A stretch of 64,000 nucleotides of DNA from Pseudaquidulcibacter saccharophilus (lineage in GTDB: Bacteria; Pseudomonadota; Alphaproteobacteria; Caulobacterales; Aquidulcibacteraceae), in NCBI RefSeq assembly GCF_019455445.1, contig NZ_JAHWUS010000002.1, forward strand, positions 434,001 to 498,000, written 5' to 3'. Position numbers and translations under genes: made by a program. Positions within the stretch are counted from its first letter, which is position 1, and each line of letters starts with the position of its first letter. A model generated the notes under the pieces. That model saw only the letters and a list, made by a program, of their open reading frames with translations. It had not been told where the DNA came from and made no database searches. This document shows, piece by piece, positions 1 to 64,000 of this stretch.

Positions 1-183
1 ATTGCCGCAGATGACTTAACTTTAGAAATAGCTATTGGCTTGATTGAGGCGCGCGCCGCACTTGGTCCTGCGAAGAAAAAAACAACCCGCAAAACAGCCG
101 CAAAGAAAGCAACTACAAAAAAGCCAGCTACAAAAAAGGCAACGGCAACAAAAGCAACTAAAACAAAGGCAAAAGCATCTTGA
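1..183 (+). CDS. topA: DNA topoisomerase I, C-terminal end (partial)
   Basis: Open reading frame already running at base 1 and ending at TGA 181-183, so only the last 60 codons are present. It reads a short ordered stretch (LTLEIAIGLIEARAALG) followed by a tail of about 36 residues made almost only of Lys, Ala and Thr, with repeated KKAT/KKPAT units. Bacterial TopA proteins relax negative supercoils, and alphaproteobacterial ones commonly end in basic low-complexity tails that bind DNA. The topA-rnr order is common in this class. The stop overlaps the TTG start of rnr in the quartet TTGA, which suggests translational coupling. The identity rests on the tail, the preceding motif and synteny, because the catalytic part lies outside the window. 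Confidence 0.75.
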   Translation: MAADDLTLEIAIGLIEARAALGPAKKKTTRKTAAKKATTKKPATKKATATKATKTKAKAS

Positions 184-2462
184 TTAAGAAAATAAAACGT
201 AACAAGCCCAGCCCAATAATATTTGATAAGGCATCATTGTTGCGTTTTATCGAAAGCCAAAACGGGCAAATAACTAAGCGTGAAATTGCGAAACATTTTG
301 GTATTAAAGGTGACGAACGACGTGTCTTAAATCAATATCTTAGGGAACTTTCTACCGAAGGAACGGTTGATGTTCATCGTCGTCGTGAAATAAAAACCCA
401 TTCAACACCACCTAAAACAGGGATATTTCAAGCTGTTGAAATTGATGACATGGGGGATGTTTGGGCGCGTGTTGTTGATGAAGATGGTGTTGCAGGCGCA
501 AAGATTATTATTCAAACCCATTTTCAAGCTGATAAAAATCTTAATGTTGGTATAGGCGAACGTTTTGTTGGCTTAACAAGTCGAAATGAAAAAGAGAATA
601 TCTGGCAAGTTAAAATTGTTAAAAAACTTGGGCTGGTTATTGAGAAAATATACGGGGTTTTATCGTTACATAGTCCGCAAAGTGGTGGACGCATAATACC
701 AGCAGATAAAAAGCAAAAAAATGAATTATTAGTTTTGCCGGAGCATGTTGGCGATGCAAAAGATGGTGATTTAGTTGCGGTAAGATTATTGCCAAACCGT
801 GGGTATGGACCAAGAAAATGTGAAATTGTTGAAGTTTTGGGGAATAATAATGACCCTAAATCGGCTTCAATTCTTGCCATTGCGGCCCATTCCATTCCAA
901 TCGGGTTTACGCCGGAAGAAGAAGCACAGGCAGAAGCAGCAAAGCCATGCACTCTTGAATATAGAACTGATTTACGCCACCTTCCCCTTGTAACTATTGA
1001 CCCCGATGATGCACGCGATCATGATGATGCGGTTTATGCAGAAAAGACAGAAAAGGGATTTAATGTCTGGGTCGCAATCGCCGATGTTGCCCATTATGTA
1101 ACAACAAATTCACCACTAGATATTGGCTCGCAAAAACGCGGTAATTCGGTTTATTTTCCAGATCGTGTTGTACCTATGCTTCCTTTTAAATTGTCTGCGG
1201 ATTTATGTTCATTGCGAGAACATGAAGAACGGGCCTGTCTTGCAGTCAAAATGAATATTGACAACGATGGTGATTTAAAAGGATTTGAATTCTTTCGTGG
1301 GTTGATGAAGTCTGTTGCTCGCCTGACTTATACACAAGCACAATTGGCAATTGATGGTATGCCAGACGATAAAACAGCCCCAATTCTTGAAACCGTACTA
1401 AAGCCGCTTTGGGAGGCATATGAAGCGCGAAAAATTGAACGTGCAGAGCGTGAACCGCTTGAAATTGCATCATCTGAACGTCGAATAATACTTTCACCAG
1501 AAGGCAAAGTTGAAAGCATTACACAAAAAGAACGATTTGATGCCCACCGACTAATTGAAGAATTTATGATCCTTGCAAATGTTTGCGCGGCGACCGCACT
1601 TGAAAATAAAAAGGCACAATTGATATATCGTGTTCACGATATGCCAAGTGATGCAAAAGTTGCTGCGCTCGCTGACTTTTTGGCGACGCTTAACATTAAG
1701 TGGGCTAAAGGGGTTGCAGTTACACCTAAACGATTCAACAAAGTGCTTGAAGCACAAAAAGATGGCGAAAATTTCCAAACTATAAATGAAATCATCTTAC
1801 GAACTCAGGCACAAGCGGTTTATGATACGCAAAACCTTGGTCACTTTGGTTTGCAACTCGAACGTTACGCGCATTTTACAAGCCCAATTAGAAGATATGC
1901 CGATTTATGTGTTCATCGCAGTTTGATTGATGCACTTGGCCTTGGTGGTTTTGGTTGGGGTGAAAAGCCACCAACGGGTGAAACATTAAAACGCATTGCC
2001 CAGGAAATTTCTGATTGCGAACGTCGCGCAATGGCAGCAGAACGTGACGCAACGGATCGTTATTTGGCTGCATATTTATCTGAACGAATTGGTGCGGTAT
2101 TTGATGGTAGAATAACTTCTGTAACTGGTTTTGGTGTTTTTGTAAGACTTGATGAAACCATGGGTGATGGTCTTGTACCAGTTTCAAAACTTGGTGACGA
2201 ATATTTCGTTTATGATGAGGCTGCTCATAGCTTAATTGGACAATTTTCAGGTGACCGTTGGGAATTGGGAATGAAAGTAAAAGTGCGGTTGTTAGAGGCC
2301 ACACCTGTTTCCGGTGGCTTAATGTTTGAGGTTGTTTCTGAACCTAAAAAAGGACCACCACCTAAATCAACACGTCAAAAGCTTGGCGGCCGCGCACGAT
2401 TAGGTGATAGACGATCAACCCCAAAAGGTATAAAAAGAAAAATAGGTAAAAAACGCAGATAA
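180..2462 (+). CDS. rnr: Ribonuclease R (3'-5' exoribonuclease)
   Basis: A 760-residue RNase II/R family enzyme that degrades structured RNA processively from the 3' end, including in tmRNA-linked turnover. An N-terminal winged-helix region (about 18-70) is followed by cold-shock-like RNA-binding domains. The RNB catalytic domain carries DPDDARDHDDAV (274-285), whose aspartates bind Mg, and a downstream RRYADL motif near 571. An S1 domain follows at about 638-715, then a Lys/Arg-rich tail. Length and domain order match RNase R rather than the shorter RNase II. The start is TTG, overlapping the topA stop; no ATG is better placed. It converges directly on tatC with no base between the two stop codons. 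Confidence 0.96.
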   Translation: MIKKIKRNKPSPIIFDKASLLRFIESQNGQITKREIAKHFGIKGDERRVLNQYLRELSTEGTVDVHRRREIKTHSTPPKTGIFQAVEIDDMGDVWARVVDEDGVAGAKIIIQTHFQADKNLNVGIGERFVGLTSRNEKENIWQVKIVKKLGLVIEKIYGVLSLHSPQSGGRIIPADKKQKNELLVLPEHVGDAKDGDLVAVRLLPNRGYGPRKCEIVEVLGNNNDPKSASILAIAAHSIPIGFTPEEEAQAEAAKPCTLEYRTDLRHLPLVTIDPDDARDHDDAVYAEKTEKGFNVWVAIADVAHYVTTNSPLDIGSQKRGNSVYFPDRVVPMLPFKLSADLCSLREHEERACLAVKMNIDNDGDLKGFEFFRGLMKSVARLTYTQAQLAIDGMPDDKTAPILETVLKPLWEAYEARKIERAEREPLEIASSERRIILSPEGKVESITQKERFDAHRLIEEFMILANVCAATALENKKAQLIYRVHDMPSDAKVAALADFLATLNIKWAKGVAVTPKRFNKVLEAQKDGENFQTINEIILRTQAQAVYDTQNLGHFGLQLERYAHFTSPIRRYADLCVHRSLIDALGLGGFGWGEKPPTGETLKRIAQEISDCERRAMAAERDATDRYLAAYLSERIGAVFDGRITSVTGFGVFVRLDETMGDGLVPVSKLGDEYFVYDEAAHSLIGQFSGDRWELGMKVKVRLLEATPVSGGLMFEVVSEPKKGPPPKSTRQKLGGRARLGDRRSTPKGIKRKIGKKRR

Positions 2463-3335
2463 TTAGTAGGTTGGTTCTTCTTGTTCGCGCTTTTTCTCAA
2501 CTAGTTTCACCAAATACGCACCACCATAATATAATATAAGAAGCGGCAACGACAATAATAATTGAGAGACAACATCTGGTGGGGTGATAAAGGCCGCGAT
2601 TGTTATAATTGCTAATACAGCGTAGCGCCCATTTTTAAGCCAAAATTCAGATGAAACCAAATCGGCTTTTCCTAAAATAAGCTGTATAACGGGGATTTGA
2701 AAACAAACACCAAAACCAATAACCAAAGTGGTTATCATATGAATATAGTCAGCCACCTTACCTTGATAGGTAACCTTTACGCCGCCTACTGAATTTGAAA
2801 TTTCTTGTCGCAATGAAAAATTCATTACCATTGGCATCGCAATATAATATGCCATTGCCGCACCAGCAACAAAAAGCGCCGGTGCCATAATCATAAATGG
2901 TATGAAGGCCTTTTTTTCATTAGTATAAAGACCTGGCGCAACAAAGCGATATAATTGCCATGCAACAATAGGAAATGCTATACAAATACCGCCAAACAGT
3001 GCGACATCAAGCTGTGAGAAGACGGTTTCCATTGGCGCTGTATAAATTAAGCCAAGCCCATCTTTTAAGGCATTTGCGCCTTTTAATGCAATTGCCGCTT
3101 CTTTGTATGGCTGGATTAAAAATTCCAAAATTGGACGCCAAAAAACAAAACAAACCGCAAAACCAACAAATATAGCCAAAATTGAAATGAAAAGACGATT
3201 CCTCAACTCTTCAAGGTGACTAAGAAGAGGTGCAGATGAGGCTTCTATACTTTCCTCGTCTTTTGCTCTTTGTTCATCAACAGTATCAGTAATCGTGGAT
3301 GGTAGTTGTACTTCATCATCAGGAAGATTTGTCAT
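2463..3335 (-). CDS. tatC: Sec-independent protein translocase TatC
   Basis: Integral inner-membrane core of the twin-arginine translocase, which recognises the RR signal peptide of folded exported proteins. The 290-residue product has a charged N-terminal extension, then the family hallmark LLSHLEELRNRLFIS and six hydrophobic segments; the first contains VGFAVCFVFWRPI and the last ends near ILYYGGAYLVKL. I chose the ATG at 3335 (MTNLPDDE) over an upstream TTG two codons earlier. The start lies inside the tatB 3' end, a 17-bp overlap that implies coupled translation. It is the last gene of the nagZ-scpA-scpB-tatA-tatB-tatC run. No terminator follows before rnr. Confidence 0.96.
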   Translation of the reverse strand: MTNLPDDEVQLPSTITDTVDEQRAKDEESIEASSAPLLSHLEELRNRLFISILAIFVGFAVCFVFWRPILEFLIQPYKEAAIALKGANALKDGLGLIYTAPMETVFSQLDVALFGGICIAFPIVAWQLYRFVAPGLYTNEKKAFIPFMIMAPALFVAGAAMAYYIAMPMVMNFSLRQEISNSVGGVKVTYQGKVADYIHMITTLVIGFGVCFQIPVIQLILGKADLVSSEFWLKNGRYAVLAIITIAAFITPPDVVSQLLLSLPLLILYYGGAYLVKLVEKKREQEEPTY

Positions 3336-3807
3336 CTGCAACCACCATTTTTTCGGTTTCTTTTATAGGCTCTTCTGGAAGTTTAATATTATCAATTACC
3401 GCTGTATTAGAAACATTTTCAACAGCAGCTTTTTCATTGTCTAAAATTGCCTGATTATGTGACGCGATATATTCATCACTGATATGTTCCAAAGCAGGAT
3501 CAGGTTTTTCATCGGGTTTTGAATTATAGACGTCCCTACCCATATCAATTGCGCTGTTGAACTCATCTCTAATTTGATTGATAGGGTTCACCTTACGCAA
3601 TTCATCAAGTTCTTTGCGCAACTCTGCAATTTCTGAATGTCGTGCGATATCTTCAAAGTTATTTTTGAACTCATCCGCCATAAGGCGCATTTTTCGTGTA
3701 AATTGGCCCAGTGATTTCAATAATTTAGGCAAGTCTTTAGGGCCGACGACCAACAAGGCAACAACGGCAATAACCATCCATTCGCCGAAACCGACACCAT
3801 CAAACAT
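3319..3807 (-). CDS. tatB: Sec-independent protein translocase TatB
   Basis: Single-pass membrane partner of TatC in the Tat receptor complex. The N-terminus (MFDGVGFGEWMVIAVVALLV) has the TatB-type glutamate at the start of the transmembrane helix, followed by the VGPKDLPKLL hinge and a long amphipathic helix (about 28-60). The C-terminal half is acidic and probably disordered. At 162 residues it is a typical alphaproteobacterial TatB and clearly longer than TatA. It sits 33 bp downstream of tatA and overlaps tatC. Confidence 0.95.
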   Translation of the reverse strand: MFDGVGFGEWMVIAVVALLVVGPKDLPKLLKSLGQFTRKMRLMADEFKNNFEDIARHSEIAELRKELDELRKVNPINQIRDEFNSAIDMGRDVYNSKPDEKPDPALEHISDEYIASHNQAILDNEKAAVENVSNTAVIDNIKLPEEPIKETEKMVVADDKSS

Positions 3808-3840
3808 CCGAACGCCTTTTACACATCAGTTCAAAGGAAA

Positions 3841-4068
3841 TTATGAATTTGTTGTTTCTTTGTTTACAACAGTCGCGTCAATGGTTTTGGCTTCCTCAAC
3901 ACGTTTTGCTTCATCGGTTTTAACATCTTCATCTTGAAGACCTTTTTTAAAACCTTTGATACCTTGTGCCAAATCAGTCATTATGCCTGATAATTTGCCT
4001 CTTCCGCCAAAAAATACCAGAACAACCAGCAAAATCAGCAATATATTGGTTAAACCGGGTGCGTGCAT
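3841..4068 (-). CDS. tatA: Sec-independent protein translocase TatA
   Basis: Small single-pass protein that polymerises to form the Tat translocation pathway. The 75-residue reading starts at ATG 4068 ([11 protein letters not shown]), which has a GGAG ribosome-binding site at good spacing. An in-frame ATG at 4083 would add five residues but has no comparable site. A hydrophobic helix of about 16 residues ends in [10 protein letters not shown], a variant of the usual FGxGKLP hinge, followed by the amphipathic helix [16 protein letters not shown] and an acidic tail. The TatA assignment over TatB follows from the length, the FG hinge and the gene order. Confidence 0.94.
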
Positions 4069-4177
4069 CGTTTTCTCCGCCATTAATAATCTATTCTTAT
4101 AAGATAATTAGTTGCTATGCCAATTACAAGCAAAACAAACTGTAAGACCTGCGGTATGATGTTAAATATAAGTAATT

Positions 4178-4936
4178 TTATTCAGTTTCTGTAAAAAAAT
4201 CAGTCACAAAATCAGCCTCATTGCCTGTTTCTTCAAACTCTAAATCATTATTTGGGACAGAAAAAGGTTTTGGTATTTCAAAGTCTTTTGGCAAATTCGC
4301 ACTTAATAATCCTTGCGCTTGAAGTTCTGCCTTGCCCGGTAAATCATCAAGACCTGAAAGATTAAAGTGTGATAAAAACTGTTCAGTCGTTTTATAGGTC
4401 ATTGGTTTGCCAACAGTGCGTCTCCTTGCACCATATTTGACCCATTTTAATTCCATTAAAAAATCAATCGTTCCTTTTCCAACCGTAACACCACGTATCT
4501 CTTCGATTTCAGCGCGCGTGCATGGTTGATGGTATGCTATTATTGCAAGTGTTTCCATTGCGGCATTTGATAATTTTTTTGGTTCTTCGCGGTGTTTATT
4601 CAATAATAAAGCCAAGTCAGGCGATGTTTGAAATCGCCATCCGCCACCTACTTCGACTAAGGTAACGCCCCTACCTTTATAATGACGCTTCAGGCGGGCA
4701 AGTGCATTCCCAACCCCCTCTTCTGCCCCAATATATTCTGCAATTTCTGACGGTTTTAAAGGTTCGGAACTAGCGAACAAAATCGCTTCTACTGCACGCT
4801 CAAGATCATCAATGTCTTGCGAAAGTATATCAGCGCTATCGGCAAGGTCATATTCCGGTTTTATGGTTTGATATTTAGTTTGTGCAATTTTTTTTACTGC
4901 ATCATAAATTTCTTGTTCGGTATCATCATCACTCAT
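4178..4936 (-). CDS. scpB: Segregation and condensation protein B
   Basis: Winged-helix partner of ScpA in the SMC-ScpAB condensin that compacts and segregates the chromosome. Two winged-helix domains are visible: LERAVEAILFASSEPLKPSE near the start and the family motif AMETLAIIAYHQPCTRAEIE followed by IRGVTVGKGTIDFL in the middle. The C-terminus is acidic. The longest frame begins at 4984, but the ATG at 4936 (MSDDDTEQE) gives an 8-bp overlap with the scpA stop and removes 16 atypical residues, so I prefer it (252 residues). No smc gene is in the window. Confidence 0.94.
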   Translation of the reverse strand: MSDDDTEQEIYDAVKKIAQTKYQTIKPEYDLADSADILSQDIDDLERAVEAILFASSEPLKPSEIAEYIGAEEGVGNALARLKRHYKGRGVTLVEVGGGWRFQTSPDLALLLNKHREEPKKLSNAAMETLAIIAYHQPCTRAEIEEIRGVTVGKGTIDFLMELKWVKYGARRRTVGKPMTYKTTEQFLSHFNLSGLDDLPGKAELQAQGLLSANLPKDFEIPKPFSVPNNDLEFEETGNEADFVTDFFTETE

Positions 4937-5741
4937 GGCTTTTTTGCCTTTTGTTTTGAATATAAACTTCGTCAAAGTTTGCAAGCTGCCGGATATTCAA
5001 ATCGCCACCTTTTACCATTTCTAAACTAGCTGAAAATAAACCCGCATAATATGAAGATGGCGTTGGTGAATCTGGTGTCGTTTTCATTTCAGTTGGTGCA
5101 AATTTACCAAGACTATGCCACGCATTGTCTTGTGGTAATTTTTCACGCAGATTTTTACGTGCTTCTTCAAGACCGTAAACTGGCCAACTCCTAACTTTAT
5201 GAACACGGGTCTTTTGTTTATTTCGTTGACGACAATATGCCTTTAGCAAATCTAATAAATCGGCATTTTCAATCATCTTTGTAACTGAAACCCCTAATTC
5301 CGCTGCACCACGTACGAAAACATCACTTCCCGTTTGTGGCATTTTCATAATTTTACCGCCACTATTGCGCATGGTTTCAAGTCTTTTTAGTCGCCAAGCA
5401 AGGTGGGATGACAAAAGTTCGGGTGCGGTTTCTTTATCATCATCACGTTTTTTAGGAAGCAATAAACGTGATTTTAAATATGCTAACCAAGATGCCATAA
5501 CTAAATAATCGGCGGCAATTTCTATTCTTTCTTTTTTTGCATTGGTGACAAAGTCAAGATATTGGTCAACAAGCTTCAAAATGGATATGCGCGCCAAGTC
5601 AACTTTTTGACTGCGGGCAAGTTCCAGTAATAAGTGGAGCGGTCCTTCAAATCCATCGACGTCAATAATCAATGAGACGCCGTCATATTTGTCGGCATCT
5701 ATTTTTACTTCATTAACTTCGAATGTTTCAGGCGACGACAA
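4929..5741 (-). CDS. scpA: Segregation and condensation protein A (kleisin)
   Basis: Kleisin subunit that bridges the SMC head domains and binds ScpB. The hallmark N-terminal block VDGFEGPLHLLLELARSQKVDL lies near residues 28-50, followed by ISILKLVDQYLDFV and DYLVMASWLAYLKSRLLLP. The 270-residue length is normal. The start codon is TTG at 5741, supported by an AAGAGGT ribosome-binding site a few bases upstream and by the absence of a close ATG. The gene begins 19 bp after the nagZ stop and overlaps scpB, so the two are probably co-translated. Confidence 0.95.
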   Translation of the reverse strand: MSSPETFEVNEVKIDADKYDGVSLIIDVDGFEGPLHLLLELARSQKVDLARISILKLVDQYLDFVTNAKKERIEIAADYLVMASWLAYLKSRLLLPKKRDDDKETAPELLSSHLAWRLKRLETMRNSGGKIMKMPQTGSDVFVRGAAELGVSVTKMIENADLLDLLKAYCRQRNKQKTRVHKVRSWPVYGLEEARKNLREKLPQDNAWHSLGKFAPTEMKTTPDSPTPSSYYAGLFSASLEMVKGGDLNIRQLANFDEVYIQNKRQKSHE

Positions 5742-5760
5742 ATATACCTCTTAAATGCCA

Positions 5761-6810
5761 TTAAACCCTTTCTGTTGGGTCTGGCGCTAAAGAAAGCATT
5801 GTACCTTTTTCAATACCTGTCAAGGCAGCAAAGCGCGACCATGCGTCCTCATAATCAAATGTTTTTGGCGCACCCATTACAACTTTTTCCGAATTAATTG
5901 CACGCTCCAAAGCTATTCCAGCTAATTCGGGGCAAGCAGAAGTAAATTCAATCCTTTGCTCAAGTGGCGCATTGCAAAGCATTGCAACATCACATCCAGC
6001 GTTAATTGCACCTTTGGCCTTTTCTTCTAGGCTACCTTTAAGTGCTTTCATTGATATGTCATCTGTCATTAGAAGACCATTAAAGCCAAATTCTTCGCGA
6101 ATTAAATTTTTAATAATAGTTGGTGATAAGGTCGCACAATATTCAGTATCAAGGTTTGTATATTTAACATGTGCAGTCATCGCCATTGGTGCATCTTTTA
6201 AAGCTTTGAACGGTGCAAAATCTAATTGTAAATCTTGTATGCTTTCTTCAACAACTGGTAATTCATGGTGACTGTCTGCACGTGCGCGACCGTGACCAGG
6301 AATGTGTTTTATAACACTTGCAACTTTGCCATCATGCAATCCGTTTATTGCGGCATGCCCTAATTTTGAAATGGTTTCTGGGTTAGCTGAAAAAGCACGA
6401 TCCCCAATCACAGAGTGCGCACCATTAATTGATAAATCAACACATGGCGCACAATCGGCGTTTATGCCTACTGCACGTAGCTCAGCAGCAATTAGCAAAT
6501 GATGTAAATATACCGCTTCTAATGCTTTTCCTTCATCTTCAATAAAAAGGCGTCCGTAAATTTCATTAGGCGGAAATTGTGGGAATTGTGGTGGTTTTAA
6601 ACGCTGTACACGACCACCTTCTTGATCAAGGAATATTAAGCAATCACGGTCAACGCTATTACGTATGTCATCACAAAGTTTGCGAATTTGTTGTGGATTT
6701 TGGCAAGAGCGACCAAATAAAATGAAAGCCCAAGGCTGTGCAGATTTAAAAAAATCCGCCTCTTCTTTAGTTAGTTCAGTACCGGCAACATCGATAATTG
6801 CAGCTTTCAT
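5761..6810 (-). CDS. nagZ: Beta-N-acetylhexosaminidase NagZ
   Basis: Cytoplasmic glycoside hydrolase family 3 enzyme that removes GlcNAc from anhydro-muropeptides during peptidoglycan recycling. The 349-residue protein has KHIPGHG (168-174) and DSH (179-181), the loop that carries the NagZ acid/base His-Asp dyad. The nucleophile aspartate lies in LMTDDISM (249-254, one of D250/D251). The DQEGGRVQRL motif is at 62-71. There is no signal peptide, which agrees with cytosolic recycling. It leads the scpAB-tatABC operon and lies just past a terminator for the SPOR gene. Confidence 0.95.
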   Translation of the reverse strand: MKAAIIDVAGTELTKEEADFFKSAQPWAFILFGRSCQNPQQIRKLCDDIRNSVDRDCLIFLDQEGGRVQRLKPPQFPQFPPNEIYGRLFIEDEGKALEAVYLHHLLIAAELRAVGINADCAPCVDLSINGAHSVIGDRAFSANPETISKLGHAAINGLHDGKVASVIKHIPGHGRARADSHHELPVVEESIQDLQLDFAPFKALKDAPMAMTAHVKYTNLDTEYCATLSPTIIKNLIREEFGFNGLLMTDDISMKALKGSLEEKAKGAINAGCDVAMLCNAPLEQRIEFTSACPELAGIALERAINSEKVVMGAPKTFDYEDAWSRFAALTGIEKGTMLSLAPDPTERV

Positions 6811-6833
6811 ATTATATATCCATCGTTAAAATT

Positions 6834-6869
6834 CAAAAAAATGGGGCACCTTAATAAATAAGATGCCCC
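6834..6869 (-). terminator. Rho-independent terminator after the SPOR gene
   Basis: An inverted repeat with arms 6843-6853 and 6859-6869 forms an 11-bp stem with one G-T pair and a 5-base loop. On the minus strand it is followed by a run of seven T. It stands 25 bp after the SPOR gene stop and 33 bp before the nagZ start, so nagZ either has its own promoter in that short gap or is reached by read-through. Confidence 0.85.
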
Positions 6870-6894
6870 TTTATAAAACAGATTCTTTCACAAA

Positions 6895-7704
6895 TTAATT
6901 AGATGGTATGCAATTTGCACCATTTGCCTTTGCTTTAGAGCAGAATGAAACAACTTGATCACGGCTTTCAAAGCCAGTTGCTTTGATACGATACCAAGTT
7001 CCTTTTGCACCCAAATCAGCTTTGACAACACCGACAGCGCCAGTAAGTCCGCCAGAACGGTATTTAGCCAACGCCGCATCAGCCTGTGCTTTGTCTTTGA
7101 ATGAGCCAAGCTGTGCAGAATAAGAGCCAGAAGATGCCGGCTTGTCTTCTTTCACAGCAGGTTTAGCAGGTGCAGTTGTCGCTTTTTGTGGCGGTGCAAC
7201 AGAAGGCTTTGATTCAACAGTTGCAGGTTTAGTTGGTGTTGCTGGTTTAACTGCAGTTTTGGTAGCATCTGTTGCAGGACGTGGTGGTACTACAGTAGTT
7301 GCGGTTTTCTGTGTTGCGGTTGGTGAAGAAACCGCATTTTGGCTAACAACAGGTTCTTCAGAGGCACCCATTGCTTGTACTTCAAGCGGAGGTGGGGCAT
7401 TTGCACCAACACCATTAACCGCATCAGCACCATCAATAGCGTTCGCTGATACATCACCTTCAATAGGAGTTTCTTTGAATGATTCTGAATTTGCAGCAAC
7501 TTGCGGTGTTTGACCATCATTTGATTTGCCGCCTTTGTAGATTGCAAATACGATGGCACCAAAAACCAGAAGCAAAAGAACTATACCGGCAAGAATATAT
7601 GGTCCACGACCTGCGCCTTCTTTTTCATCACGCGCATCAAAAGTCATAAATCCTTCTTCGTCTTCTTCCTCATAGTCGAAAGGATCTTCATCATATTTTG
7701 CCAT
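6895..7704 (-). CDS. SPOR-domain single-pass membrane protein
   Basis: The 269-residue product has an acidic cytoplasmic N-terminus rich in Asp/Glu (1-33). One membrane helix spans about 35-56 (ILAGIVLLLLVFGAIVFAIY). A long Ala/Thr/Pro/Lys-rich periplasmic linker runs to about 190. The C-terminal SPOR domain (about 192-269) starts with YSAQLGSFKDKAQADAALAKY. SPOR domains bind septal glycan strands stripped of stem peptides, so a role in division or cell-wall remodelling is likely. In related genomes a SPOR gene sits at this position next to nagZ. The family gives no more precise function. A terminator follows the gene. Confidence 0.9.
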   Translation of the reverse strand: MAKYDEDPFDYEEEDEEGFMTFDARDEKEGAGRGPYILAGIVLLLLVFGAIVFAIYKGGKSNDGQTPQVAANSESFKETPIEGDVSANAIDGADAVNGVGANAPPPLEVQAMGASEEPVVSQNAVSSPTATQKTATTVVPPRPATDATKTAVKPATPTKPATVESKPSVAPPQKATTAPAKPAVKEDKPASSGSYSAQLGSFKDKAQADAALAKYRSGGLTGAVGVVKADLGAKGTWYRIKATGFESRDQVVSFCSKAKANGANCIPSN

Positions 7705-7741
7705 TTTCGAACTCCGTTATATTTTTGTGGCAGTGCAGCTA

Positions 7742-8929
7742 TTACAATGTTCTGTCAAGGTTAAACAAACGTCTATGCTCATCTATTGCAAAATCATCTG
7801 TTAATCCAGAGATATAGTCACATACATGACGCATAAGTTTTGCCTTATCTTCAAGGTCAATATTTTGCCACATTGGTGGCAAAGTATCTGGCTCATTCAC
7901 GAATACATCAAACAATTCTTTTACGATTCGGCGCGCTTGAGAACGGGCACGATTCACTTTCCAGTGACGATACATTTTAGCAAATAAGAATTTGCGCAAT
8001 AATGCAGCTTTAACAAGCATATCTTCTGAGAAGCCCACTAATGGAACGCCAATATTACGAACATCATCCGCAGTTTCGGGTGCGTATTTATCAATTCTTT
8101 TTTTAGTTTCATTGACAAGGTCATTAACCCATATACCGATTAATCTGCGAATTGCTTCTGCCTTGATGCGATTAGGTGAAACCTTTGGATATTGCTCCAT
8201 AACTTGGGTAAAGATTTCTCCAACCCATGGAACTTCTGATGAAACATCTTCAACGGTGAAAATTTCTGCGTGCAGACCATCATCAAGGTCATGATTATTG
8301 TATGCAATATCGTCTGAAACCGCTGCTACTTGTGCCTCTAACGAAGCAAATGACGTTAGGTTTAAATCAAATCCATTATTAATGCTTTTCCAAACTTCTG
8401 GAAGTTTATCAAATTCTGAAATTGATTTAATCAATGGGCCATTATGTTTTACTGTTCCCTCTAGAGTTTCCCAAGTAAGGTTCAAACCATCAAAGTGCGG
8501 ATAAATCTGCTCCATTTTTGTGACAACGCGAATGGTTTGCGCATTGTGGTCAAATCCACCCCATCCAGTCATTGCCTCATCAAGTACATGCTCACCAGTG
8601 TGTCCAAATGGCGGATGCCCCAAATCATGTGATAATGCGCAAGCCTCAGCCAAATCTTCATTAAGCTTTAAACGCCGTGCCACAGAGCGGGCAATTTGTG
8701 AAACTTCTAAAGAATGCGTAAGGCGGGTTCTATAAAAATCGCCTTCATGTGCAACAAAAACCTGTGTTTTGCCTTTTAATTTCCTAAAAGAGCTAGAGTG
8801 TATAACCCTGTCACGGTCGCGTTCAAAGGGTGTTCGAAACGCGCTTTCGGATTCATTATGCCTTCTACCACGGCTTTGGTTTGGGTTAGATGCATAAGAT
8901 GCCTGATTGGAAATATCAAATCTGTCCAT
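7742..8929 (-). CDS. dgt: Deoxyguanosinetriphosphate triphosphohydrolase-like protein
   Basis: HD-superfamily dNTP triphosphohydrolase, predicted to cleave dNTPs to deoxynucleosides and triphosphate in the cytosol. Metal ligands are visible as H72 in RLTHSLEVSQIAR, H101-D102 in LSHDLGHPPFGH and a later Asp in SDDIAYNNHDLDDGL. The N-terminus has the usual RGRRHNE and FERDRDRVIHSSSFRKL. Its 395 residues match the type-2 family rather than E. coli Dgt. It is divergent from erpA. The argS gene often found between this gene and the SPOR gene in alphaproteobacteria is absent here. Confidence 0.94.
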   Translation of the reverse strand: MDRFDISNQASYASNPNQSRGRRHNESESAFRTPFERDRDRVIHSSSFRKLKGKTQVFVAHEGDFYRTRLTHSLEVSQIARSVARRLKLNEDLAEACALSHDLGHPPFGHTGEHVLDEAMTGWGGFDHNAQTIRVVTKMEQIYPHFDGLNLTWETLEGTVKHNGPLIKSISEFDKLPEVWKSINNGFDLNLTSFASLEAQVAAVSDDIAYNNHDLDDGLHAEIFTVEDVSSEVPWVGEIFTQVMEQYPKVSPNRIKAEAIRRLIGIWVNDLVNETKKRIDKYAPETADDVRNIGVPLVGFSEDMLVKAALLRKFLFAKMYRHWKVNRARSQARRIVKELFDVFVNEPDTLPPMWQNIDLEDKAKLMRHVCDYISGLTDDFAIDEHRRLFNLDRTL

Positions 8930-8953
8930 AAATTTTCTTCTACTACTTTATTT

Positions 8954-8987
8954 TATTGCAAGAAATAATATATAATGAATTGCAATA
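8954..8987. promoter_or_regulatory. Inverted repeat in the dgt-erpA divergent promoter region
   Basis: TATTGCAA (8954-8961) is repeated as its exact reverse complement TTGCAATA (8980-8987) with 18 bases between. It is the only clear dyad in this 124-bp divergent intergenic region. It may be a transcription-factor site, but it does not match a motif I can name. Confidence 0.35.
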
Positions 8988-9053
8988 GTGTTTAAATGAC
9001 GAAAATTACTATCATTATATAAATAAAAGCGGTTAACAAAAAGAGAATCAATT

Positions 9054-9401
9054 ATGGCGCAAGCTAATGAAATAGATCAACATCAATTCTTGATTGCCGA
9101 TAATGCGGCGGCGCGCATACATTCAATGCTAGAAAACGACAAAAAATATGCCTTTAGAATTTCTGTTGAGGGTGGCGGCTGTTCGGGTTTTCAATATGAT
9201 TTTAGCCTTGCCGAAGCACCAAATGAAGATGATATTGAATTTAAAAATGGCGAGGCCCGTATTTTAATAGATGAAACATCAATTGAATTTTTAGAAGGCG
9301 CGCGCCTAGAATGGGTAGAAGATTTGCTTGGCTCTTCTTTTCGGGTTAAGAACCCTAATGCCCGCTCTTCATGTGGATGCGGCATTTCATTTTCTGTTTA
9401 G
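9054..9401 (+). CDS. erpA: A-type iron-sulfur cluster insertion protein
   Basis: Fe-S carrier of the HesB/IscA/ErpA family that hands clusters to apo-enzymes. The 115-residue protein carries the three conserved cysteines: C43 in EGGGCSGFQY and C107/C109 in SSCGCGISF. The start at ATG 9054 follows AGAGAA. The next gene, xthA, begins 7 bp after the stop, so the two are likely co-transcribed; dgt-erpA-xthA clustering is usual in alphaproteobacteria. ErpA is preferred over IscA from this context, but the subfamily is not certain. Confidence 0.92.
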   Translation: MAQANEIDQHQFLIADNAAARIHSMLENDKKYAFRISVEGGGCSGFQYDFSLAEAPNEDDIEFKNGEARILIDETSIEFLEGARLEWVEDLLGSSFRVKNPNARSSCGCGISFSV

Positions 9402-9408
9402 GATTTAT

Positions 9409-10212
9409 ATGACACGTATCGCTTGCTTTAATGTTAATTCCGTTAATGCCCGTATTAATAATTTAATTTCATGGCTTGTTAGTGCGTCACCTGATGTTGT
9501 GTGTCTTCAAGAATTAAAATGTATGGATGAAAATTTTCCATATGAGCAAATTGAGAATCTTGGATATAACTGCCTTGTTTATGGGCAAAAGTCATATAAT
9601 GGCGTTGCAATATTATCTAAACATTCAATAGAAATTGAAAACAAAGGTATTCCAAAGTTTGATGATGAGCAAGCAAGGTTTATTGAAGCAATTATAAGTT
9701 TGCCAAATAATAAATCTGTTCGTGTAATAAGTGTATATTGTCCCAATGGTAATCCCATAAAGAATGAAAATGACGAACCAAGTGAGAAATTCTTATATAA
9801 ATTAAAATTTATGGATGCTTTAAATAAGCATGTTAAAGAATTACTCAAATTCGAAGAAAATTTTGTTATTTGTGGTGATTGGAACATTATCCCACGCGAA
9901 GAGGATTGCTATGATCCAAAAGCCTGGCTAGGCGATGCATTATTCCGCCCTGAAGCACGCGGCAAATGGCATGAAATGCAAAATATTGGCCTTACAGACG
10001 TTTTTATGGCTTTAGATGGTCGTTCACATCAATATACTTTTTGGGATTACCAAGGCGGCGCATGGGCGCGCAATTTTGGTATCCATATAGATACTTTGCT
10101 AGCAAGCCCGAATGCAGCAGATTGCTTAAAAGGATATAAAATTTGGCGTGACGAACGTGACCTTCCAAAGGCGTCGGACCACGTTCCTGTTAGCGCAGAT
10201 TTTGAATTTTAG
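9409..10212 (+). CDS. xthA: Exodeoxyribonuclease III (AP endonuclease)
   Basis: Mg-dependent base-excision-repair nuclease of the EEP superfamily; it incises at abasic sites and has 3'-5' exonuclease activity. The 267-residue protein shows FNVNSVNARI, the metal-binding Glu in CLQELKCMD, GDWNIIPREEDCYDP in the middle and the terminal SDHVPVSADFEF. The ATG at 9409 is chosen because the longer frame would overlap erpA by 74 bp with non-family sequence. Confidence 0.94.
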   Translation: MTRIACFNVNSVNARINNLISWLVSASPDVVCLQELKCMDENFPYEQIENLGYNCLVYGQKSYNGVAILSKHSIEIENKGIPKFDDEQARFIEAIISLPNNKSVRVISVYCPNGNPIKNENDEPSEKFLYKLKFMDALNKHVKELLKFEENFVICGDWNIIPREEDCYDPKAWLGDALFRPEARGKWHEMQNIGLTDVFMALDGRSHQYTFWDYQGGAWARNFGIHIDTLLASPNAADCLKGYKIWRDERDLPKASDHVPVSADFEF

Positions 10213-10217
10213 CTTAT

Positions 10218-11150
10218 TTAAACTTCATTTGTATCTAATTGCATGCCTTCCCGCTTTTTGTGATAGGCATAAGAACCAACGCAAACAAAGGCAAGATTTA
10301 TAAAACCTGAAAACGTACCCATGCAAAAATAATAAAGAATATAATTAGGGCGAAGGGCCGCAACAAAGCTTTCTGGGAATAAATTTTTGGCATTTTCTGG
10401 GTTAAAAGTTGACATCCCAAATATTGCACCGAGCGAACCTTGAATAATTAATGATGCAATCATTGCAAGTATGAACGCCAACACATATGCCCCCATATAC
10501 GACCAAAATTGCGGTTTGGTTTCTGACATTACTTCTTTTAGTTTAAATCTACCATTTGCGATACTAATAACGCCATATTGCGAAACGGCTACTACAAACC
10601 AAATCATGGCAACTGTAACAATTGCCATCACAACCGGGGTTGCATATTCCACTGCAATACCAGCAGCTGCAAGAATACCGCCCAGAAGTCCAGCCGCAAA
10701 AAAGCTACCGATATATATTATTGCAACTATAAACATTGCGAATAACAAATTGTTTTCGTCTTTTCCCCATGTAAGACCATAAAAACCAATTTCTTGATTA
10801 TTAACGGTTTTGCGTAATGCCATGGCCATAACCATTGTGCCAAATGCAATGCTTACAATAAAGGTTATTGCAACAACCACCCAATTAAGTGAGCTAAAAA
10901 CACTTAAGATGTCTTGTTCAGATGGGGTTGCACTACCCATTGCCGCCATTTTACGTATTATTCCAAAATAACCAGTTGCGGCCAACAAAAGAACTGAAAC
11001 CACCTGAAATACGCCATAAATCAAGGAATAGCGCAAAACAAATTTAGGATGTAATTTGGTGAATTCAAAAACCGATACCGAAGCTTCGGATGGGGAAAAT
11101 TTATTAAGCATCAAATATACTTTCTGATTAACTGAATCAATATCTCGCAT
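10218..11150 (-). CDS. Unrecognised six-helix membrane protein
   Basis: A 310-residue protein with about six hydrophobic segments, including VLRYSLIYGVFQVVSVLLLA, NWVVVAITFIVSIAFG, FAMFIVAIIYIGSFF, AIVTVAMIWFVVAVSQYGV, AYVLAFILAMIASLII and FSGFINLAFVCVGSYAY. It has no catalytic or transport signature that I recognise. ATG 11150 is 29 bp from the divergent trmFO start. An alternative ATG at 11111 (MLNKFSPSE) would give 297 residues, and neither has a strong ribosome-binding site. It converges on xthA with 5 bp between the stops. The function is unknown. Confidence 0.75.
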   Translation of the reverse strand: MRDIDSVNQKVYLMLNKFSPSEASVSVFEFTKLHPKFVLRYSLIYGVFQVVSVLLLAATGYFGIIRKMAAMGSATPSEQDILSVFSSLNWVVVAITFIVSIAFGTMVMAMALRKTVNNQEIGFYGLTWGKDENNLLFAMFIVAIIYIGSFFAAGLLGGILAAAGIAVEYATPVVMAIVTVAMIWFVVAVSQYGVISIANGRFKLKEVMSETKPQFWSYMGAYVLAFILAMIASLIIQGSLGAIFGMSTFNPENAKNLFPESFVAALRPNYILYYFCMGTFSGFINLAFVCVGSYAYHKKREGMQLDTNEV

Positions 11151-11179
11151 TTGTAATAAATAATGACTAAATCGGCTCT

Positions 11180-12550
11180 ATGACAAATACAACAGAAATT
11201 CACGTTATTGGCGCTGGTTTAGCAGGTTCAGAGGCCACCTGGCAAATTGCAAACCAAGGTTTAAAAGTTACTTTGCATGAAATGCGCCCGAATAAACTTA
11301 CGGATGCGCATCATACTGGCAATTTTGCGGAAATGGTATGTTCGAACTCATTTCGTTCAGATGATAGCGATTATAATGCCGTTGGTCTTATCCATTATGA
11401 AATGAGAAAGTGCAATTCAATAATAATGGCTTGTGCCGATGAGAACAAAGTTCCCGCCGGCTCTGCACTTGCTGTTGACCGCGATGGATTTGCGCAAAGT
11501 GTAACCGCACGGCTTAAAGACCATCCAAATGTTACAATTGAATATGGTGAGATTTCTTCAATTGATGAATTTGGTGATAAGCCTGTAATTATTGCTACGG
11601 GGCCCCTTACATCTGAAAATCTTGCTAAGTCAATTTTGACGCAAAGCGGCGAAGAAGAGCTATCATTTTTTGATGCAATTGCGCCAATTGTTTACAAAGA
11701 AAGTATCAATTTTGAAAAAGCTTGGTACCAGAGCCGCTACGACAAAGTTGGGCCAGATGGCGATGGGGCAGATTATATTAACTTACCGCTTGAAAAAGAT
11801 GAATATTATGCCTTCATAAATGCGCTTTTAGAGGGCGAAAAAGCAGACATAAAACAATGGGAAGGTACCCCATATTTTGAAGGATGTTTGCCAGTTGAAG
11901 TTATGGCAGAACGCGGTGTCGATACGTTGCGGTTTGGCCCGTTAAAACCAGTTGGCCTAATTAACCCACACACTGGCACAAGACCTTATGCGGTTGTGCA
12001 GCTACGCCAAGATAATAAAATTGGCACGCTTTATAATATGGTTGGCTTCCAAACCAAGCTTAAACATGGTGCGCAAACTGAAATATTTAAAATGATACCA
12101 GGTCTTGAAAATGCACAATTTGCAAGACTTGGCGGCATACATAGAAATACCTTCTTAAATTCTCCTAAAATCTTGGATGAAGAATTAAGAATGAAGTCAA
12201 AACCAAATCTTAGGTTCGCTGGTCAAATTACAGGCTGTGAAGGATATGTCGAAAGCGCAGCTATTGGGCTTTTGGCAGGACGTTTTACTGCGGCACAAGT
12301 TTTGGATAAAAAATTAAGTGCGCCGCCAATCACAACTGCATTGGGTGCAATTTTAAACCACGTTACAAATGGTCATGTTGAGGGTAAAAAAGGAACATTC
12401 CAACCAATGAATGTTAATTTTGGCCTTTTTCCAGAATTAGACCAAGAGGCTATGAACGAAGTTAAAAAGGTAAAAGGCAAAGAAAGAGATAAAGCAAAAA
12501 AACTTGAAGTAACAAAACGCGCTAAACGAGATTTGGAAAGCTGGGGGTGA
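11180..12550 (+). CDS. trmFO: tRNA (uracil-54-C5)-methyltransferase, folate-dependent
   Basis: FAD enzyme that methylates U54 of tRNA to ribothymidine using methylenetetrahydrofolate. The 456-residue protein opens with an FAD-binding GAGLAGSEA (11-19). The family motif [10 protein letters not shown] contains C54, and a second conserved Cys lies in [14 protein letters not shown]. Further motifs are [20 protein letters not shown] and [20 protein letters not shown]. The C-terminus is Lys-rich. Its stop is one base from the stop of the opposing gene at 12552, with no terminator visible. Confidence 0.96.
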
Positions 12551-12551
12551 A

Positions 12552-13256
12552 TTAGTTTACATCATCTTGCGCATCTTTAGTAAGTTTTCCAATTCTTACT
12601 GTTTTTGTATATTCGTCTTCATTACTTTCTTCGATGGTTCTAATTTGATTGCGAATTTCAATGTTTTTTTGAATTTTATCGTTTTCTGCTTGGATTTTCT
12701 GTGCGGTAATTCCGATTTGTGAGTCTTTAGGACTAAAAAAAGCGGCAATTTTTGCGGCAAGACCAATTTTGTTATAATAATTACTAGCTTTATCTATCGC
12801 TTTATCCGTTGCGATATCTTGTTGCCTCTGTGACATATCTGGGTCAAAATCAGATAATAGATTAGTTATTTTATCTTTTTCTTCAGCGCTACGTTTATAA
12901 AAATCTATACTTGGGTCAATGCCATTAGTTCTAAGAATTCTATCTTTTATTACCTTTATACGTTCCTTAGCATCTTCTTCAGTGATTTTGTTATTACTTA
13001 AATCGGTACGAATGTCGTAATAAGCCTTTTTATTGAAGTCCATAAATTTATCGCCACTATCAAATTTAGGTTCTTTTCTTAATTCACTACTAGCATCTTG
13101 TAAGGTATCATCACCTTCGCGTGGTGATAATGGGCTTATGATTTTTGTGTCATCTTTATCGAAGTCAAAATGAATCTGATCACGCATATAATATGCGTAA
13201 CCTCCGCCCGTAATGACAATCAGGAGAATGAATTGCATGAAAGCTTTTACAGACAT
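12552..13256 (-). CDS. Membrane-anchored unknown protein with GGGYAYYMRDQ anchor
   Basis: No family is recognised. This 234-residue protein starts with a single membrane helix (about 5-22, FMQFILLIVITGGGYAYYMR) that closely resembles the anchor of the gene at 13888-14208 and, less closely, the 38-residue protein at 13358. After the helix the protein is highly charged and probably helical or extended, and points to either side of the membrane. Residues about 160-175 (LAAKIAAFF) form a short apolar patch. The start ATG 13256 has a GGGGGAG ribosome-binding site. It is the last of a run of small minus-strand genes after dapA-smpB and converges on trmFO. Confidence 0.72.
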   Translation of the reverse strand: MSVKAFMQFILLIVITGGGYAYYMRDQIHFDFDKDDTKIISPLSPREGDDTLQDASSELRKEPKFDSGDKFMDFNKKAYYDIRTDLSNNKITEEDAKERIKVIKDRILRTNGIDPSIDFYKRSAEEKDKITNLLSDFDPDMSQRQQDIATDKAIDKASNYYNKIGLAAKIAAFFSPKDSQIGITAQKIQAENDKIQKNIEIRNQIRTIEESNEDEYTKTVRIGKLTKDAQDDVN

Positions 13257-13357
13257 ATCTCCCCCTCTCTACTACAATTATTACAGCGTAAAATAATTAA
13301 AGTTTAATTGTTATCATTTATATATCTACTTTTACGCGAAATAATTTAGTGCAATAT

Positions 13358-13474
13358 TTAGAAACCAAGTCCTGGGAATAATTGCTGATTAAGTTCCACC
13401 TTAACGTAATAAGCGTACCAGGAACCCAACAATAGTAATAGGATAAATAATTGCACCGCCCCTTTTATAGACAT
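13358..13474 (-). CDS. Small membrane protein, 38 residues, related anchor
   Basis: Read directly from the minus strand: ATG at 13472-13474, stop TAA at 13358-13360. A GGAGG ribosome-binding site lies six bases upstream of the ATG, an unusually good match. The product begins MSIKGAVQLFILLLLLGSW, then YAYYVKVELNQQLF, and ends in GLGF. The MS(V/I)K start, the helix and the YAYY motif parallel the N-terminus of the 234-residue neighbour at 13256, so it looks like the same anchor without a C-terminal domain. It may be a genuine small protein or a remnant of a longer paralogue; the intact frame and ribosome-binding site favour the former. Confidence 0.65.
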   Translation of the reverse strand: MSIKGAVQLFILLLLLGSWYAYYVKVELNQQLFPGLGF

Positions 13475-13559
13475 GAAATCCTCCATACCTATGGGTAATT
13501 ATATTATGAGATGCTTAATTAATGATTATAAATTCCATTAAAATTAATAAATAAAGGCT

Positions 13560-13820
13560 TTATTCGTTTGTATTATCTTTAATTTTTTGTGAAGCTTCGT
13601 CAAACGCTTTAATTACTGCCTCATCACTAATGTCAACCTCATTATTTTGTGCTGCATCGCTTGCAGAATTTTGGGTTGTGTTTTCAGTTTGCGCCTGAGG
13701 TTGCGGTTTGGTTAGTGCATCAAAATGGTTTGCAAATTGCACCAGCGTAAAAGCTAAAATTATGCAATCTAATACCAATAAACGCAATTTCCATTTTGAT
13801 GGAACAAATAAATAAAACAT
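13560..13820 (-). CDS. Small single-pass membrane protein, unknown
   Basis: An 86-residue protein not recognised as any family. A basic start (PSKWKLR) precedes one hydrophobic helix (about 12-31, LLVLDCIILAFTLVQFA). A Gln/Asn/Thr/Ala-rich low-complexity stretch (40-60) and an acidic C-terminal helix follow. The positive-inside rule suggests the N-terminus is cytoplasmic. The ribosome-binding site AGAGGG lies just upstream of ATG 13820. It lacks the YAY anchor of its neighbours but has the same size class, strand and spacing. Confidence 0.65.
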   Translation of the reverse strand: MFYLFVPSKWKLRLLVLDCIILAFTLVQFANHFDALTKPQPQAQTENTTQNSASDAAQNNEVDISDEAVIKAFDEASQKIKDNTNE

Positions 13821-13887
13821 ATTGCCCTCTTTGGAATGGCAAAATATCTAATAATGAATAAAATTGGGTTTAATAATCGATAAAATT

Positions 13888-14208
13888 TTATTTAACTTTA
13901 TGTGTTATCTTGTCAGAAGGTTCTATATTATCTTTTATAAGAACAACAGAAGATTGTGTGTCAATAAAACCTTTAAGGGCAAAATCTTTGTTTATATTAA
14001 CTGCAGCATTGAAATTTGCATTGTTAAGCAATGGTGAAATTGCAACTTTTACTCTGTCACCATAGTTAATGAATGAAGTTTTAATATTATTTATTGCGTA
14101 GTTAAATGATGTTATATCAGAGCTTAACTGATCACGCATGGTATATGCGTAACTGCCACCAATTGATATAATTACAATTAAAAAATGATTTAGTGACGTA
14201 AACTTCAT
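13888..14208 (-). CDS. Membrane-anchored unknown protein with GGSYAYTMRDQ anchor
   Basis: A 106-residue protein when started at ATG 14208 (MKFTSLNHFL). The longer frame from 14265 adds 19 residues of non-membrane sequence and is not favoured. A hydrophobic helix (about 7-20, HFLIVIISIGGSYAYTMRDQ) matches the anchor of the gene at 13256 at both protein and DNA level, whereas the rest of the two proteins is unrelated. The remainder is polar, with no motif I know. The ribosome-binding site is weak. It is upstream of the other small genes and may be co-transcribed with smpB and the 72-residue gene. Confidence 0.65.
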   Translation of the reverse strand: MKFTSLNHFLIVIISIGGSYAYTMRDQLSSDITSFNYAINNIKTSFINYGDRVKVAISPLLNNANFNAAVNINKDFALKGFIDTQSSVVLIKDNIEPSDKITHKVK

Positions 14209-14283
14209 GTTATGCCCAATATAACGTTTCAATTGCAGACAATAATCTGCACAACGTTTAATCAAGCAAAACTAGTGCCAATG

Positions 14284-14502
14284 TTATATAAATTTAACCG
14301 ACACGCCGCGTTGACGGAAATATGCCTGCATCAATTTACGCCCTTGGCGGTTGTTTTGTGCAAGTTTAGCAGCCTCAAATTCAGCTTCTTTAATGTTGTT
14401 TTCTTTCATAGCTGATTTTAGCTCTGAAATTTTTATATCTAAATCCTGATTATCGTTTTCTAATGCTTGATAAATTGAATCAATGATTGCTTTCAAAGCC
14501 AT
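14284..14502 (-). CDS. Small soluble helical protein, unknown
   Basis: A 72-residue protein with no membrane segment, predicted to be largely helical. It is acidic in the first half and basic at the C-terminus (KLAQNNRQGRKLMQAYFRQRG). An AAGGGA ribosome-binding site lies at good spacing from ATG 14502. It starts 10 bp after the smpB stop, so it is very likely translated from the dapA-smpB transcript. I do not recognise the family; the basic tail might bind RNA or a protein partner, but this is a guess. Confidence 0.65.
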   Translation of the reverse strand: MALKAIIDSIYQALENDNQDLDIKISELKSAMKENNIKEAEFEAAKLAQNNRQGRKLMQAYFRQRGVSVKFI

Positions 14503-14512
14503 TTTAAATCCC

Positions 14513-15007
14513 TTAATATATATCTTTTCTTAAAAGACGTCCCTGTTCTACTTTCCATTCACGGTCTTTAGTTGCTTCACGTTTATCGTGAGATTTTTTA
14601 CCACGTGCAAGAGCCAATTCAAGCTTCGCAAGCCCCTTTTCATTAAAATACATTTTTAATGGTACAAGGGTTCTTCCCTCGCGCTCAATTGCGCCAACTA
14701 ATTTATTGATTTCTTTTGTTTTTAATAATAATTTACGATGACGTTTTGGTTCGTGATTAAAGCGTGATGCGGGTCCATATTCGGCAATATAAGAATTTAT
14801 AAGCCATATCCCGCCATTTTCAGCACTAGCGTATGATTCAGCAATATTTGCCTTTCCCATACGAAGCGATTTAACCTCTGTACCAGTTAAAACAATTCCT
14901 GCTTCAAATGTGTCTTCAATCAAATAATCAAAACGTGCACGTCGGTTTTCGGCAATATGTTTCCTTGCCGCCATTCGTGCATTAATTTTCTTTTGATCTG
15001 CTGACAT
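14513..15007 (-). CDS. smpB: SsrA-binding protein SmpB
   Basis: Binds tmRNA and delivers it to stalled ribosomes for trans-translation. The 164-residue OB-fold protein shows [25 protein letters not shown], then [10 protein letters not shown], and ends with the conserved basic tail [15 protein letters not shown] followed by RLLRKDIY, which enters the empty mRNA channel. The start ATG 15007 overlaps the dapA stop by one base. The tmRNA gene itself is not in the window. Confidence 0.96.
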
Positions 15008-15897
15008 TAAAGCCCTGCTTTAATCATCGCATCTTTGATGATTTTTTTGCTTTCGTCAGAAATTTCAACTAATGGCAGGCGTACTTCAGGAGAACAAAGA
15101 CCCATCTCAGCCATAACCCATTTTGTACAAACCAAACCAGGCTCGGTGAAAATCGCCCTTTGTAAAATATCAATTTTGGCATTAAGGGCGCGTGCAGCTG
15201 CAAAATTGCCATTTTTAACGAGCGTTTGAAACTCCGCAGCTTCTTTAGGCATAATATTTGATAATACAGAAATTGCACCTTTTGCGCCGTATGCAGCAAA
15301 GCCAAGATTATGATTATCGTCACCTGATAAAACCGTAAAACCTTCTTTACACGCGGCATAATTAAGAACTGTGCGTGACGGATCACCGGCGGAATCTTTT
15401 AGTGCAACAATATTTTTATGCTTTGCTATTTCACCCAACGTAGCTGGTAATATATCAATACCAGTACGCCCCGGAATATTGTAAACAACAATCGGCAAAT
15501 CAACAGCATCACAAATTGCATTAAAATGCGCAATAATGCCGCGTTGATTAGGTTTATTATAATATGGCGCGACATGAAGCGCACCATCAGCACCTAGCTT
15601 TTTTGCCATTTCAGTATGTTCAATTGCTGCAATTGTATCATTTGAACCACAACCAGCAATAACTGGAACGCGTTTGTTTGAAACTTCGACAGCTAACTCA
15701 AAAACACGCCAATGCTCTTTGTCGTTCAAAGTTGCGCTTTCACCTGTTGTCCCAACTGGAACAACACCATTAATGCCCAAGTTTATTTGGCGTTCCAACA
15801 AGTCTTGGAAGCACTTTTCGTCTAATTTCCCATTTTTAAATGGTGTAACAAGTGCAGTAATTGCGCCGGAAAATAATGGTGAATCGAGGTTTGTCAT
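15007..15897 (-). CDS. dapA: 4-hydroxy-tetrahydrodipicolinate synthase
   Basis: Class I aldolase that condenses pyruvate with aspartate semialdehyde, the first committed step to diaminopimelate and lysine. The 296-residue TIM barrel has the GTTGES motif (49-54), the catalytic Y139 in [10 protein letters not shown] and the Schiff-base K167 in [14 protein letters not shown]. The gene is divergent from slt across 130 bp and leads the dapA-smpB-small-gene run. DapA followed by smpB is a common alphaproteobacterial order. Confidence 0.96.
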
Positions 15898-16027
15898 TTT
15901 TTCTTAAAAGCACTTTAACAGTTAAATGGCAAGAATTTTGTCATTAATACTTAGTAGTAATTGATTTGTAGCTATTACACTTGCCTTAAAGGTCGAAACA
16001 CGGTTAAAGCGCCTTCTGGAGAATAGA

Positions 16028-18208
16028 ATGACCCCAAAAGCCCGTTCTTATAAAAATGGACTTGCTTCATTTTGTGCTTTTTCAAGCCTTTTTATTGCGT
16101 CTTATGCCTTAGCGCAGGATCAAGATGTTCCGACATCTGTTCCGGTTCCGATGAATGGACCAATAAATATTCCTGCCGATATTCCAACATCGGTAAGTGT
16201 ACCTATGACACCATTCATTCCGTCATCACCGCTTGAAGCCATAAAAGCAGGATTGTCGGCAGAACGTGCAAGGAATTGGGGTGAAGTCAGACGATTATAT
16301 TCTATTGCACAAGATGACTATGTTAAATCTGCATTATTATGGATGATTGTTACTGACCCATCATCTGATGCCACGTTTTTTGACTTTGATAAGGCCTTAA
16401 GAGAATTAAATTACTATCCGGGAATTTCAGATGTTAGAATGCGTGCCGAAATGCAAATTGATAATTTTGCACTTTCTCCACAACAAAAAATTGATTTTTT
16501 AAAACGTACTGAGGTTGGCCTTAAAAACAATGGCCCTATAACGGGTGAAGGTATGCTTTCTTTGGCATCTGCATTGATTGCAAAAGGTCAAACAGACGAG
16601 GCAAAATCATATATTTCAAAGGCGTGGCGTAATTTCAAGTTTGATTCAAAAAAACAGGCAAATTACCTAAGCATCTATCAATCATATCTTAGCCCAGAAG
16701 ATTTTGATAAACGCGTAGATCTTTTAATTTGGAATGATCGGGCAACACAAGCAAAGCCATTGTTTCCGTTTATGACAGACCAAGGGCGGGTAAATGTTAA
16801 TGCGCGCCTTGGTATTGCCAATGAAGAAGGTGCAGTTATTAGTGGTTCCGCACTTGATGACCGTGGGATTCTATACGCAAGGGTTGTAAATCTTCGTAAA
16901 CAAGACAGAAATGCAGAAGCTTTAGATCTTCTTTTGAAAATCGATTCAAACGGACTTCCTGAATCTGCGCAAGAGGATATTTGGAAAGAACGCCGTATCC
17001 TACTTATTGAGGCTTTAAGATCCAAACGCTATAATGATGCATATAAAATTGTATCGCAACACGGCTTAAGCTCGGGGCAAAAATTCGCCGATGCAGAGTT
17101 TGTTGCCGGTTGGATTTCGCTTAGATTTTTAAACAATCCAAACCAAGCCCTAAAACATTTCAACGCCCTCGATAAAGCTGTTGAGACTTCAATGAGCAAG
17201 TCACGGGCTTATTATTGGCTGGGTCGCACATTTGAAGCCAATGGCGATAAAAAAACAGCCGATGCATACTATACAAAAGCACTTGTTTACCCGACGTTTT
17301 ATTATGGACAGCTTTCAGCGGCGCGCCTAGCGGCAGAGCGTGGTCAAAAGGCAATTTTAAGCTTACCTCATGAAGCAAGGGCAAGTAAGGAAGATATAAA
17401 ACAGCTTAATACAAACCCACTAATGAAAATCGCAACCGCATTTTCTGATATGGGTGAACGCTCACTTTTTGTGAGATTTGCTTTCGCATTGGATGATACT
17501 TTAAAAACTAATGGTGAGCACCAAGCATTGAGCGAATATGCACGTTCAAAGGGTGAAAATTTAGTTGGTATTCGTGTTGCTAAGGCCGGTCTTAACCGCG
17601 GTATTATTGCCACTGAAGCCGCCTTCCCTATCATTCCAATTCCAAGAATTGACGGTTATCATCAGGCAGAAGATGCATTTACACTTGCGATTACGCGCCA
17701 AGAAACAGAATTTAATGAAAGCGCAAAATCTGGTGCTGGTGCATTGGGGCTAATGCAATTTTTACCATCAACAGCACGCTCTCAAGCAAATAAAATGGGT
17801 ATTCCACATGATACTTCATGGCTAATATCACGCCCGCAACACAGCCTAACACTAGGCTCTGCTCACCTTGCAGATTTGGTGGAAAGATTTAACGGCTCAT
17901 ATGTCCTTGCTATTATCAGTTATAATGCGGGTCCTGGAAGATCGTCACAATGGATTGATACCTATGGCGAAATTCGCGAAGTTGACCCCGATACGGCAAT
18001 TGATTGGGTCGAGATGATTCCATTCTCGGAAACCAGAAACTATGTTCAACGTGTTATGGAAAATATCCAAGTTTACCGCGCGAGACTTAATAAAGATAGC
18101 GCGCCAATTGATATCTTGAACGACTTAACACGTGGCACAAAGCCAGCACCATTTTTTAAAGTTAACATTGCACCCGAAGCATTACAAACACCACCAGAAG
18201 AGCAGTGA
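16028..18208 (+). CDS. slt: Soluble lytic murein transglycosylase
   Basis: Periplasmic enzyme that cleaves the MurNAc-GlcNAc bond of peptidoglycan to a 1,6-anhydro product. The 726-residue protein has a signal peptide ending about residue 29 (ASYALAQ), a Pro/Val-rich stretch with a repeated PTSVPVPM/PTSVSVPM motif, and a long alpha-helical superhelix domain. The C-terminal SLT domain has catalytic E559 in TRQETEFNESAKSGAGALGLM and the downstream ISYNAGPGR motif. Its products feed the recycling enzyme NagZ. The start is ATG 16028 behind a GGAG site. Confidence 0.92.
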   Translation: MTPKARSYKNGLASFCAFSSLFIASYALAQDQDVPTSVPVPMNGPINIPADIPTSVSVPMTPFIPSSPLEAIKAGLSAERARNWGEVRRLYSIAQDDYVKSALLWMIVTDPSSDATFFDFDKALRELNYYPGISDVRMRAEMQIDNFALSPQQKIDFLKRTEVGLKNNGPITGEGMLSLASALIAKGQTDEAKSYISKAWRNFKFDSKKQANYLSIYQSYLSPEDFDKRVDLLIWNDRATQAKPLFPFMTDQGRVNVNARLGIANEEGAVISGSALDDRGILYARVVNLRKQDRNAEALDLLLKIDSNGLPESAQEDIWKERRILLIEALRSKRYNDAYKIVSQHGLSSGQKFADAEFVAGWISLRFLNNPNQALKHFNALDKAVETSMSKSRAYYWLGRTFEANGDKKTADAYYTKALVYPTFYYGQLSAARLAAERGQKAILSLPHEARASKEDIKQLNTNPLMKIATAFSDMGERSLFVRFAFALDDTLKTNGEHQALSEYARSKGENLVGIRVAKAGLNRGIIATEAAFPIIPIPRIDGYHQAEDAFTLAITRQETEFNESAKSGAGALGLMQFLPSTARSQANKMGIPHDTSWLISRPQHSLTLGSAHLADLVERFNGSYVLAIISYNAGPGRSSQWIDTYGEIREVDPDTAIDWVEMIPFSETRNYVQRVMENIQVYRARLNKDSAPIDILNDLTRGTKPAPFFKVNIAPEALQTPPEEQ

Positions 18209-18257
18209 TATAGTTATATTATCAATGCCAATGCTTGATAATTTGGCATAGCGTTGC

Positions 18258-18280
18258 TAAATGATATATTATAACACTTA
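18258..18280. promoter_or_regulatory. Putative Zur box upstream of the zinc ABC genes
   Basis: The core TGATATATTATAACA (18262-18276) is a near-perfect dyad. Over the full 23-bp window it agrees at 18 of 22 defined positions with the proteobacterial Zur consensus as I recall it (GAAATGTTATA-N-TATAACATTTC). It ends 12 bp before the ATG of the ATPase gene, where a bound repressor would block transcription or translation start. The consensus is from memory, and no zur gene is in the window. Confidence 0.65.
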
Positions 18281-18292
18281 TTTGGTATATTA

Positions 18293-18967
18293 ATGACGCT
18301 TGAATTTATTAACCTAGGAATTGGTTACGAACAAAAAACATTATTTTGTAATCTTAACGCCTCACTAAAATCTGGCGATAGCTTAGCTATAATGGGATGT
18401 AATGGTGCAGGTAAATCAACGTTATTAAAAACCTTGGCCCTGCGACAAAAGCCAAACTCAGGGGGAATTTTGTTCAATGGCAATCTGCTTAAATCAAGTG
18501 ATATAGGTTATTTACCACAATCATCTAATATTGTTTCGGATATTGGTATAAGTGCATCTGAATTCGTAAAATTAAGCCTTAAAGGTAAAATTTCACAAAC
18601 TAAATTTGAAAATACTTTTGCGGAATATGATCTTGATAAAATAATTGACACCCCATTAAATGAATTATCGGGGGGACAACTTAATCGGTTGCAAATGGTG
18701 AGAATAGATTTGCAAAACCCGCAAGTTTTACTTTTTGATGAACCTTTTGCATATCTAGATAATTCTAGTAGAAACATCCTGATTAAGAAAATTTCTGATT
18801 GGAAACAGCTTGGAAAGATCATTATTGTCTCAGTTCATGATGAACGATTGACACTTGAATTTGATCACTTTCTAACGCTTGATGGCACTAATGCTCATTG
18901 GGAAGAAAAAATGAAGTCCCACAACAAAGATTGCGCACTTGCCGGTTGTGCCCTCGTGGGAAGTTGA
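18293..18967 (+). CDS. znuC: Zinc/manganese ABC transporter ATP-binding protein (ZnuC-like)
   Basis: A 224-residue ABC ATPase with Walker A GCNGAGKST (35-43), a Q-loop in GYLPQSS, signature LSGGQLNRLQM and Walker B VLLFDEPFAYLD. Pairing with an ABC-3 family permease two bases downstream and the Zur-like operator upstream point to zinc import. The C-terminal tail contains H210, C214 and C219, which could bind a metal. No periplasmic binding-protein gene (znuA) is adjacent, so it must lie elsewhere. The zinc assignment over Mn or Fe depends on the operator. Confidence 0.82.
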   Translation: MTLEFINLGIGYEQKTLFCNLNASLKSGDSLAIMGCNGAGKSTLLKTLALRQKPNSGGILFNGNLLKSSDIGYLPQSSNIVSDIGISASEFVKLSLKGKISQTKFENTFAEYDLDKIIDTPLNELSGGQLNRLQMVRIDLQNPQVLLFDEPFAYLDNSSRNILIKKISDWKQLGKIIIVSVHDERLTLEFDHFLTLDGTNAHWEEKMKSHNKDCALAGCALVGS

Positions 18968-18968
18968 T

Positions 18969-19772
18969 ATGGCTATTTACGATCAACAATTAACATACGC
19001 AATTATAACGATAATTGCACTAATTATTGGTGCAACGCCAATTGGTTTTTTTCTAATAAACCGCAAGATGTCATTAGTTACTGATGCTATGGGGCACACG
19101 ATTTTACCCGGTGCCGCATTGGGTGCAATTATTGGCCATAACTCAGATTGGGCGATATTAATTGGTGCTACAATCACTGGCGTGATTTTATTTTTACTTG
19201 CGGCTAAAATGCCAAAAATTGCGCGCATTGGTGAAGATACAAATTTTGCAATATTTTATCTTGGTGCATTGGCAACTGGTTTATTAATCGCTGATTCAGG
19301 GCATGGTGATGTCCATCTTGATGATTTATTGTTTGGCAATATTTCAACAATATCAAATACAACACTGATATTCACATTGGTTATAAGTGTTGTTTCCGTA
19401 ATTGCAATTTCAATAATTTTTAAACCACTTTTGCTTGATACAATTGATAAAGAATATTCAATTGGATTAAACTCAACAGTAATCGCAAGACAGATTTTTT
19501 ATGCAATTCTTGCATTAATTGGTGTTGCAGCATTTAAAGCAGTTGGGACACTTTTGGCAGTTGGAATAATTATTGGACCATCAGCATTTGCAATCATCTG
19601 GGCAAAATCAATAAAGTCGCAGTTTATTGTAGCAATCATATTCGGCATTATATGTGCAATAATCGGCACTATAATTGGTCATTTATTTAACTTAAAGACC
19701 TCGGCACTTATTATATTATTGATGGTAATTTCGATAATTATTTCAATTTTTATAAAAAATAATAAAAATTAA
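18969..19772 (+). CDS. znuB: Zinc/manganese ABC transporter permease (ZnuB-like)
   Basis: ABC-3 family integral membrane permease of 267 residues, with about eight hydrophobic segments. The family signature VTDAMGHTILPGAALGAIIG lies in the first third; LLAVGIIIGPSAFAIIWAK is near residue 200. The start at ATG 18969 follows the ATPase stop by one base; a longer frame beginning at 18939 overlaps the ATPase and is not favoured. It probably works with the preceding ATPase in the inner membrane for zinc uptake. Confidence 0.85.
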   Translation: MAIYDQQLTYAIITIIALIIGATPIGFFLINRKMSLVTDAMGHTILPGAALGAIIGHNSDWAILIGATITGVILFLLAAKMPKIARIGEDTNFAIFYLGALATGLLIADSGHGDVHLDDLLFGNISTISNTTLIFTLVISVVSVIAISIIFKPLLLDTIDKEYSIGLNSTVIARQIFYAILALIGVAAFKAVGTLLAVGIIIGPSAFAIIWAKSIKSQFIVAIIFGIICAIIGTIIGHLFNLKTSALIILLMVISIIISIFIKNNKN

Positions 19773-19875
19773 TTATCTTATATTGCATATAAGCAACATA
19801 TTCTTGCAAAATATACATTTGCATTTTTTGCGGGCTAGATTATTGTGTAAATAAAATAACTAATAAGGTCACAAG

Positions 19876-20661
19876 ATGCCAAAATCACTATTTGAAGATG
19901 TAAAAATTTGTTTATCTGTTCTTACTCGCTTTCCGGTTACAACTAGCCTTTCAACCCTGCCAGAAGATGGTGAAGACAAGTTGAAACGAATTGGTAAAGC
20001 TTACCGTGCTGCACCTGTTGTTGGTTTAATTGCCGGTGTTGTCGGAGCTTTTGCATATCTTGTCGGTAGTTCAATGACCGGAAGTCCGGTTTATCTTGCC
20101 GCTGTTATGGCGGTTGGCGCACAATTGCTTATAACTGGTGGTTCGCAAGAAATTGGCTTCTCAAAAGTGATTTCACTACGCCCTCACCCATCAGCTGATC
20201 AAAATGGACATGATGAGTCGGCTGGCGTAGCTGCCGGAACACTTGCAACAATGATTATGATGTTGCTTAAAATCTTTTTGATTGGTGAACTTGCAACACC
20301 ATGGGCTGCAGGTATGGGGTTAATCGCCAGCGCGGCATTAGGGCGTGCGGCACAAGTGCAATTGATGGCATTTAGTTCCGATAATTCATCTGCACAGCCT
20401 TCAAAAGTTGATGCGACAACTTCTATGGTTGTTGGTGCTGCAATTGGTGGCGCTGCATTATTATTTGCATCTGGCCTACAATTTTACTTACCAGTTATTG
20501 GTGCGGTTATTGGGATTGCAATCTCGACACTTGTGTTTTTTGGGTTCACTAAATCACGCCATCACCTTGATAATTTGAATGTTAAAGAGGCTTTAAGCCT
20601 TGTTGTTGAAATCGGTGCCCTTTACGGTATCGTTGAATTAATGCCTGTTGGATTTAACTAG
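19876..20661 (+). CDS. CobS-like membrane protein with eroded active-site motifs
   Basis: The 261-residue protein aligns along its length with cobalamin 5'-phosphate synthase (adenosylcobinamide-GDP ribazoletransferase): CLSVLTRFPV, a membrane segment PVVGLIAGVVGAFAYL, the ITGG turn, a LLKIFLIGEL helix and a C-terminal ALSLVVEIGALYG helix. The acidic motifs that define the enzyme are changed. The usual GG-H-x-DGLADT block reads GGSQEIGFSK (88-97), the MRDSRxGxxG block reads GHDESAGVAAG (111-121), and the late GGxTGDTLGA block reads HHLDNLNVKEA. I infer a CobS descendant that has lost catalysis or changed role. No cob genes are adjacent and no cobalamin riboswitch is seen upstream. Confidence 0.65.
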   Translation: MPKSLFEDVKICLSVLTRFPVTTSLSTLPEDGEDKLKRIGKAYRAAPVVGLIAGVVGAFAYLVGSSMTGSPVYLAAVMAVGAQLLITGGSQEIGFSKVISLRPHPSADQNGHDESAGVAAGTLATMIMMLLKIFLIGELATPWAAGMGLIASAALGRAAQVQLMAFSSDNSSAQPSKVDATTSMVVGAAIGGAALLFASGLQFYLPVIGAVIGIAISTLVFFGFTKSRHHLDNLNVKEALSLVVEIGALYGIVELMPVGFN

Positions 20662-20673
20662 ATTAGTAATAAA

Positions 20674-20856
20674 TTGAACAAAACAATTTCATCGCCCTGT
20701 ATTTTGGTCTGTCACATTGACCAACATACTGGGCTTTGTCTTGGCTGTTACAGAAATATTGATGAAATTGGCAATTGGACCAAGTATTCAGAACAAAAGC
20801 GACTTGAAATAATGGCAGAATTGCCTGGCCGCAAGCTTGAGTTTAATTTGCCTTAA
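20674..20856 (+). CDS. DUF1289 domain protein
   Basis: A 60-residue cysteine-containing protein with the DUF1289 pattern SSPCILVCHIDQHTGLCLGC followed by YRNIDEIGNW. The four cysteines suggest a small metal or Fe-S site; the function of the family is unknown to me. The start is TTG at 20674 with no strong ribosome-binding site, and no early ATG exists in frame. It follows the CobS-like gene by 12 bp and precedes the amidohydrolase by 11 bp. I recall cobS next to a DUF1289 gene in other alphaproteobacteria, which would support the CobS ancestry of its neighbour. Confidence 0.8.
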   Translation: MNKTISSPCILVCHIDQHTGLCLGCYRNIDEIGNWTKYSEQKRLEIMAELPGRKLEFNLP

Positions 20857-20867
20857 AGGCGGATAAA

Positions 20868-22196
20868 ATGACTTTTGATACAATTATTAAAAACGGCACA
20901 TTGGTTAACCACAATGGTATCGGTGAAGGCGATATTGCTTTCAAAGATGGCAAGATTGTAGGAATTGGTGATTTTAAAACGGCGCATGCAGAAAAAATCA
21001 TTGATGCCAAAGGTCTGCATATTCTTCCTGGCGTAATTGATTCACAAGTTCATTTCCGTGAACCAGGGCTTGAATATAAAGAGGATCTTGAAACCGGCGC
21101 CAATGCAGCGGTTCTTGGCGGTGTTACTGCGGTCTTTGAGATGCCAAATACAAACCCAACTACATCAACTAATGAAGCGCTTGATGATAAATTAAATCGT
21201 GCTTCGGGGCGCATGTCTTGTGATTACGCATTCTATGCAGGTGCAACCAATGATAATATCGATGAATTGGCGGACCTTGAACGTCATGAAGGTTGCGCAG
21301 GTATTAAAGTATTTATGGGTTCATCCACCGGTAGTCTTTTAGTAAAAGATGATGAAAACGTTGGTCGCATACTTTCAAAAATTAATCGCCGTGCGGCATT
21401 TCATTCAGAAGATGAATTTATTTTAGAACAAGATAAATCAAAAATACGTGCAGGCGACCCTTCTTCACATTATGAAGCAAGAAGCCATATTGCCGCCCTT
21501 ACATGTACACAGCGCCTTGTACGATTGGCTCGTCAATATAAAAAACGTATCCACGTATTGCACGTATCAACTTTTGAAGAAATGCAGTTTCTTAAAGATC
21601 ATAAAGATTTGGTTACTGTTGAAGTTTTGCCAAACCATTTATCTTTCTATGGTCCTGATATTTATAATAAAATTGGTACATATGCCCAACAAAATCCACC
21701 AATCCGCGAAAAACATCATTATGATGCATTATGGCAGGCAGTGCAAAATGGTTTGGTTGATGTTCTAGGGTCGGATCATGCGCCACATACAATTGAAGAG
21801 AAACAAAAGCCTTATCCATCTTCACCATCTGGTACACCAGGCGTGCAAACAATGCTTCCTGTTATGCTGACTTATGTAAACGAAGGAAAATTATCTCTAT
21901 TGCGTTTGGTTGATTTATTATGTCATGGTCCAAATCGTATTTTTGGAATTGCTGGCAAGGGGCGAATGGCATTGGGTTATGATGCTGATATAACGATTGT
22001 GGACCTTAAAAAACAGCAATTGATAACAAATGATAGCATTGTTTCTAAATCAAAATGGACCCCTTTTGACGGGTTTATGGCAAAGGGCTTTCCAACACAT
22101 ACTGTTGTACGTGGTGAAATTGTTATGACAAATGGTGAAATAATTGCTAGTGGTAAAGGGAAACCGATTCAATTTCAGGAAAATTTGAAAAAATAA
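20868..22196 (+). CDS. Dihydroorotase-like amidohydrolase (QxH metal site)
   Basis: A 442-residue cyclic amidohydrolase of the dihydroorotase/allantoinase class. Visible are HILPGVIDSQVHFREPGLE, the metal-bridging K147 in AGIKVFMGSSTG, H179 in FHSED, H232 in HVLHVST and D303 in GSDHAPHT. The first histidine of the usual DxHxH metal motif is glutamine here (Q60, with H62 kept). I recall related alphaproteobacterial proteins annotated as dihydroorotase with the same change. Whether it works in pyrimidine synthesis is not certain, since it is fused in order to a CoA ligase and a ThDP enzyme rather than to pyrB. Confidence 0.82.
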   Translation: MTFDTIIKNGTLVNHNGIGEGDIAFKDGKIVGIGDFKTAHAEKIIDAKGLHILPGVIDSQVHFREPGLEYKEDLETGANAAVLGGVTAVFEMPNTNPTTSTNEALDDKLNRASGRMSCDYAFYAGATNDNIDELADLERHEGCAGIKVFMGSSTGSLLVKDDENVGRILSKINRRAAFHSEDEFILEQDKSKIRAGDPSSHYEARSHIAALTCTQRLVRLARQYKKRIHVLHVSTFEEMQFLKDHKDLVTVEVLPNHLSFYGPDIYNKIGTYAQQNPPIREKHHYDALWQAVQNGLVDVLGSDHAPHTIEEKQKPYPSSPSGTPGVQTMLPVMLTYVNEGKLSLLRLVDLLCHGPNRIFGIAGKGRMALGYDADITIVDLKKQQLITNDSIVSKSKWTPFDGFMAKGFPTHTVVRGEIVMTNGEIIASGKGKPIQFQENLKK

Positions 22197-23984
22197 ATGC
22201 TACCAACGCCATATATTTTACCTACTCGTGTTAATGTTGAGAAACGCGCCGATGGTGCTCTTCTTGTTACCAATCCCAACCCCATGCGTGCAACATTTGA
22301 AAATGTTGTGGTGCCAATTCGTATGCATGCACAGACGCAACCAAATAAGCTTTGGCTCTGTGGCAAAGAAGGTAATGAATGGATAAAAGTAACGTATGCA
22401 CAAGGCTATAAGATTATAAACAGCCTTGCGGCATTTTTGTCTAAATACATTGGGCAAGGTGATATTGTTGGCATTGTTTCGCCAAACTCATTGACCCACG
22501 CATTTTTAACCTATGCATTACCAATTATTGGCGCTGTGCCTGCACCCATTACACCTGCATATTCGTTAAAAGCAAAAGATGCGGGGCGATTAAATGACAT
22601 TTTGGGGCTTTTAAAAGCAAAAGCAGTGTTTTGCGAAGGCGAAAAGTTCAATCACATCCCAAATTGGTTGGAAAACACTGTTGAATATATTTTCACAAAA
22701 AACGTTACCACACAAAATAATAAAACTATCATTATTGATAATATTGAAGATACTGAAAAACAATTTGATATTGACGCAATTGACCCACAAAGCTTGTGCA
22801 AAATATTGCTAACATCTGGCTCAACTGGACTGCCAAAGGCGGTTGGTATTTCTCATTATAACCTTACACAAAATGCATCACAAATTAAGGCAACTTTTGA
22901 CCCTGTAAAAGAAAAAGAAATGTGGCCAGATGGAATGATTATGATTAATCACCTTCCGTGGTCGCATTCACTGGGCGGAAATGCTGTTTTAAATATGCTT
23001 ACAGATTCTGGTGATACTCTTTGGATTGATGACGGAAGTCCAACACCAGAGGGTATAATTAAAACAATTGCCAATATCAAAGAAATCAAACCCAATTATC
23101 ATAACACTGTGCCGATTGGCTGGTCATTGCTTGCTGAATATCTCGAAAAAGACGCTGAATTGGCAAATGCCCTGTTTGGCAATTTGGTATTAATGCAATA
23201 TGGCGGTGCCGCACTAACCCAAGAACTATACAACAGATTACAAAATGTGGTTCGCAAAGTTCGTGGTGATATCATTTCTGTTGCCGCTGGTTATGGCGCT
23301 ACTGAAACAGGACCGACCGCATGTACTGTACATTTCCCAAATGATACTATGGGGCTTGTTGGGCTTCCGGTTCCGGGTGTCGTTCTAAAATTAGTACCAC
23401 ATAATGATAAAATGGAAGTTCGCATTAAAAGCCCTGCAATATTGCCATATTATGTTAACAACCCAGAAAAAACCAAAGAGGCTTTTGACGATGAAGGTTA
23501 TTACCTTTTGGGGGATGCGCTTAAATTTTATGACCCTGAACACCCAGAAAAAGGTTTAAAATTTGATGGTCGTATTGCCGAAGAGTTTAAACTTGGCAAT
23601 GGTTCATTTGTTCAAGTTGGCAATTTACGTACTGAAATCGTTAATTGTGCACATGGTCTAGTAAGCGATGCAGTTATTTGCGGTGAAGGTGAAAATGAAA
23701 TTGGAGCGTTGTTATTCTTGAATGCTGCACGCTGTAAAATAATCATCGAAGAAGGCAATGATATTAAATCACGCCTCAAAGAAATATATGAAGCAGAGTT
23801 TAAGGGAAAGTCAGCAACAAGAAAAATAACAAAATTTTTGATATTAGATGGCGTCCCGTCAATTGAAGATGCTGAGATAACTGACAAAGGATACGTGAAC
23901 CAGTCAAGGTGTCGTGAAACACGTTTTGAGGCTGTTAAAGACTTATATAAAAATTGCGGGGGAACAATAGTTTTAAATGTCTAA
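22197..23984 (+). CDS. AMP-forming CoA ligase, feruloyl-CoA synthase-like
   Basis: A 595-residue adenylate-forming enzyme. The P-loop motif LLTSGSTGLPKAV lies at 204-216, AGYGATETGPT in the middle, LLGDALKF as the A7-like motif, and EITDKGYVNQSRCRE near the C-terminus; the last is characteristic of feruloyl-CoA synthase-type proteins, where its lysine acts in adenylation. It should activate a carboxylic acid via an acyl-AMP to a CoA thioester; the substrate is not predictable. The ATG directly follows the amidohydrolase TAA with no base between, and the gene overlaps the ThDP gene by 8 bp. Confidence 0.85.
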   Translation: MLPTPYILPTRVNVEKRADGALLVTNPNPMRATFENVVVPIRMHAQTQPNKLWLCGKEGNEWIKVTYAQGYKIINSLAAFLSKYIGQGDIVGIVSPNSLTHAFLTYALPIIGAVPAPITPAYSLKAKDAGRLNDILGLLKAKAVFCEGEKFNHIPNWLENTVEYIFTKNVTTQNNKTIIIDNIEDTEKQFDIDAIDPQSLCKILLTSGSTGLPKAVGISHYNLTQNASQIKATFDPVKEKEMWPDGMIMINHLPWSHSLGGNAVLNMLTDSGDTLWIDDGSPTPEGIIKTIANIKEIKPNYHNTVPIGWSLLAEYLEKDAELANALFGNLVLMQYGGAALTQELYNRLQNVVRKVRGDIISVAAGYGATETGPTACTVHFPNDTMGLVGLPVPGVVLKLVPHNDKMEVRIKSPAILPYYVNNPEKTKEAFDDEGYYLLGDALKFYDPEHPEKGLKFDGRIAEEFKLGNGSFVQVGNLRTEIVNCAHGLVSDAVICGEGENEIGALLFLNAARCKIIIEEGNDIKSRLKEIYEAEFKGKSATRKITKFLILDGVPSIEDAEITDKGYVNQSRCRETRFEAVKDLYKNCGGTIVLNV

Positions 23985-25539
23985 GACAGAGCTTAAATCT
24001 GGCGCTAATGCCCTTGTTGAAACACTTGCAAATTGTGGTGTTACTCATTGCTTTGCCAATCCAGGCACTTCAGAAATGCATCTTGTGCAGGCGCTTGATA
24101 ATGAACCACGAATAAAATCAGTATTATGCCTTTTTGAAGGTGTGGCAACTGGTGCAGCTGATGGTTTCGCAAGGATGACTGGTATACCTGCCATGACGCT
24201 TTTACACCTAGGTCCAGGTTACGGTAATGCGCTTGCAAACATTCATAATGCGATGCGTGCATATTCGCCAATGATAAATGTTATTGGCGATCACGCAACC
24301 TATCATCGCGATCTTGACGCACCACTTACTAGCGATATCGAAACACTTGTTAAGCCACATAGCTCGTTTATTGGCGTTGTTGAAACACCTGCTATTGCGG
24401 GTGAAGTTGCGATGAAAGCGTATGTAAAATCTATTTCGCCACCCGCCTCGCCTGTTTCAGTTTTATTACCTGCTAACAGTGCATGGGGTAATGATGGCGT
24501 GGCATTACAAAAGCCTTCTGATATATCAATTGCAAATGTTGCAGAAGGTAAAATTCAAACTGTTTACGATGCAATTCAGTCGGCTAAAACGCCCGCAATT
24601 TTAGTTGGTGGTGATTCACTTTATGATGAAAATACCCTAGGAATTTTAGGTGCAATTTCTGAATACGGAATTCGTGTTTTGATTGATACTTTTCCGGCAC
24701 GTCAAAAACGTGGAAGAAATATATTTCATCCTGATAAGATGCTATATTTTGCTGAAATGGCTGTTGAGGATCTTCAAAAACACGACTTGTTAGTTCTTGC
24801 CGGCACACAAAGTCCGGTTGCGTTTTTTGCATACCCGAATACGCCAAGCAATCTTGTGCCAGATGAAACAGCGGTAATTGAACTTTCGACAAGGCAGCAA
24901 AATACCAAAGCTGCAATTGAAACATTGGCAAAGCAACTTGGCTTAAAAACTGCCTCATCAAATGAAATTGATACGTCCGATATACCGCTACCTGAAGGCA
25001 AAATAAACGCCTATAAAATAGGTAAAATATTGGCCCGTCATTTACCAAAAGATTCAATTATTTCTGATGATGCTGTAACATGTGGGTTACCAATTTATAC
25101 AGAAACAAAAAATGCCAATGATCATGATTGGTTGTTTTTAACTGGTGGTGCGATTGGTCAAGGTTTGTCATTGGCAATTGGCGCACAAATGGCGTGCCCA
25201 AATCGCAGAACTTTTGCCCTTCTTGGTGATGGTGCATCTATGTATAATATTCAGGCATTATGGACCATGGTTCGTGAAAAACTGCCGATTATTACATTTA
25301 TTTTTGCAAACCGTAGCTATAAAATATTAAATATTGAAATGGAGCGTACCGGTGCAGGCGCAGTTGGTGATACTGCGCGTGAAATGCTTTCACTTGAGAC
25401 ACCATCGCTAGATTTTGTTAAAATTGCCGAAGGTATGGGGATGCGCGCGGAAAGCGTTAGTGCTTGTGATGAATTAGATAATATTCTCCAGCACGCCTTA
25501 ACGCTTAATGAGCCAATGTTAATCGAAATCTGCCTCTAA
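23977..25539 (+). CDS. Thiamine-diphosphate enzyme (acetolactate synthase-like)
   Basis: A 520-residue three-domain ThDP enzyme of the acetolactate synthase/benzoylformate decarboxylase superfamily. The cofactor-activating glutamate is E54 in CLFEGVATGAADGFARM. HLGPGYGNALANIHNA and NVIGDHATYHRDLDAPL follow, and the Mg-ThDP motif GDG (417-419) continues to N424. Proteins of this subfamily are usually annotated as acetolactate synthase large subunit, but a true IlvB would be about 570 residues with an IlvH partner, absent here. It overlaps the CoA ligase, which suggests a joint pathway. Its end overlaps the opposing gene by 21 bp. Confidence 0.85.
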   Translation: MSKTELKSGANALVETLANCGVTHCFANPGTSEMHLVQALDNEPRIKSVLCLFEGVATGAADGFARMTGIPAMTLLHLGPGYGNALANIHNAMRAYSPMINVIGDHATYHRDLDAPLTSDIETLVKPHSSFIGVVETPAIAGEVAMKAYVKSISPPASPVSVLLPANSAWGNDGVALQKPSDISIANVAEGKIQTVYDAIQSAKTPAILVGGDSLYDENTLGILGAISEYGIRVLIDTFPARQKRGRNIFHPDKMLYFAEMAVEDLQKHDLLVLAGTQSPVAFFAYPNTPSNLVPDETAVIELSTRQQNTKAAIETLAKQLGLKTASSNEIDTSDIPLPEGKINAYKIGKILARHLPKDSIISDDAVTCGLPIYTETKNANDHDWLFLTGGAIGQGLSLAIGAQMACPNRRTFALLGDGASMYNIQALWTMVREKLPIITFIFANRSYKILNIEMERTGAGAVGDTAREMLSLETPSLDFVKIAEGMGMRAESVSACDELDNILQHALTLNEPMLIEICL

Positions 25540-27168
25540 TTCTTCGGTTTCTTCGCCAAAAAGCCATAATATTAAAAGACCAATAACAAATGTCCCTCCA
25601 GCGGCAATTAAAGCACGCATAGCACGTGATGCATGCGCGTGAACACCAGTTTCGAACAACATGCCAAATGTAAACTTAACGTCTGAAAATGCAAAATATG
25701 ACATCCAAGCTATACTTGCCATGGAACCAATAATAGCAGCCAAAAATCTATATGAAATTTTAAATCCGCCTCGTCCAAATTTACGCATAAATTCGCCTTC
25801 AAAAGCAATCATCAAAACTAATGCCAAACCAGTTACGGCGGCAATTTCATAAGAAAGCCCTTTGAACAAGGCATTAATTACACCAAGAGCAAGAAGAAAA
25901 GTTGCCATGTAAAAAGCAGTGCGGCTTTCACGCCATAAAAAATTGGATAATATCATTAAAGCCATGCCGATTATTGCTGAGAAAGCATGGCTAAATTCAA
26001 TAAAATTCGGCCCTAAATATGATTCAAGTTTTATAAAACGGGTTGAAAATACTGGCGTAGCAGATGACGCAATTAGAATAAAACCAGCAATGAATACCAA
26101 TAATGAAAGCAATTGCGGTGCGGCATTGATTGCCCTTGTCCCAATTTTTCTTACAACTTTTGCAGCAGGCTTTGCAACTGGTGCGGCATGATCAATTCCA
26201 AGGATTATTGTCGCAACAATCAAAGGAATTATGTTGTATGCAAGACGATAAATCAAAAGTGCTACCGCTGCACCCGGTGTATTTTGCGAATTAGGTGCCA
26301 TTGTTAAGATAGCGGCCTCGAACACACCCAAGCCACCAGGCGCACCAGACAATGCACCTAATAGGCCAGCCAAAACAAATACTGCCAAAAATGGCGGAAA
26401 ATTCCAGCCACCATAATCGGGTAACATTAGATACAAACATGCGGCTGCGCCAATTTTATCTAACATTACTAAAAGTAAATGCCCCACACCGCCCTTAAAA
26501 GTAGGCAAGAATATGCGTGTGTTACCCCATTTGAAACTTGCCCTGTCACTATGACAGAACCAAAGCCATAAAATAGCTGGCAAAAATAATATTAGAGAAA
26601 GTATCCACCAAAATACTGCATCAAATGGCCCATGCCTTGCTATTTCAGGTGCACCTATAAAAAGACCTATTGCAGCACATGTAAGAGAACCAATTTGAAC
26701 ACCGGTCCCAGTTGTCATAGATAATGCGCCAACCTCAGAATTATCAAGTCCCCATTTTTTATAAAGTCTTGCTCTTGCAGTTGATGCAACGGCCCATGAA
26801 TAACCCAATGTTTTTGCAAGTGCATATGATGCAAGTCCACCACGTATTGATTTGGAATAGCTTAGCCTTTTTCCAATCATATCAAGGCATAATCTGTCAT
26901 TAAATGTTAGCGCTAAATACGCACCAAACGCAAAAACTACGGCAATGAAGGCATTTAATTTATGAAAATCGCCGAATGCTTCAACGATGTCGTCAATTGT
27001 ATAATTACTTAGCTCTTTATTGATTATAAAAAGCGCTATCAAAAATATCAACAATGAACCAAATGTGGTAACACGCGGATGATTAGTTATAGAGTTAAAT
27101 CTAGCTCTACACCAATCAATCACATGCCATATTTTTATAAATGTGCCTTTAATAAGTGATGAAGCCAT
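25519..27168 (-). CDS. Lysylphosphatidylglycerol synthase-type transmembrane protein
   Basis: A 549-residue polytopic membrane protein. Its first ~330 residues follow the UPF0104/MprF flippase-like pattern: NDRLCLDMIGKRLSYSKSIR, then GGLASYALAKTLGYSWAVAS and GLLGALSGAPGGLGVFEAAIL. A further block of membrane segments fills the C-terminal part. The cytoplasmic aminoacyl-transferase domain of full MprF is absent, so lipid transport or flipping is more likely than lysyl-lipid synthesis. ATG 27168 follows the upstream gene by 17 bp. The 3' end overlaps the convergent ThDP gene. Confidence 0.8.
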   Translation of the reverse strand: MASSLIKGTFIKIWHVIDWCRARFNSITNHPRVTTFGSLLIFLIALFIINKELSNYTIDDIVEAFGDFHKLNAFIAVVFAFGAYLALTFNDRLCLDMIGKRLSYSKSIRGGLASYALAKTLGYSWAVASTARARLYKKWGLDNSEVGALSMTTGTGVQIGSLTCAAIGLFIGAPEIARHGPFDAVFWWILSLILFLPAILWLWFCHSDRASFKWGNTRIFLPTFKGGVGHLLLVMLDKIGAAACLYLMLPDYGGWNFPPFLAVFVLAGLLGALSGAPGGLGVFEAAILTMAPNSQNTPGAAVALLIYRLAYNIIPLIVATIILGIDHAAPVAKPAAKVVRKIGTRAINAAPQLLSLLVFIAGFILIASSATPVFSTRFIKLESYLGPNFIEFSHAFSAIIGMALMILSNFLWRESRTAFYMATFLLALGVINALFKGLSYEIAAVTGLALVLMIAFEGEFMRKFGRGGFKISYRFLAAIIGSMASIAWMSYFAFSDVKFTFGMLFETGVHAHASRAMRALIAAGGTFVIGLLILWLFGEETEELEADFD

Positions 27169-27185
27169 ATTTTATCCATGATGCG

Positions 27186-27680
27186 TTAACCGCGCACCTT
27201 GGGTTTGAATATATCACGCATAAGCCCACGTCCAAAGATAGAAAGTGCATATGAATTGCCAACATCACGCACCGCACCGATCCGTGCAAATCCATCAATA
27301 AGTGTTATTATATTTTTGGCCTCTTCTGCCTTATGCGTAATTATGACGGCATCGGCAAATTCTAGGCTGTCATGAAATTCATGAAAGTCTTTTTCAGTGT
27401 TAATCCATAATACACGACTAGAATTTTTGCATTCAGTTATAGTGTCATATTCAAAATTAAGTGTTGGAAATTGTCGTGCCAAAAGCGCAATATACGCCCC
27501 CATATTGTCGCCCATTAATTGAAGCACTTCAACATTATTAAGATTGATATACTGATTAACAACTAACAGTGTTTTCCAACAATCTTGTTGTGCACGTTGG
27601 TGCTCTAATTGCACAAGCGAAATCTCATCCATATTTTGGTTGGAAGCGACATTTTTGATATTGATTCTTTTAGTTTGCAC
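27186..27680 (-). CDS. Unknown soluble protein
   Basis: A 164-residue protein that I do not recognise. It has a polar N-terminus, then a stretch with alternating hydrophobic strands and helices (VEVLQLMGDNMGAYIALLAR, SRVLWINTEKDF, FADAVIITHKAEEA) that could be a small alpha/beta fold. The start is GTG at 27680 with a GGGA site; ATG 27632 is an alternative giving 148 residues. It is probably co-transcribed with the flippase-like gene 17 bp downstream, and a terminator separates it from the HerA gene upstream. Confidence 0.65.
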   Translation of the reverse strand: MQTKRINIKNVASNQNMDEISLVQLEHQRAQQDCWKTLLVVNQYINLNNVEVLQLMGDNMGAYIALLARQFPTLNFEYDTITECKNSSRVLWINTEKDFHEFHDSLEFADAVIITHKAEEAKNIITLIDGFARIGAVRDVGNSYALSIFGRGLMRDIFKPKVRG

Positions 27681-27773
27681 TTAATATTTCCCGTCTTTAT
27701 TTCTAAACATTCGGGTGTTTCGGTTATCGAAAGGTTATCAAAAATGCATAAATGCAATTAATCTTATAGTAAT

Positions 27774-27807
27774 AAAATAAACAAAAACCCCTGTAAAACA
27801 GGGGTTT
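27774..27807 (-). terminator. Rho-independent terminator after the HerA-like gene
   Basis: AAACCCCTG (27785-27793) and CAGGGGTTT (27799-27807) form a perfect 9-bp stem with a 5-base loop. On the minus strand it is followed by a T-rich stretch (TTTTGTTTATTTT region). It stands about 55 bp after the stop of the ATPase gene at 27864. Confidence 0.9.
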
Positions 27808-27863
27808 AGACTTTGTTAATTTTTAAAACATTGACAAAACGTTAAAAAGATTACCTTGGAGTA

Positions 27864-30047
27864 TTAACTCCTATCTGGAAAAAGAGGCTTGCGGATTAAT
27901 CCAGCTTGTCTCTGATTTGCTATTTCCTTCATGTAGAGATCGTTTTTCAAAACCTCAGATACAGGTTTCTTCAGCAATGCATTCTGCGGAACATCGTGAT
28001 TGCTTGTATCTTTTGGAATTACCGTTTTACTGTTTTCATATTTTTCTTGGGTAGATAATCCACGCATTGCTTTAGTTAGATTTAAGGCATCCACTTCGTC
28101 AGCTTTTAGAATATTAACTTTACCTACGCCGAATTCATTACGTAATTTAGCAATATCATAATTGTTGAAATATAAACGCATTGGAACTTGAACACCTTCA
28201 CCGAATGCGATTGCTTCGCGGTTATCAAGAGCCGCAAGGAATGAAACAACAGATGCCGATGAATCGGCAAGCGCAGATTTAATAATGGCTTGGTCATTTT
28301 CGTTCGCAAGACGCATAGCAAACACAGTAGAACATTGTGAAAGTATTGTTGAATCTAGTTCCCCTGGCCTTTGTGTAATTACTGCAATTGCGCATCCATA
28401 TTTACGCCCCTCTTTTGCAATTCTTGCAATTGCACGCCTTGTTGGTTCAAAACTATTGGCACGATCGGCCGGAACATATCTGTGCGCCTCTTCACAAACC
28501 AATAATACTTTAATTGCGCCCCTACTCGCCTGTGCAACATCGAAAGCCAAACGCGCAAGAACCGAAGCAACACAATTAATAACCTCACTAGGTAAGCCTG
28601 AAAGATTTACTGTTGTCATTGGTTTGCCATTTGCTGGCAATCTGAAAATGTTTGAAATAATGCGCGGCAAACTATCATCATTGCCATTAAAACCAAACAT
28701 AAATTTATAGCGTGGGTTTGCTTCCAACATTTCAAGCCTTAGCTTTATGTTTTTAAGCAAGATGCGGCTAAAGCGCGGCTCTAATTGACCTAAGATATCA
28801 TCAATTTGTTTATAAACATCAGTAAGGCGATAAGGAACAGGTGTGTCAATATTTATTGATCCAATGTTATAAGTTCCTTTTAACAAAGCGTCATCTTGTG
28901 ATTGTTGCGCACGAATCCTTTTCGCAATTAACACTAATTCCCGAAGAATTGTGCTTTCTTCAATATGAATCATGCCTCTAAAGACGACATCTTCTAATTC
29001 GTCAAAATTTAAAATCCAATATGGAATTTCTAGATTGCTTTGATCCAATGATTGGGATTTATCGCCAAAAGCACCTTCAAATTCATTATGTGGATCAAGC
29101 ATTATTACACGAAGATTTTCTTCTGCAGCCATTGCTTTATTAACAACGAGACCAACTGCACATGATTTACCAACACCAGTTGTACCAACAATTGCAAAGT
29201 GTCGTTTTAGGATGTCGTCCACACTTATATATGCGCTAATTTCTTCATTTTGGCTTAGTTTACCGATTTCAACGCCTTTACGTTCGCCAATATCAAATAT
29301 TGATTCTAAATCTCTTGTTCTTATTTTATGTGCAATTGCGCCAACCCATGGATATTCACTAATACCGCGTTTAAATTTTGGACGCCCATCTTCAATATCT
29401 AATACTTCGCCAACAATATCAGCTTTTATAATAATAGAATTTATTTCCCCATCGGTCCATTCGCCCTTATCAGCGTTAATTTCACGAACCATCGCTACAA
29501 CACGTGCTTTGCTGGTTACAATTGAAATCATTTGTCCAATAGACCAAATGTTCTTATTGGGATCACCGGCATCCGAATTTGCACAAATGAATACGCGTGA
29601 ACCATTACAAGAAATCACATTGCCAATTGAACGTGACTTTGCTTGTTGGCGATTACGTCTTTCGCTAACTGCATCAATGGTTTCAGCTGTTTTTTGCAAA
29701 TCGCTGGCAATTACGTCAACAATTTGGCGCTCGTTGAGCGGTTTATCAATTATAACTTCGCGGCGATTTACAGCTTCACCGTTATTCTGGTTAGGCTCAA
29801 TATTTTGTGGCCCTGAAGTATGCATATTTTGCACATTTGTAGCACGAAGCATTGTTGCCGCTAGACTTTCGTCATTTCTGAACATTGGTGGTTCAGGATT
29901 AGCATTTGCCGCAAAGCTTTTTTGTACCGTAGCAGAATGAGAATCACTCTCTGAAGCTGCATGATTAGCCTGTGCTTCTGACTTTAAGTTTGATAATTGT
30001 TCACGAAGCTCTTTTAAAAAGTCATTTCCATTGTTTGGACTTGCCAT
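27864..30047 (-). CDS. HerA-type DUF87 ATPase
   Basis: A 727-residue P-loop ATPase of the HerA/FtsK superfamily, which form hexameric DNA-translocating motors. About 130 residues of Asn/Ser/Ala-rich, probably disordered sequence precede a HAS-barrel-like region. Walker A GTTGVGKS is at 288-295 (K294), followed by VIMLDPHNEFEG. Walker B is in VLLVCEEAHRYVP, and a sensor-like TQRPGELD follows. Archaeal HerA acts with the NurA nuclease in end resection, but no nurA-like gene is adjacent here. The gene is divergent from pepN and has a strong terminator. Confidence 0.85.
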   Translation of the reverse strand: MASPNNGNDFLKELREQLSNLKSEAQANHAASESDSHSATVQKSFAANANPEPPMFRNDESLAATMLRATNVQNMHTSGPQNIEPNQNNGEAVNRREVIIDKPLNERQIVDVIASDLQKTAETIDAVSERRNRQQAKSRSIGNVISCNGSRVFICANSDAGDPNKNIWSIGQMISIVTSKARVVAMVREINADKGEWTDGEINSIIIKADIVGEVLDIEDGRPKFKRGISEYPWVGAIAHKIRTRDLESIFDIGERKGVEIGKLSQNEEISAYISVDDILKRHFAIVGTTGVGKSCAVGLVVNKAMAAEENLRVIMLDPHNEFEGAFGDKSQSLDQSNLEIPYWILNFDELEDVVFRGMIHIEESTILRELVLIAKRIRAQQSQDDALLKGTYNIGSINIDTPVPYRLTDVYKQIDDILGQLEPRFSRILLKNIKLRLEMLEANPRYKFMFGFNGNDDSLPRIISNIFRLPANGKPMTTVNLSGLPSEVINCVASVLARLAFDVAQASRGAIKVLLVCEEAHRYVPADRANSFEPTRRAIARIAKEGRKYGCAIAVITQRPGELDSTILSQCSTVFAMRLANENDQAIIKSALADSSASVVSFLAALDNREAIAFGEGVQVPMRLYFNNYDIAKLRNEFGVGKVNILKADEVDALNLTKAMRGLSTQEKYENSKTVIPKDTSNHDVPQNALLKKPVSEVLKNDLYMKEIANQRQAGLIRKPLFPDRS

Positions 30048-30173
30048 TTTTTAATCCTGTAAAATACAACAGATATAGATTAGACAGTATTTTGGTTAAT
30101 TTATTATGTTTACATTTTGCCAATCATCATTTTAATGGCCTTTTTGGTCACTTTAACGGGACAATTTATATTC

Positions 30174-32792
30174 ATGCCAAACCAAGCACCAGCAAAAATT
30201 CAACTTAAAGACTATCGCCCTTATCCATATTCAATTTTGCAAACTAATTTATCATTTGAACTTGATAAGAAGCGGACAATTGTGAAGAGCAAGTTGGAAT
30301 TTGCATTAAATAAAAATGATGAGGTTCCAGAATATGTTTCACTTGATGGTGAGAATTTAGAATTAATTGAATTGAAGCTCAACGGAAGGCTTTTAGATAC
30401 CACTGAATATACATATTCTAACGATACACTTCGTTTTCCCCCACCATCTGATAAGTTTTCATTTGAAGCTACGGTTGCAATTTCGCCAGAGGCAAATAAA
30501 GCCCTATCCGGTCTTTACCTTTCTGGTGAAAGTCTTTGCACTCAATGCGAGGCAGAAGGATTTAGAAGGATAACATTCTTCCCAGATCGCCCAGATGTCA
30601 TGTCACGTTTTTTTGTAAGATTAGAAGCAAACAAAGATACTTATCCGATTTTGCTAGCTAATGGTAACCCTATTGCATCTGGTACAATTGGCGAAAATCA
30701 TTTTGCAGAGTGGAATGACCCTTGGCCAAAGCCATCATACTTATTTGCAATTGTTGCCGGCAATTTATTGAATAAAAGTGCTGACTTTAAAACGCTATCT
30801 GGCAAAAATGTCAAGCTGAACATCTATGTAGAAAGCGTTGATATTGACCGTATAGACTATGCGATGGATGCACTAATAAGGTCTATGAAATGGGATGAAG
30901 ATGTCTTTGGACGTGAGTATGACTTAGATGTTTTCAATGTTGTTGGGGTTCGTGATTTCAATGCCGGGGCAATGGAAAATAAAGGCCTAAATATTTTCAA
31001 TTCTGCGCTTTTAGTTGCAGATTCACAAACGGCAACAGATTTTGATTTCGCAAACATTGAACGAGTTATAGCCCACGAATATTTCCATAATTGGTCTGGA
31101 AATCGTGTTACCTGCCGTGACTGGTTCCAATTATCACTTAAAGAAGGTTTGACGGTATTTAGAGATCAAGAATTTTCCGCCGATCAACGTTCACGCGCAG
31201 TTCAAAGAATTCATGATGTTATACAATTACGCGCTCGCCAGTTTGCTGAAGATGCAGGCCCCAATGCACACTCTGTTCGCCCACATGAATACGCATCGAT
31301 TGATAATTTTTATACTTCAACAATTTATGAAAAAGGTGCTGAAGTAATTCGTGTTGCACAAAATATTCTGGGTGAAAGTAATTTTAACAAAGGGGCAATC
31401 AAATATTTCGAAACCAATGACGGCAAGGCTGCAACCATTGAAGATTGGCTTGAAGCATTAAGAAGCAGTTCAAACGACCCATTGGATGGAATTGAAAAAT
31501 GGTATTCGCAGGCAGGAACGCCGATTTTAGATGTTAAAACAGATCTTGTGGAAAATACTTACTCCATCAAGTTAGCGCAAAACACGCCTCCAACAAATAA
31601 CCAACCAGTTAAAGAATGGGTTCCCATACCACTAGACATGGCTTTCTTTAATAAAAATGGTGAGAAAATGGTTCTCGACTTTGAAGGCACACATATTGAT
31701 TCAATTCATTTAAATTTATCAACCGAAGAAACATTAATTGAATTTGAAGGAATTGATGAAAAACCAGTATTGTCGATTTTACGCGGATTTACAGCACCTG
31801 TAAAATTGATTAGCGACCATACAAACGAAGAATTGGCAATACTTGCCGCACATGATGATGACACTTTTGTACGCTGGGAATCTTTGCAAACAATTGCCCG
31901 CAAGGAATTGCTAATTGGCGCCTATGCGGTCAAAAATAATATGGAATTTTCCACATCAAAGATTTTGATGAATTGCTATAATAATGTGTTTGATATTGCA
32001 CAAAATGATTATGCATATGCAGCATTATTGCTTCAATTGCCTGCAACAAACGACTTAATTCAAGCAAGCAACGATGCATATCCAGAAAATATATTTGCGG
32101 CGCGCGAGTTGTTGGCAACATCTATTTATGAACAAAACAAGGATAAGATTTCAAAATTCATTGCAGATTATAAGTTTGATGCCGAATATTCACCAGATGC
32201 GAAAAGTGCGGGTCTTAGAAGTTATGCAGCAGCATGTTTTTATCTTCTAAGTTTTGACGATAGCTCTTCTGAGCTATTGGAATATTTTAAATCTGCAAAT
32301 AATATGACAGACAAAATGTCATTACTATTTGCTCTTGCTCGTAAAGGTGATGATGCTTGGTCACAAGCCTTAAATATTTTCTATAATGATTGGAAATCGA
32401 ATAACCTCGTGCTTGATAAATACTTCTCCAATCAAGCTGCATCAGCATCTGGAAACCCTGTAAAGCGTTTAAAAGATTTGTTGGTACATCCTGATTTTGT
32501 TTTAACAAATCCGAATAGAGTTCGTTCAGTACTTGCAAGCTTTGCAGTAAACAATCCTGTTGGATTCAATAGCGCTGATGGTAGCGGTTACGAAACAATT
32601 GTAAATGAATTAATTAAACTTGACGGCATAAACCCAATGGTTGCAGCACGAGTAGCAACCGCATTTGAAAGGGTTGTTAAAATTGAGCCGCAAAGACGCA
32701 GTATTGCAAAACAACATCTTGAAAGATTACTGCGTGAAAATATTTCAAAACAAATGCAAGAAATTGTTTCTAGTATAAACAAATCAATCTAA
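30174..32792 (+). CDS. pepN: Aminopeptidase N
   Basis: M1-family zinc aminopeptidase that removes N-terminal residues from peptides in the cytosol. Zinc site HEYFHN with H301, E302, H305 and the third ligand E324 in SLKEGLTVFRDQEF. The substrate-recognition motif GAMENKGLNIF precedes it. Length and the opening block IQLKDYRPYPYSI match bacterial PepN. I place the start at ATG 30174 (872 residues). The open frame runs back to TTG 30117 through a hydrophobic stretch, which would be odd for a cytosolic enzyme. The ribosome-binding site is weak. Confidence 0.95.
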   Translation: MPNQAPAKIQLKDYRPYPYSILQTNLSFELDKKRTIVKSKLEFALNKNDEVPEYVSLDGENLELIELKLNGRLLDTTEYTYSNDTLRFPPPSDKFSFEATVAISPEANKALSGLYLSGESLCTQCEAEGFRRITFFPDRPDVMSRFFVRLEANKDTYPILLANGNPIASGTIGENHFAEWNDPWPKPSYLFAIVAGNLLNKSADFKTLSGKNVKLNIYVESVDIDRIDYAMDALIRSMKWDEDVFGREYDLDVFNVVGVRDFNAGAMENKGLNIFNSALLVADSQTATDFDFANIERVIAHEYFHNWSGNRVTCRDWFQLSLKEGLTVFRDQEFSADQRSRAVQRIHDVIQLRARQFAEDAGPNAHSVRPHEYASIDNFYTSTIYEKGAEVIRVAQNILGESNFNKGAIKYFETNDGKAATIEDWLEALRSSSNDPLDGIEKWYSQAGTPILDVKTDLVENTYSIKLAQNTPPTNNQPVKEWVPIPLDMAFFNKNGEKMVLDFEGTHIDSIHLNLSTEETLIEFEGIDEKPVLSILRGFTAPVKLISDHTNEELAILAAHDDDTFVRWESLQTIARKELLIGAYAVKNNMEFSTSKILMNCYNNVFDIAQNDYAYAALLLQLPATNDLIQASNDAYPENIFAARELLATSIYEQNKDKISKFIADYKFDAEYSPDAKSAGLRSYAAACFYLLSFDDSSSELLEYFKSANNMTDKMSLLFALARKGDDAWSQALNIFYNDWKSNNLVLDKYFSNQAASASGNPVKRLKDLLVHPDFVLTNPNRVRSVLASFAVNNPVGFNSADGSGYETIVNELIKLDGINPMVAARVATAFERVVKIEPQRRSIAKQHLERLLRENISKQMQEIVSSINKSI

Positions 32793-32905
32793 TCTTTTGA
32801 TAATATATGAAAAGATGAGTTTATTTACTCCATTTATTTTAAAATGGACAAGTAAGTTAGTCTTTGTTTATATTAACTTTGGGCAAAGTAGATTCGGTGG
32901 GGAAT

Positions 32906-35344
32906 ATGGGGCATAGAAAGCATAGTGCAAATAGCAATTGGCAATGGTCCGTTGCTGTTGCATTGGTTATTTGCGCAATATTTGCCGCCGCTATCGCTCT
33001 AAAGGCAAAGAGCGACCTTTCAAATTATAAATCTGATATCACTGGCGAACTTATTGAAAATGCGAAAAATGCCGGGAATATTGTTGACCGTGAGTTCTTG
33101 ATAGTTAAGGCAAGACTTTCTGGCACTTCTTTAAATGACAGTAATAGTGTCGCAGGTAGTTTGATTACATTACCTCAAATCAGCGATGTAAGTGTTTTTG
33201 ACGCTTACGGGGCGCCAACAAACAATTCTACGGCAAGTGGCGTAGTACTTGACGCCCTAAGTGCAGCCGCTGTTCTTGCAACTAATGACGGTTGGTTTGG
33301 AACAATCGCACTTTCGAAAACAAATTACAAACCTGCATTGGCAATAAAACAGCCAAATGGTCAAATTATTACGGCGACACTAATTGCACCAAAGGATCTA
33401 GGGCTAAATCCTAATACTTATGCTATTATAGCCGATAAAAACGGGCATATAGTTTCAGCATCAGATAAGTTAAAGCTAAATTCAATTGGCGACATAAGGC
33501 AGGCTTTAAATTTTAAAAATAGAACCCCAAATGACTATTCATCCGGTGAGATAACTTCTCTAAGTGGTGAAAAATACTTCATTGGCACTAAGTTATCCCA
33601 ATCTGGGTTTTATATTTATACCCTTAAGCCAAAAGCAATCTATAATTCATATATGATAAGGCTTTTATCCTATTACGCCTTATTATTCATGGGGCCAATT
33701 CTAGCTTATTTTGGCATTTTATATGTAATCAAAGACCAAGCCGCAAACTTCAAATACCAACAATCAAAAGTTCGTGATGCGGAACGCAGGCTTAAGATTG
33801 CAATTGAAGGTGCAAAATGTGGAATATGGGAATGGGATTTGTACGATGATAAAGTCTATTTATCTGCACGTTCCGCAAAAATATTTGGATTTAATAAATC
33901 AGGTATATTTAGCGGTGATGAATTCATGCCGCTTGTTTCACAAGATGATAGAACAAAGCTTCGTGAAGCTTTAAATAATGCACCGAAATTTGGCAATATT
34001 GATATCGTTGTAAAAATAAAGTTTGCACTAAAATCGAAGGATAATCCTGAAACAAAACAGGTTGTTAATTACATACAATTGCGTGGAAAAATTGCGCCAA
34101 CCAGTAAGCGCAATAATCAATTATTGCTAACAGGTGTTGCAATGGATGTTACTTCTCAAATTGGTAACAAAGCAAAAGTATCAATAATTGAAGGCCGTGT
34201 AAGAGATGTGATTGAAGCAATATCCGGCCCCTTTGCCGTCTGGAGCGAAGAAGGTAAATTGATTTCATGGAACCATGAATTTGCAAAATGTTTTGAACTA
34301 GAAGACAAGAAAATTTTTCCTGGACAAAAATATTCCGAAGTTTCAAAACTTGCCGCTAAAGCTGTTGTTTCTCAGAAAAGCGATGTTAACGATAAGCGTG
34401 CCCAAGAATTATTATTAAAAGACGGCACTTGGATTAAAATGGTTGAACGTAAGACCCGTGGCGGTCGTATGATTTCAATTGGCTTAGATATAAGTAATCA
34501 TAAGCGTACAGAAGCTGCAATGGAGGCATCAGAAAGAAAGTTACAAGATGCCACGAAAGAAATTAATGCATCACGAGAAGAGGCATTAAAACTTGCCAAA
34601 AGTTATGAAGCTCAAAAAGTTCGTGCAGAAGAAGCTTCAAGCGCAAAAAGTAGCTTTCTTGCAAACATGAGCCACGAACTTAGAACACCACTTAATGCCA
34701 TAAATGGTTTCTCACAAATTATGGCCGATGAACTATATGGACCGCTCGGTGATAAACGATATGCTGAATATTCGAAATCAATACTCTCAAGCGGTCGTCA
34801 TCTCCTTGAGTTAATCAATGATGTGCTTGATATGGCAAAAATTGAGGCGGGCAAATTCAATATTAATCCACGAAATATTTCTCTCTCAGAGACTATCTCT
34901 CAAGTAATCCATATGCTTGATATGCGTGCTGAGGAGAAAAACATAATCGTGGAAACAGACCTTGATGATAATGATGAAATTCAGGCTGATCAACGTGCTG
35001 TGAGACAGATTGTTATTAACTTATTATCTAATGCAATTAAATTTACCAATTCTGGTGGTCGTATATTAGTCCGCACTCGTGAAGACGGCGATAATATGAT
35101 TTTATCAGTAATTGATACCGGCATAGGCATTGATAAAAAATATTTACCACGTCTTGGATATGCTTTTGAACAAGTTGAAAATGATCATGCAAAGGCGTCA
35201 CAAGGAACCGGTCTTGGCCTTGCGTTATGTCGCGCATTTGCCGAAATGCATGGCGGCAGTATAAATATAATATCAAAAGTTGGGGTCGGTACGCGCGTCA
35301 ATATTGTTTTGCCAAAATATGCGGCGATTGAAGAAGCGGCATAA
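32906..35344 (+). CDS. PAS-domain sensor histidine kinase, PleC/DivJ-like
   Basis: An 812-residue membrane kinase. A first membrane helix (about 15-35) and a second near 255-280 (YYALLFMGPILAYFGILYVI) flank a periplasmic sensor region of some 220 residues. Two PAS-type modules follow, then a coiled coil. The HisKA domain has phospho-acceptor H590 in NMSHELRTPLNAINGFSQIM, and the ATPase domain has NLLSNAIKF, DTGIGI and GTGLGL. The ELYGPLGDKRYAEY and HLLELINDVLDMAKIEAG blocks resemble the PleC/DivJ/PdhS group that controls DivK in alphaproteobacterial cell cycles. The start ATG 32906 has a GTGGGG site. No response regulator is adjacent. Confidence 0.88.
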   Translation: MGHRKHSANSNWQWSVAVALVICAIFAAAIALKAKSDLSNYKSDITGELIENAKNAGNIVDREFLIVKARLSGTSLNDSNSVAGSLITLPQISDVSVFDAYGAPTNNSTASGVVLDALSAAAVLATNDGWFGTIALSKTNYKPALAIKQPNGQIITATLIAPKDLGLNPNTYAIIADKNGHIVSASDKLKLNSIGDIRQALNFKNRTPNDYSSGEITSLSGEKYFIGTKLSQSGFYIYTLKPKAIYNSYMIRLLSYYALLFMGPILAYFGILYVIKDQAANFKYQQSKVRDAERRLKIAIEGAKCGIWEWDLYDDKVYLSARSAKIFGFNKSGIFSGDEFMPLVSQDDRTKLREALNNAPKFGNIDIVVKIKFALKSKDNPETKQVVNYIQLRGKIAPTSKRNNQLLLTGVAMDVTSQIGNKAKVSIIEGRVRDVIEAISGPFAVWSEEGKLISWNHEFAKCFELEDKKIFPGQKYSEVSKLAAKAVVSQKSDVNDKRAQELLLKDGTWIKMVERKTRGGRMISIGLDISNHKRTEAAMEASERKLQDATKEINASREEALKLAKSYEAQKVRAEEASSAKSSFLANMSHELRTPLNAINGFSQIMADELYGPLGDKRYAEYSKSILSSGRHLLELINDVLDMAKIEAGKFNINPRNISLSETISQVIHMLDMRAEEKNIIVETDLDDNDEIQADQRAVRQIVINLLSNAIKFTNSGGRILVRTREDGDNMILSVIDTGIGIDKKYLPRLGYAFEQVENDHAKASQGTGLGLALCRAFAEMHGGSINIISKVGVGTRVNIVLPKYAAIEEAA

Positions 35345-35359
35345 TTAAACAATGGCTAG

Positions 35360-35881
35360 TTAATCAAACAACGCATCCACATTATTCTGCGCATTGGTAT
35401 TGGCATTATCATTACCGTGAATCATACCATCAAGAATAAGTATGCATGATTGCAATTCAAAGCATGTATATTGCGAAAAATCAGTTAAATTTTCACCACG
35501 CGCAATTAAATCTTTTGCCTCGGTAATAGCGTTTTTGATCATTTCACCTAATTCACGACTATTATTGTCAAAAGTCGCACGGACATCTTCTGCAATTAAA
35601 TCATAAACTGCAATGGCAAGGTCTTTGGCCTGAAAACTAGATCTACGAAAGTGTTCTTTGTAGTCAAGAAATTCCCAGATTTCTAATTCTTCAATTATTT
35701 CTGGCATATCGCCTAAAAGCCCGAATAACATCACAGCTTCGTTAAATACGTTCAAATAATCTGTGGCAAAACCTGTTTTAGGGTTTATATTTGCGCGCGA
35801 AAGCATATTGGGGTCTAATTGCTCAACCCCAATTGCATTTCTTACTTCCGATAAAATTCCTAGGTTCTGATTATCGTCCAT
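35360..35881 (-). CDS. Conserved helical protein, unknown
   Basis: A 173-residue soluble acidic protein, mostly predicted helices. Noticeable blocks are TGFATDYLNVFNEAVMLFGLL, WEFLDYKEHFRRSSFQAKDLA and CFELQSCILILDGMIHG. I recall uncharacterised alphaproteobacterial proteins with the DYLN and EHF blocks but no function. It converges on the histidine kinase with a 15-bp gap and lies upstream of gltX1 on the same strand. Confidence 0.7.
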   Translation of the reverse strand: MDDNQNLGILSEVRNAIGVEQLDPNMLSRANINPKTGFATDYLNVFNEAVMLFGLLGDMPEIIEELEIWEFLDYKEHFRRSSFQAKDLAIAVYDLIAEDVRATFDNNSRELGEMIKNAITEAKDLIARGENLTDFSQYTCFELQSCILILDGMIHGNDNANTNAQNNVDALFD

Positions 35882-35945
35882 AAGTAGCTAATTTATATCA
35901 AACATATTAACCAAAACTAAAGCCTATATCATTCAAAATATTAAA

Positions 35946-37274
35946 CTAAGCTTTATTACCAGAAAGGCGTTTCTTCGCTTTATCAGAACCGATTAATGCA
36001 AAGATTTGTGACATATCAGGCCCGTGTGCCTGACCAGTCAAAGCAAGTCGTAGTGGCATAAAAAGATTTTTACCAGTTTTACCAGTTTTTTCTTTAACCG
36101 AAGCTACAAAGCCAGACCATGTATCACTTTTAATGTCGTCTGGAACCAATGCAGCCGCAGCGTTTGCAAACTCTGCATCTTCTATAACAGGTTCTATTTC
36201 ACCACTAATTACTTGCGCCCATATTTTAGCATCAGAGATTTTGTGCAAATTACCACGGATAATATTCCAAAAATCCACGCCAAGATCGCAGCCAAGTTCC
36301 GCAAGATGAGACTTAACAGCGTCATATTCAGTTATATGTAATAGTTGCGAATTAAGCCTAGTAACATCTTCTGGGTTAAAGCGCGCTGGTGCACGGCCAA
36401 TCTTTGCAAAATCAAATGTTCCAATTAAATCATCAATGCTTAAAACTGCTTCGACAGCATCAGAAGTACCTAACTTCGCCAATAACGACAATATTGCCAT
36501 TGGTTCAACGCCATCACCACGCATTGATTCAATTGATAAAGAGCCAAGGCGCTTCGACAACCCCTCACCGTCTTTGCCAACTAGTAAGGGAAAATGTCCA
36601 AATTCAGGGCGTGTACCAGAAAGAGCTTCGAAAATTTCAATTTGTGCACCAGTATTGGTAACATGATCTTCGCCCCTTATTACGTGTGAAATACCAAGTT
36701 CAACATCATCAACAACACTAGGCAATGTATATAAATAAGCACCATCTTCACGAATAAGCACTGGATCAGACATTGATGAAGTATCTACGGTTTGTTCACC
36801 ACGTACCAAGTCATTCCATAAAACACGATTACCACTTAATTTAAAGCGCCAGTGAGCTTTGCGTCCCTCGGCTTCTAACTTAGTCTTTTCTTCAGCGGTT
36901 AGTTGAAGTGCAGCGCGGTCATAAATTGGTGGTTTACCCAAAGAAGTCTGAATCTTACGCTTTTTATCAAGCTCTTCAGCAGTTTCGTAGCAAGGGTACA
37001 AAAGTCCTTTAGCAATTAAATCATCGCGTGCTTTATCGTAAATTTCACCGCGTTTTGACTGATGTTCCAATGAATCCCATTTAATTCCAAGCCATTCAAG
37101 GTCGGCATAAATGCCATTCTCAAATTCTTTGGTAGAACGGACAAAGTCTGTATCATCAATACGCAACAAAAAATGACCTTTATTGATTTTGCAATAAAGG
37201 TAATTCATCAGAGCGACACGAATGTTGCCAACATGTAGTTTCCCGGTTGGCGAAGGGGCAAATCTAACTTTCAT
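35946..37274 (-). CDS. gltX1: Glutamyl-tRNA synthetase 1
   Basis: Class I aminoacyl-tRNA synthetase that charges tRNA with glutamate. The HIGH-type motif is FAPSPTGKLHVGNIR (5-19), RIDDTD follows, and the KMSKS-type loop is GLSKRLGSLSIE. At 442 residues it is one of two GluRS genes in this window (the other at 40266). In many bacteria without GlnRS, one copy charges tRNA-Glu and the other tRNA-Gln for later amidation by GatCAB. It is divergent from lexA, and a pair of SOS operators lies about 110-140 bp upstream of its ATG. Confidence 0.95.
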   Translation of the reverse strand: MKVRFAPSPTGKLHVGNIRVALMNYLYCKINKGHFLLRIDDTDFVRSTKEFENGIYADLEWLGIKWDSLEHQSKRGEIYDKARDDLIAKGLLYPCYETAEELDKKRKIQTSLGKPPIYDRAALQLTAEEKTKLEAEGRKAHWRFKLSGNRVLWNDLVRGEQTVDTSSMSDPVLIREDGAYLYTLPSVVDDVELGISHVIRGEDHVTNTGAQIEIFEALSGTRPEFGHFPLLVGKDGEGLSKRLGSLSIESMRGDGVEPMAILSLLAKLGTSDAVEAVLSIDDLIGTFDFAKIGRAPARFNPEDVTRLNSQLLHITEYDAVKSHLAELGCDLGVDFWNIIRGNLHKISDAKIWAQVISGEIEPVIEDAEFANAAAALVPDDIKSDTWSGFVASVKEKTGKTGKNLFMPLRLALTGQAHGPDMSQIFALIGSDKAKKRLSGNKA

Positions 37275-37363
37275 ATAAGCCAGATAAACCTAATTTAACA
37301 AAATGGCAAAAACACATTTCATTAAATAAGATAAAATTCTGGAATTTACATTTTATTTGCAAT

Positions 37364-37412
37364 TTGACTTTACAAAATATCAGAACATAGATAGAACGTT
37401 CTTTATATGTTC
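37364..37412 (+). promoter_or_regulatory. lexA promoter with back-to-back LexA operators
   Basis: A -35 TTGACT (37364-37369) and -10 ATAGAT (37387-37392) are 17 bp apart. The -10 hexamer fills the spacer of operator GAAC-ATAGATA-GAAC (37383-37397). It is immediately followed by operator GTTC-TTTATAT-GTTC (37398-37412), the form known for alphaproteobacterial LexA. Together they make a 30-bp inverted repeat. LexA bound here would block the promoter directly, giving autoregulation, and may also touch gltX1. Confidence 0.9.
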
Positions 37413-37471
37413 ATTTCGATTCATTAATTAGAATAAGTATATTTTAGTTAGAATCAATAATGGGGAATTTG

Positions 37472-38143
37472 ATGTTAACCTCTAAACAACAAGAATTATT
37501 ATTATTTATCAACGATCGTTTGAAAAAAGACGGGGTTTCGCCTTCTTTTGAAGAAATGAAAGAGGCGCTTAACTTGGCATCTAAATCTGGTATTCACCGT
37601 TTGATTTCTGCTCTTGAAGAACGTGGATTTTTGCATCGCCTCCCTCACCGTGCACGTGCGTTGGAAGTTGTTAAGCTTCCCAATAGCCCAACTACTGCAC
37701 CAACACAAAAACAAGGATTTAAACCTGTTATCGCGACAAATAATAAAGATATTATTGGCGCCCCTAAGTTGGGAATTCCAATACTTGGTAAAATAGCAGC
37801 CGGTGTACCTATTGCGGCCATTCAACATGAAATTGGAACTCTAGCTCCACAAGAAGAACTTAGTCCTGAAAACCACTTCGCATTAGAAGTCCGCGGCGAT
37901 TCAATGATTGAAGCAGGCATTCTTGAGGGTGATATTGTAATATTGAAACGTACAGATAACGCAGAAACTGGCGACATCGTTGTTGCGTTAATTGACGAAG
38001 AAGAAGCAACTCTTAAAAGATTGCGTAAGCGCGGTAAATCTATTGCCCTTGAGGCCGCAAACCCGCGTTATGAAACAAGAATTTTTGGTCCAGATCAAGT
38101 TCGTATTCAAGGTGTTTTGGTATCATTATACCGTAAATACTAG
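37472..38143 (+). CDS. lexA: LexA repressor
   Basis: SOS regulator that self-cleaves with RecA-ssDNA. The 223-residue protein has an N-terminal winged helix-turn-helix (about 1-66, with [18 protein letters not shown]). The cleavage site is A110-G111 in KIAAGVPIA, and the catalytic dyad is S144 in [10 protein letters not shown] and K182 in [13 protein letters not shown] 37472 is preferred to ATG 37460 because a GGGGA site sits six bases upstream of it. It is autoregulated through the operators at 37383-37412. It converges on comEC with 6 bp between. Confidence 0.97.
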
Positions 38144-38149
38144 CAAATA

Positions 38150-40267
38150 TTATTTTCCCCAAGGCGTATTACTTGCCTTTGGCTGATCTAGTTGCAGTTG
38201 CCATCCATAACGATAAAGGATTGCCCCATTTGGGGCATTTTCTGTATTAAAGCCATAACTTCTCTTATCGTAGGTTAATGATAGCAAAGGTTCAGATCCT
38301 TTAAATTTTATATAATGCGCCTCCCAATCACCGCCGCGTAAAGAACATGAATTTATGTATTTTTTATCAACTATATTGGCCATAATATCTCGTTCGTCTT
38401 TGTTTAACGCTGCATAACTAATCATCTGTCTTGCATAAAAACCACCCCCCTTAATATAACAAAGGCGGTTTCTTCCGTAATATTCATTTTCAACAGCCAT
38501 AACAGCAACACCATTTTTTGCAATTAGCAAAACTGGCGTAGGTTGATACCACCAAAGAATTGTCCCGATTACAAAACCCACAAACGAAATATAACGAATT
38601 TTCGAGTTTAACAAACAAAGACAAGTTATTGAAATAACGTAAATAATAGTAGATAAATTATTCAATCTATTAAATTGCGAATCCGCAAATGGCAATTTAG
38701 CGATGAATTGAGATATTTTTATAAGAAGTTCACAACCCCATGCGGCTATTACCCAAAATGGTTTTGCAATACCTAATAAAGACGTAAAGCTTGCTAATAA
38801 TGCAAACGGCCCAATAATAAAGTCATTTATCGGTGCGGCAAGCATGTTAGCAATTACCGAATATTGGTTTATTCGTCCAAAATTATTCAAGACTAATGGT
38901 GCGGTTGCAAGCCCTGCGACTAAACTAACCAATAAAGAACCAACAAACCAAACCATTATTTTGGAAACAGGATGTATATCTTTATAAAATTTGCGAACAT
39001 TTATGGCATCCCATAATGCAATAAGTGCCATAGTCGCCAGAAAGCTCATTAAAAAACCGGTATCAAAAACGCTTTCTGGTACGAAAGTTATAATAAAGAA
39101 CGCCGCAACTGCAAGACCACGCATATTAATTGCCCGCCTGTCAAATATAACGGCCCCCAAAACAACTAAAGACATAAAAAATGCACGCACGGCAGGCGAT
39201 TCAGCACCAGTAAAAACAACATATATCAATGATACTAATATGCTTATTCCCGCAGCAACTTTACGCACATCAACTCTAAGTGCAATATTCTCAAATAGTG
39301 ATAGTATTTTTGACATTAAGAAAAAAGCAATACCGCCAACCAAAGCAACATGTAGCCCAGATATGGATATAATATGCCCCAATCCAGATATTTGCATTAC
39401 TTGAGTTTCTGGATACGAAATATAGGCGCGGTCACCTGTTACCAGTGCGGTAAGTAAACCGTAACCACCACCAATTTTTCCTTGAGAAATTTCTTCAGAA
39501 GCATTTTTTCTTAATTTTATTAGAAAATAATCAAACTTGCCAAGCGCATTTGAACCTTCATCAATAATTATAATCTGTTTACAGTTTCCTATGGCGCCGA
39601 TTTTTTTAAACCACATTTTTCTGGCAAAATTATATGAATTTGGCAGAAATTTTCCTGTTGGTGGCGTCAGAAATCCTTGTGTACATTTGATTTTTTGCCC
39701 AATTCTAAAATCGCCTTCATTTACTAAATTTATTCGCACTTTCTGTGGAAAATTATCATTATCCAAACCATCAATTTTGTCAGGCTTTAATGTAAGTCGT
39801 GGTAGTTCATCATAGTTTCTGTCATAATCAACTACTATTCCGCTTAGCTCTTTTATTTTTATATTTTGATGAATGGTGTTTGTTGATACTAATTCTAAAC
39901 GTATAGCAGAAACAAATATTCCAAGTACAAATACCAGGATAAATTGCAAAATACGTGTAAAATTTCCATTTCTCAAAACAAACAATGTTGTTAAAAATAT
40001 AAGACTTATAAATGCTGAGATATAGGTTGGAATTATGTTTAAATATTCAAAACCACAATATGCACCAACTCCATATGCAATAGGCAAAAATAGGCTAATT
40101 CGACTGCTTAATTTCTGTATCTCGCTCTTTTCTAAAATATTATTTACAAAATACAAAATTGCATTTTTGGGACTGTTAAATTGTTCATTGTCTGCTAAAG
40201 CAACATCATGCCGCAAGTAGTCAACTTGCAATCGCTTATTTGATGTATCACCGGATTCTTTTTGCAT
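38150..40267 (-). CDS. comEC: ComEC/Rec2 family DNA-uptake channel
   Basis: A polytopic membrane protein predicted to bring single-stranded DNA across the inner membrane. Reading from ATG 40267 gives 705 residues. An N-terminal soluble OB-like region between membrane helices is followed by the competence domain with GHIISISGLHVALVGGIAFF and LLVSLVAGLATAPLVLNNFG. The C-terminal metallo-beta-lactamase domain of full ComEC is not seen; about 150 residues with no HxHxDH motif end the protein, as in other alphaproteobacterial members that I recall. The longer frame to 40363 would run inside gltX2. Its start codon overlaps that of gltX2 on the other strand. Confidence 0.88.
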   Translation of the reverse strand: MQKESGDTSNKRLQVDYLRHDVALADNEQFNSPKNAILYFVNNILEKSEIQKLSSRISLFLPIAYGVGAYCGFEYLNIIPTYISAFISLIFLTTLFVLRNGNFTRILQFILVFVLGIFVSAIRLELVSTNTIHQNIKIKELSGIVVDYDRNYDELPRLTLKPDKIDGLDNDNFPQKVRINLVNEGDFRIGQKIKCTQGFLTPPTGKFLPNSYNFARKMWFKKIGAIGNCKQIIIIDEGSNALGKFDYFLIKLRKNASEEISQGKIGGGYGLLTALVTGDRAYISYPETQVMQISGLGHIISISGLHVALVGGIAFFLMSKILSLFENIALRVDVRKVAAGISILVSLIYVVFTGAESPAVRAFFMSLVVLGAVIFDRRAINMRGLAVAAFFIITFVPESVFDTGFLMSFLATMALIALWDAINVRKFYKDIHPVSKIMVWFVGSLLVSLVAGLATAPLVLNNFGRINQYSVIANMLAAPINDFIIGPFALLASFTSLLGIAKPFWVIAAWGCELLIKISQFIAKLPFADSQFNRLNNLSTIIYVISITCLCLLNSKIRYISFVGFVIGTILWWYQPTPVLLIAKNGVAVMAVENEYYGRNRLCYIKGGGFYARQMISYAALNKDERDIMANIVDKKYINSCSLRGGDWEAHYIKFKGSEPLLSLTYDKRSYGFNTENAPNGAILYRYGWQLQLDQPKASNTPWGK

Positions 40268-41675
40268 GAACCAAAACAACAATATCGAAAATGTAATAAC
40301 TCGCTTTGCCCCTTCCCCTACTGGCTTTTTGCACATCGGCGGGGCACGCACTGCATTGTTCAACTATTTATTCGCAAAACGCAATAATGGTAAATTCCTT
40401 TTGCGCATTGAAGACACGGATAAAGAGCGTTCAACCCAAGAAGCCGTTGATGCAATCATTAGCGGTATGGAATGGCTAGGGTTAAAGCATGATGGCAATA
40501 TTGTGTATCAGTCGGAACGCGCTAACCGCCATGCCGATATTGCACATGAATTGATGGCAAAGGGCGCTGCATTCAAATGCTATATGACAGCAGAAGAAAC
40601 AGAGATTGAACGTAATAAAGCATTTGCAGAGGGTCGCGCATTACGCTCACCGTATCGCGATAATAAAGAAACGCTTGATAAGCCATTTGTTGTTCGTCTT
40701 CGCGCCCCTGATCCAGATGTTGAAATTATAATTGATGATAAAGTTCAAGGCCCAGTCAAAACAATTGCCAAAAACCTTGATGATATGATTTTATTACGTA
40801 CCGATGGTACTCCAACCTATATGTTGGCAGTTGTTGTTGATGATTATGATATGGGAGTAACCTATATTATTCGTGGCGATGACCATCTAATAAATGCAGC
40901 ACGCCAATCAGTAATTATTGATGCAATGGGATGGCAAAGACCTGTATATGCCCATATACCACTTATTCACGGCGAAGATGGCAAAAAACTATCTAAGCGC
41001 CACGGTGCACTTGCGGTAAATGAATACGAAAATATGGGCTATTTACCAGAAGCTTTGGATTCATATTTATTACGTCTTGGATGGTCACATGGTGATTTGG
41101 ATATTGTTGATCTTGATGAGGCGTCAAAAATATTTAATTTATCTGGACTTGGAAAAAGTCCGTCGCGTTTAGATTTTACTAAACTTGGTGTGGTAAATGC
41201 GCACTTCATAAAACTTGCAGACGATAAACGACTTTTAAATTTGATTATTGAATATGCAAAGAACAATAACATTATTATTGATACAGCCAAAATAAAGCTT
41301 ATTGAACCAGCAATTAAAGATTTAAAGGAACGCGCAAAAACAATTGGTGAACTACTTGAACAAACAGCTTTTTTACGCGCCAATATTCCTCTCGATTTTA
41401 GTCAAAAGTCTAAAACTTTAGTCGAAGGAGAGGGAAAAAACGTTATTGCACTTGCAATAGAGCTATTGAACACTTTAAAACAATGGGATAGGACGCAAAT
41501 AAGTGAAATAATAACTAAAATCGCGACAGACCGTGGCGTTGGCCTTGGGAAAATTGGACCGGTTATACGTGCCGCCTTAACTGGCGGGTTAGTAGCACCC
41601 GATTTAAGCGCGACTATCGAATTATTGGGGAGAGATGAAACACTGGTTCGTCTTAAAAATGCATTAGAAATTTAA
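40266..41675 (+). CDS. gltX: Glutamyl-tRNA synthetase 2
   Basis: Second GluRS, 469 residues. FAPSPTGFLHIGGAR carries the HIGH-type motif and is followed by RIEDTDKERSTQEAV; the KMSKS-type loop is KKLSKRHGALAV. It is closer to the canonical bacterial GltX than the copy at 35946. It lies directly upstream of gltA, as usual in alphaproteobacteria. The ATG at 40266-40268 shares bases with the comEC start on the other strand, and no good ribosome-binding site is visible, so its promoter must lie inside comEC. Confidence 0.95.
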   Translation: MNQNNNIENVITRFAPSPTGFLHIGGARTALFNYLFAKRNNGKFLLRIEDTDKERSTQEAVDAIISGMEWLGLKHDGNIVYQSERANRHADIAHELMAKGAAFKCYMTAEETEIERNKAFAEGRALRSPYRDNKETLDKPFVVRLRAPDPDVEIIIDDKVQGPVKTIAKNLDDMILLRTDGTPTYMLAVVVDDYDMGVTYIIRGDDHLINAARQSVIIDAMGWQRPVYAHIPLIHGEDGKKLSKRHGALAVNEYENMGYLPEALDSYLLRLGWSHGDLDIVDLDEASKIFNLSGLGKSPSRLDFTKLGVVNAHFIKLADDKRLLNLIIEYAKNNNIIIDTAKIKLIEPAIKDLKERAKTIGELLEQTAFLRANIPLDFSQKSKTLVEGEGKNVIALAIELLNTLKQWDRTQISEIITKIATDRGVGLGKIGPVIRAALTGGLVAPDLSATIELLGRDETLVRLKNALEI

Positions 41676-41715
41676 TACACCGAATGCCAAAATGCTATTA
41701 TGCTAGGGGATAAGA

Positions 41716-43020
41716 ATGGAAAACAAAGTAAAACCAAATGGAAGTGCAACGCTAGAAGTCAATGGTAAAAAAATTGATCTTCCTATCTATTCAGGTTCAA
41801 TCGGCCCTGATGTTTTGGATATACGTAAGCTATATGCAGAAACGGGCATGTTCACCTATGATCCTGGTTTTACCTCTACTGCGTCTTGCGAAAGCCAAAT
41901 TACTTATATTGATGGGGATGCTGGTGTACTTATGCACCGTGGTTATCCAATTGATCAACTTGCAGAAAACTCTAGCTTCCTAGAAGTTTGTTATTTGCTT
42001 CTAAAAGGTGAATTGCCAAATAAAGAAGAATTTGCAGATTTTGAATATACAATCACTCGCCATACTATGGTGCATGCACAATTTGATCGCTTTTTTGAAG
42101 GCTTCCGTCGCGATTCACACCCAATGGCTGTTATGGTTGCTGCGGTTGGTGCATTGTCTGCATTCTACCACGATAGCCTTAACATCCATGATCCAGTACA
42201 ACGCAAAGTTACTCAAAACCGCCTAATTGCAAAAGTGCCTACTCTTGCTGCGCGCGCATTTAAATATTGGATGGGACAGCCGTTCATAAGCCCACGTAAC
42301 GACCTTGGCTACGCTGCAAACTTCTTGCGTATGTGTTTTGCTGTGCCTGCAGAAGATTACGTAGTTAACCCTGTTCTTGCAAAAGCAATGGATAAAATCT
42401 TTATCCTTCATGCGGACCACGAACAAAACGCTTCTACATCTACCGTTCGTCTTGCTGGCTCATCAGAAGCAAACCCATTTGCATGTATTGCGGCTGGTAT
42501 TGCTTCTCTATGGGGGCCTGCTCATGGCGGTGCAAACGAAGCTTGCTTAAAAATGCTTGAAGAAATTGGACACGTTGACAACATTCCTTCATTTATTGAA
42601 AAAGTTAAAGACAAAAACTCTGGCGTTCGCTTGATGGGCTTTGGTCACCGCGTTTACAAAAACTATGATCCGCGTGCAAAAGTTATGCAAAAAGCTTGTC
42701 ATGAAGTTCTTGAAGCCGTTGGCATCAAAGATGATCCATTGCTTCACGTTGCTGTTGAGCTTGAGAAAATTGCGCTTTCTGATCCATATTTCATCGAGCG
42801 TAAACTTTATCCAAATATTGATTTCTACTCAGGCATTACCCTTAAAGCTATGGGATTCCCTGTTGAAATGTTTACTGTATTGTTTGCTCTTGCGAGAACA
42901 GTTGGTTGGATTTCTCAATGGACTGAAATGTACGAAGACCCAATGCAAAAAATTGGCCGCCCTCGTCAAATTTATACAGGCGCAACCAAACGTGATTATG
43001 TTCCGTTTGACAAAAGATAA
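41716..43020 (+). CDS. gltA: Citrate synthase
   Basis: Type II hexameric citrate synthase (434 residues) that condenses oxaloacetate and acetyl-CoA at the entry of the TCA cycle. The family blocks are [19 protein letters not shown], the catalytic-His region [15 protein letters not shown] and [14 protein letters not shown]; the final block contains [13 protein letters not shown] 41716 is preceded by an AGGGGA site. It follows gltX by 40 bp and ends in a strong bidirectional terminator. Confidence 0.97.
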
Positions 43021-43041
43021 TCCTATAGAGATTAAATTATT

Positions 43042-43065
43042 AAAGCCCCTGAATTCAGGGGCTTT
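43042..43065. terminator. Bidirectional terminator between gltA and lpxB
   Basis: AAAGCCCCTGAA and its exact complement TTCAGGGGCTTT form a perfect 24-bp palindrome, with T-rich flanks on both sides (TTTTTTAT to the right on the plus strand). It lies between the convergent stops of gltA and lpxB and probably serves both, ending the long envelope cluster. Confidence 0.93.
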
Positions 43066-43066
43066 T

Positions 43067-44200
43067 TTATTGATTAATCAATAATCTTGCTGCGACTTCG
43101 GCGGCAGGTTGCGAACCTAGCCCCATTTTTTTAAGCGCTAAATTCTGGTACATCAGTTGCTTATTTCTAAGCTTGACGTCTTTTAGCAATTTTACCAAGT
43201 GCCATAAAATATTGTCTGGGTAAAATTCACCTTGCAATAATTCTGGTATAATTTCCGCATCCATTTCAACGTTAATTATGTTCACGTATTTTGTCTTCAA
43301 TAAAAATGTTTTTGCTATAAAATAAGAAATTGAATCAAGACGATAACCCATAACCATTGGCACGCTTGCTACTGCAAGTTCAGTTGTAACCGTACCAGAG
43401 CAAGCAATTGCCGCACGCATTTGTAAAAAAGAGGCTTCTTTAATTGTTTCATCAACTTTGAAAAGCCATTTTGTATCCGCAAGCCCGCTTTGATTAATTA
43501 TGTCGTCAATGAGCTTTTCCTTGCCATTGGCAACGACCAAAAGAAAAGGCAATCTAGTAACTTGATTAAGTTTTTTTGCAGCTTCAAGCATATTGGGTAA
43601 TAGCTTTGTTATTTCGCTATTCCTAGAACCAGGTAACAAGCCAACATACTTACGCTTACTACCATCATATACGTCTGTAGCCTTGACGCGCGCTAATGCC
43701 GGATTACCAATAACTGAAACTTTAATATCGAAATCTTTATAGAATGGTAGTTCAAAGTCGTGAATGCACCATAATTCGTCAAAAATTTTGGCGAGTTTTT
43801 TTGCACGTTCTGGTCTTGTTGCCCATACTTGCGGACCAACCATTTTAATTAGACGAATATTCGGAATTGCTTTTTTTAAGGCCTTCCCGGCCCTTACACT
43901 AAAACCCCAGGAATCAATTAGAACGGCAGTATCAGCTTCCCAATAATCTGCATATTCTGCAATTTCTTCAGCTTTTTCTTCCGCTGTTTTTAATGCTTTA
44001 AGCGCCTCAACAATGCCGAATATAGATAATCCATCAATTGAAACCTCTGACGTAACGCCTGCATTAGCCATTTTAGGGCCACCCATGCCGCGTATTTCAA
44101 TATTGGGCGATAATTTTCGAACTTCAGTTATGAACTCAGCACCCAATTCATCACCAGATGCTTCAGCAGCAATTACCAATAATTTTTTCGGTATTGCCAT
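43067..44200 (-). CDS. lpxB: Lipid-A-disaccharide synthase
   Basis: GT19 glycosyltransferase that joins UDP-diacylglucosamine and lipid X to make the lipid A disaccharide at the inner face of the inner membrane. The 377-residue protein has the early motif AAEASGDELGAEFI, GMGGPKMANAG, LIDSWGFSVR, GLLPGSRNSEITKLLP and a late CSGTVTTELAVASVPMVMGYR. I prefer ATG 44200 because of a GGTGG site and position just past the lpxI stop; ATG 44212 is an alternative. It is the last gene of the lpx run. Confidence 0.95.
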   Translation of the reverse strand: MAIPKKLLVIAAEASGDELGAEFITEVRKLSPNIEIRGMGGPKMANAGVTSEVSIDGLSIFGIVEALKALKTAEEKAEEIAEYADYWEADTAVLIDSWGFSVRAGKALKKAIPNIRLIKMVGPQVWATRPERAKKLAKIFDELWCIHDFELPFYKDFDIKVSVIGNPALARVKATDVYDGSKRKYVGLLPGSRNSEITKLLPNMLEAAKKLNQVTRLPFLLVVANGKEKLIDDIINQSGLADTKWLFKVDETIKEASFLQMRAAIACSGTVTTELAVASVPMVMGYRLDSISYFIAKTFLLKTKYVNIINVEMDAEIIPELLQGEFYPDNILWHLVKLLKDVKLRNKQLMYQNLALKKMGLGSQPAAEVAARLLINQ

Positions 44201-44201
44201 A

Positions 44202-45062
44202 TTAACCACCATTCAAATCTTTTTCAGAAAAGCCGTATATAAATAACCCCATTTCATCCGCAAGCTTAATTGCCTTCTCACGTTCTAAAATGATGGCTTT
44301 TCCTGCCTCTAATGCGATGCCTGCCAACCCTGCCCTTGCTGCATTTTCAATAGATCTAATACCTATTGTTGGCAAATCTACCCGCATTTCCTGAATAGGC
44401 TTAGGGCATTTTAATAAAACACCCTTTGCCTTATCCATAGTGCCGCGAATATTTTCAGGAAGAGAAACAATGCGCTTTAGCATTTCATCAGTGCCTTCTT
44501 GTGCTTCTACCGCAAGGGTAATTCCATCGCAAACAACTACGCCTTGCCCAATGTCAAGCGAACCAATTGATCGTGCAATGGGTATAGCACACCTAATATC
44601 TGATAAATTTTCTTCATTGGGCAATGTTTTACCAATGACGCCTTCGGTTATTATAAAGTCGGTTTGTATGTCTTCAACCCCAAGTACCGAGAAGCCATTT
44701 TTTTCAAATTCATTTACCAATAGACGCAAGAGAGCATCATCGCCCTTCTTACCTTCTGAAAGCATTTTTGGAAGCATTGAAAGCCCATAGGTATCTAAAC
44801 CGATTTTAGAAAACTCTGGACGCTTAATGTACCCTACTAACACAACCGAATTAACATTTGCGGCTTTTAATAAGTCAAAACGCTTTCCGAATTGACCGAG
44901 CCCCAAATCATGCCCAGAATAAATGCTCAAAGCATCATCGCTAATCCCACGAATTCGACTAATTATAAAATCTTTATTCTGTGCTTGTAAGGTTTTGGCA
45001 AGTTCTATCGGAAGCTGACCGCCACCGGCAATTATTGCAATTTTGCCAAAACCTTTGACCAT
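44202..45062 (-). CDS. lpxI: UDP-2,3-diacylglucosamine pyrophosphatase LpxI
   Basis: DUF1009 family enzyme (286 residues) that hydrolyses UDP-2,3-diacylglucosamine to lipid X. It replaces LpxH in alphaproteobacteria. It opens with KIAIIAGGGQLPIELAKTL, and the C-terminal domain has GQGVVVCDGITLAVEAQEGTD and MRVDLPTIGIRSIENAARAG. It stands between lpxA and lpxB, the expected position; it ends two bases before the lpxB ATG and starts two bases after the lpxA stop. Confidence 0.95.
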   Translation of the reverse strand: MVKGFGKIAIIAGGGQLPIELAKTLQAQNKDFIISRIRGISDDALSIYSGHDLGLGQFGKRFDLLKAANVNSVVLVGYIKRPEFSKIGLDTYGLSMLPKMLSEGKKGDDALLRLLVNEFEKNGFSVLGVEDIQTDFIITEGVIGKTLPNEENLSDIRCAIPIARSIGSLDIGQGVVVCDGITLAVEAQEGTDEMLKRIVSLPENIRGTMDKAKGVLLKCPKPIQEMRVDLPTIGIRSIENAARAGLAGIALEAGKAIILEREKAIKLADEMGLFIYGFSEKDLNGG

Positions 45063-45064
45063 GG

Positions 45065-45856
45065 CTAATCCCGCGGCAAACAGATTGGTCGAGAAGATTC
45101 CGCGCGAACAAATTCTACAATTTCAATTGCTTCTGGAATATTAGAGAATCTTTCCAAAACATCCTCAATACGCTCCTGCATTGTGCCTTCATTTGAAAAA
45201 AGCATACGATATGCAGAACGCATTTCATGTATCTGAACACGACTAAAGCCACGGCGTTTAAGACCAACGATATTTAATCCCGCCAAATGGGCATGAACAC
45301 CAACGACAGATCCATAAGGTATGACATCAGCAACAACAGCAGCAAGACCACCAACAAAAGCGTGGCGACCGACACGGCAATATTGATGCACGGCAGAAAG
45401 ACCACCCAATATAACTCGTTCGCCAATTGTAACGTGGCCGGCTAAAGCAACTGAATTAGCCATGATGACATTGTTCCCGACAACACAATCATGGCCAACA
45501 TGGGAATTTGCCATAAAATAACAATCATCGCCAACAACGGTAACCCCCTTGCCGTTTGGCGTGCCCCTACTCATGGTTACATATTCACGCATAGTGCAGC
45601 GGTTACCAATTACCAAAGTAGTCGGTTCATTTTTATACGATAAATCTTGTGGGGCACCGCCAATAACCGCAAAAGAATCAACATAGCAATCCTCGCCCAA
45701 GGTGGTGTAATTACGTATTTGCGCATGATTTCTGAGGCGTGTTCCAGCCCCAATCTTAACATTGCCTTCAATAATGCAATACGCACCTATCTCGACATTA
45801 TCACCAATTTCGGCACTTTCATCAATAATAGCAGTTGGGTGGATATTTTGTGCCAT
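45065..45856 (-). CDS. lpxA: UDP-N-acetylglucosamine acyltransferase
   Basis: First enzyme of lipid A synthesis, a left-handed beta-helix trimer that moves a 3-hydroxyacyl chain from ACP to UDP-GlcNAc. The 263-residue protein starts MAQNIHPTAIIDESAEIGDN with hexapeptide repeats through about residue 190. ANSHVGHDCVVGNNVIMAN includes the catalytic His region, and a helical C-terminal domain follows. Together with lpxD, fabZ and lpxI it forms one dense operon. Confidence 0.96.
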   Translation of the reverse strand: MAQNIHPTAIIDESAEIGDNVEIGAYCIIEGNVKIGAGTRLRNHAQIRNYTTLGEDCYVDSFAVIGGAPQDLSYKNEPTTLVIGNRCTMREYVTMSRGTPNGKGVTVVGDDCYFMANSHVGHDCVVGNNVIMANSVALAGHVTIGERVILGGLSAVHQYCRVGRHAFVGGLAAVVADVIPYGSVVGVHAHLAGLNIVGLKRRGFSRVQIHEMRSAYRMLFSNEGTMQERIEDVLERFSNIPEAIEIVEFVRAESSRPICLPRD

Positions 45857-45872
45857 TACGGCCCCCTATTAA

Positions 45873-46322
45873 TTATAAATCAACCTTCATTGCGGCCCAT
45901 TCGGCTTCGCAAGCTAGTTCACCGTCAACAATACTTTGACCTTTGAATTTGAAAATATTACGTCGCGCTAAAAGCACATCAATTTTCATTTCAAGAATAT
46001 CACCTGGGCGAACCGGTCGGCGGAACTTTGCACCTTCAACTGACATAAACATGATTCCAGCCTTGGATATATCCACATCAAGGGTTTTACTCATTAGAAC
46101 AGCACTAGCCTGTGCCATTGCCTCTATAATAAGTACACCAGGCATTAGTGGACGATTGGGAAAGTGCCCTTGAAAAAATGGTTCATTAAATGTTACATTT
46201 TTAATACCGATAATCGACTTGCCTTCAACATATGAATGGCATCTATCAACTAATAAAAATGGATATCTATGTGGGATGCGATTTGTAATTTCTTCGCAAT
46301 CGATAATTTCATTAGCGCTCAT
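45873..46322 (-). CDS. fabZ: 3-hydroxyacyl-ACP dehydratase FabZ
   Basis: Hot-dog-fold dehydratase of fatty acid elongation (149 residues) that acts on the same hydroxyacyl-ACP pool that LpxA and LpxD use. IPHRYPFLLVDR is near the N-terminus. The catalytic H53 is in FFQGHFPNRPLMPGV and E67 in IIEAMAQ. Placement between lpxD and lpxA is the standard arrangement and is thought to balance membrane and lipid A synthesis. Confidence 0.97.
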   Translation of the reverse strand: MSANEIIDCEEITNRIPHRYPFLLVDRCHSYVEGKSIIGIKNVTFNEPFFQGHFPNRPLMPGVLIIEAMAQASAVLMSKTLDVDISKAGIMFMSVEGAKFRRPVRPGDILEMKIDVLLARRNIFKFKGQSIVDGELACEAEWAAMKVDL

Positions 46323-46336
46323 TAAAAGTCCCCCTA

Positions 46337-47332
46337 TTATCTTTTTCCCTTATCAAGCAGCCTGCTTAACGCAATGGTTTCGCGTAAAAATTTTGCCTTA
46401 GGCTTTGCCGGGTAGCCAACATATGTTTCACCAGCAGGTACATCGGACAAAACAGCAGATCCAGCCCCGAGTTTTGCGCCTGTCCCAATTTTAAAATGAT
46501 CGCCAATGCCAACACGACCACCCATCATAACATAATCACCAATTTCTACTGAGCCAGATATACCCGCATATGCGGCCATAATCACACCCTTGCCAATTTT
46601 GACATTATGCGCAATATGACAATGGTTATCAGTTTTTGTCATCATACCAATCACAGTGTCATCAAACGCTCCGCGATCAATTGTACAAAGTGCACCAATG
46701 GTCACCGAATCTTGAATAATAACGCGTCCAAATTGTGGGACATCAATTATGCCTTCATCGCCACCAACGACACCAAAACCTGATTTGCCAATAACGCTAT
46801 TAGCACCAATTTTCACATTATCACCAATATAGGCAGCGCTAATTGATACTCCTGAACCAATTTGGCAATTTCTTCCAATTGTTACACCTTCAGAAATAAT
46901 TGAATTTGCGCCAATTATTGATTTTTCACCAATTTCAACATTTTTACCAATAATTGTTCCCGCACCAATAATTGCCCCAGTTTCAATTTTTGCATCTGTT
47001 CTTGAATCAATAGTTGTATATTTATCTAAAACAAATCCTGCGGCGAATTTTGCAAATGAAAAACGTGGTGATTTAACAATTATTGCATTAATGCCTTTGG
47101 GAAGTTTATCAACAAGGCATTGTTTGGTAATAACTAAACCTGCAGATGTTTGTATTTTTCCATCTGCCTTCCACTCTTCACAATAAGTTAAATCTGATAT
47201 TTGTGCACTATCAAGGCTAGTAACACTTGAAATCGAGATTTCTTCATTTCCAATAATTACGCCGCCAATTTGGCTTGCAATATCTTTTGCAAGCATTGGC
47301 GGCATAAAATCATAGAAACGACTATCAATCAT
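46337..47332 (-). CDS. lpxD: UDP-3-O-acylglucosamine N-acyltransferase
   Basis: Third acyl-transfer step of lipid A synthesis. The 331-residue protein has an N-terminal uridine-binding domain (1-100), then many hexapeptide repeats (IGAGTIIGKNVEIGEKSIIG, IGDNVKIGANSVIGKSGFG). The catalytic-His region is DNHCHIAHNVKIGKGVIMA, and MMGGRVGIGDHFKIG is near the end. It starts 8 bp after the ompH stop. Confidence 0.96.
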   Translation of the reverse strand: MIDSRFYDFMPPMLAKDIASQIGGVIIGNEEISISSVTSLDSAQISDLTYCEEWKADGKIQTSAGLVITKQCLVDKLPKGINAIIVKSPRFSFAKFAAGFVLDKYTTIDSRTDAKIETGAIIGAGTIIGKNVEIGEKSIIGANSIISEGVTIGRNCQIGSGVSISAAYIGDNVKIGANSVIGKSGFGVVGGDEGIIDVPQFGRVIIQDSVTIGALCTIDRGAFDDTVIGMMTKTDNHCHIAHNVKIGKGVIMAAYAGISGSVEIGDYVMMGGRVGIGDHFKIGTGAKLGAGSAVLSDVPAGETYVGYPAKPKAKFLRETIALSRLLDKGKR

Positions 47333-47340
47333 AGTTTATT

Positions 47341-47970
47341 TTATTTTTTACCAGGCTGACGTGGAAGTGGTGCGCCTGTTGTTGTAGTTGCAGGTTGCGG
47401 CGCAGCTTTTGGTGCTTCACCTTGTACAGGAACTGACTGGCGTGTAACAGCGATTGTTTTTGTTGTGGCATTCATTTTGGCAACTAAAGTTGACGTTACA
47501 TCAACTGAAGGAACCGCATATGTTACCATTGATGAATCAAGCAATACAGTCGCATTTTTTTCAGCCATTAATGATTTTACAACTGGATCAAGGGCTGTTT
47601 GAAACTTATCAAGGGCATCTTGACGAGTTGCTTGAAGATCCGCAGCAATTTTACGTTTTTTAAGTTCAAAATTTTGCGCACGAACATTCAACGCATCACG
47701 TTGCTTAATAAATGCATCTGATTGTAGTTGAGAAGCAGGCGTTTGCTCAAGACGAGTAACTTCTGCATCAATTGCATTACCTTCAGGAGTAAGTTCTGTC
47801 TTCATTGCATTGGCGATTGTCGCCAATTTATTGTTCATGTCTTTGCCTGCATCAGTAGTAACAATTACTTCTTGTAGGTTTGCAACCAAAACAGATGATG
47901 CAGTCTGCGCAAATGCGCCAGTTCCAACAAGGCTCAATGCAACTACACCTGCGCTAATTAATTTTTTCAT
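47341..47970 (-). CDS. ompH: OmpH/Skp-family periplasmic chaperone
   Basis: A 209-residue protein with a signal peptide (cleaved after GAFAQ, about residue 21) and a long central coiled-coil region (about 50-130), the prongs of the Skp jellyfish fold. The C-terminus is an Ala/Pro/Thr/Gln-rich tail that ends in basic residues (LPRQPGKK). Skp binds unfolded outer-membrane proteins on their way to BamA, encoded just upstream in the same operon. The identity is by position, signal and coiled coil, since the family has low conservation. Confidence 0.85.
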   Translation of the reverse strand: MKKLISAGVVALSLVGTGAFAQTASSVLVANLQEVIVTTDAGKDMNNKLATIANAMKTELTPEGNAIDAEVTRLEQTPASQLQSDAFIKQRDALNVRAQNFELKKRKIAADLQATRQDALDKFQTALDPVVKSLMAEKNATVLLDSSMVTYAVPSVDVTSTLVAKMNATTKTIAVTRQSVPVQGEAPKAAPQPATTTTGAPLPRQPGKK

Positions 47971-48028
47971 TTAATACTCCATTTATTGGCATGTGGCTTA
48001 ACAATAATTTATTTATAGCCCATCTAGC

Positions 48029-50569
48029 CTAGAATTGTGTTGAAGTTGAGAACCTAAAGTTCTCAGTTTTGTCATAATCTTGTTTTGCGAACGGATATGC
48101 AAAGTCAAATCTGATTGGCCCAAATGGCGAAGTCCAGAATACTGAAAGGCCAGCAGATGCACGAAGGGCCATACCATCTCTTGTGGTCGCATATGTACCA
48201 GCAGCAACATCACCAGAATATTTATCGCTCTTATCAAGAACGCCTAATGTGCCAAAATCAGTAAATAGTGACGCTGAAATACCATAAGATTCAGGTAACG
48301 GGGTTGGCACAGTTAATTCAAATGAACCAATTGCGTATGCCTTGCCGCCTAATGCGTCACCATATGTATACGTGACATCATTTGAATAAGTATTCACCCC
48401 ATTGCTGTCAGTTGATACAATTGCGCGATTTGCATAAATACGGCGTGGGCCTACACCAGCAATTTTAAAGCCGCGGAATGATGGGCCACCTTTAAAGAAG
48501 CGGTCAGTAATACGTACCTTATCACCACCAAAACCATCAATATAGCCAACATTCGCTTTTGCACTTGCCGTCCAACCAGGGATAATTCCGTAGTAAACCC
48601 CGCCAGATACTTCGTTTTTAAGGTATTTAACGCCAGTTCCAACACCCGCAAAATCTTGGCTTACATCAACAAAGAAGCCACGTGTTGGTTTAACAGGATT
48701 ATTACGTCTATCCCAATCAAAACTATAACCAAGCATTGAAGTAGTATAGTCACCAGCCGATGCGCAAATAGAATCAGCCGTTGCAAGAATTGCCCCAGTA
48801 CTATCAAAACACGATGAATTCGGAACTTCGATTGTATCGCGACGGAAAGTATAATGTAACCCTATGTTTTTATCCGCTGATAATGGGAAACCAACACGAA
48901 GGTTTGCACCTGTTGAACGGCTTAAGAAGTTTGCATAATTCAAATAGTCTGTTTCAACTGAGAATACGTCAATACCTGCCGCAATATTGCGTCCCATGAA
49001 CCTTGGCTCAGTAAACCTGATATCAATATTTTTGGTATAATAACTTGTAGCAATACGGAAGCGGAAAAACTGCCCACGACCGCGCAGATTACGTTCAGTA
49101 ATTGAAATATCAAATTGGTAAGATTCTTGAGACGAATAACCAACGGAGAATGCCAATTCACCGGTCGGTTGCTCTTCTACTTTAACTTCCACAATTGTTC
49201 TATCAGGAAGCGTGCCCTTCTTTTCTTTAACATCAACTTCTTTAAAGAAACCAAGCGCTTGAATACGGTTTTTAGAAGCATCCATAAGAACGCGGTTAAA
49301 TGCATCGCCTTCTGAAATTCTCAATTCACGACGTACAACATTATCAAGAGTAGCTGTGTTACCGATAATATCAATACGTTCAATATAGACGCGTGGCCCT
49401 TCATCAACATCAAATTGAATATCAACTGTATGATTTTCAGGGTTTGCAACTTCACGAGGTCTTACATCAACGAACGCATAGCCTTTTGAACCAGCCGCAA
49501 ATGTAATAGCTTCAATTGCTTTATCTATTTGGTCTTTAACATAAAGCTTGCCTGTTTTTACCGGGACAATAGCTTTTAAAGCATCGGTTGAAAGGCGATC
49601 AAGCTGTGTATTTACTTTAATATCACCAAATCGATATTTACCGCCTTCATCAATAGTAAAGGTCAGATAGAAATCTTTTTGATCTGGCGTTAGTTCAGCA
49701 ACAGCTGATTTAATGTTAAAATCATAATAACCGTTATTAAGATAGAATTTTGTCAATTCTTCACGGTCATATTCTAATTTATCGGGATCATAATTGTCGC
49801 GGGTTGAAAAGAATTTATACCATTTTGATTCTTGTGTTGCTATTACACCCTTCAAATCTTTGTCTGAAAACGCGTTATTGCCGATAAAATTAATATCACG
49901 AACGCCAGTTTTAGCGCCTTCTTGTATTTCGAAAATCAAGTCCACGCGATTCTGTGGCAATTCTTTAATTTTAGGAGTGATTACCGCGCCAAAATGACCA
50001 GAACGTCTATATAGTTCAATAATACGTTTTTTATCGGCCTGAACACGCCCTAAAGAAAACCATGCACGAGGCTTGATTTGAACCTCTTTTTCAAGTTTTT
50101 CTTTTGTAAGAGATTTTTGCCCTTCGAACAAGACTTGGTTAATTGTTGGGTTTTCAACAACTTTAATAGCCAATACATCGCCGCGTTGCTCAAACTTTAC
50201 GTCCGCAAAAAAACCTGTCGCAAACAGTGCCTTTAGTGAAATATCTACGCGCTCAGAATCAAATGCCTCGCCAGGAGAAATGGCAACATATGCAAGAATG
50301 GTTTCTGTTTCCACACGTTGATTGCCTTCGACAACAATTGATTTGATGATGTCGGGTGCTTTTTGTGGCGCAGGCGCCTCCTGCGGAGCAGCAGCAGGCG
50401 CAGGTTGTGCAGGAAGCACTTTTTCAACTTTGCCCTTTGTTTTTACAGTATTCTTCTTTGCAGCTTGTGCAAATGCATCTGTATAAGACATGCTGCTTGC
50501 CAATAAAACAAAGCCCGCTACGCTCAAGTAGGCACTCTTTTTTATTGTTATTCGTTTTTGCGAAACCAT
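48029..50569 (-). CDS. bamA: Outer membrane protein assembly factor BamA
   Basis: Omp85 protein (846 residues from ATG 50569) that folds and inserts beta-barrel proteins. A signal peptide ends near MSYTDAFAQA. An Ala/Pro/Lys linker precedes five POTRA domains (from IKSIVVEGNQRVETETILA to about 430), and the 16-strand barrel runs to the C-terminal phenylalanine in FRFSTSTQF. The RGF/RGFK region (SFRGFKIAGVGPR) in the barrel is the conserved L6 VRGF-type motif. ATG 50569 has an AAGG site; ATG 50590 would add seven residues with no site. Confidence 0.96.
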   Translation of the reverse strand: MVSQKRITIKKSAYLSVAGFVLLASSMSYTDAFAQAAKKNTVKTKGKVEKVLPAQPAPAAAPQEAPAPQKAPDIIKSIVVEGNQRVETETILAYVAISPGEAFDSERVDISLKALFATGFFADVKFEQRGDVLAIKVVENPTINQVLFEGQKSLTKEKLEKEVQIKPRAWFSLGRVQADKKRIIELYRRSGHFGAVITPKIKELPQNRVDLIFEIQEGAKTGVRDINFIGNNAFSDKDLKGVIATQESKWYKFFSTRDNYDPDKLEYDREELTKFYLNNGYYDFNIKSAVAELTPDQKDFYLTFTIDEGGKYRFGDIKVNTQLDRLSTDALKAIVPVKTGKLYVKDQIDKAIEAITFAAGSKGYAFVDVRPREVANPENHTVDIQFDVDEGPRVYIERIDIIGNTATLDNVVRRELRISEGDAFNRVLMDASKNRIQALGFFKEVDVKEKKGTLPDRTIVEVKVEEQPTGELAFSVGYSSQESYQFDISITERNLRGRGQFFRFRIATSYYTKNIDIRFTEPRFMGRNIAAGIDVFSVETDYLNYANFLSRSTGANLRVGFPLSADKNIGLHYTFRRDTIEVPNSSCFDSTGAILATADSICASAGDYTTSMLGYSFDWDRRNNPVKPTRGFFVDVSQDFAGVGTGVKYLKNEVSGGVYYGIIPGWTASAKANVGYIDGFGGDKVRITDRFFKGGPSFRGFKIAGVGPRRIYANRAIVSTDSNGVNTYSNDVTYTYGDALGGKAYAIGSFELTVPTPLPESYGISASLFTDFGTLGVLDKSDKYSGDVAAGTYATTRDGMALRASAGLSVFWTSPFGPIRFDFAYPFAKQDYDKTENFRFSTSTQF

Positions 50570-50714
50570 AAATATAACCTTTGTTGGCATTTGTTAGCCA
50601 ATATATTGCCAGATGCCTAGTATTTTATACATTGTTTTTTGTGTAGAATTCACACTTCAAAAACTTATGTAGTCTAATTTACCATAACAATTGAACTTAA
50701 TTTTCCGCAATAAA

Positions 50715-51929
50715 TCAGCCCATACCAGCAATAGAATGAATTCCCCGGAAAATCCCCGTTCTTTCTATATCCTGAAATGTTGCAAAAACAAACAAAATCA
50801 TTAAGCATGCAAAGCCGACCTTATAACTAGCAATCTGAACTGATTGTGGAACAGGTTTCCCCCGCAACCCTTCTAGCGCATAAAAAACTAAATGTCCGCC
50901 ATCAAGAATTGGTAGCGGCAATAAGTTCATAAAGCCAATCGCAACCGATAAAACACATGCCAATTGAATTAAGCCTAATGATAATGCCTCAAGTTTTAAC
51001 AATGCGCCTGCATCGTGACCGACACTATCAATTGAGTTTTTAGCAACCATGCCAGCACTTTGACCGATTCCTAATGGTCCGCTCAAGTGACCAAGTGACA
51101 TTGCGCCACGGAATAAGGCACCAATAAATTTAACTTGTGTTGAAATAATCTGATAGGTTTTCTCAGTGGCTTTTTGAAGTGCTGTTATAGGGTTATATTT
51201 TACATTGTAGCTATATTTTGGATTATCACTCAAACCAATTCCGATTGCACCTTGCGTCTCTTTGTCACCAAATGGCGTTTCACGTGCCACAACCTGCGGA
51301 ACTACATCGATATATACATGTTGATTATTGCGAAGAATATCTAATTTTAACGTTTCGCCGCCAGATGTAATAATGGTTCTCTGTAAATCTTGAATACTAT
51401 CAACTTTTTGACCGTTAACTGTAAGAACTTCGTCACCAACAAGAACTCCAGCTTTATAAGCAGCACCATCAGGCATCACCATTTCAATCACTGGCTTATG
51501 AATTATTTCACCATATGATAGAAGCAATGTTGCAAAAACTAATATTGAGAATAAAAAATTTGAAAACGGGCCGGCGGCCGCTACAAGGGCACGAACCCAA
51601 ACCGGCATATTATGGAAATGACCCTTTTCATTATCTTCAACAACATCAGCTATTGCATAAGATTCATCTGGAAAAGATGTACCATCTTTATCGCCTGCGA
51701 ACTGCACGAAGCCACCAAGTGGATAGGCACCAATACGCCATTCAACACCATCTTTGTCCGTCCAACCCAAAAGTTTTGGACCAAAACCAAGCGAAAATTT
51801 ATCTATTTTAACGCCCAACCACTTTGCGACTTGGAAATGCCCAAATTCATGCACAAAGACAACGATTGATAGAACGATTAGAAAAGAAAAAACACTTAGA
51901 AGAAAATAAACCATACCATTATCTAACAA
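50715..51929 (-). CDS. rseP: RseP-type site-2 zinc metalloprotease
   Basis: Intramembrane zinc protease that cleaves anti-sigma factors and remnant signal peptides. The zinc motif HEFGH is at 27-31 in the first membrane segment, then a PDZ domain (about 150-210, GAAYKAGVLVGDEVLTVNG), and near the end the second metal motif MNLLPLPILDGGHL. The start at TTG 51929 has a GGAG site and overlaps dxr by 11 bp; ATG 51914 (MVYFLL) is an alternative without a site. The gene lies between dxr and bamA, as in most proteobacteria. Confidence 0.94.
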   Translation of the reverse strand: MLDNGMVYFLLSVFSFLIVLSIVVFVHEFGHFQVAKWLGVKIDKFSLGFGPKLLGWTDKDGVEWRIGAYPLGGFVQFAGDKDGTSFPDESYAIADVVEDNEKGHFHNMPVWVRALVAAAGPFSNFLFSILVFATLLLSYGEIIHKPVIEMVMPDGAAYKAGVLVGDEVLTVNGQKVDSIQDLQRTIITSGGETLKLDILRNNQHVYIDVVPQVVARETPFGDKETQGAIGIGLSDNPKYSYNVKYNPITALQKATEKTYQIISTQVKFIGALFRGAMSLGHLSGPLGIGQSAGMVAKNSIDSVGHDAGALLKLEALSLGLIQLACVLSVAIGFMNLLPLPILDGGHLVFYALEGLRGKPVPQSVQIASYKVGFACLMILFVFATFQDIERTGIFRGIHSIAGMG

Positions 51930-53121
51930 CGCCAGTCTCCATTTGCCTCATCGCAACAAATTCAAGCGCTTTTCTCCTTGCTGCATCATCACAATCAATA
52001 ATAAGCTCATAATCATCAGCTCTGTCAATTGATGAAAAATTAAATTTAGAATTTAATACATCTTCAACTATAGCAGCAATCTCGAAAAACTTAATTTTAC
52101 GGTTCAAAAATGATTCAACCGCAACCTCATTTGCTGCATTAAGCAATGTTGATGCCAATCCACCCTGCTCTGCTGCATCTCGTGCAATTCTTAGTGCAGG
52201 GAATTTCTGTGTATCTGGCTTCAAGAATTGTAAATCAGGGGCATCAGCCAAAGATAAACGTGGTGTAGATATGTTAATTCTCTCTGGATACGCCATGCAA
52301 TATGAAATTGGAATCCTCATATCTGGGGTACCCATCTGTGCCAAAACTGAACCATCTTCATAACAAACCATTGAATGAACAATTGATTGGGGATGTATTA
52401 GAATATCAATTTTGGTTGCGGGCATTTTGAATAAATGACAGGCTTCTATTAACTCTAGCCCTTTATTCATCATTGTTGCGCTATCAACAGAAATTTTTTG
52501 CCCCATGCTCCAGTTCGGATGTTTACACGCCTGCTCAGGGGTTGCATTTTGAATAACTTCAGGCGTTGAATTATAAAAAGGTCCGCCAGAAGCTGTAAGT
52601 ATTAGTTTCTCAACATTTTTTTTATTCAAAACCTGAAAAATTGCATTATGTTCAGAATCAACAGGAAGAATTGTAGCAGCATTTTGTGCGGCCTTTTGCA
52701 TAAAATAATCGCCGGCACTTACCAAGCATTCTTTATTCGCCAGAAGAATTGTTGCACCACGTTCAACCGCTTTTATAGTTGGCATTAATCCCGCAAAGCC
52801 AACAATTGCTGCCATAACCATATCACTTTGTATGGACGCTGCTTCTAATAGCGCACCCTTACCCGCACCACATTTGATACCATGTGGCGAAAGTGCTGAT
52901 TTTAATTCTGAATATTTTTCTTCATCAGCAATCGCAACGAACTCTGGTTTAAATTCAATTGCAATTTTTATTAAATCATCAACATTATTATTTGCTGTAA
53001 TTGCCTTTAATTCATATTTCACATCTGAATTAGGCTTTTTATTTATTTCACGAATTATCGCAATTGTCGAACAACCTATCGATCCGGTTGCACCTAAAAT
53101 ACTTATTGTTTTTAAATTCAT
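51919..53121 (-). CDS. dxr: 1-deoxy-D-xylulose 5-phosphate reductoisomerase
   Basis: NADPH- and metal-dependent enzyme that makes MEP, the committed step of the non-mevalonate isoprenoid pathway. It feeds UppS, encoded two genes upstream. The 400-residue protein has ILGATGSIGCST, LLANKECLVSAGD, the metal-binding PVDSEHNAIFQ, and KISVDSATMMNKGLELIEA. Its start overlaps the cdsA stop by 4 bp. Confidence 0.97.
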   Translation of the reverse strand: MNLKTISILGATGSIGCSTIAIIREINKKPNSDVKYELKAITANNNVDDLIKIAIEFKPEFVAIADEEKYSELKSALSPHGIKCGAGKGALLEAASIQSDMVMAAIVGFAGLMPTIKAVERGATILLANKECLVSAGDYFMQKAAQNAATILPVDSEHNAIFQVLNKKNVEKLILTASGGPFYNSTPEVIQNATPEQACKHPNWSMGQKISVDSATMMNKGLELIEACHLFKMPATKIDILIHPQSIVHSMVCYEDGSVLAQMGTPDMRIPISYCMAYPERINISTPRLSLADAPDLQFLKPDTQKFPALRIARDAAEQGGLASTLLNAANEVAVESFLNRKIKFFEIAAIVEDVLNSKFNFSSIDRADDYELIIDCDDAARRKALEFVAMRQMETGVVR

Positions 53122-53963
53122 TTCAATAGTGCCGCCACTAAGGGTATGCTTAGAATTATACTAAACACTAACCCTGCTGAAAGATGCCCATCCATGCGAT
53201 CCAAAAGCCCGCCATGACCAGGAATTAGTTTTGACGTATCTTTTACGCCAAAGTATCGTTTTATCATAGATTCAATTAAATCACCAATCTGTGTAGCGAG
53301 TGACAATACCAAACCCACCATTGACCAGTTACCAATCGTCTTAAACAAATTGCCTGGATTTAAAAAAATATTTGCTAAAACCGAATATAATGCTGCCGCA
53401 GCAATTCCGGTAACAATTCCGCCAATAAATCCTGACCATGTTTTATTGGGACTAACAACAGGGAATAATTTGGGGCCTTTTAATAGCCTGCCGAATGCAT
53501 ATGCAGAAGAATCTGTTGCCCACACGACTGAAAACAAGCCAAAAATATATAAAAGTCCATTCGCATCATCCATTCGCAAAGATGCGAGTGCAAATGCACA
53601 AATAGCAAAATAAGCACCGGCTATTGCACCAAGTAGCTTACCACGCCAACCAACGAACATTAGCGCAGCAATATAAACCACACATGAAAGAACTTCTATT
53701 CCTGTTTGACCAATAACAAATGCAAAACCACAAACCATTGCAATTGCAGTTGTAATATTTCTAGCGCGCTTTGATACCCCAGTAAGCATCGACCATTCGA
53801 ATGCAATGATTGCGGATACAATTGATGAGGCCAATGCCCACAAAAAACCACCCATAATTGCGGCAGCTAAACTACTACCCATTAAAAGAAATGAGTATAT
53901 AACCCTTTGACGTAATTCATTATTTTTACTTTTCTCAATAACAGGCGGTGTAGTTTGATTCAT
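53118..53963 (-). CDS. cdsA: Phosphatidate cytidylyltransferase
   Basis: Polytopic membrane enzyme (281 residues, about eight hydrophobic segments) that converts phosphatidic acid and CTP to CDP-diacylglycerol. The C-terminal signature is visible in SMIKRYFGVKDTSKLIPGHGG followed by LLDRMDGHLSAGLVFS. Another conserved block is VSPNKTWSGFIGG. The gene overlaps dxr and starts 3 bp after the uppS stop. Confidence 0.95.
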   Translation of the reverse strand: MNQTTPPVIEKSKNNELRQRVIYSFLLMGSSLAAAIMGGFLWALASSIVSAIIAFEWSMLTGVSKRARNITTAIAMVCGFAFVIGQTGIEVLSCVVYIAALMFVGWRGKLLGAIAGAYFAICAFALASLRMDDANGLLYIFGLFSVVWATDSSAYAFGRLLKGPKLFPVVSPNKTWSGFIGGIVTGIAAAALYSVLANIFLNPGNLFKTIGNWSMVGLVLSLATQIGDLIESMIKRYFGVKDTSKLIPGHGGLLDRMDGHLSAGLVFSIILSIPLVAALLK

Positions 53964-53966
53964 AAA

Positions 53967-54740
53967 CTAAAGTCCCCCATAACGTCTTTTTCGGCTAGAA
54001 TATTCTTCTAACGCAATTATGAGGTCATTTTCTTTAAAATCTGGCCAAAGAACATCAAGAAATACAAATTCTGAATAAGCGCTTTGCCACAAAAGGAAAT
54101 TGGATAGTCTTTTTTCGCCTGCAGTTCTGATTATCAAATCTGGATTTGGTATTTCACGATTGAACAAATAATCTTGAAATAAGTTCTCATTGATATTTTC
54201 AATTTGCAAATTGCCATTTTTGACATCAGTAGCAATTTTTTTTGTTGCATCGATAATTTCGGCCTGTCCGCCGTAATTAAAGCAAATAACAAGATTTAGC
54301 TTATCATTATTACGAGTTTCATCTTGAACAATATCGATAAGTTTAAGTATTTCATCAGAAAGGCCTTCGCGACGACCTTGTATGATTACTTTTACGTTAT
54401 TCGCTTTTAATCTTGCTAAATCGCTTTTGACAAATTGTTTTAAAAGCGCAAATAGACCTTCAACTTCTTCAGTTGGACGACGCCAGTTTTCTGTCGAAAA
54501 TGCGTAAACAGATAGTGTCTTTATGCCAAAATTTGGAACAGCCTCAACAAGTCGCCTTAAAGCATCTACACCTGCTTTATGTCCGAATGCACGTGGCATA
54601 AATTTATTTTTAGCCCAACGCCCATTTCCATCCATAATCACTGCTATATGTTTTGGCGCAGTCGCAATTACCTCATCCGATGAATTTGCAGGCAATTCAC
54701 CGTCAAGTTTTTCATTTGGTAATGGTGAGGTAATTGCCAT
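53967..54740 (-). CDS. uppS: Undecaprenyl diphosphate synthase
   Basis: cis-Prenyltransferase (257 residues) that makes the C55 carrier for peptidoglycan and O-antigen. HIAVIMDGNGRWAKNKFMPR carries the catalytic D37, followed by GHKAG, YAFSTENWRRP, and LIIRTAGEKRLSNFLLWQS near the end. It lies 12 bp after frr. The family's usual order frr-uppS-cdsA-dxr is kept. Confidence 0.97.
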   Translation of the reverse strand: MAITSPLPNEKLDGELPANSSDEVIATAPKHIAVIMDGNGRWAKNKFMPRAFGHKAGVDALRRLVEAVPNFGIKTLSVYAFSTENWRRPTEEVEGLFALLKQFVKSDLARLKANNVKVIIQGRREGLSDEILKLIDIVQDETRNNDKLNLVICFNYGGQAEIIDATKKIATDVKNGNLQIENINENLFQDYLFNREIPNPDLIIRTAGEKRLSNFLLWQSAYSEFVFLDVLWPDFKENDLIIALEEYSSRKRRYGGL

Positions 54741-54752
54741 TTATTTCTATTT

Positions 54753-55310
54753 CTAAACCTGCATAATTTCTTCTTCTTTTGCCTTTAACATAGTATCAAC
54801 TTGTTTAACAAAAGAATCTGTAGCTTCCTGAACTAAAGTAGATTGTTTCTTATGTTCATCTTCGCCAATTTTTTTGTCTTTCTCAAGTTTTTTTAACTCT
54901 TCGTTACCGTCACGGCGAACGTTGCGAATAGCCACACGCGCAGTTTCGGCATATTTACCGGCAAGTTTAACCAATTCCTTACGACGCTCTTCATTAAGTG
55001 GAGGAATTGGAAGACGAATTGTTTGTCCATCAACAATTGGATTAAGCCCTAATTGTGAATTACGAATCGCCTTTTCAATTGAAACAATTACTCCCTTATC
55101 CCAAGCAGTAATCATCAACATTCTTGGCTCTGGCACTGAAACTGAACCAACCTGATTCAGTGGCACTGTTGAGCCATAGGCATCTACTTCAATTGTATCA
55201 AGCAACCCAGCATTGGCACGCCCTGTGCGAAGCCCTTGGAATTCGGTTTTAAGAGAAGATAATGCGCCTTCCATGCGGCGTTTTAGATCATTAATATTAA
55301 ATTCACTCAT
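54753..55310 (-). CDS. frr: Ribosome recycling factor
   Basis: A 185-residue L-shaped protein that with EF-G splits post-termination ribosomes. It opens with [20 protein letters not shown], followed by [12 protein letters not shown] and the hinge-adjacent block [20 protein letters not shown], and ends in a long helix. The length is the family norm. It follows pyrH by 23 bp. Confidence 0.97.
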
Positions 55311-55333
55311 TTTAATGTTCCATCTATGTAAAA

Positions 55334-56071
55334 TTACTTACCATGTATAGTGGTGCAAATACCTTTTCCGTCAATCACTTCTTTCAGGCGGCCTTTATGG
55401 CGAATATTGAATACAATGATTGGGATATTATTTTCACGCATTAACGAAATGGCCGTAGCGTCCATTATTTTAAGATTTTTGCTTAACACATCTGTATATG
55501 AAAGCTCTTCATAACGTTTAGCATCTGGTTCTTTTTTCGGGTCAGCTTCATAGACGCCATCAACACCAGTTCCCTTTAGTAAACAGTCACAACCCATTTC
55601 AGCAGCACGCAGTGCCGCTCCGGTATCTGTTGTAAAGAACGGGCTTCCGACACCTGCCGCAAATATAACTACACGCCCTTTTTCCATATGTCTTTGCGCA
55701 CGACGTCTGATATATGGTTCACATACAGTTGCCATTGGTATTGCCGATTGAACACGGGTTGGAACCCCAATTCCTTCTAATGCACTTTGCATTGCCAAGG
55801 CATTCATAATTGTAGCCAACATCCCCATGTAATCAGCACTTGCACGTTCCATACCTTGCGCTGAACCAGAAACACCACGAAAGATATTACCACCACCAAT
55901 AACAAGGCAAATTTCTATGCCTTCGTCGTAAACCTCTTTAACTTCTTTAGCAAAACTCAGACAAGTTGCAGGATCTATTCCAAAGGCATTCGGCCCCATC
56001 AAAGCTTCACCAGACATCTTAAGCAATATACGTTTGCATTTAGTCTTTTGTATGGTTTGTGAATTTGTCAT
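55334..56071 (-). CDS. pyrH: Uridylate kinase
   Basis: Hexameric bacterial UMP kinase of the amino-acid kinase fold, 245 residues from ATG 56071 (MTNSQTIQ). The longer frame from 56113 adds 14 atypical residues. [13 protein letters not shown] binds phosphate; [25 protein letters not shown] and [19 protein letters not shown] follow. The ATG has a GGGG-type site. A terminator-like stem separates it from tsf. Confidence 0.96.
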
Positions 56072-56137
56072 GTTAAATCGCCCCGATATTTTTTCCCTAT
56101 TAGCATGAATCAATTTTTATTAAAGTAACCGAATGCT

Positions 56138-56168
56138 AAAAAGGCGGCATGCAACGCACACCGCCCTT
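56138..56168 (-). terminator. Terminator between tsf and pyrH
   Basis: Arms 56143-56152 and 56156-56165 form a 10-bp GC-rich stem with two G-T pairs and a 3-base loop. On the minus strand a run of five T follows. It lies about 25 bp after the tsf stop, so part of rpsB-tsf transcription likely ends here while pyrH is reached by read-through or by a promoter before 56071. Confidence 0.8.
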
Positions 56169-56190
56169 TATAAAACCGATTTTTATTAAA

Positions 56191-57102
56191 TTATGCGCCA
56201 GAAGTCATAGAAGCAACTTCAGCAGCAAAATCATCTTCTTTTTTCTCGATGCCTTCACCAAGTTTAAAGATTGCAAAGCCAGTTACTTTTGCTTTACCAC
56301 CGGTTGCTTCTTTAACAAAAGCTTCAACAGTCTGGTCAGGGTTCATAACAAATGGCTGTTTAAGAAGAACAACTTCTTCTTCATATTTGCGCATGCGGCC
56401 TTCAATCATTTTTTCGATAACCGCTTCTGGTTTTCCAGATTCACGTGCAAGTTCCATTTGAACATGACGTTCGCGCTCAACAATAGCAGGATCAAGGTCG
56501 TCTGAAGAAAGCGCAAGTGGTGCAGTCGCCGCAACGTGCATTGCAACTTTACGACCAACTTCAGTTAATTCAGTAGCATCGCCTTCACCTTCAACACCAA
56601 CCAAAACGCCAATGCGACCAAGGCCAGTAGCGATTGCAGAGTGGGTATATGGCGCAACAACACCGTTTGCAACTTCAACTTTTTTCATACGACGCAATGT
56701 CATATTTTCGCCAATTGTTGCAATCAAATTGGTAAGATATTCATCAACTGTACCATTGTCAGTTGCTTTTGTTTTAAGGTCTTCAACATCAGAAGCACCA
56801 AAAGCAAGGTCAGTAATTGTTGTTGCTGCTTTTTGGAAATGCTCGTTACGTGAAACGAAATCGGTTTCCGCATTAAGCTCAACAAGAACACCAGTTTTAC
56901 CATTTACAGCAACGGCAACCAAGCCCTCAGCAGCTACGCGGTCAGCTTTTTTAGCAGCTTTTGAAAGACCTTTTGCACGCAACCAATCAACGGCTGCTTC
57001 AAGATCACCTGCAGTTTCTGCAAGTGCTTTTTTACAATCCATCATACCTACGCCAGTTTTTTCACGTAGTTCTTTTACTAATCCTGCGGTGATCTCGGCC
57101 AT
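56191..57102 (-). CDS. tsf: Elongation factor Ts
   Basis: GDP-exchange factor for EF-Tu, 303 residues. The N-terminal UBA-like domain has [19 protein letters not shown] with the [12 protein letters not shown] block. The core has [16 protein letters not shown], which contains the TDFV EF-Tu contact, and the C-terminal block is [16 protein letters not shown]. It follows rpsB by 70 bp with a hairpin in between. Confidence 0.97.
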
Positions 57103-57141
57103 TGCCGGTCTCCTCTATTCTATGTGGTTAAATGAATATGG

Positions 57142-57163
57142 TAGCGGGCATTATAGCCCGCTA
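57142..57163 (-). promoter_or_regulatory. Intercistronic hairpin between rpsB and tsf
   Basis: TAGCGGGC (57142-57149) and GCCCGCTA (57156-57163) form a perfect 8-bp stem with a 6-base loop. No T run follows, so it is more like an attenuator or RNA-processing/stability element than a full terminator. It could set the S2 to EF-Ts ratio. Confidence 0.6.
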
Positions 57164-57172
57164 TTATGAAAA

Positions 57173-57979
57173 TTATGCGTCTTGTGCTGGAGTTTCTACT
57201 GCAGCAGCAATTTCTTCAGCAGCAGCTTCAGCGACAACAGTTTCAACTGGATTCACAGCTTCACCAAGGTCAACACCCAAAGAAGCTTGAGATTCAGCCA
57301 AACCATCTAATGCAGCATCAGCAATAAGATCGCAGAACAATTGGATAGAGCGTGCAGCGTCATCGTTTCCAGGAATTGGGAAATCTACTTCGTCTGGATC
57401 ACAGTTAGAATCAACCAATGCAATTACAGGAATACCAAGTTTATGAGCTTCTTGAATTGCGATTGCTTCTTTGTTGGTATCGACAACGAACATCAAGTCA
57501 GGAATACCGCCCATAGAAGCAATACCACCCAAAGAACGTTCTAGTTTCTCGTGTTCACGAGAAAGGTTCAAAAGCTCTTTTTTAGTAAGACCAGCAGGTG
57601 CTTCACCGCCAGTGATTGCTTCAACTTCACGCATACGCTGAATTGATTTTGAAACTGTTTGCCAGTTGGTCAAAGTACCACCCAACCAACGGTGATTGAT
57701 ATAATATTGTGCACAACGTTTTGCAGATGATGCAATAGGGTCAGATGCTTGACGTTTAGTACCAACGAAAAGAACGCGACCGCCTTTAGCAACAACTTCA
57801 CGAACTTTTACCAATGCTTGATGCAACATAGGTACAGTTTGTGATAAATCAAGGATATGGATATTTGAACGTTCACCAAAGATGTATTTTTGCATCTTTG
57901 GATTCCAACGGTGAGTTTGGTGACCGAAGTGTGCGCCCGCTTCCAATAGTTGACGCATAGTGAATTCAGGTAAAGCCAT
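57173..57979 (-). CDS. rpsB: 30S ribosomal protein S2
   Basis: Small-subunit protein S2, 268 residues. [19 protein letters not shown] is the S2 signature at the N-terminus. [13 protein letters not shown] and [19 protein letters not shown] follow, and [14 protein letters not shown] is near residue 190. The C-terminus has an alphaproteobacterial-type Ala/Glu/Val-rich extension of about 35 residues. An AAGGA site precedes the ATG, downstream of a structured leader. Confidence 0.97.
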
Positions 57980-58092
57980 ATTAAATTTTCCTTCTCTGGC
58001 TGGCCTCCGCGGACTGATGCAATTAAATGCGCCAGAAGGACGTTTTAAATATTTTCACCATGAAAACATTCAAAATGCCCAAGTCCGCGTGC
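57980..58092 (-). ncRNA. Structured 5' leader of rpsB, candidate S2 autoregulatory RNA
   Basis: On the minus strand an 8-bp helix closes the leader: CGCGGACT (from 58089 to 58082) pairs with AGTCCGCG (58015 to 58008), enclosing 66 bases. Inside is a 6-bp hairpin, TTTTCA (58052-58057 on the plus strand) with TGAAAA (58061-58066) and a 3-base loop. The closing helix ends just before the ribosome-binding site. E. coli and relatives have an autoregulatory rpsB leader; this one may play the same role, which is an inference. Confidence 0.45.
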
Positions 58093-58108
58093 GAAATTAG
58101 GTGGCTCG

Positions 58109-58136
58109 CATACCAAAATCATACCAAAATGCAAGC
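58109..58136 (-). promoter_or_regulatory. Possible rpsB promoter with 11-bp tandem repeat
   Basis: CATACCAAAAT occurs twice without a gap (58109-58119, 58120-58130). On the minus strand this gives TTGCAT, 16 bases, then TATGCG, which could serve as -35 and -10. The downstream start would give a leader of about 120 nt for rpsB. The hexamers are imperfect. Confidence 0.35.
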
Positions 58137-58167
58137 CTTTAAAGCACTTGGATGCAGATTTTATCAC

Positions 58168-61100
58168 TTATTGTAATTCACTAATTGCTTCTACGCCCTT
58201 CAGCGCCTTTAAAGCACGCCGTGACGGTATATCTATCGGATAACGGCCAGGAAGTTTAATTTCGACTTCACTTTCATTTTCAATACGCATCATTATTCTT
58301 AATTCACCAGCTTGTTTTGCTTCTACACCCCTTAATTGCTCAGTCAGGTTTTTGAATTCAAGAACATCAAAGCTAGTATCAACATATAAGATTACGCCCG
58401 AATAATTGTTTGATCGCATGTTTTCTATTGCGTCAAAACGTGAAGCAGAAATTTTTACTTCACCATCTAAATTTTTTGCCGATGCAATAAAACTAACGGT
58501 TTTACCAACTTCTATAAATTGCCGTGAATTTTCTAAATCCTCTGGTCTAACAAAAACCTCAAACTCTCCGGTTGGATCAGACAAAGTTACCCATGCGAAC
58601 TTCCCACCTTTACGTGCAGGTCGTTCCTTTGCAGCGCGAACCACGCCAGCCATAGGGAACAAGGCCTCAGAGGTTTGCATGTATTCTGCAATGTTTCCCC
58701 AGAAAACAGTTCTACGCGCTATTAAAATTTCAGATATATCGTCAAGAGGATGCCCCGATAAAAATAAGCCAAGCGCCGCAAACTCATGCGATAATTTTTC
58801 TTGCTCAGCCCACTGATTTACATTCGGCAAAGGAACGCGTGGTGGGGTAACAGAATCGCCAAACAAGCTAATTTGGTTCTTTTCAGCCTCATTATTACAT
58901 GATGCAGCATGCGACATAAGCATATCGGCGGAATCAACAATCAATGCACGATTAGGCTCAATATCATCAAAAGCACCAGATTTTGCTAAATTCTCAATAG
59001 CTCTCTTGTTTAAATTTTTTGGGCCAATGCGTTCCATAAATTCATGGATATTTGAAAACTTTCCATTGGCAATTACATCTTCTTCAACTGCCTGCATTGC
59101 TTTTGGTCCAATATTTTTAATTGCACCAAGAGCATATAATATTTCACCATTTTCAATTTTGAAATATGCGCCAGATTTATTAACATTCGGGGGATTAACT
59201 ATTATACCAAGCCGTTTTGCTTCTGTAACATAGGCGCCAAGTTTGGTTGTATCCTCTATATCCAAATTCATTGCAGCAACCAAAAACTCAACCGGATATT
59301 TTGCCTTTAACCATGCTGTTTGATAGGAAATAACCGCATATGCAGCCGCGTGGGATTTGTTAAAACCATAGCCCGCAAATTTATCAACAAGGTCAAAAAT
59401 TGATCCTGCAAGCTCTGGGTCGATACCCTTTTCCTTTGCACCTTCGGCAAAACGTTGACGCTGTTTTGCCATTTCATCTTTTTGTTTTTTACCCATAGCA
59501 CGGCGTAAAATGTCCGCCTCACCTAGTGAGTAGCCAGACAAGATTTGTGCAATTTGCATAACTTGTTCTTGATAGATGATAACCCCGTGGGTCTCTTTCA
59601 ACACTGGCTCAAGTGATGGGTGAAGATAGTCGGGTGGCTGTTTACCGGCCTTAACGTCACAATAAAGTGGAATATTTTCCATTGGACCAGGACGGTAGAG
59701 CGAAATCAACGCGATAATATCATCAAGACAGTTTGGAACCATTTTGCGCAACGTATCGCGCATACCCTGACCCTCGAGCTGGAAAACACCTAAAGTATTA
59801 CCTTGGCATAGAAAATCAAAAACTTCTTTATCATCATATCGTTGGGAGGCAAAGTTAACGTCAATTCCACGTGCGCGCAGTAAATCAATCGCATACTTAA
59901 TGACCGTGAGCGTCTTCAAACCCAAAAAGTCAAACTTAACCAATCCCGCAGATTCAGACCATTTCATATTATACTGAGTTGCCGGAATATCTGACTTTGG
60001 ATCTTTATAAAGCGGAACAAGTTCTTTTATTGGACGACCAGCTATAACTACGCCAGCAGCGTGAGTTGAACAGTTCCTATAAAGCCCCTCAAGCTCCATA
60101 GCTGTATCATAAATATTATGTACCGCCTCATCGTTATCATATGCTTGTTTCAGGCGGTCTTCCATCTCAAGCGCTTTACGAAGGCTAACTGGATTTGCAG
60201 GATTGTTAGGTATTAGTTTAGTTATCTCACTAACCCGCATGAAAGACATGTCTAAAACACGCCCCACGTCACGCACTGCTGCACGAGCCTGTAATGTACC
60301 AAATGTGATAATTTGTGACACGCGTTCAAAGCCATATTTTTCCTGAACGTATGAAATCACTTCTTCACGTCTATCTTGACAGAAATCGACGTCGAAATCG
60401 GGCATTGAAATACGCTCTGGATTCAAGAACCGTTCAAATAGCAAACCAAATTCAAGAGGATCCAAATCCGTAATCTGAAGACTATAAGCAACAATAGAAC
60501 CTGCACCAGAGCCACGACCTGGGCCAACTGGAATATCATGTGCCTTTGCCCATTTTATAAAATCAGATACGATTAAGAAGTAACCCGCAAAGCCCATGCG
60601 ATTGATAATTGAAATTTCAAATTCAAGGCGTTGTTGGTATTCCTCAACTGACTTAACTGGCGGCCTAGTTTTTAATCGATATTCAAGCCCCGCTTTGGCT
60701 TGTTCATATAGTTCATCACTTTCTGAGCGCCCTTCCCCATTGTCAAAACTTGGTAAGATTGGTTTGCGCTTTACAGCACGTACTGAACATCGTTTTGCAA
60801 TTTCAACACTATTTGCAAGGCATTCAGGCAAATCAGCAAAAAGCGCACACATTTCATCTTCAGTTTTGAAGAAATGTTCCTCAGTTAAGCGCGTTCGATC
60901 TGGGTTAGAAATTTTGTCGCCAGTACCAATACAAGTTAAAACTTCATGAGAATAATATTTATCACGTGATAAAAAACGAATATCATTTGTCCCGACTAAC
61001 GGAATATCGTTTTCGTATGCATAATCAATTAATTGTGCCTCTGTCGCTAATTCATCTTGCCGACCATGTCGTTGAATTTCTATGTATAAATTATCTTTGA

Positions 61101-61584
61101 ATTCAGTTTTTAATTTATCGAGCCATTCAATTGCATATTGTGGTTTATTATCAAAAAAAGATTTATTTATTGGAGATTGCCAACCACCGGTAAGGACAAT
61201 AATCCCATCTTTATTTTCAATTAGCGTCTGAATATCAACCGAGTTATCTTCATCAGAGCCATCCAAAAAATTGGTGCTTGATAAGAGCATAAGATTATCA
61301 AAACCAATTTGGTCTTTTGCAATTAATGCAATACTTCCACTTGTTGTGGTTTCATCTTCATGCTTCAAAAAACAAGGGAAGCATAAACCAACAATTGGTT
61401 GCACACCGCTACTTGCTAATGTCTCTGAATACTCAAGTGCGCCAAACAAATTTGGGTCAGATATACCAAGAGCGGGCAAATGCCTTTCTTTTGCAATTGC
61501 AGAGACTTTTTTAACCGTCATAGCACCATCAAGAAGCGAATATGCGGTTCTAAGCCTTAAATGGATAAATCTTGGTTCTGCCAT
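58168..61584 (-). CDS. dnaE: DNA polymerase III alpha subunit
   Basis: Replicative polymerase, 1138 residues. The N-terminal PHP domain starts FIHLRLRTAYSLLDGAMTVK. The palm has GPGRGSGAGSIVAYSL and the catalytic MPDFDVDFCQDRREEVISYV. LVKFDFLGLKTLTVI follows, and the fingers region has RPGPMENIPLY and YQEQVMQIAQILSGYSLGEA. The C-terminus has an OB fold and a beta-clamp-binding region. It has the DnaE1 length and is not the ImuB-linked DnaE2. It lies 81 bp downstream of the LexA-linked small ORF on the same strand, so some dnaE transcription could respond to SOS. Confidence 0.97.
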   Translation of the reverse strand: MAEPRFIHLRLRTAYSLLDGAMTVKKVSAIAKERHLPALGISDPNLFGALEYSETLASSGVQPIVGLCFPCFLKHEDETTTSGSIALIAKDQIGFDNLMLLSSTNFLDGSDEDNSVDIQTLIENKDGIIVLTGGWQSPINKSFFDNKPQYAIEWLDKLKTEFKDNLYIEIQRHGRQDELATEAQLIDYAYENDIPLVGTNDIRFLSRDKYYSHEVLTCIGTGDKISNPDRTRLTEEHFFKTEDEMCALFADLPECLANSVEIAKRCSVRAVKRKPILPSFDNGEGRSESDELYEQAKAGLEYRLKTRPPVKSVEEYQQRLEFEISIINRMGFAGYFLIVSDFIKWAKAHDIPVGPGRGSGAGSIVAYSLQITDLDPLEFGLLFERFLNPERISMPDFDVDFCQDRREEVISYVQEKYGFERVSQIITFGTLQARAAVRDVGRVLDMSFMRVSEITKLIPNNPANPVSLRKALEMEDRLKQAYDNDEAVHNIYDTAMELEGLYRNCSTHAAGVVIAGRPIKELVPLYKDPKSDIPATQYNMKWSESAGLVKFDFLGLKTLTVIKYAIDLLRARGIDVNFASQRYDDKEVFDFLCQGNTLGVFQLEGQGMRDTLRKMVPNCLDDIIALISLYRPGPMENIPLYCDVKAGKQPPDYLHPSLEPVLKETHGVIIYQEQVMQIAQILSGYSLGEADILRRAMGKKQKDEMAKQRQRFAEGAKEKGIDPELAGSIFDLVDKFAGYGFNKSHAAAYAVISYQTAWLKAKYPVEFLVAAMNLDIEDTTKLGAYVTEAKRLGIIVNPPNVNKSGAYFKIENGEILYALGAIKNIGPKAMQAVEEDVIANGKFSNIHEFMERIGPKNLNKRAIENLAKSGAFDDIEPNRALIVDSADMLMSHAASCNNEAEKNQISLFGDSVTPPRVPLPNVNQWAEQEKLSHEFAALGLFLSGHPLDDISEILIARRTVFWGNIAEYMQTSEALFPMAGVVRAAKERPARKGGKFAWVTLSDPTGEFEVFVRPEDLENSRQFIEVGKTVSFIASAKNLDGEVKISASRFDAIENMRSNNYSGVILYVDTSFDVLEFKNLTEQLRGVEAKQAGELRIMMRIENESEVEIKLPGRYPIDIPSRRALKALKGVEAISELQ

Positions 61585-61665
61585 AATAGTCTAAATGACG
61601 TAATTTATTTAAATGGGAAACCAAAATCTGCAATTACCCACAGTAAATTTCAGTTTGCGTATATA

Positions 61666-61761
61666 TTAGCCAAACAAAGAACCGATACCCCACATCACAG
61701 CAGAACAAGCGATAATGGCAACCAAACCTAATAAATCTTCAATCGAAAACTCAACTTCCAT
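61666..61761 (-). CDS. 31-residue membrane micropeptide behind a LexA operator
   Basis: Read on the minus strand from ATG 61759-61761 to TAA 61666-61668. The product is 31 residues: acidic start MEVEFSIEDL, then a hydrophobic helix of about 20 residues (from LLGLVAII through CSAVMWGI), ending SLFG. A GAGAGGT ribosome-binding site lies five bases upstream of the ATG. A perfect LexA operator is 39 bp upstream. Codon choice resembles neighbours. I recognise no family. By analogy with Caulobacter SidA (SOS-induced, 29 residues, blocks division) it may act in the inner membrane; it has no basic residues, unlike the TisB toxin. The coding status is inferred. Confidence 0.7.
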   Translation of the reverse strand: MEVEFSIEDLLGLVAIIACSAVMWGIGSLFG

Positions 61762-61799
61762 GACAACCTCTCGAACAATTTGTTTCTATTTTGTTCCAT

Positions 61800-61834
61800 G
61801 TTCTGGTTGTGTTCCATTTTATAATTAATGTCAA
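61800..61834 (-). promoter_or_regulatory. LexA operator and TTGACA promoter element
   Basis: GTTCTGGTTGTGTTC (61800-61814) is an exact GTTC-N7-GTTC operator. On the minus strand a TTGACA hexamer (61834 to 61829) stands 14 bp upstream of the operator. A -10 region 17-18 bp further on would fall inside the operator, the same geometry as at lexA, although the -10 bases (ACAACC) are a poor match. The nearest downstream genes are the micropeptide and dnaE. Confidence 0.8.
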
Positions 61835-61856
61835 GCATAAAATTTTATCTATATGA

Positions 61857-62540
61857 TTATTTTTCTTCTACTAAACGGCCGTTTTCAATGCGAACTATAC
61901 GGTCCATTTTGTGTGCAAGCTCAAGGTTATGTGTACCTATAAGAGCCGCAACATTTTCCTCTTTTGCAATTTTTGCCAAAAATTCAAGCACATAAATTGA
62001 AGTTTGAGGATCAAGATTTCCAGTTGGCTCATCAGCAAGCAATAATTTTGGATGATTTACCAAAGCACGACCAATGGCAACACGCTGCTGCTCGCCACCT
62101 GATAATTGCGCTGGCAGATGTTTCACACGCGCACCTAAACCCAACAATTCAAGCAATTCAACCGCTCTTTTATTAGCTATATCACGCGAATGACCAGCAA
62201 TTAACATTGGAAGTGCAATATTTTCGCATGCATCCAGTTCCGGCAGTAGGTTGTGAAACTGATAAACAAAGCCCATTTTATCACGACGAACTTTTGTTCT
62301 TTCATTATCATTAAGGGATGAAACATCTTGCCCTAATATTGATATTTTCCCACCTTGAGTTTCTTCCAATAAGCCAACAGAATGTAATAACGAAGATTTG
62401 CCAGAACCTGAAGGGCCAATTAGTCCGATTATTTCGCCTTTGCGGATTGTAAAATCAACGCCTCGCAAAACTTCTAATACGCCTGCTTGTGTGGAATAAG
62501 AACGAATTAAGCCTTCGGTTTTTAATATAACCTCACTCAT
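61857..62540 (-). CDS. lolD: Lipoprotein-releasing ABC transporter ATP-binding protein
   Basis: ATPase of the Lol system, which releases lipoproteins from the inner membrane. A 227-residue protein from ATG 62540. Walker A GPSGSGKS is at 42-49, the signature LSGGEQQRVAIGRAL, Walker B LLLADEPTGNLD and a characteristic FVYQFHNLLPELDACENI. The longer frame from 62576 is rejected because ATG 62540 overlaps lolC by 8 bp in the usual way. Confidence 0.95.
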   Translation of the reverse strand: MSEVILKTEGLIRSYSTQAGVLEVLRGVDFTIRKGEIIGLIGPSGSGKSSLLHSVGLLEETQGGKISILGQDVSSLNDNERTKVRRDKMGFVYQFHNLLPELDACENIALPMLIAGHSRDIANKRAVELLELLGLGARVKHLPAQLSGGEQQRVAIGRALVNHPKLLLADEPTGNLDPQTSIYVLEFLAKIAKEENVAALIGTHNLELAHKMDRIVRIENGRLVEEK

Positions 62541-63813
62541 AACGAAGTGCCTCCACAGGGTCGAGACGTGCAGCACGCCATGCAGGTGGTAATGTAACTA
62601 AAACACTCATGATAAGGGAGAAGCTAGCAACGATTACAACCTCGCTCCATTCAACATGAGCAGGAATTTGTTTCAAAAAATATACTTCAGATGGAAACAC
62701 TGGGCCAAAAACCATTTCAACAATTTTTTGTATCGTATGGATATTTAAACAAAACAAAGTGCCAGCAACGACCCCAAAAAGGGTTCCCAAAATTCCAATA
62801 CTTGCACCAATCATCAAAAATATACGCATTATTGCGCCTTGTGATGCACCAATTGTACGTAATACCGCAATATCACGCCCTTTATTTTTAACAAGCATAA
62901 CAAGGCCCGAAATAATATTTAATGCCGCAATTACAACCAGCATCATTAAAATTAGTCGCATTACAGCACGTTCCACACCAAGTGCGGAAACTAGACTCTC
63001 TGAATGCTGACGCCAGTCCGTAATAATTGTGTTTGGCAGAAGCTTAGAAAATTGAGCCATTACTGGTTCAGTATTATCAGGATTATCAAGTCGCGCCTCG
63101 ACCATTTCAACAACGCCTTCACGACCAAAAAACAATTGAGCCTGCTCTAAAGGCATATAAATTAGGCTATTGTCATATTCGCTCATGCCAACATCAAAAA
63201 TTGCGCCAACCTTATATTCTTTGCTTACAGGCGCCGCACCAAATGCAGTAACCGCGCCAGAAGGTGAAACAAGGTTTATATAATCGCCTTGTAACAAGTT
63301 AAGGTCGCTGGCAAGACCTGAACCAATGGCAATCTCATCGCCGCCATATTCACCCTTGCCATAATTATTTAAGCTACCGCCGATAATATTTTTTGAAACC
63401 ATATCAAGCTTCATTAAATCGCTACGCTCGGTACCTTGAACCATTGCGCCACGTGTTGCACCAGCATTGCCAACCGCCAATACTTGCCCCTGTGTGAGCC
63501 TTGTAAGCGATTTAACACCAGTTATTTTGCCAGCATCACGAACAAAGTTATCGACCATAGGCGGGGTTAAGCCACGTGTATCAACAAACACATGTCCATT
63601 AACACCAAGAACCCGATTAAGAAGCTCGGTCCTGAAGCCGTTCATCACGCTCATAACAATGATAAGCACAGCAACCGCCAACAAAATCCCAAAAAAGCTG
63701 ATTGTCGAAATAAGCGTCACCCCGCCATTTTCCTTTTTGGCACGTAAATAACGCATGGCAATTTTTCGTTCCCATTCGCCAAAAGGTTTTGGGGCAATTG
63801 TTACTTCACTCAT
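62533..63813 (-). CDS. lolC: Lipoprotein-releasing system permease (LolC/LolE family)
   Basis: Inner-membrane permease with four membrane helices, 426 residues from ATG 63813. The first helix is [23 protein letters not shown] large periplasmic domain (about 50-265) follows, then three helices from [20 protein letters not shown]. The C-terminal coupling region is [21 protein letters not shown]. Only one Lol permease gene is present here; in many alphaproteobacteria a single LolC/E-type protein pairs with LolD. Its start overlaps the proS stop in ATGA. Confidence 0.93.
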
Positions 63814-64000
63814 GCCTTTAACCACGTTTCAAATTCAGTAATTGGAATTTCTTTTTTCTCTTGTGTTTTGCGATCTTTAATTTCTATAACGCCATTTTGG
63901 ATGCCGCGTGGACCAATTGTAATTTGGGTTGGAACACCAATTAAGTCCATCGTAGCAAATTTTGCGCCTGCACGTTCATTGCGGTCATCATAAAGTGGTT
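63810..64000 (-). CDS. proS: Prolyl-tRNA synthetase, C-terminal end (partial)
   Basis: Open frame entering from the right edge and ending at TGA 63810-63812, giving the last 62 residues. It reads [20 protein letters not shown] and then [20 protein letters not shown], the anticodon-binding domain of bacterial ProS, and ends FETWLKA. The position upstream of lolC-lolD-dnaE is common in alphaproteobacteria. The catalytic part lies outside the window. Confidence 0.92.

Follow-up and report, generated by a model that had tools for sequence, protein, structure and literature searches.

SidA of Caulobacter is a 29-residue inner-membrane protein that is induced via LexA cleavage and blocks division through FtsW and the FtsW/I/N complex (PMC4211646). 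DidA, also of Caulobacter, has 71 aa and is LexA-independent and DriD-dependent (PMC4211646). The experimental work on SidA comes from Caulobacter, and the curated family model is limited to near relatives. A search of open-access papers, which did not cover the original SidA paper, gave no report of SidA relatives outside Caulobacter; a prior mention is possible. The 64,000-nucleotide stretch of Pseudaquidulcibacter saccharophilus DNA analysed here (the window) carries, between lolD and dnaE, a 31-codon ORF without annotation that probably encodes an SOS division inhibitor of the SidA type, under a LexA-gated promoter.

The peptide gene and its signals

58168..61584, minus strand: dnaE, DNA polymerase III alpha (PRK05673, above cut-off)
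61666..61761, minus strand: predicted SidA-type micropeptide gene, 31 codons plus stop, ATG start (homologues, purifying selection)
61767..61771, minus strand: Shine-Dalgarno AGAGG, 5 nt 5' of the peptide ATG
61782..61796, minus strand: degenerate second operator, GAACAAAATAGAAAC, with a single half-site intact (sequence)
61800..61814, minus strand: predicted LexA operator, an exact GAAC-N7-GAAC, GTTCTGGTTGTGTTC (motif match)
61829..61834, minus strand: TTGACA, probable -35 hexamer
61857..62540, minus strand: lolD, the upstream neighbour (TIGR02211, E 2e-75, yet under the strict cut-off of that model)

The ORF, its ribosome-binding site, the exact operator and the TTGACA all lie where the original prediction had put them. 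The peptide, MEVEFSIEDLLGLVAIIACSAVMWGIGSLFG, contains no K, R or H. AF2 predicts a single helix for it over residues 7-30 (pLDDT 88.6), and with 31 aa and a best 16-residue hydropathy of 2.3 it has the one-TM-helix, ~29-aa character of SidA. Where the window ORF has AGAGG, its relatives have GGAG/GAGG-like motifs. The operator at 61800-61814 scores 22.1 bits against the family matrix, which derives from 110 sites; many relatives have two operators in tandem upstream of the peptide, and many have TTGAC at a place similar to that of the window hexamer. A consensus scan of the window promoter gave no good -10 partner for TTGACA. The start of dnaE lies 81 nt past the peptide stop codon, and no terminator was found between the two genes in the window.

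The ORF, operator and TTGACA alone are weak evidence, because a box followed by a hydrophobic ORF of 24-45 aa is seen in 24 of 100 simulated windows. Operator enrichment was likewise dropped as support: the genome has 55 sites versus 120 for the reversed control, which means no over-representation of the motif as such, and chance yields a box-ORF pair in 24% of simulated windows. What places the locus far beyond chance, as judged from sequence comparison, is its conservation in relatives.

Conservation and selection

Retention of frame and operator in relatives had been set as a test, and both are kept. The peptide ORF is found 5' of dnaE, at the same place and in the same frame, in all five members of the genus (4/4 apart from the window genome); the sister genus has a nearly invariant 28-residue version; and another three families of the order nearly always have a hydrophobic ORF of 29-32 residues, with GAAC-N7-GAAC boxes, 5' of dnaE. 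Searched against 150 genomes of the order, a profile made from 47 such peptides, members of that order among them, has matches in 92. Of these matches 90, Caulobacteraceae included, lie 21-374 nt 5' of dnaE and share its strand; the median gap is 88 nt. Operator and peptide are both absent from the genomes looked at in family f2 and genus g14. LolD is upstream at 45 of 71 peptide loci by a relaxed signature, the strict one having overlooked many; on this gene order the constant neighbour of the peptide gene is dnaE rather than lolD.

The synonymous-substitution test that had been proposed over orthologues gave dN/dS values of 0.02-0.25: 0.022 in the sister genus (174 synonymous versus 17 non-synonymous pairwise differences), 0.06 for the pair nearest the window, 0.18 in one f4 genus and 0.25 among the Devosia relatives, the pairs being non-independent and the direction the same in all four sets. 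In shifted frames the sister genus has no such synonymous excess. These ratios indicate strong purifying selection on the peptide at the protein level, and an acidic residue at the helix start is conserved in most family members. By its conservation, the ORF at 61666-61761 is to be regarded as a real gene.

Kinship with SidA

At this same position upstream of dnaE, the peptides of family f3 are SidA by NCBIfam NF033228, with scores of 70.8, 44.3 and 47.6 bits where the cut-off is 35; on the strength of the same match, f3 is taken to be Caulobacteraceae. The Caulobacter vibrioides control genome also passes NF033228, and from the position in its relatives the SidA of that strain would itself lie 5' of dnaE. 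Neither NF033228 nor a profile made from SidA sequences alone finds the window peptide, and Pfam, PHROGs and plasmid searches with it gave no match. Direct profile comparison of SidA with f1, the window's family, gives a probability of 11%, a weak result that nevertheless exceeds nearly all controls. The kinship therefore rests on intermediates and on position. Profile-profile comparison connects SidA to f4 (E 6e-9) and f4 to f1 (E 4.5e-7), and none of 60 column-permuted controls reached either link. A SidA-plus-f4 profile finds the f1 members G017 (1.7e-6) and g2 (7.7e-5) and does not find the window peptide; with the window's genus left out, a family profile puts the window ORF at the top of 1738 frames (E 8.9e-6, the next at 0.67).

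Taken together with position, these comparisons identify the window peptide as a divergent positional orthologue of SidA and not as a new kind of effector. The original prediction had announced a new small SOS effector, a claim that falls since SidA itself occupies this place in Caulobacteraceae. It had also preferred a protein-binding checkpoint with a membrane helix and SOS control to a TisB-like pore, and with the novelty set aside all of this fits the evidence. Because SidA has the same position in Caulobacteraceae, the closeness to dnaE is ancestral synteny.

Distribution in the Alphaproteobacteria

Among 89 regions upstream of dnaE sampled across the class, 16 usable ones had a box within 700 nt, and in all 16, which represent twelve families, a membrane-helix ORF of 26-47 residues lies just downstream of the box; one further region (L144) ended early at a contig end. 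Class-wide regions without a box have only scattered hydrophobic ORFs, and the family pattern is absent from them. The pair of operator and peptide is present in Devosia too. The distant families have position, operator and size in common, and many of them also a basic-acidic pair ahead of the helix; their sequence kinship with SidA-type peptides can be traced only in part. Putative SidA-type peptides with SOS operators 5' of dnaE range, then, over several families of the Caulobacterales, Devosia and about twelve alphaproteobacterial families besides, and this spread suggests that the SidA checkpoint is older and wider in the Alphaproteobacteria than the curated family model indicates. Since the placement upstream of dnaE recurs, the SOS division checkpoint of the class can be searched for and tested at one predictable site.

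LexA operators and a possible control of dnaE

37383..37412, no strand assigned: two LexA operators, abutting and oppositely oriented, 5' of lexA (motif match)
37460..38143, plus strand: lexA, the presumed regulator (TIGR00498, E 2e-50, above cut-off)

The two abutting, opposed operators at 37383-37412 suggest tight autoregulation of lexA. The operator consensus over the 71 peptide loci is AGAACAAAAnnnGAACA, present before nearly all 71, and in the window genome the motif is also found 5' of ssb/uvrA, ruvC, a Pol IV-like gene, uvrD/pcrA and yifB. At G000:C5:134053-134078 (L192), two overlapping operator repeats lie 78 nt 5' of a YifB/ComM-like gene. At G000:C4:235530 (L174, about 1500), a GTTC-N7-GTTC box is separated by 7 nt from the possible TTG start codon of an ORF that resembles a LuxR-type regulator, named by reading only; this ORF is a possible further LexA target.

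In two genomes the peptide gene has been relocated. That of G015 (L004, about 1495-1578) adjoins a thiolase-like gene and has kept its own operators; that of G170 (L295:514-609) is preceded by two operators, of 27.6 and 24.7 bits, and the operator before the dnaE of G170 is absent. The operators thus travel with the relocated genes, an argument that they serve the peptide.

One question raised by the arrangement is whether SOS control extends to the replicative polymerase gene. In seven peptide-less genomes from five f1 genera (G022, G027, G016, G013, G024, G028 and G010) an operator scoring 17-26 bits lies 64-134 nt 5' of dnaE, and an eighth such genome, G029, has a weaker one of 15.7 bits. 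High-scoring LexA-like operators directly 5' of dnaE were noted in peptide-less genera at L022, L023, L024, L025, L026, L300 and L303. Given the operators of the peptide-less genomes, and in the window the small distance and the missing terminator, we predict that dnaE may be LexA-controlled, whether together with the peptide or as a remnant once the peptide has been lost. We put forward only tentatively the wider proposal that sidA-dnaE is an ancestral alphaproteobacterial SOS unit, in which LexA would govern a division brake and dnaE from one promoter, and from which some lineages would have lost the peptide and kept the control of dnaE. If true, a division checkpoint would be coupled to polymerase supply.

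Proposed mechanism and alternatives

The most likely mechanism of the window peptide, by analogy, is the same brake as that of SidA. LexA made from the window's lexA would bind the GAAC-N7-GAAC operator and shut the promoter; on DNA damage, activated RecA would lead to LexA cleavage, and the 31-residue peptide would be made and enter the inner membrane as a single helix. There, as with Caulobacter SidA, it may keep the late divisome (FtsW with FtsI/FtsN) inactive, so that division is delayed until repair is complete. The window genome encodes two FtsW/RodA-type proteins. Induction, membrane insertion, the FtsW/FtsI/FtsN target and the phenotype are all what we infer for the window peptide from its likeness to SidA.

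Three other explanations were weighed. That a chance short ORF merely adjoins a chance box might be argued from the simulated frequency of such pairs, and is refuted by the conservation of both frame and operator in relatives; its probability is next to nothing. TisB is a short hydrophobic peptide induced by SOS, and a depolarising membrane toxin of that kind would, like the window peptide, be SOS-controlled and have one hydrophobic helix, similar in length. The kinship with SidA speaks against it, as do the lack of any basic residue in the window peptide and the acidic residue at the helix start of most family members, a basic/acidic residue pattern unlike that of TisB, and we consider such a toxin very improbable.

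The peptide could also be a leader cistron, LexA mainly controlling dnaE and the ORF acting in cis through coupling or attenuation. Its location on the dnaE strand, the median gap of 88 nt, the missing terminator in the window and the operators retained before dnaE in the peptide-less genera would all suit such a role; the strong selection at the protein level and the two relocated copies that bear their own operators remote from dnaE would not, and SidA itself acts in trans (PMC4211646). A leader is accordingly rated unlikely, if less so than a toxin, and a SidA-type division inhibitor remains the preferred reading.

Comparison with known systems

TisB resembles the window peptide as a short SOS-type hydrophobic peptide, and differs as a pore-forming toxin with an antisense RNA. 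YneA, SosA and the other Gram-positive SOS division inhibitors are also small membrane SOS inhibitors; they belong to unrelated families with other LexA boxes and are analogues only. DidA of Caulobacter is, like the presumed product of the window gene, a small damage-linked membrane division inhibitor, and is set apart by its 71 aa and its LexA-independent, DriD-dependent control (PMC4211646). From SidA (Caulobacter crescentus, NF033228) the window peptide differs in a sequence too distant for the family model, in an acidic N-terminus without K/R and in its C-terminus; the two have in common a length of ~30 aa, one membrane helix, a GTTC-N7-GTTC-type operator, an acidic residue at the helix start and a position directly 5' of dnaE.
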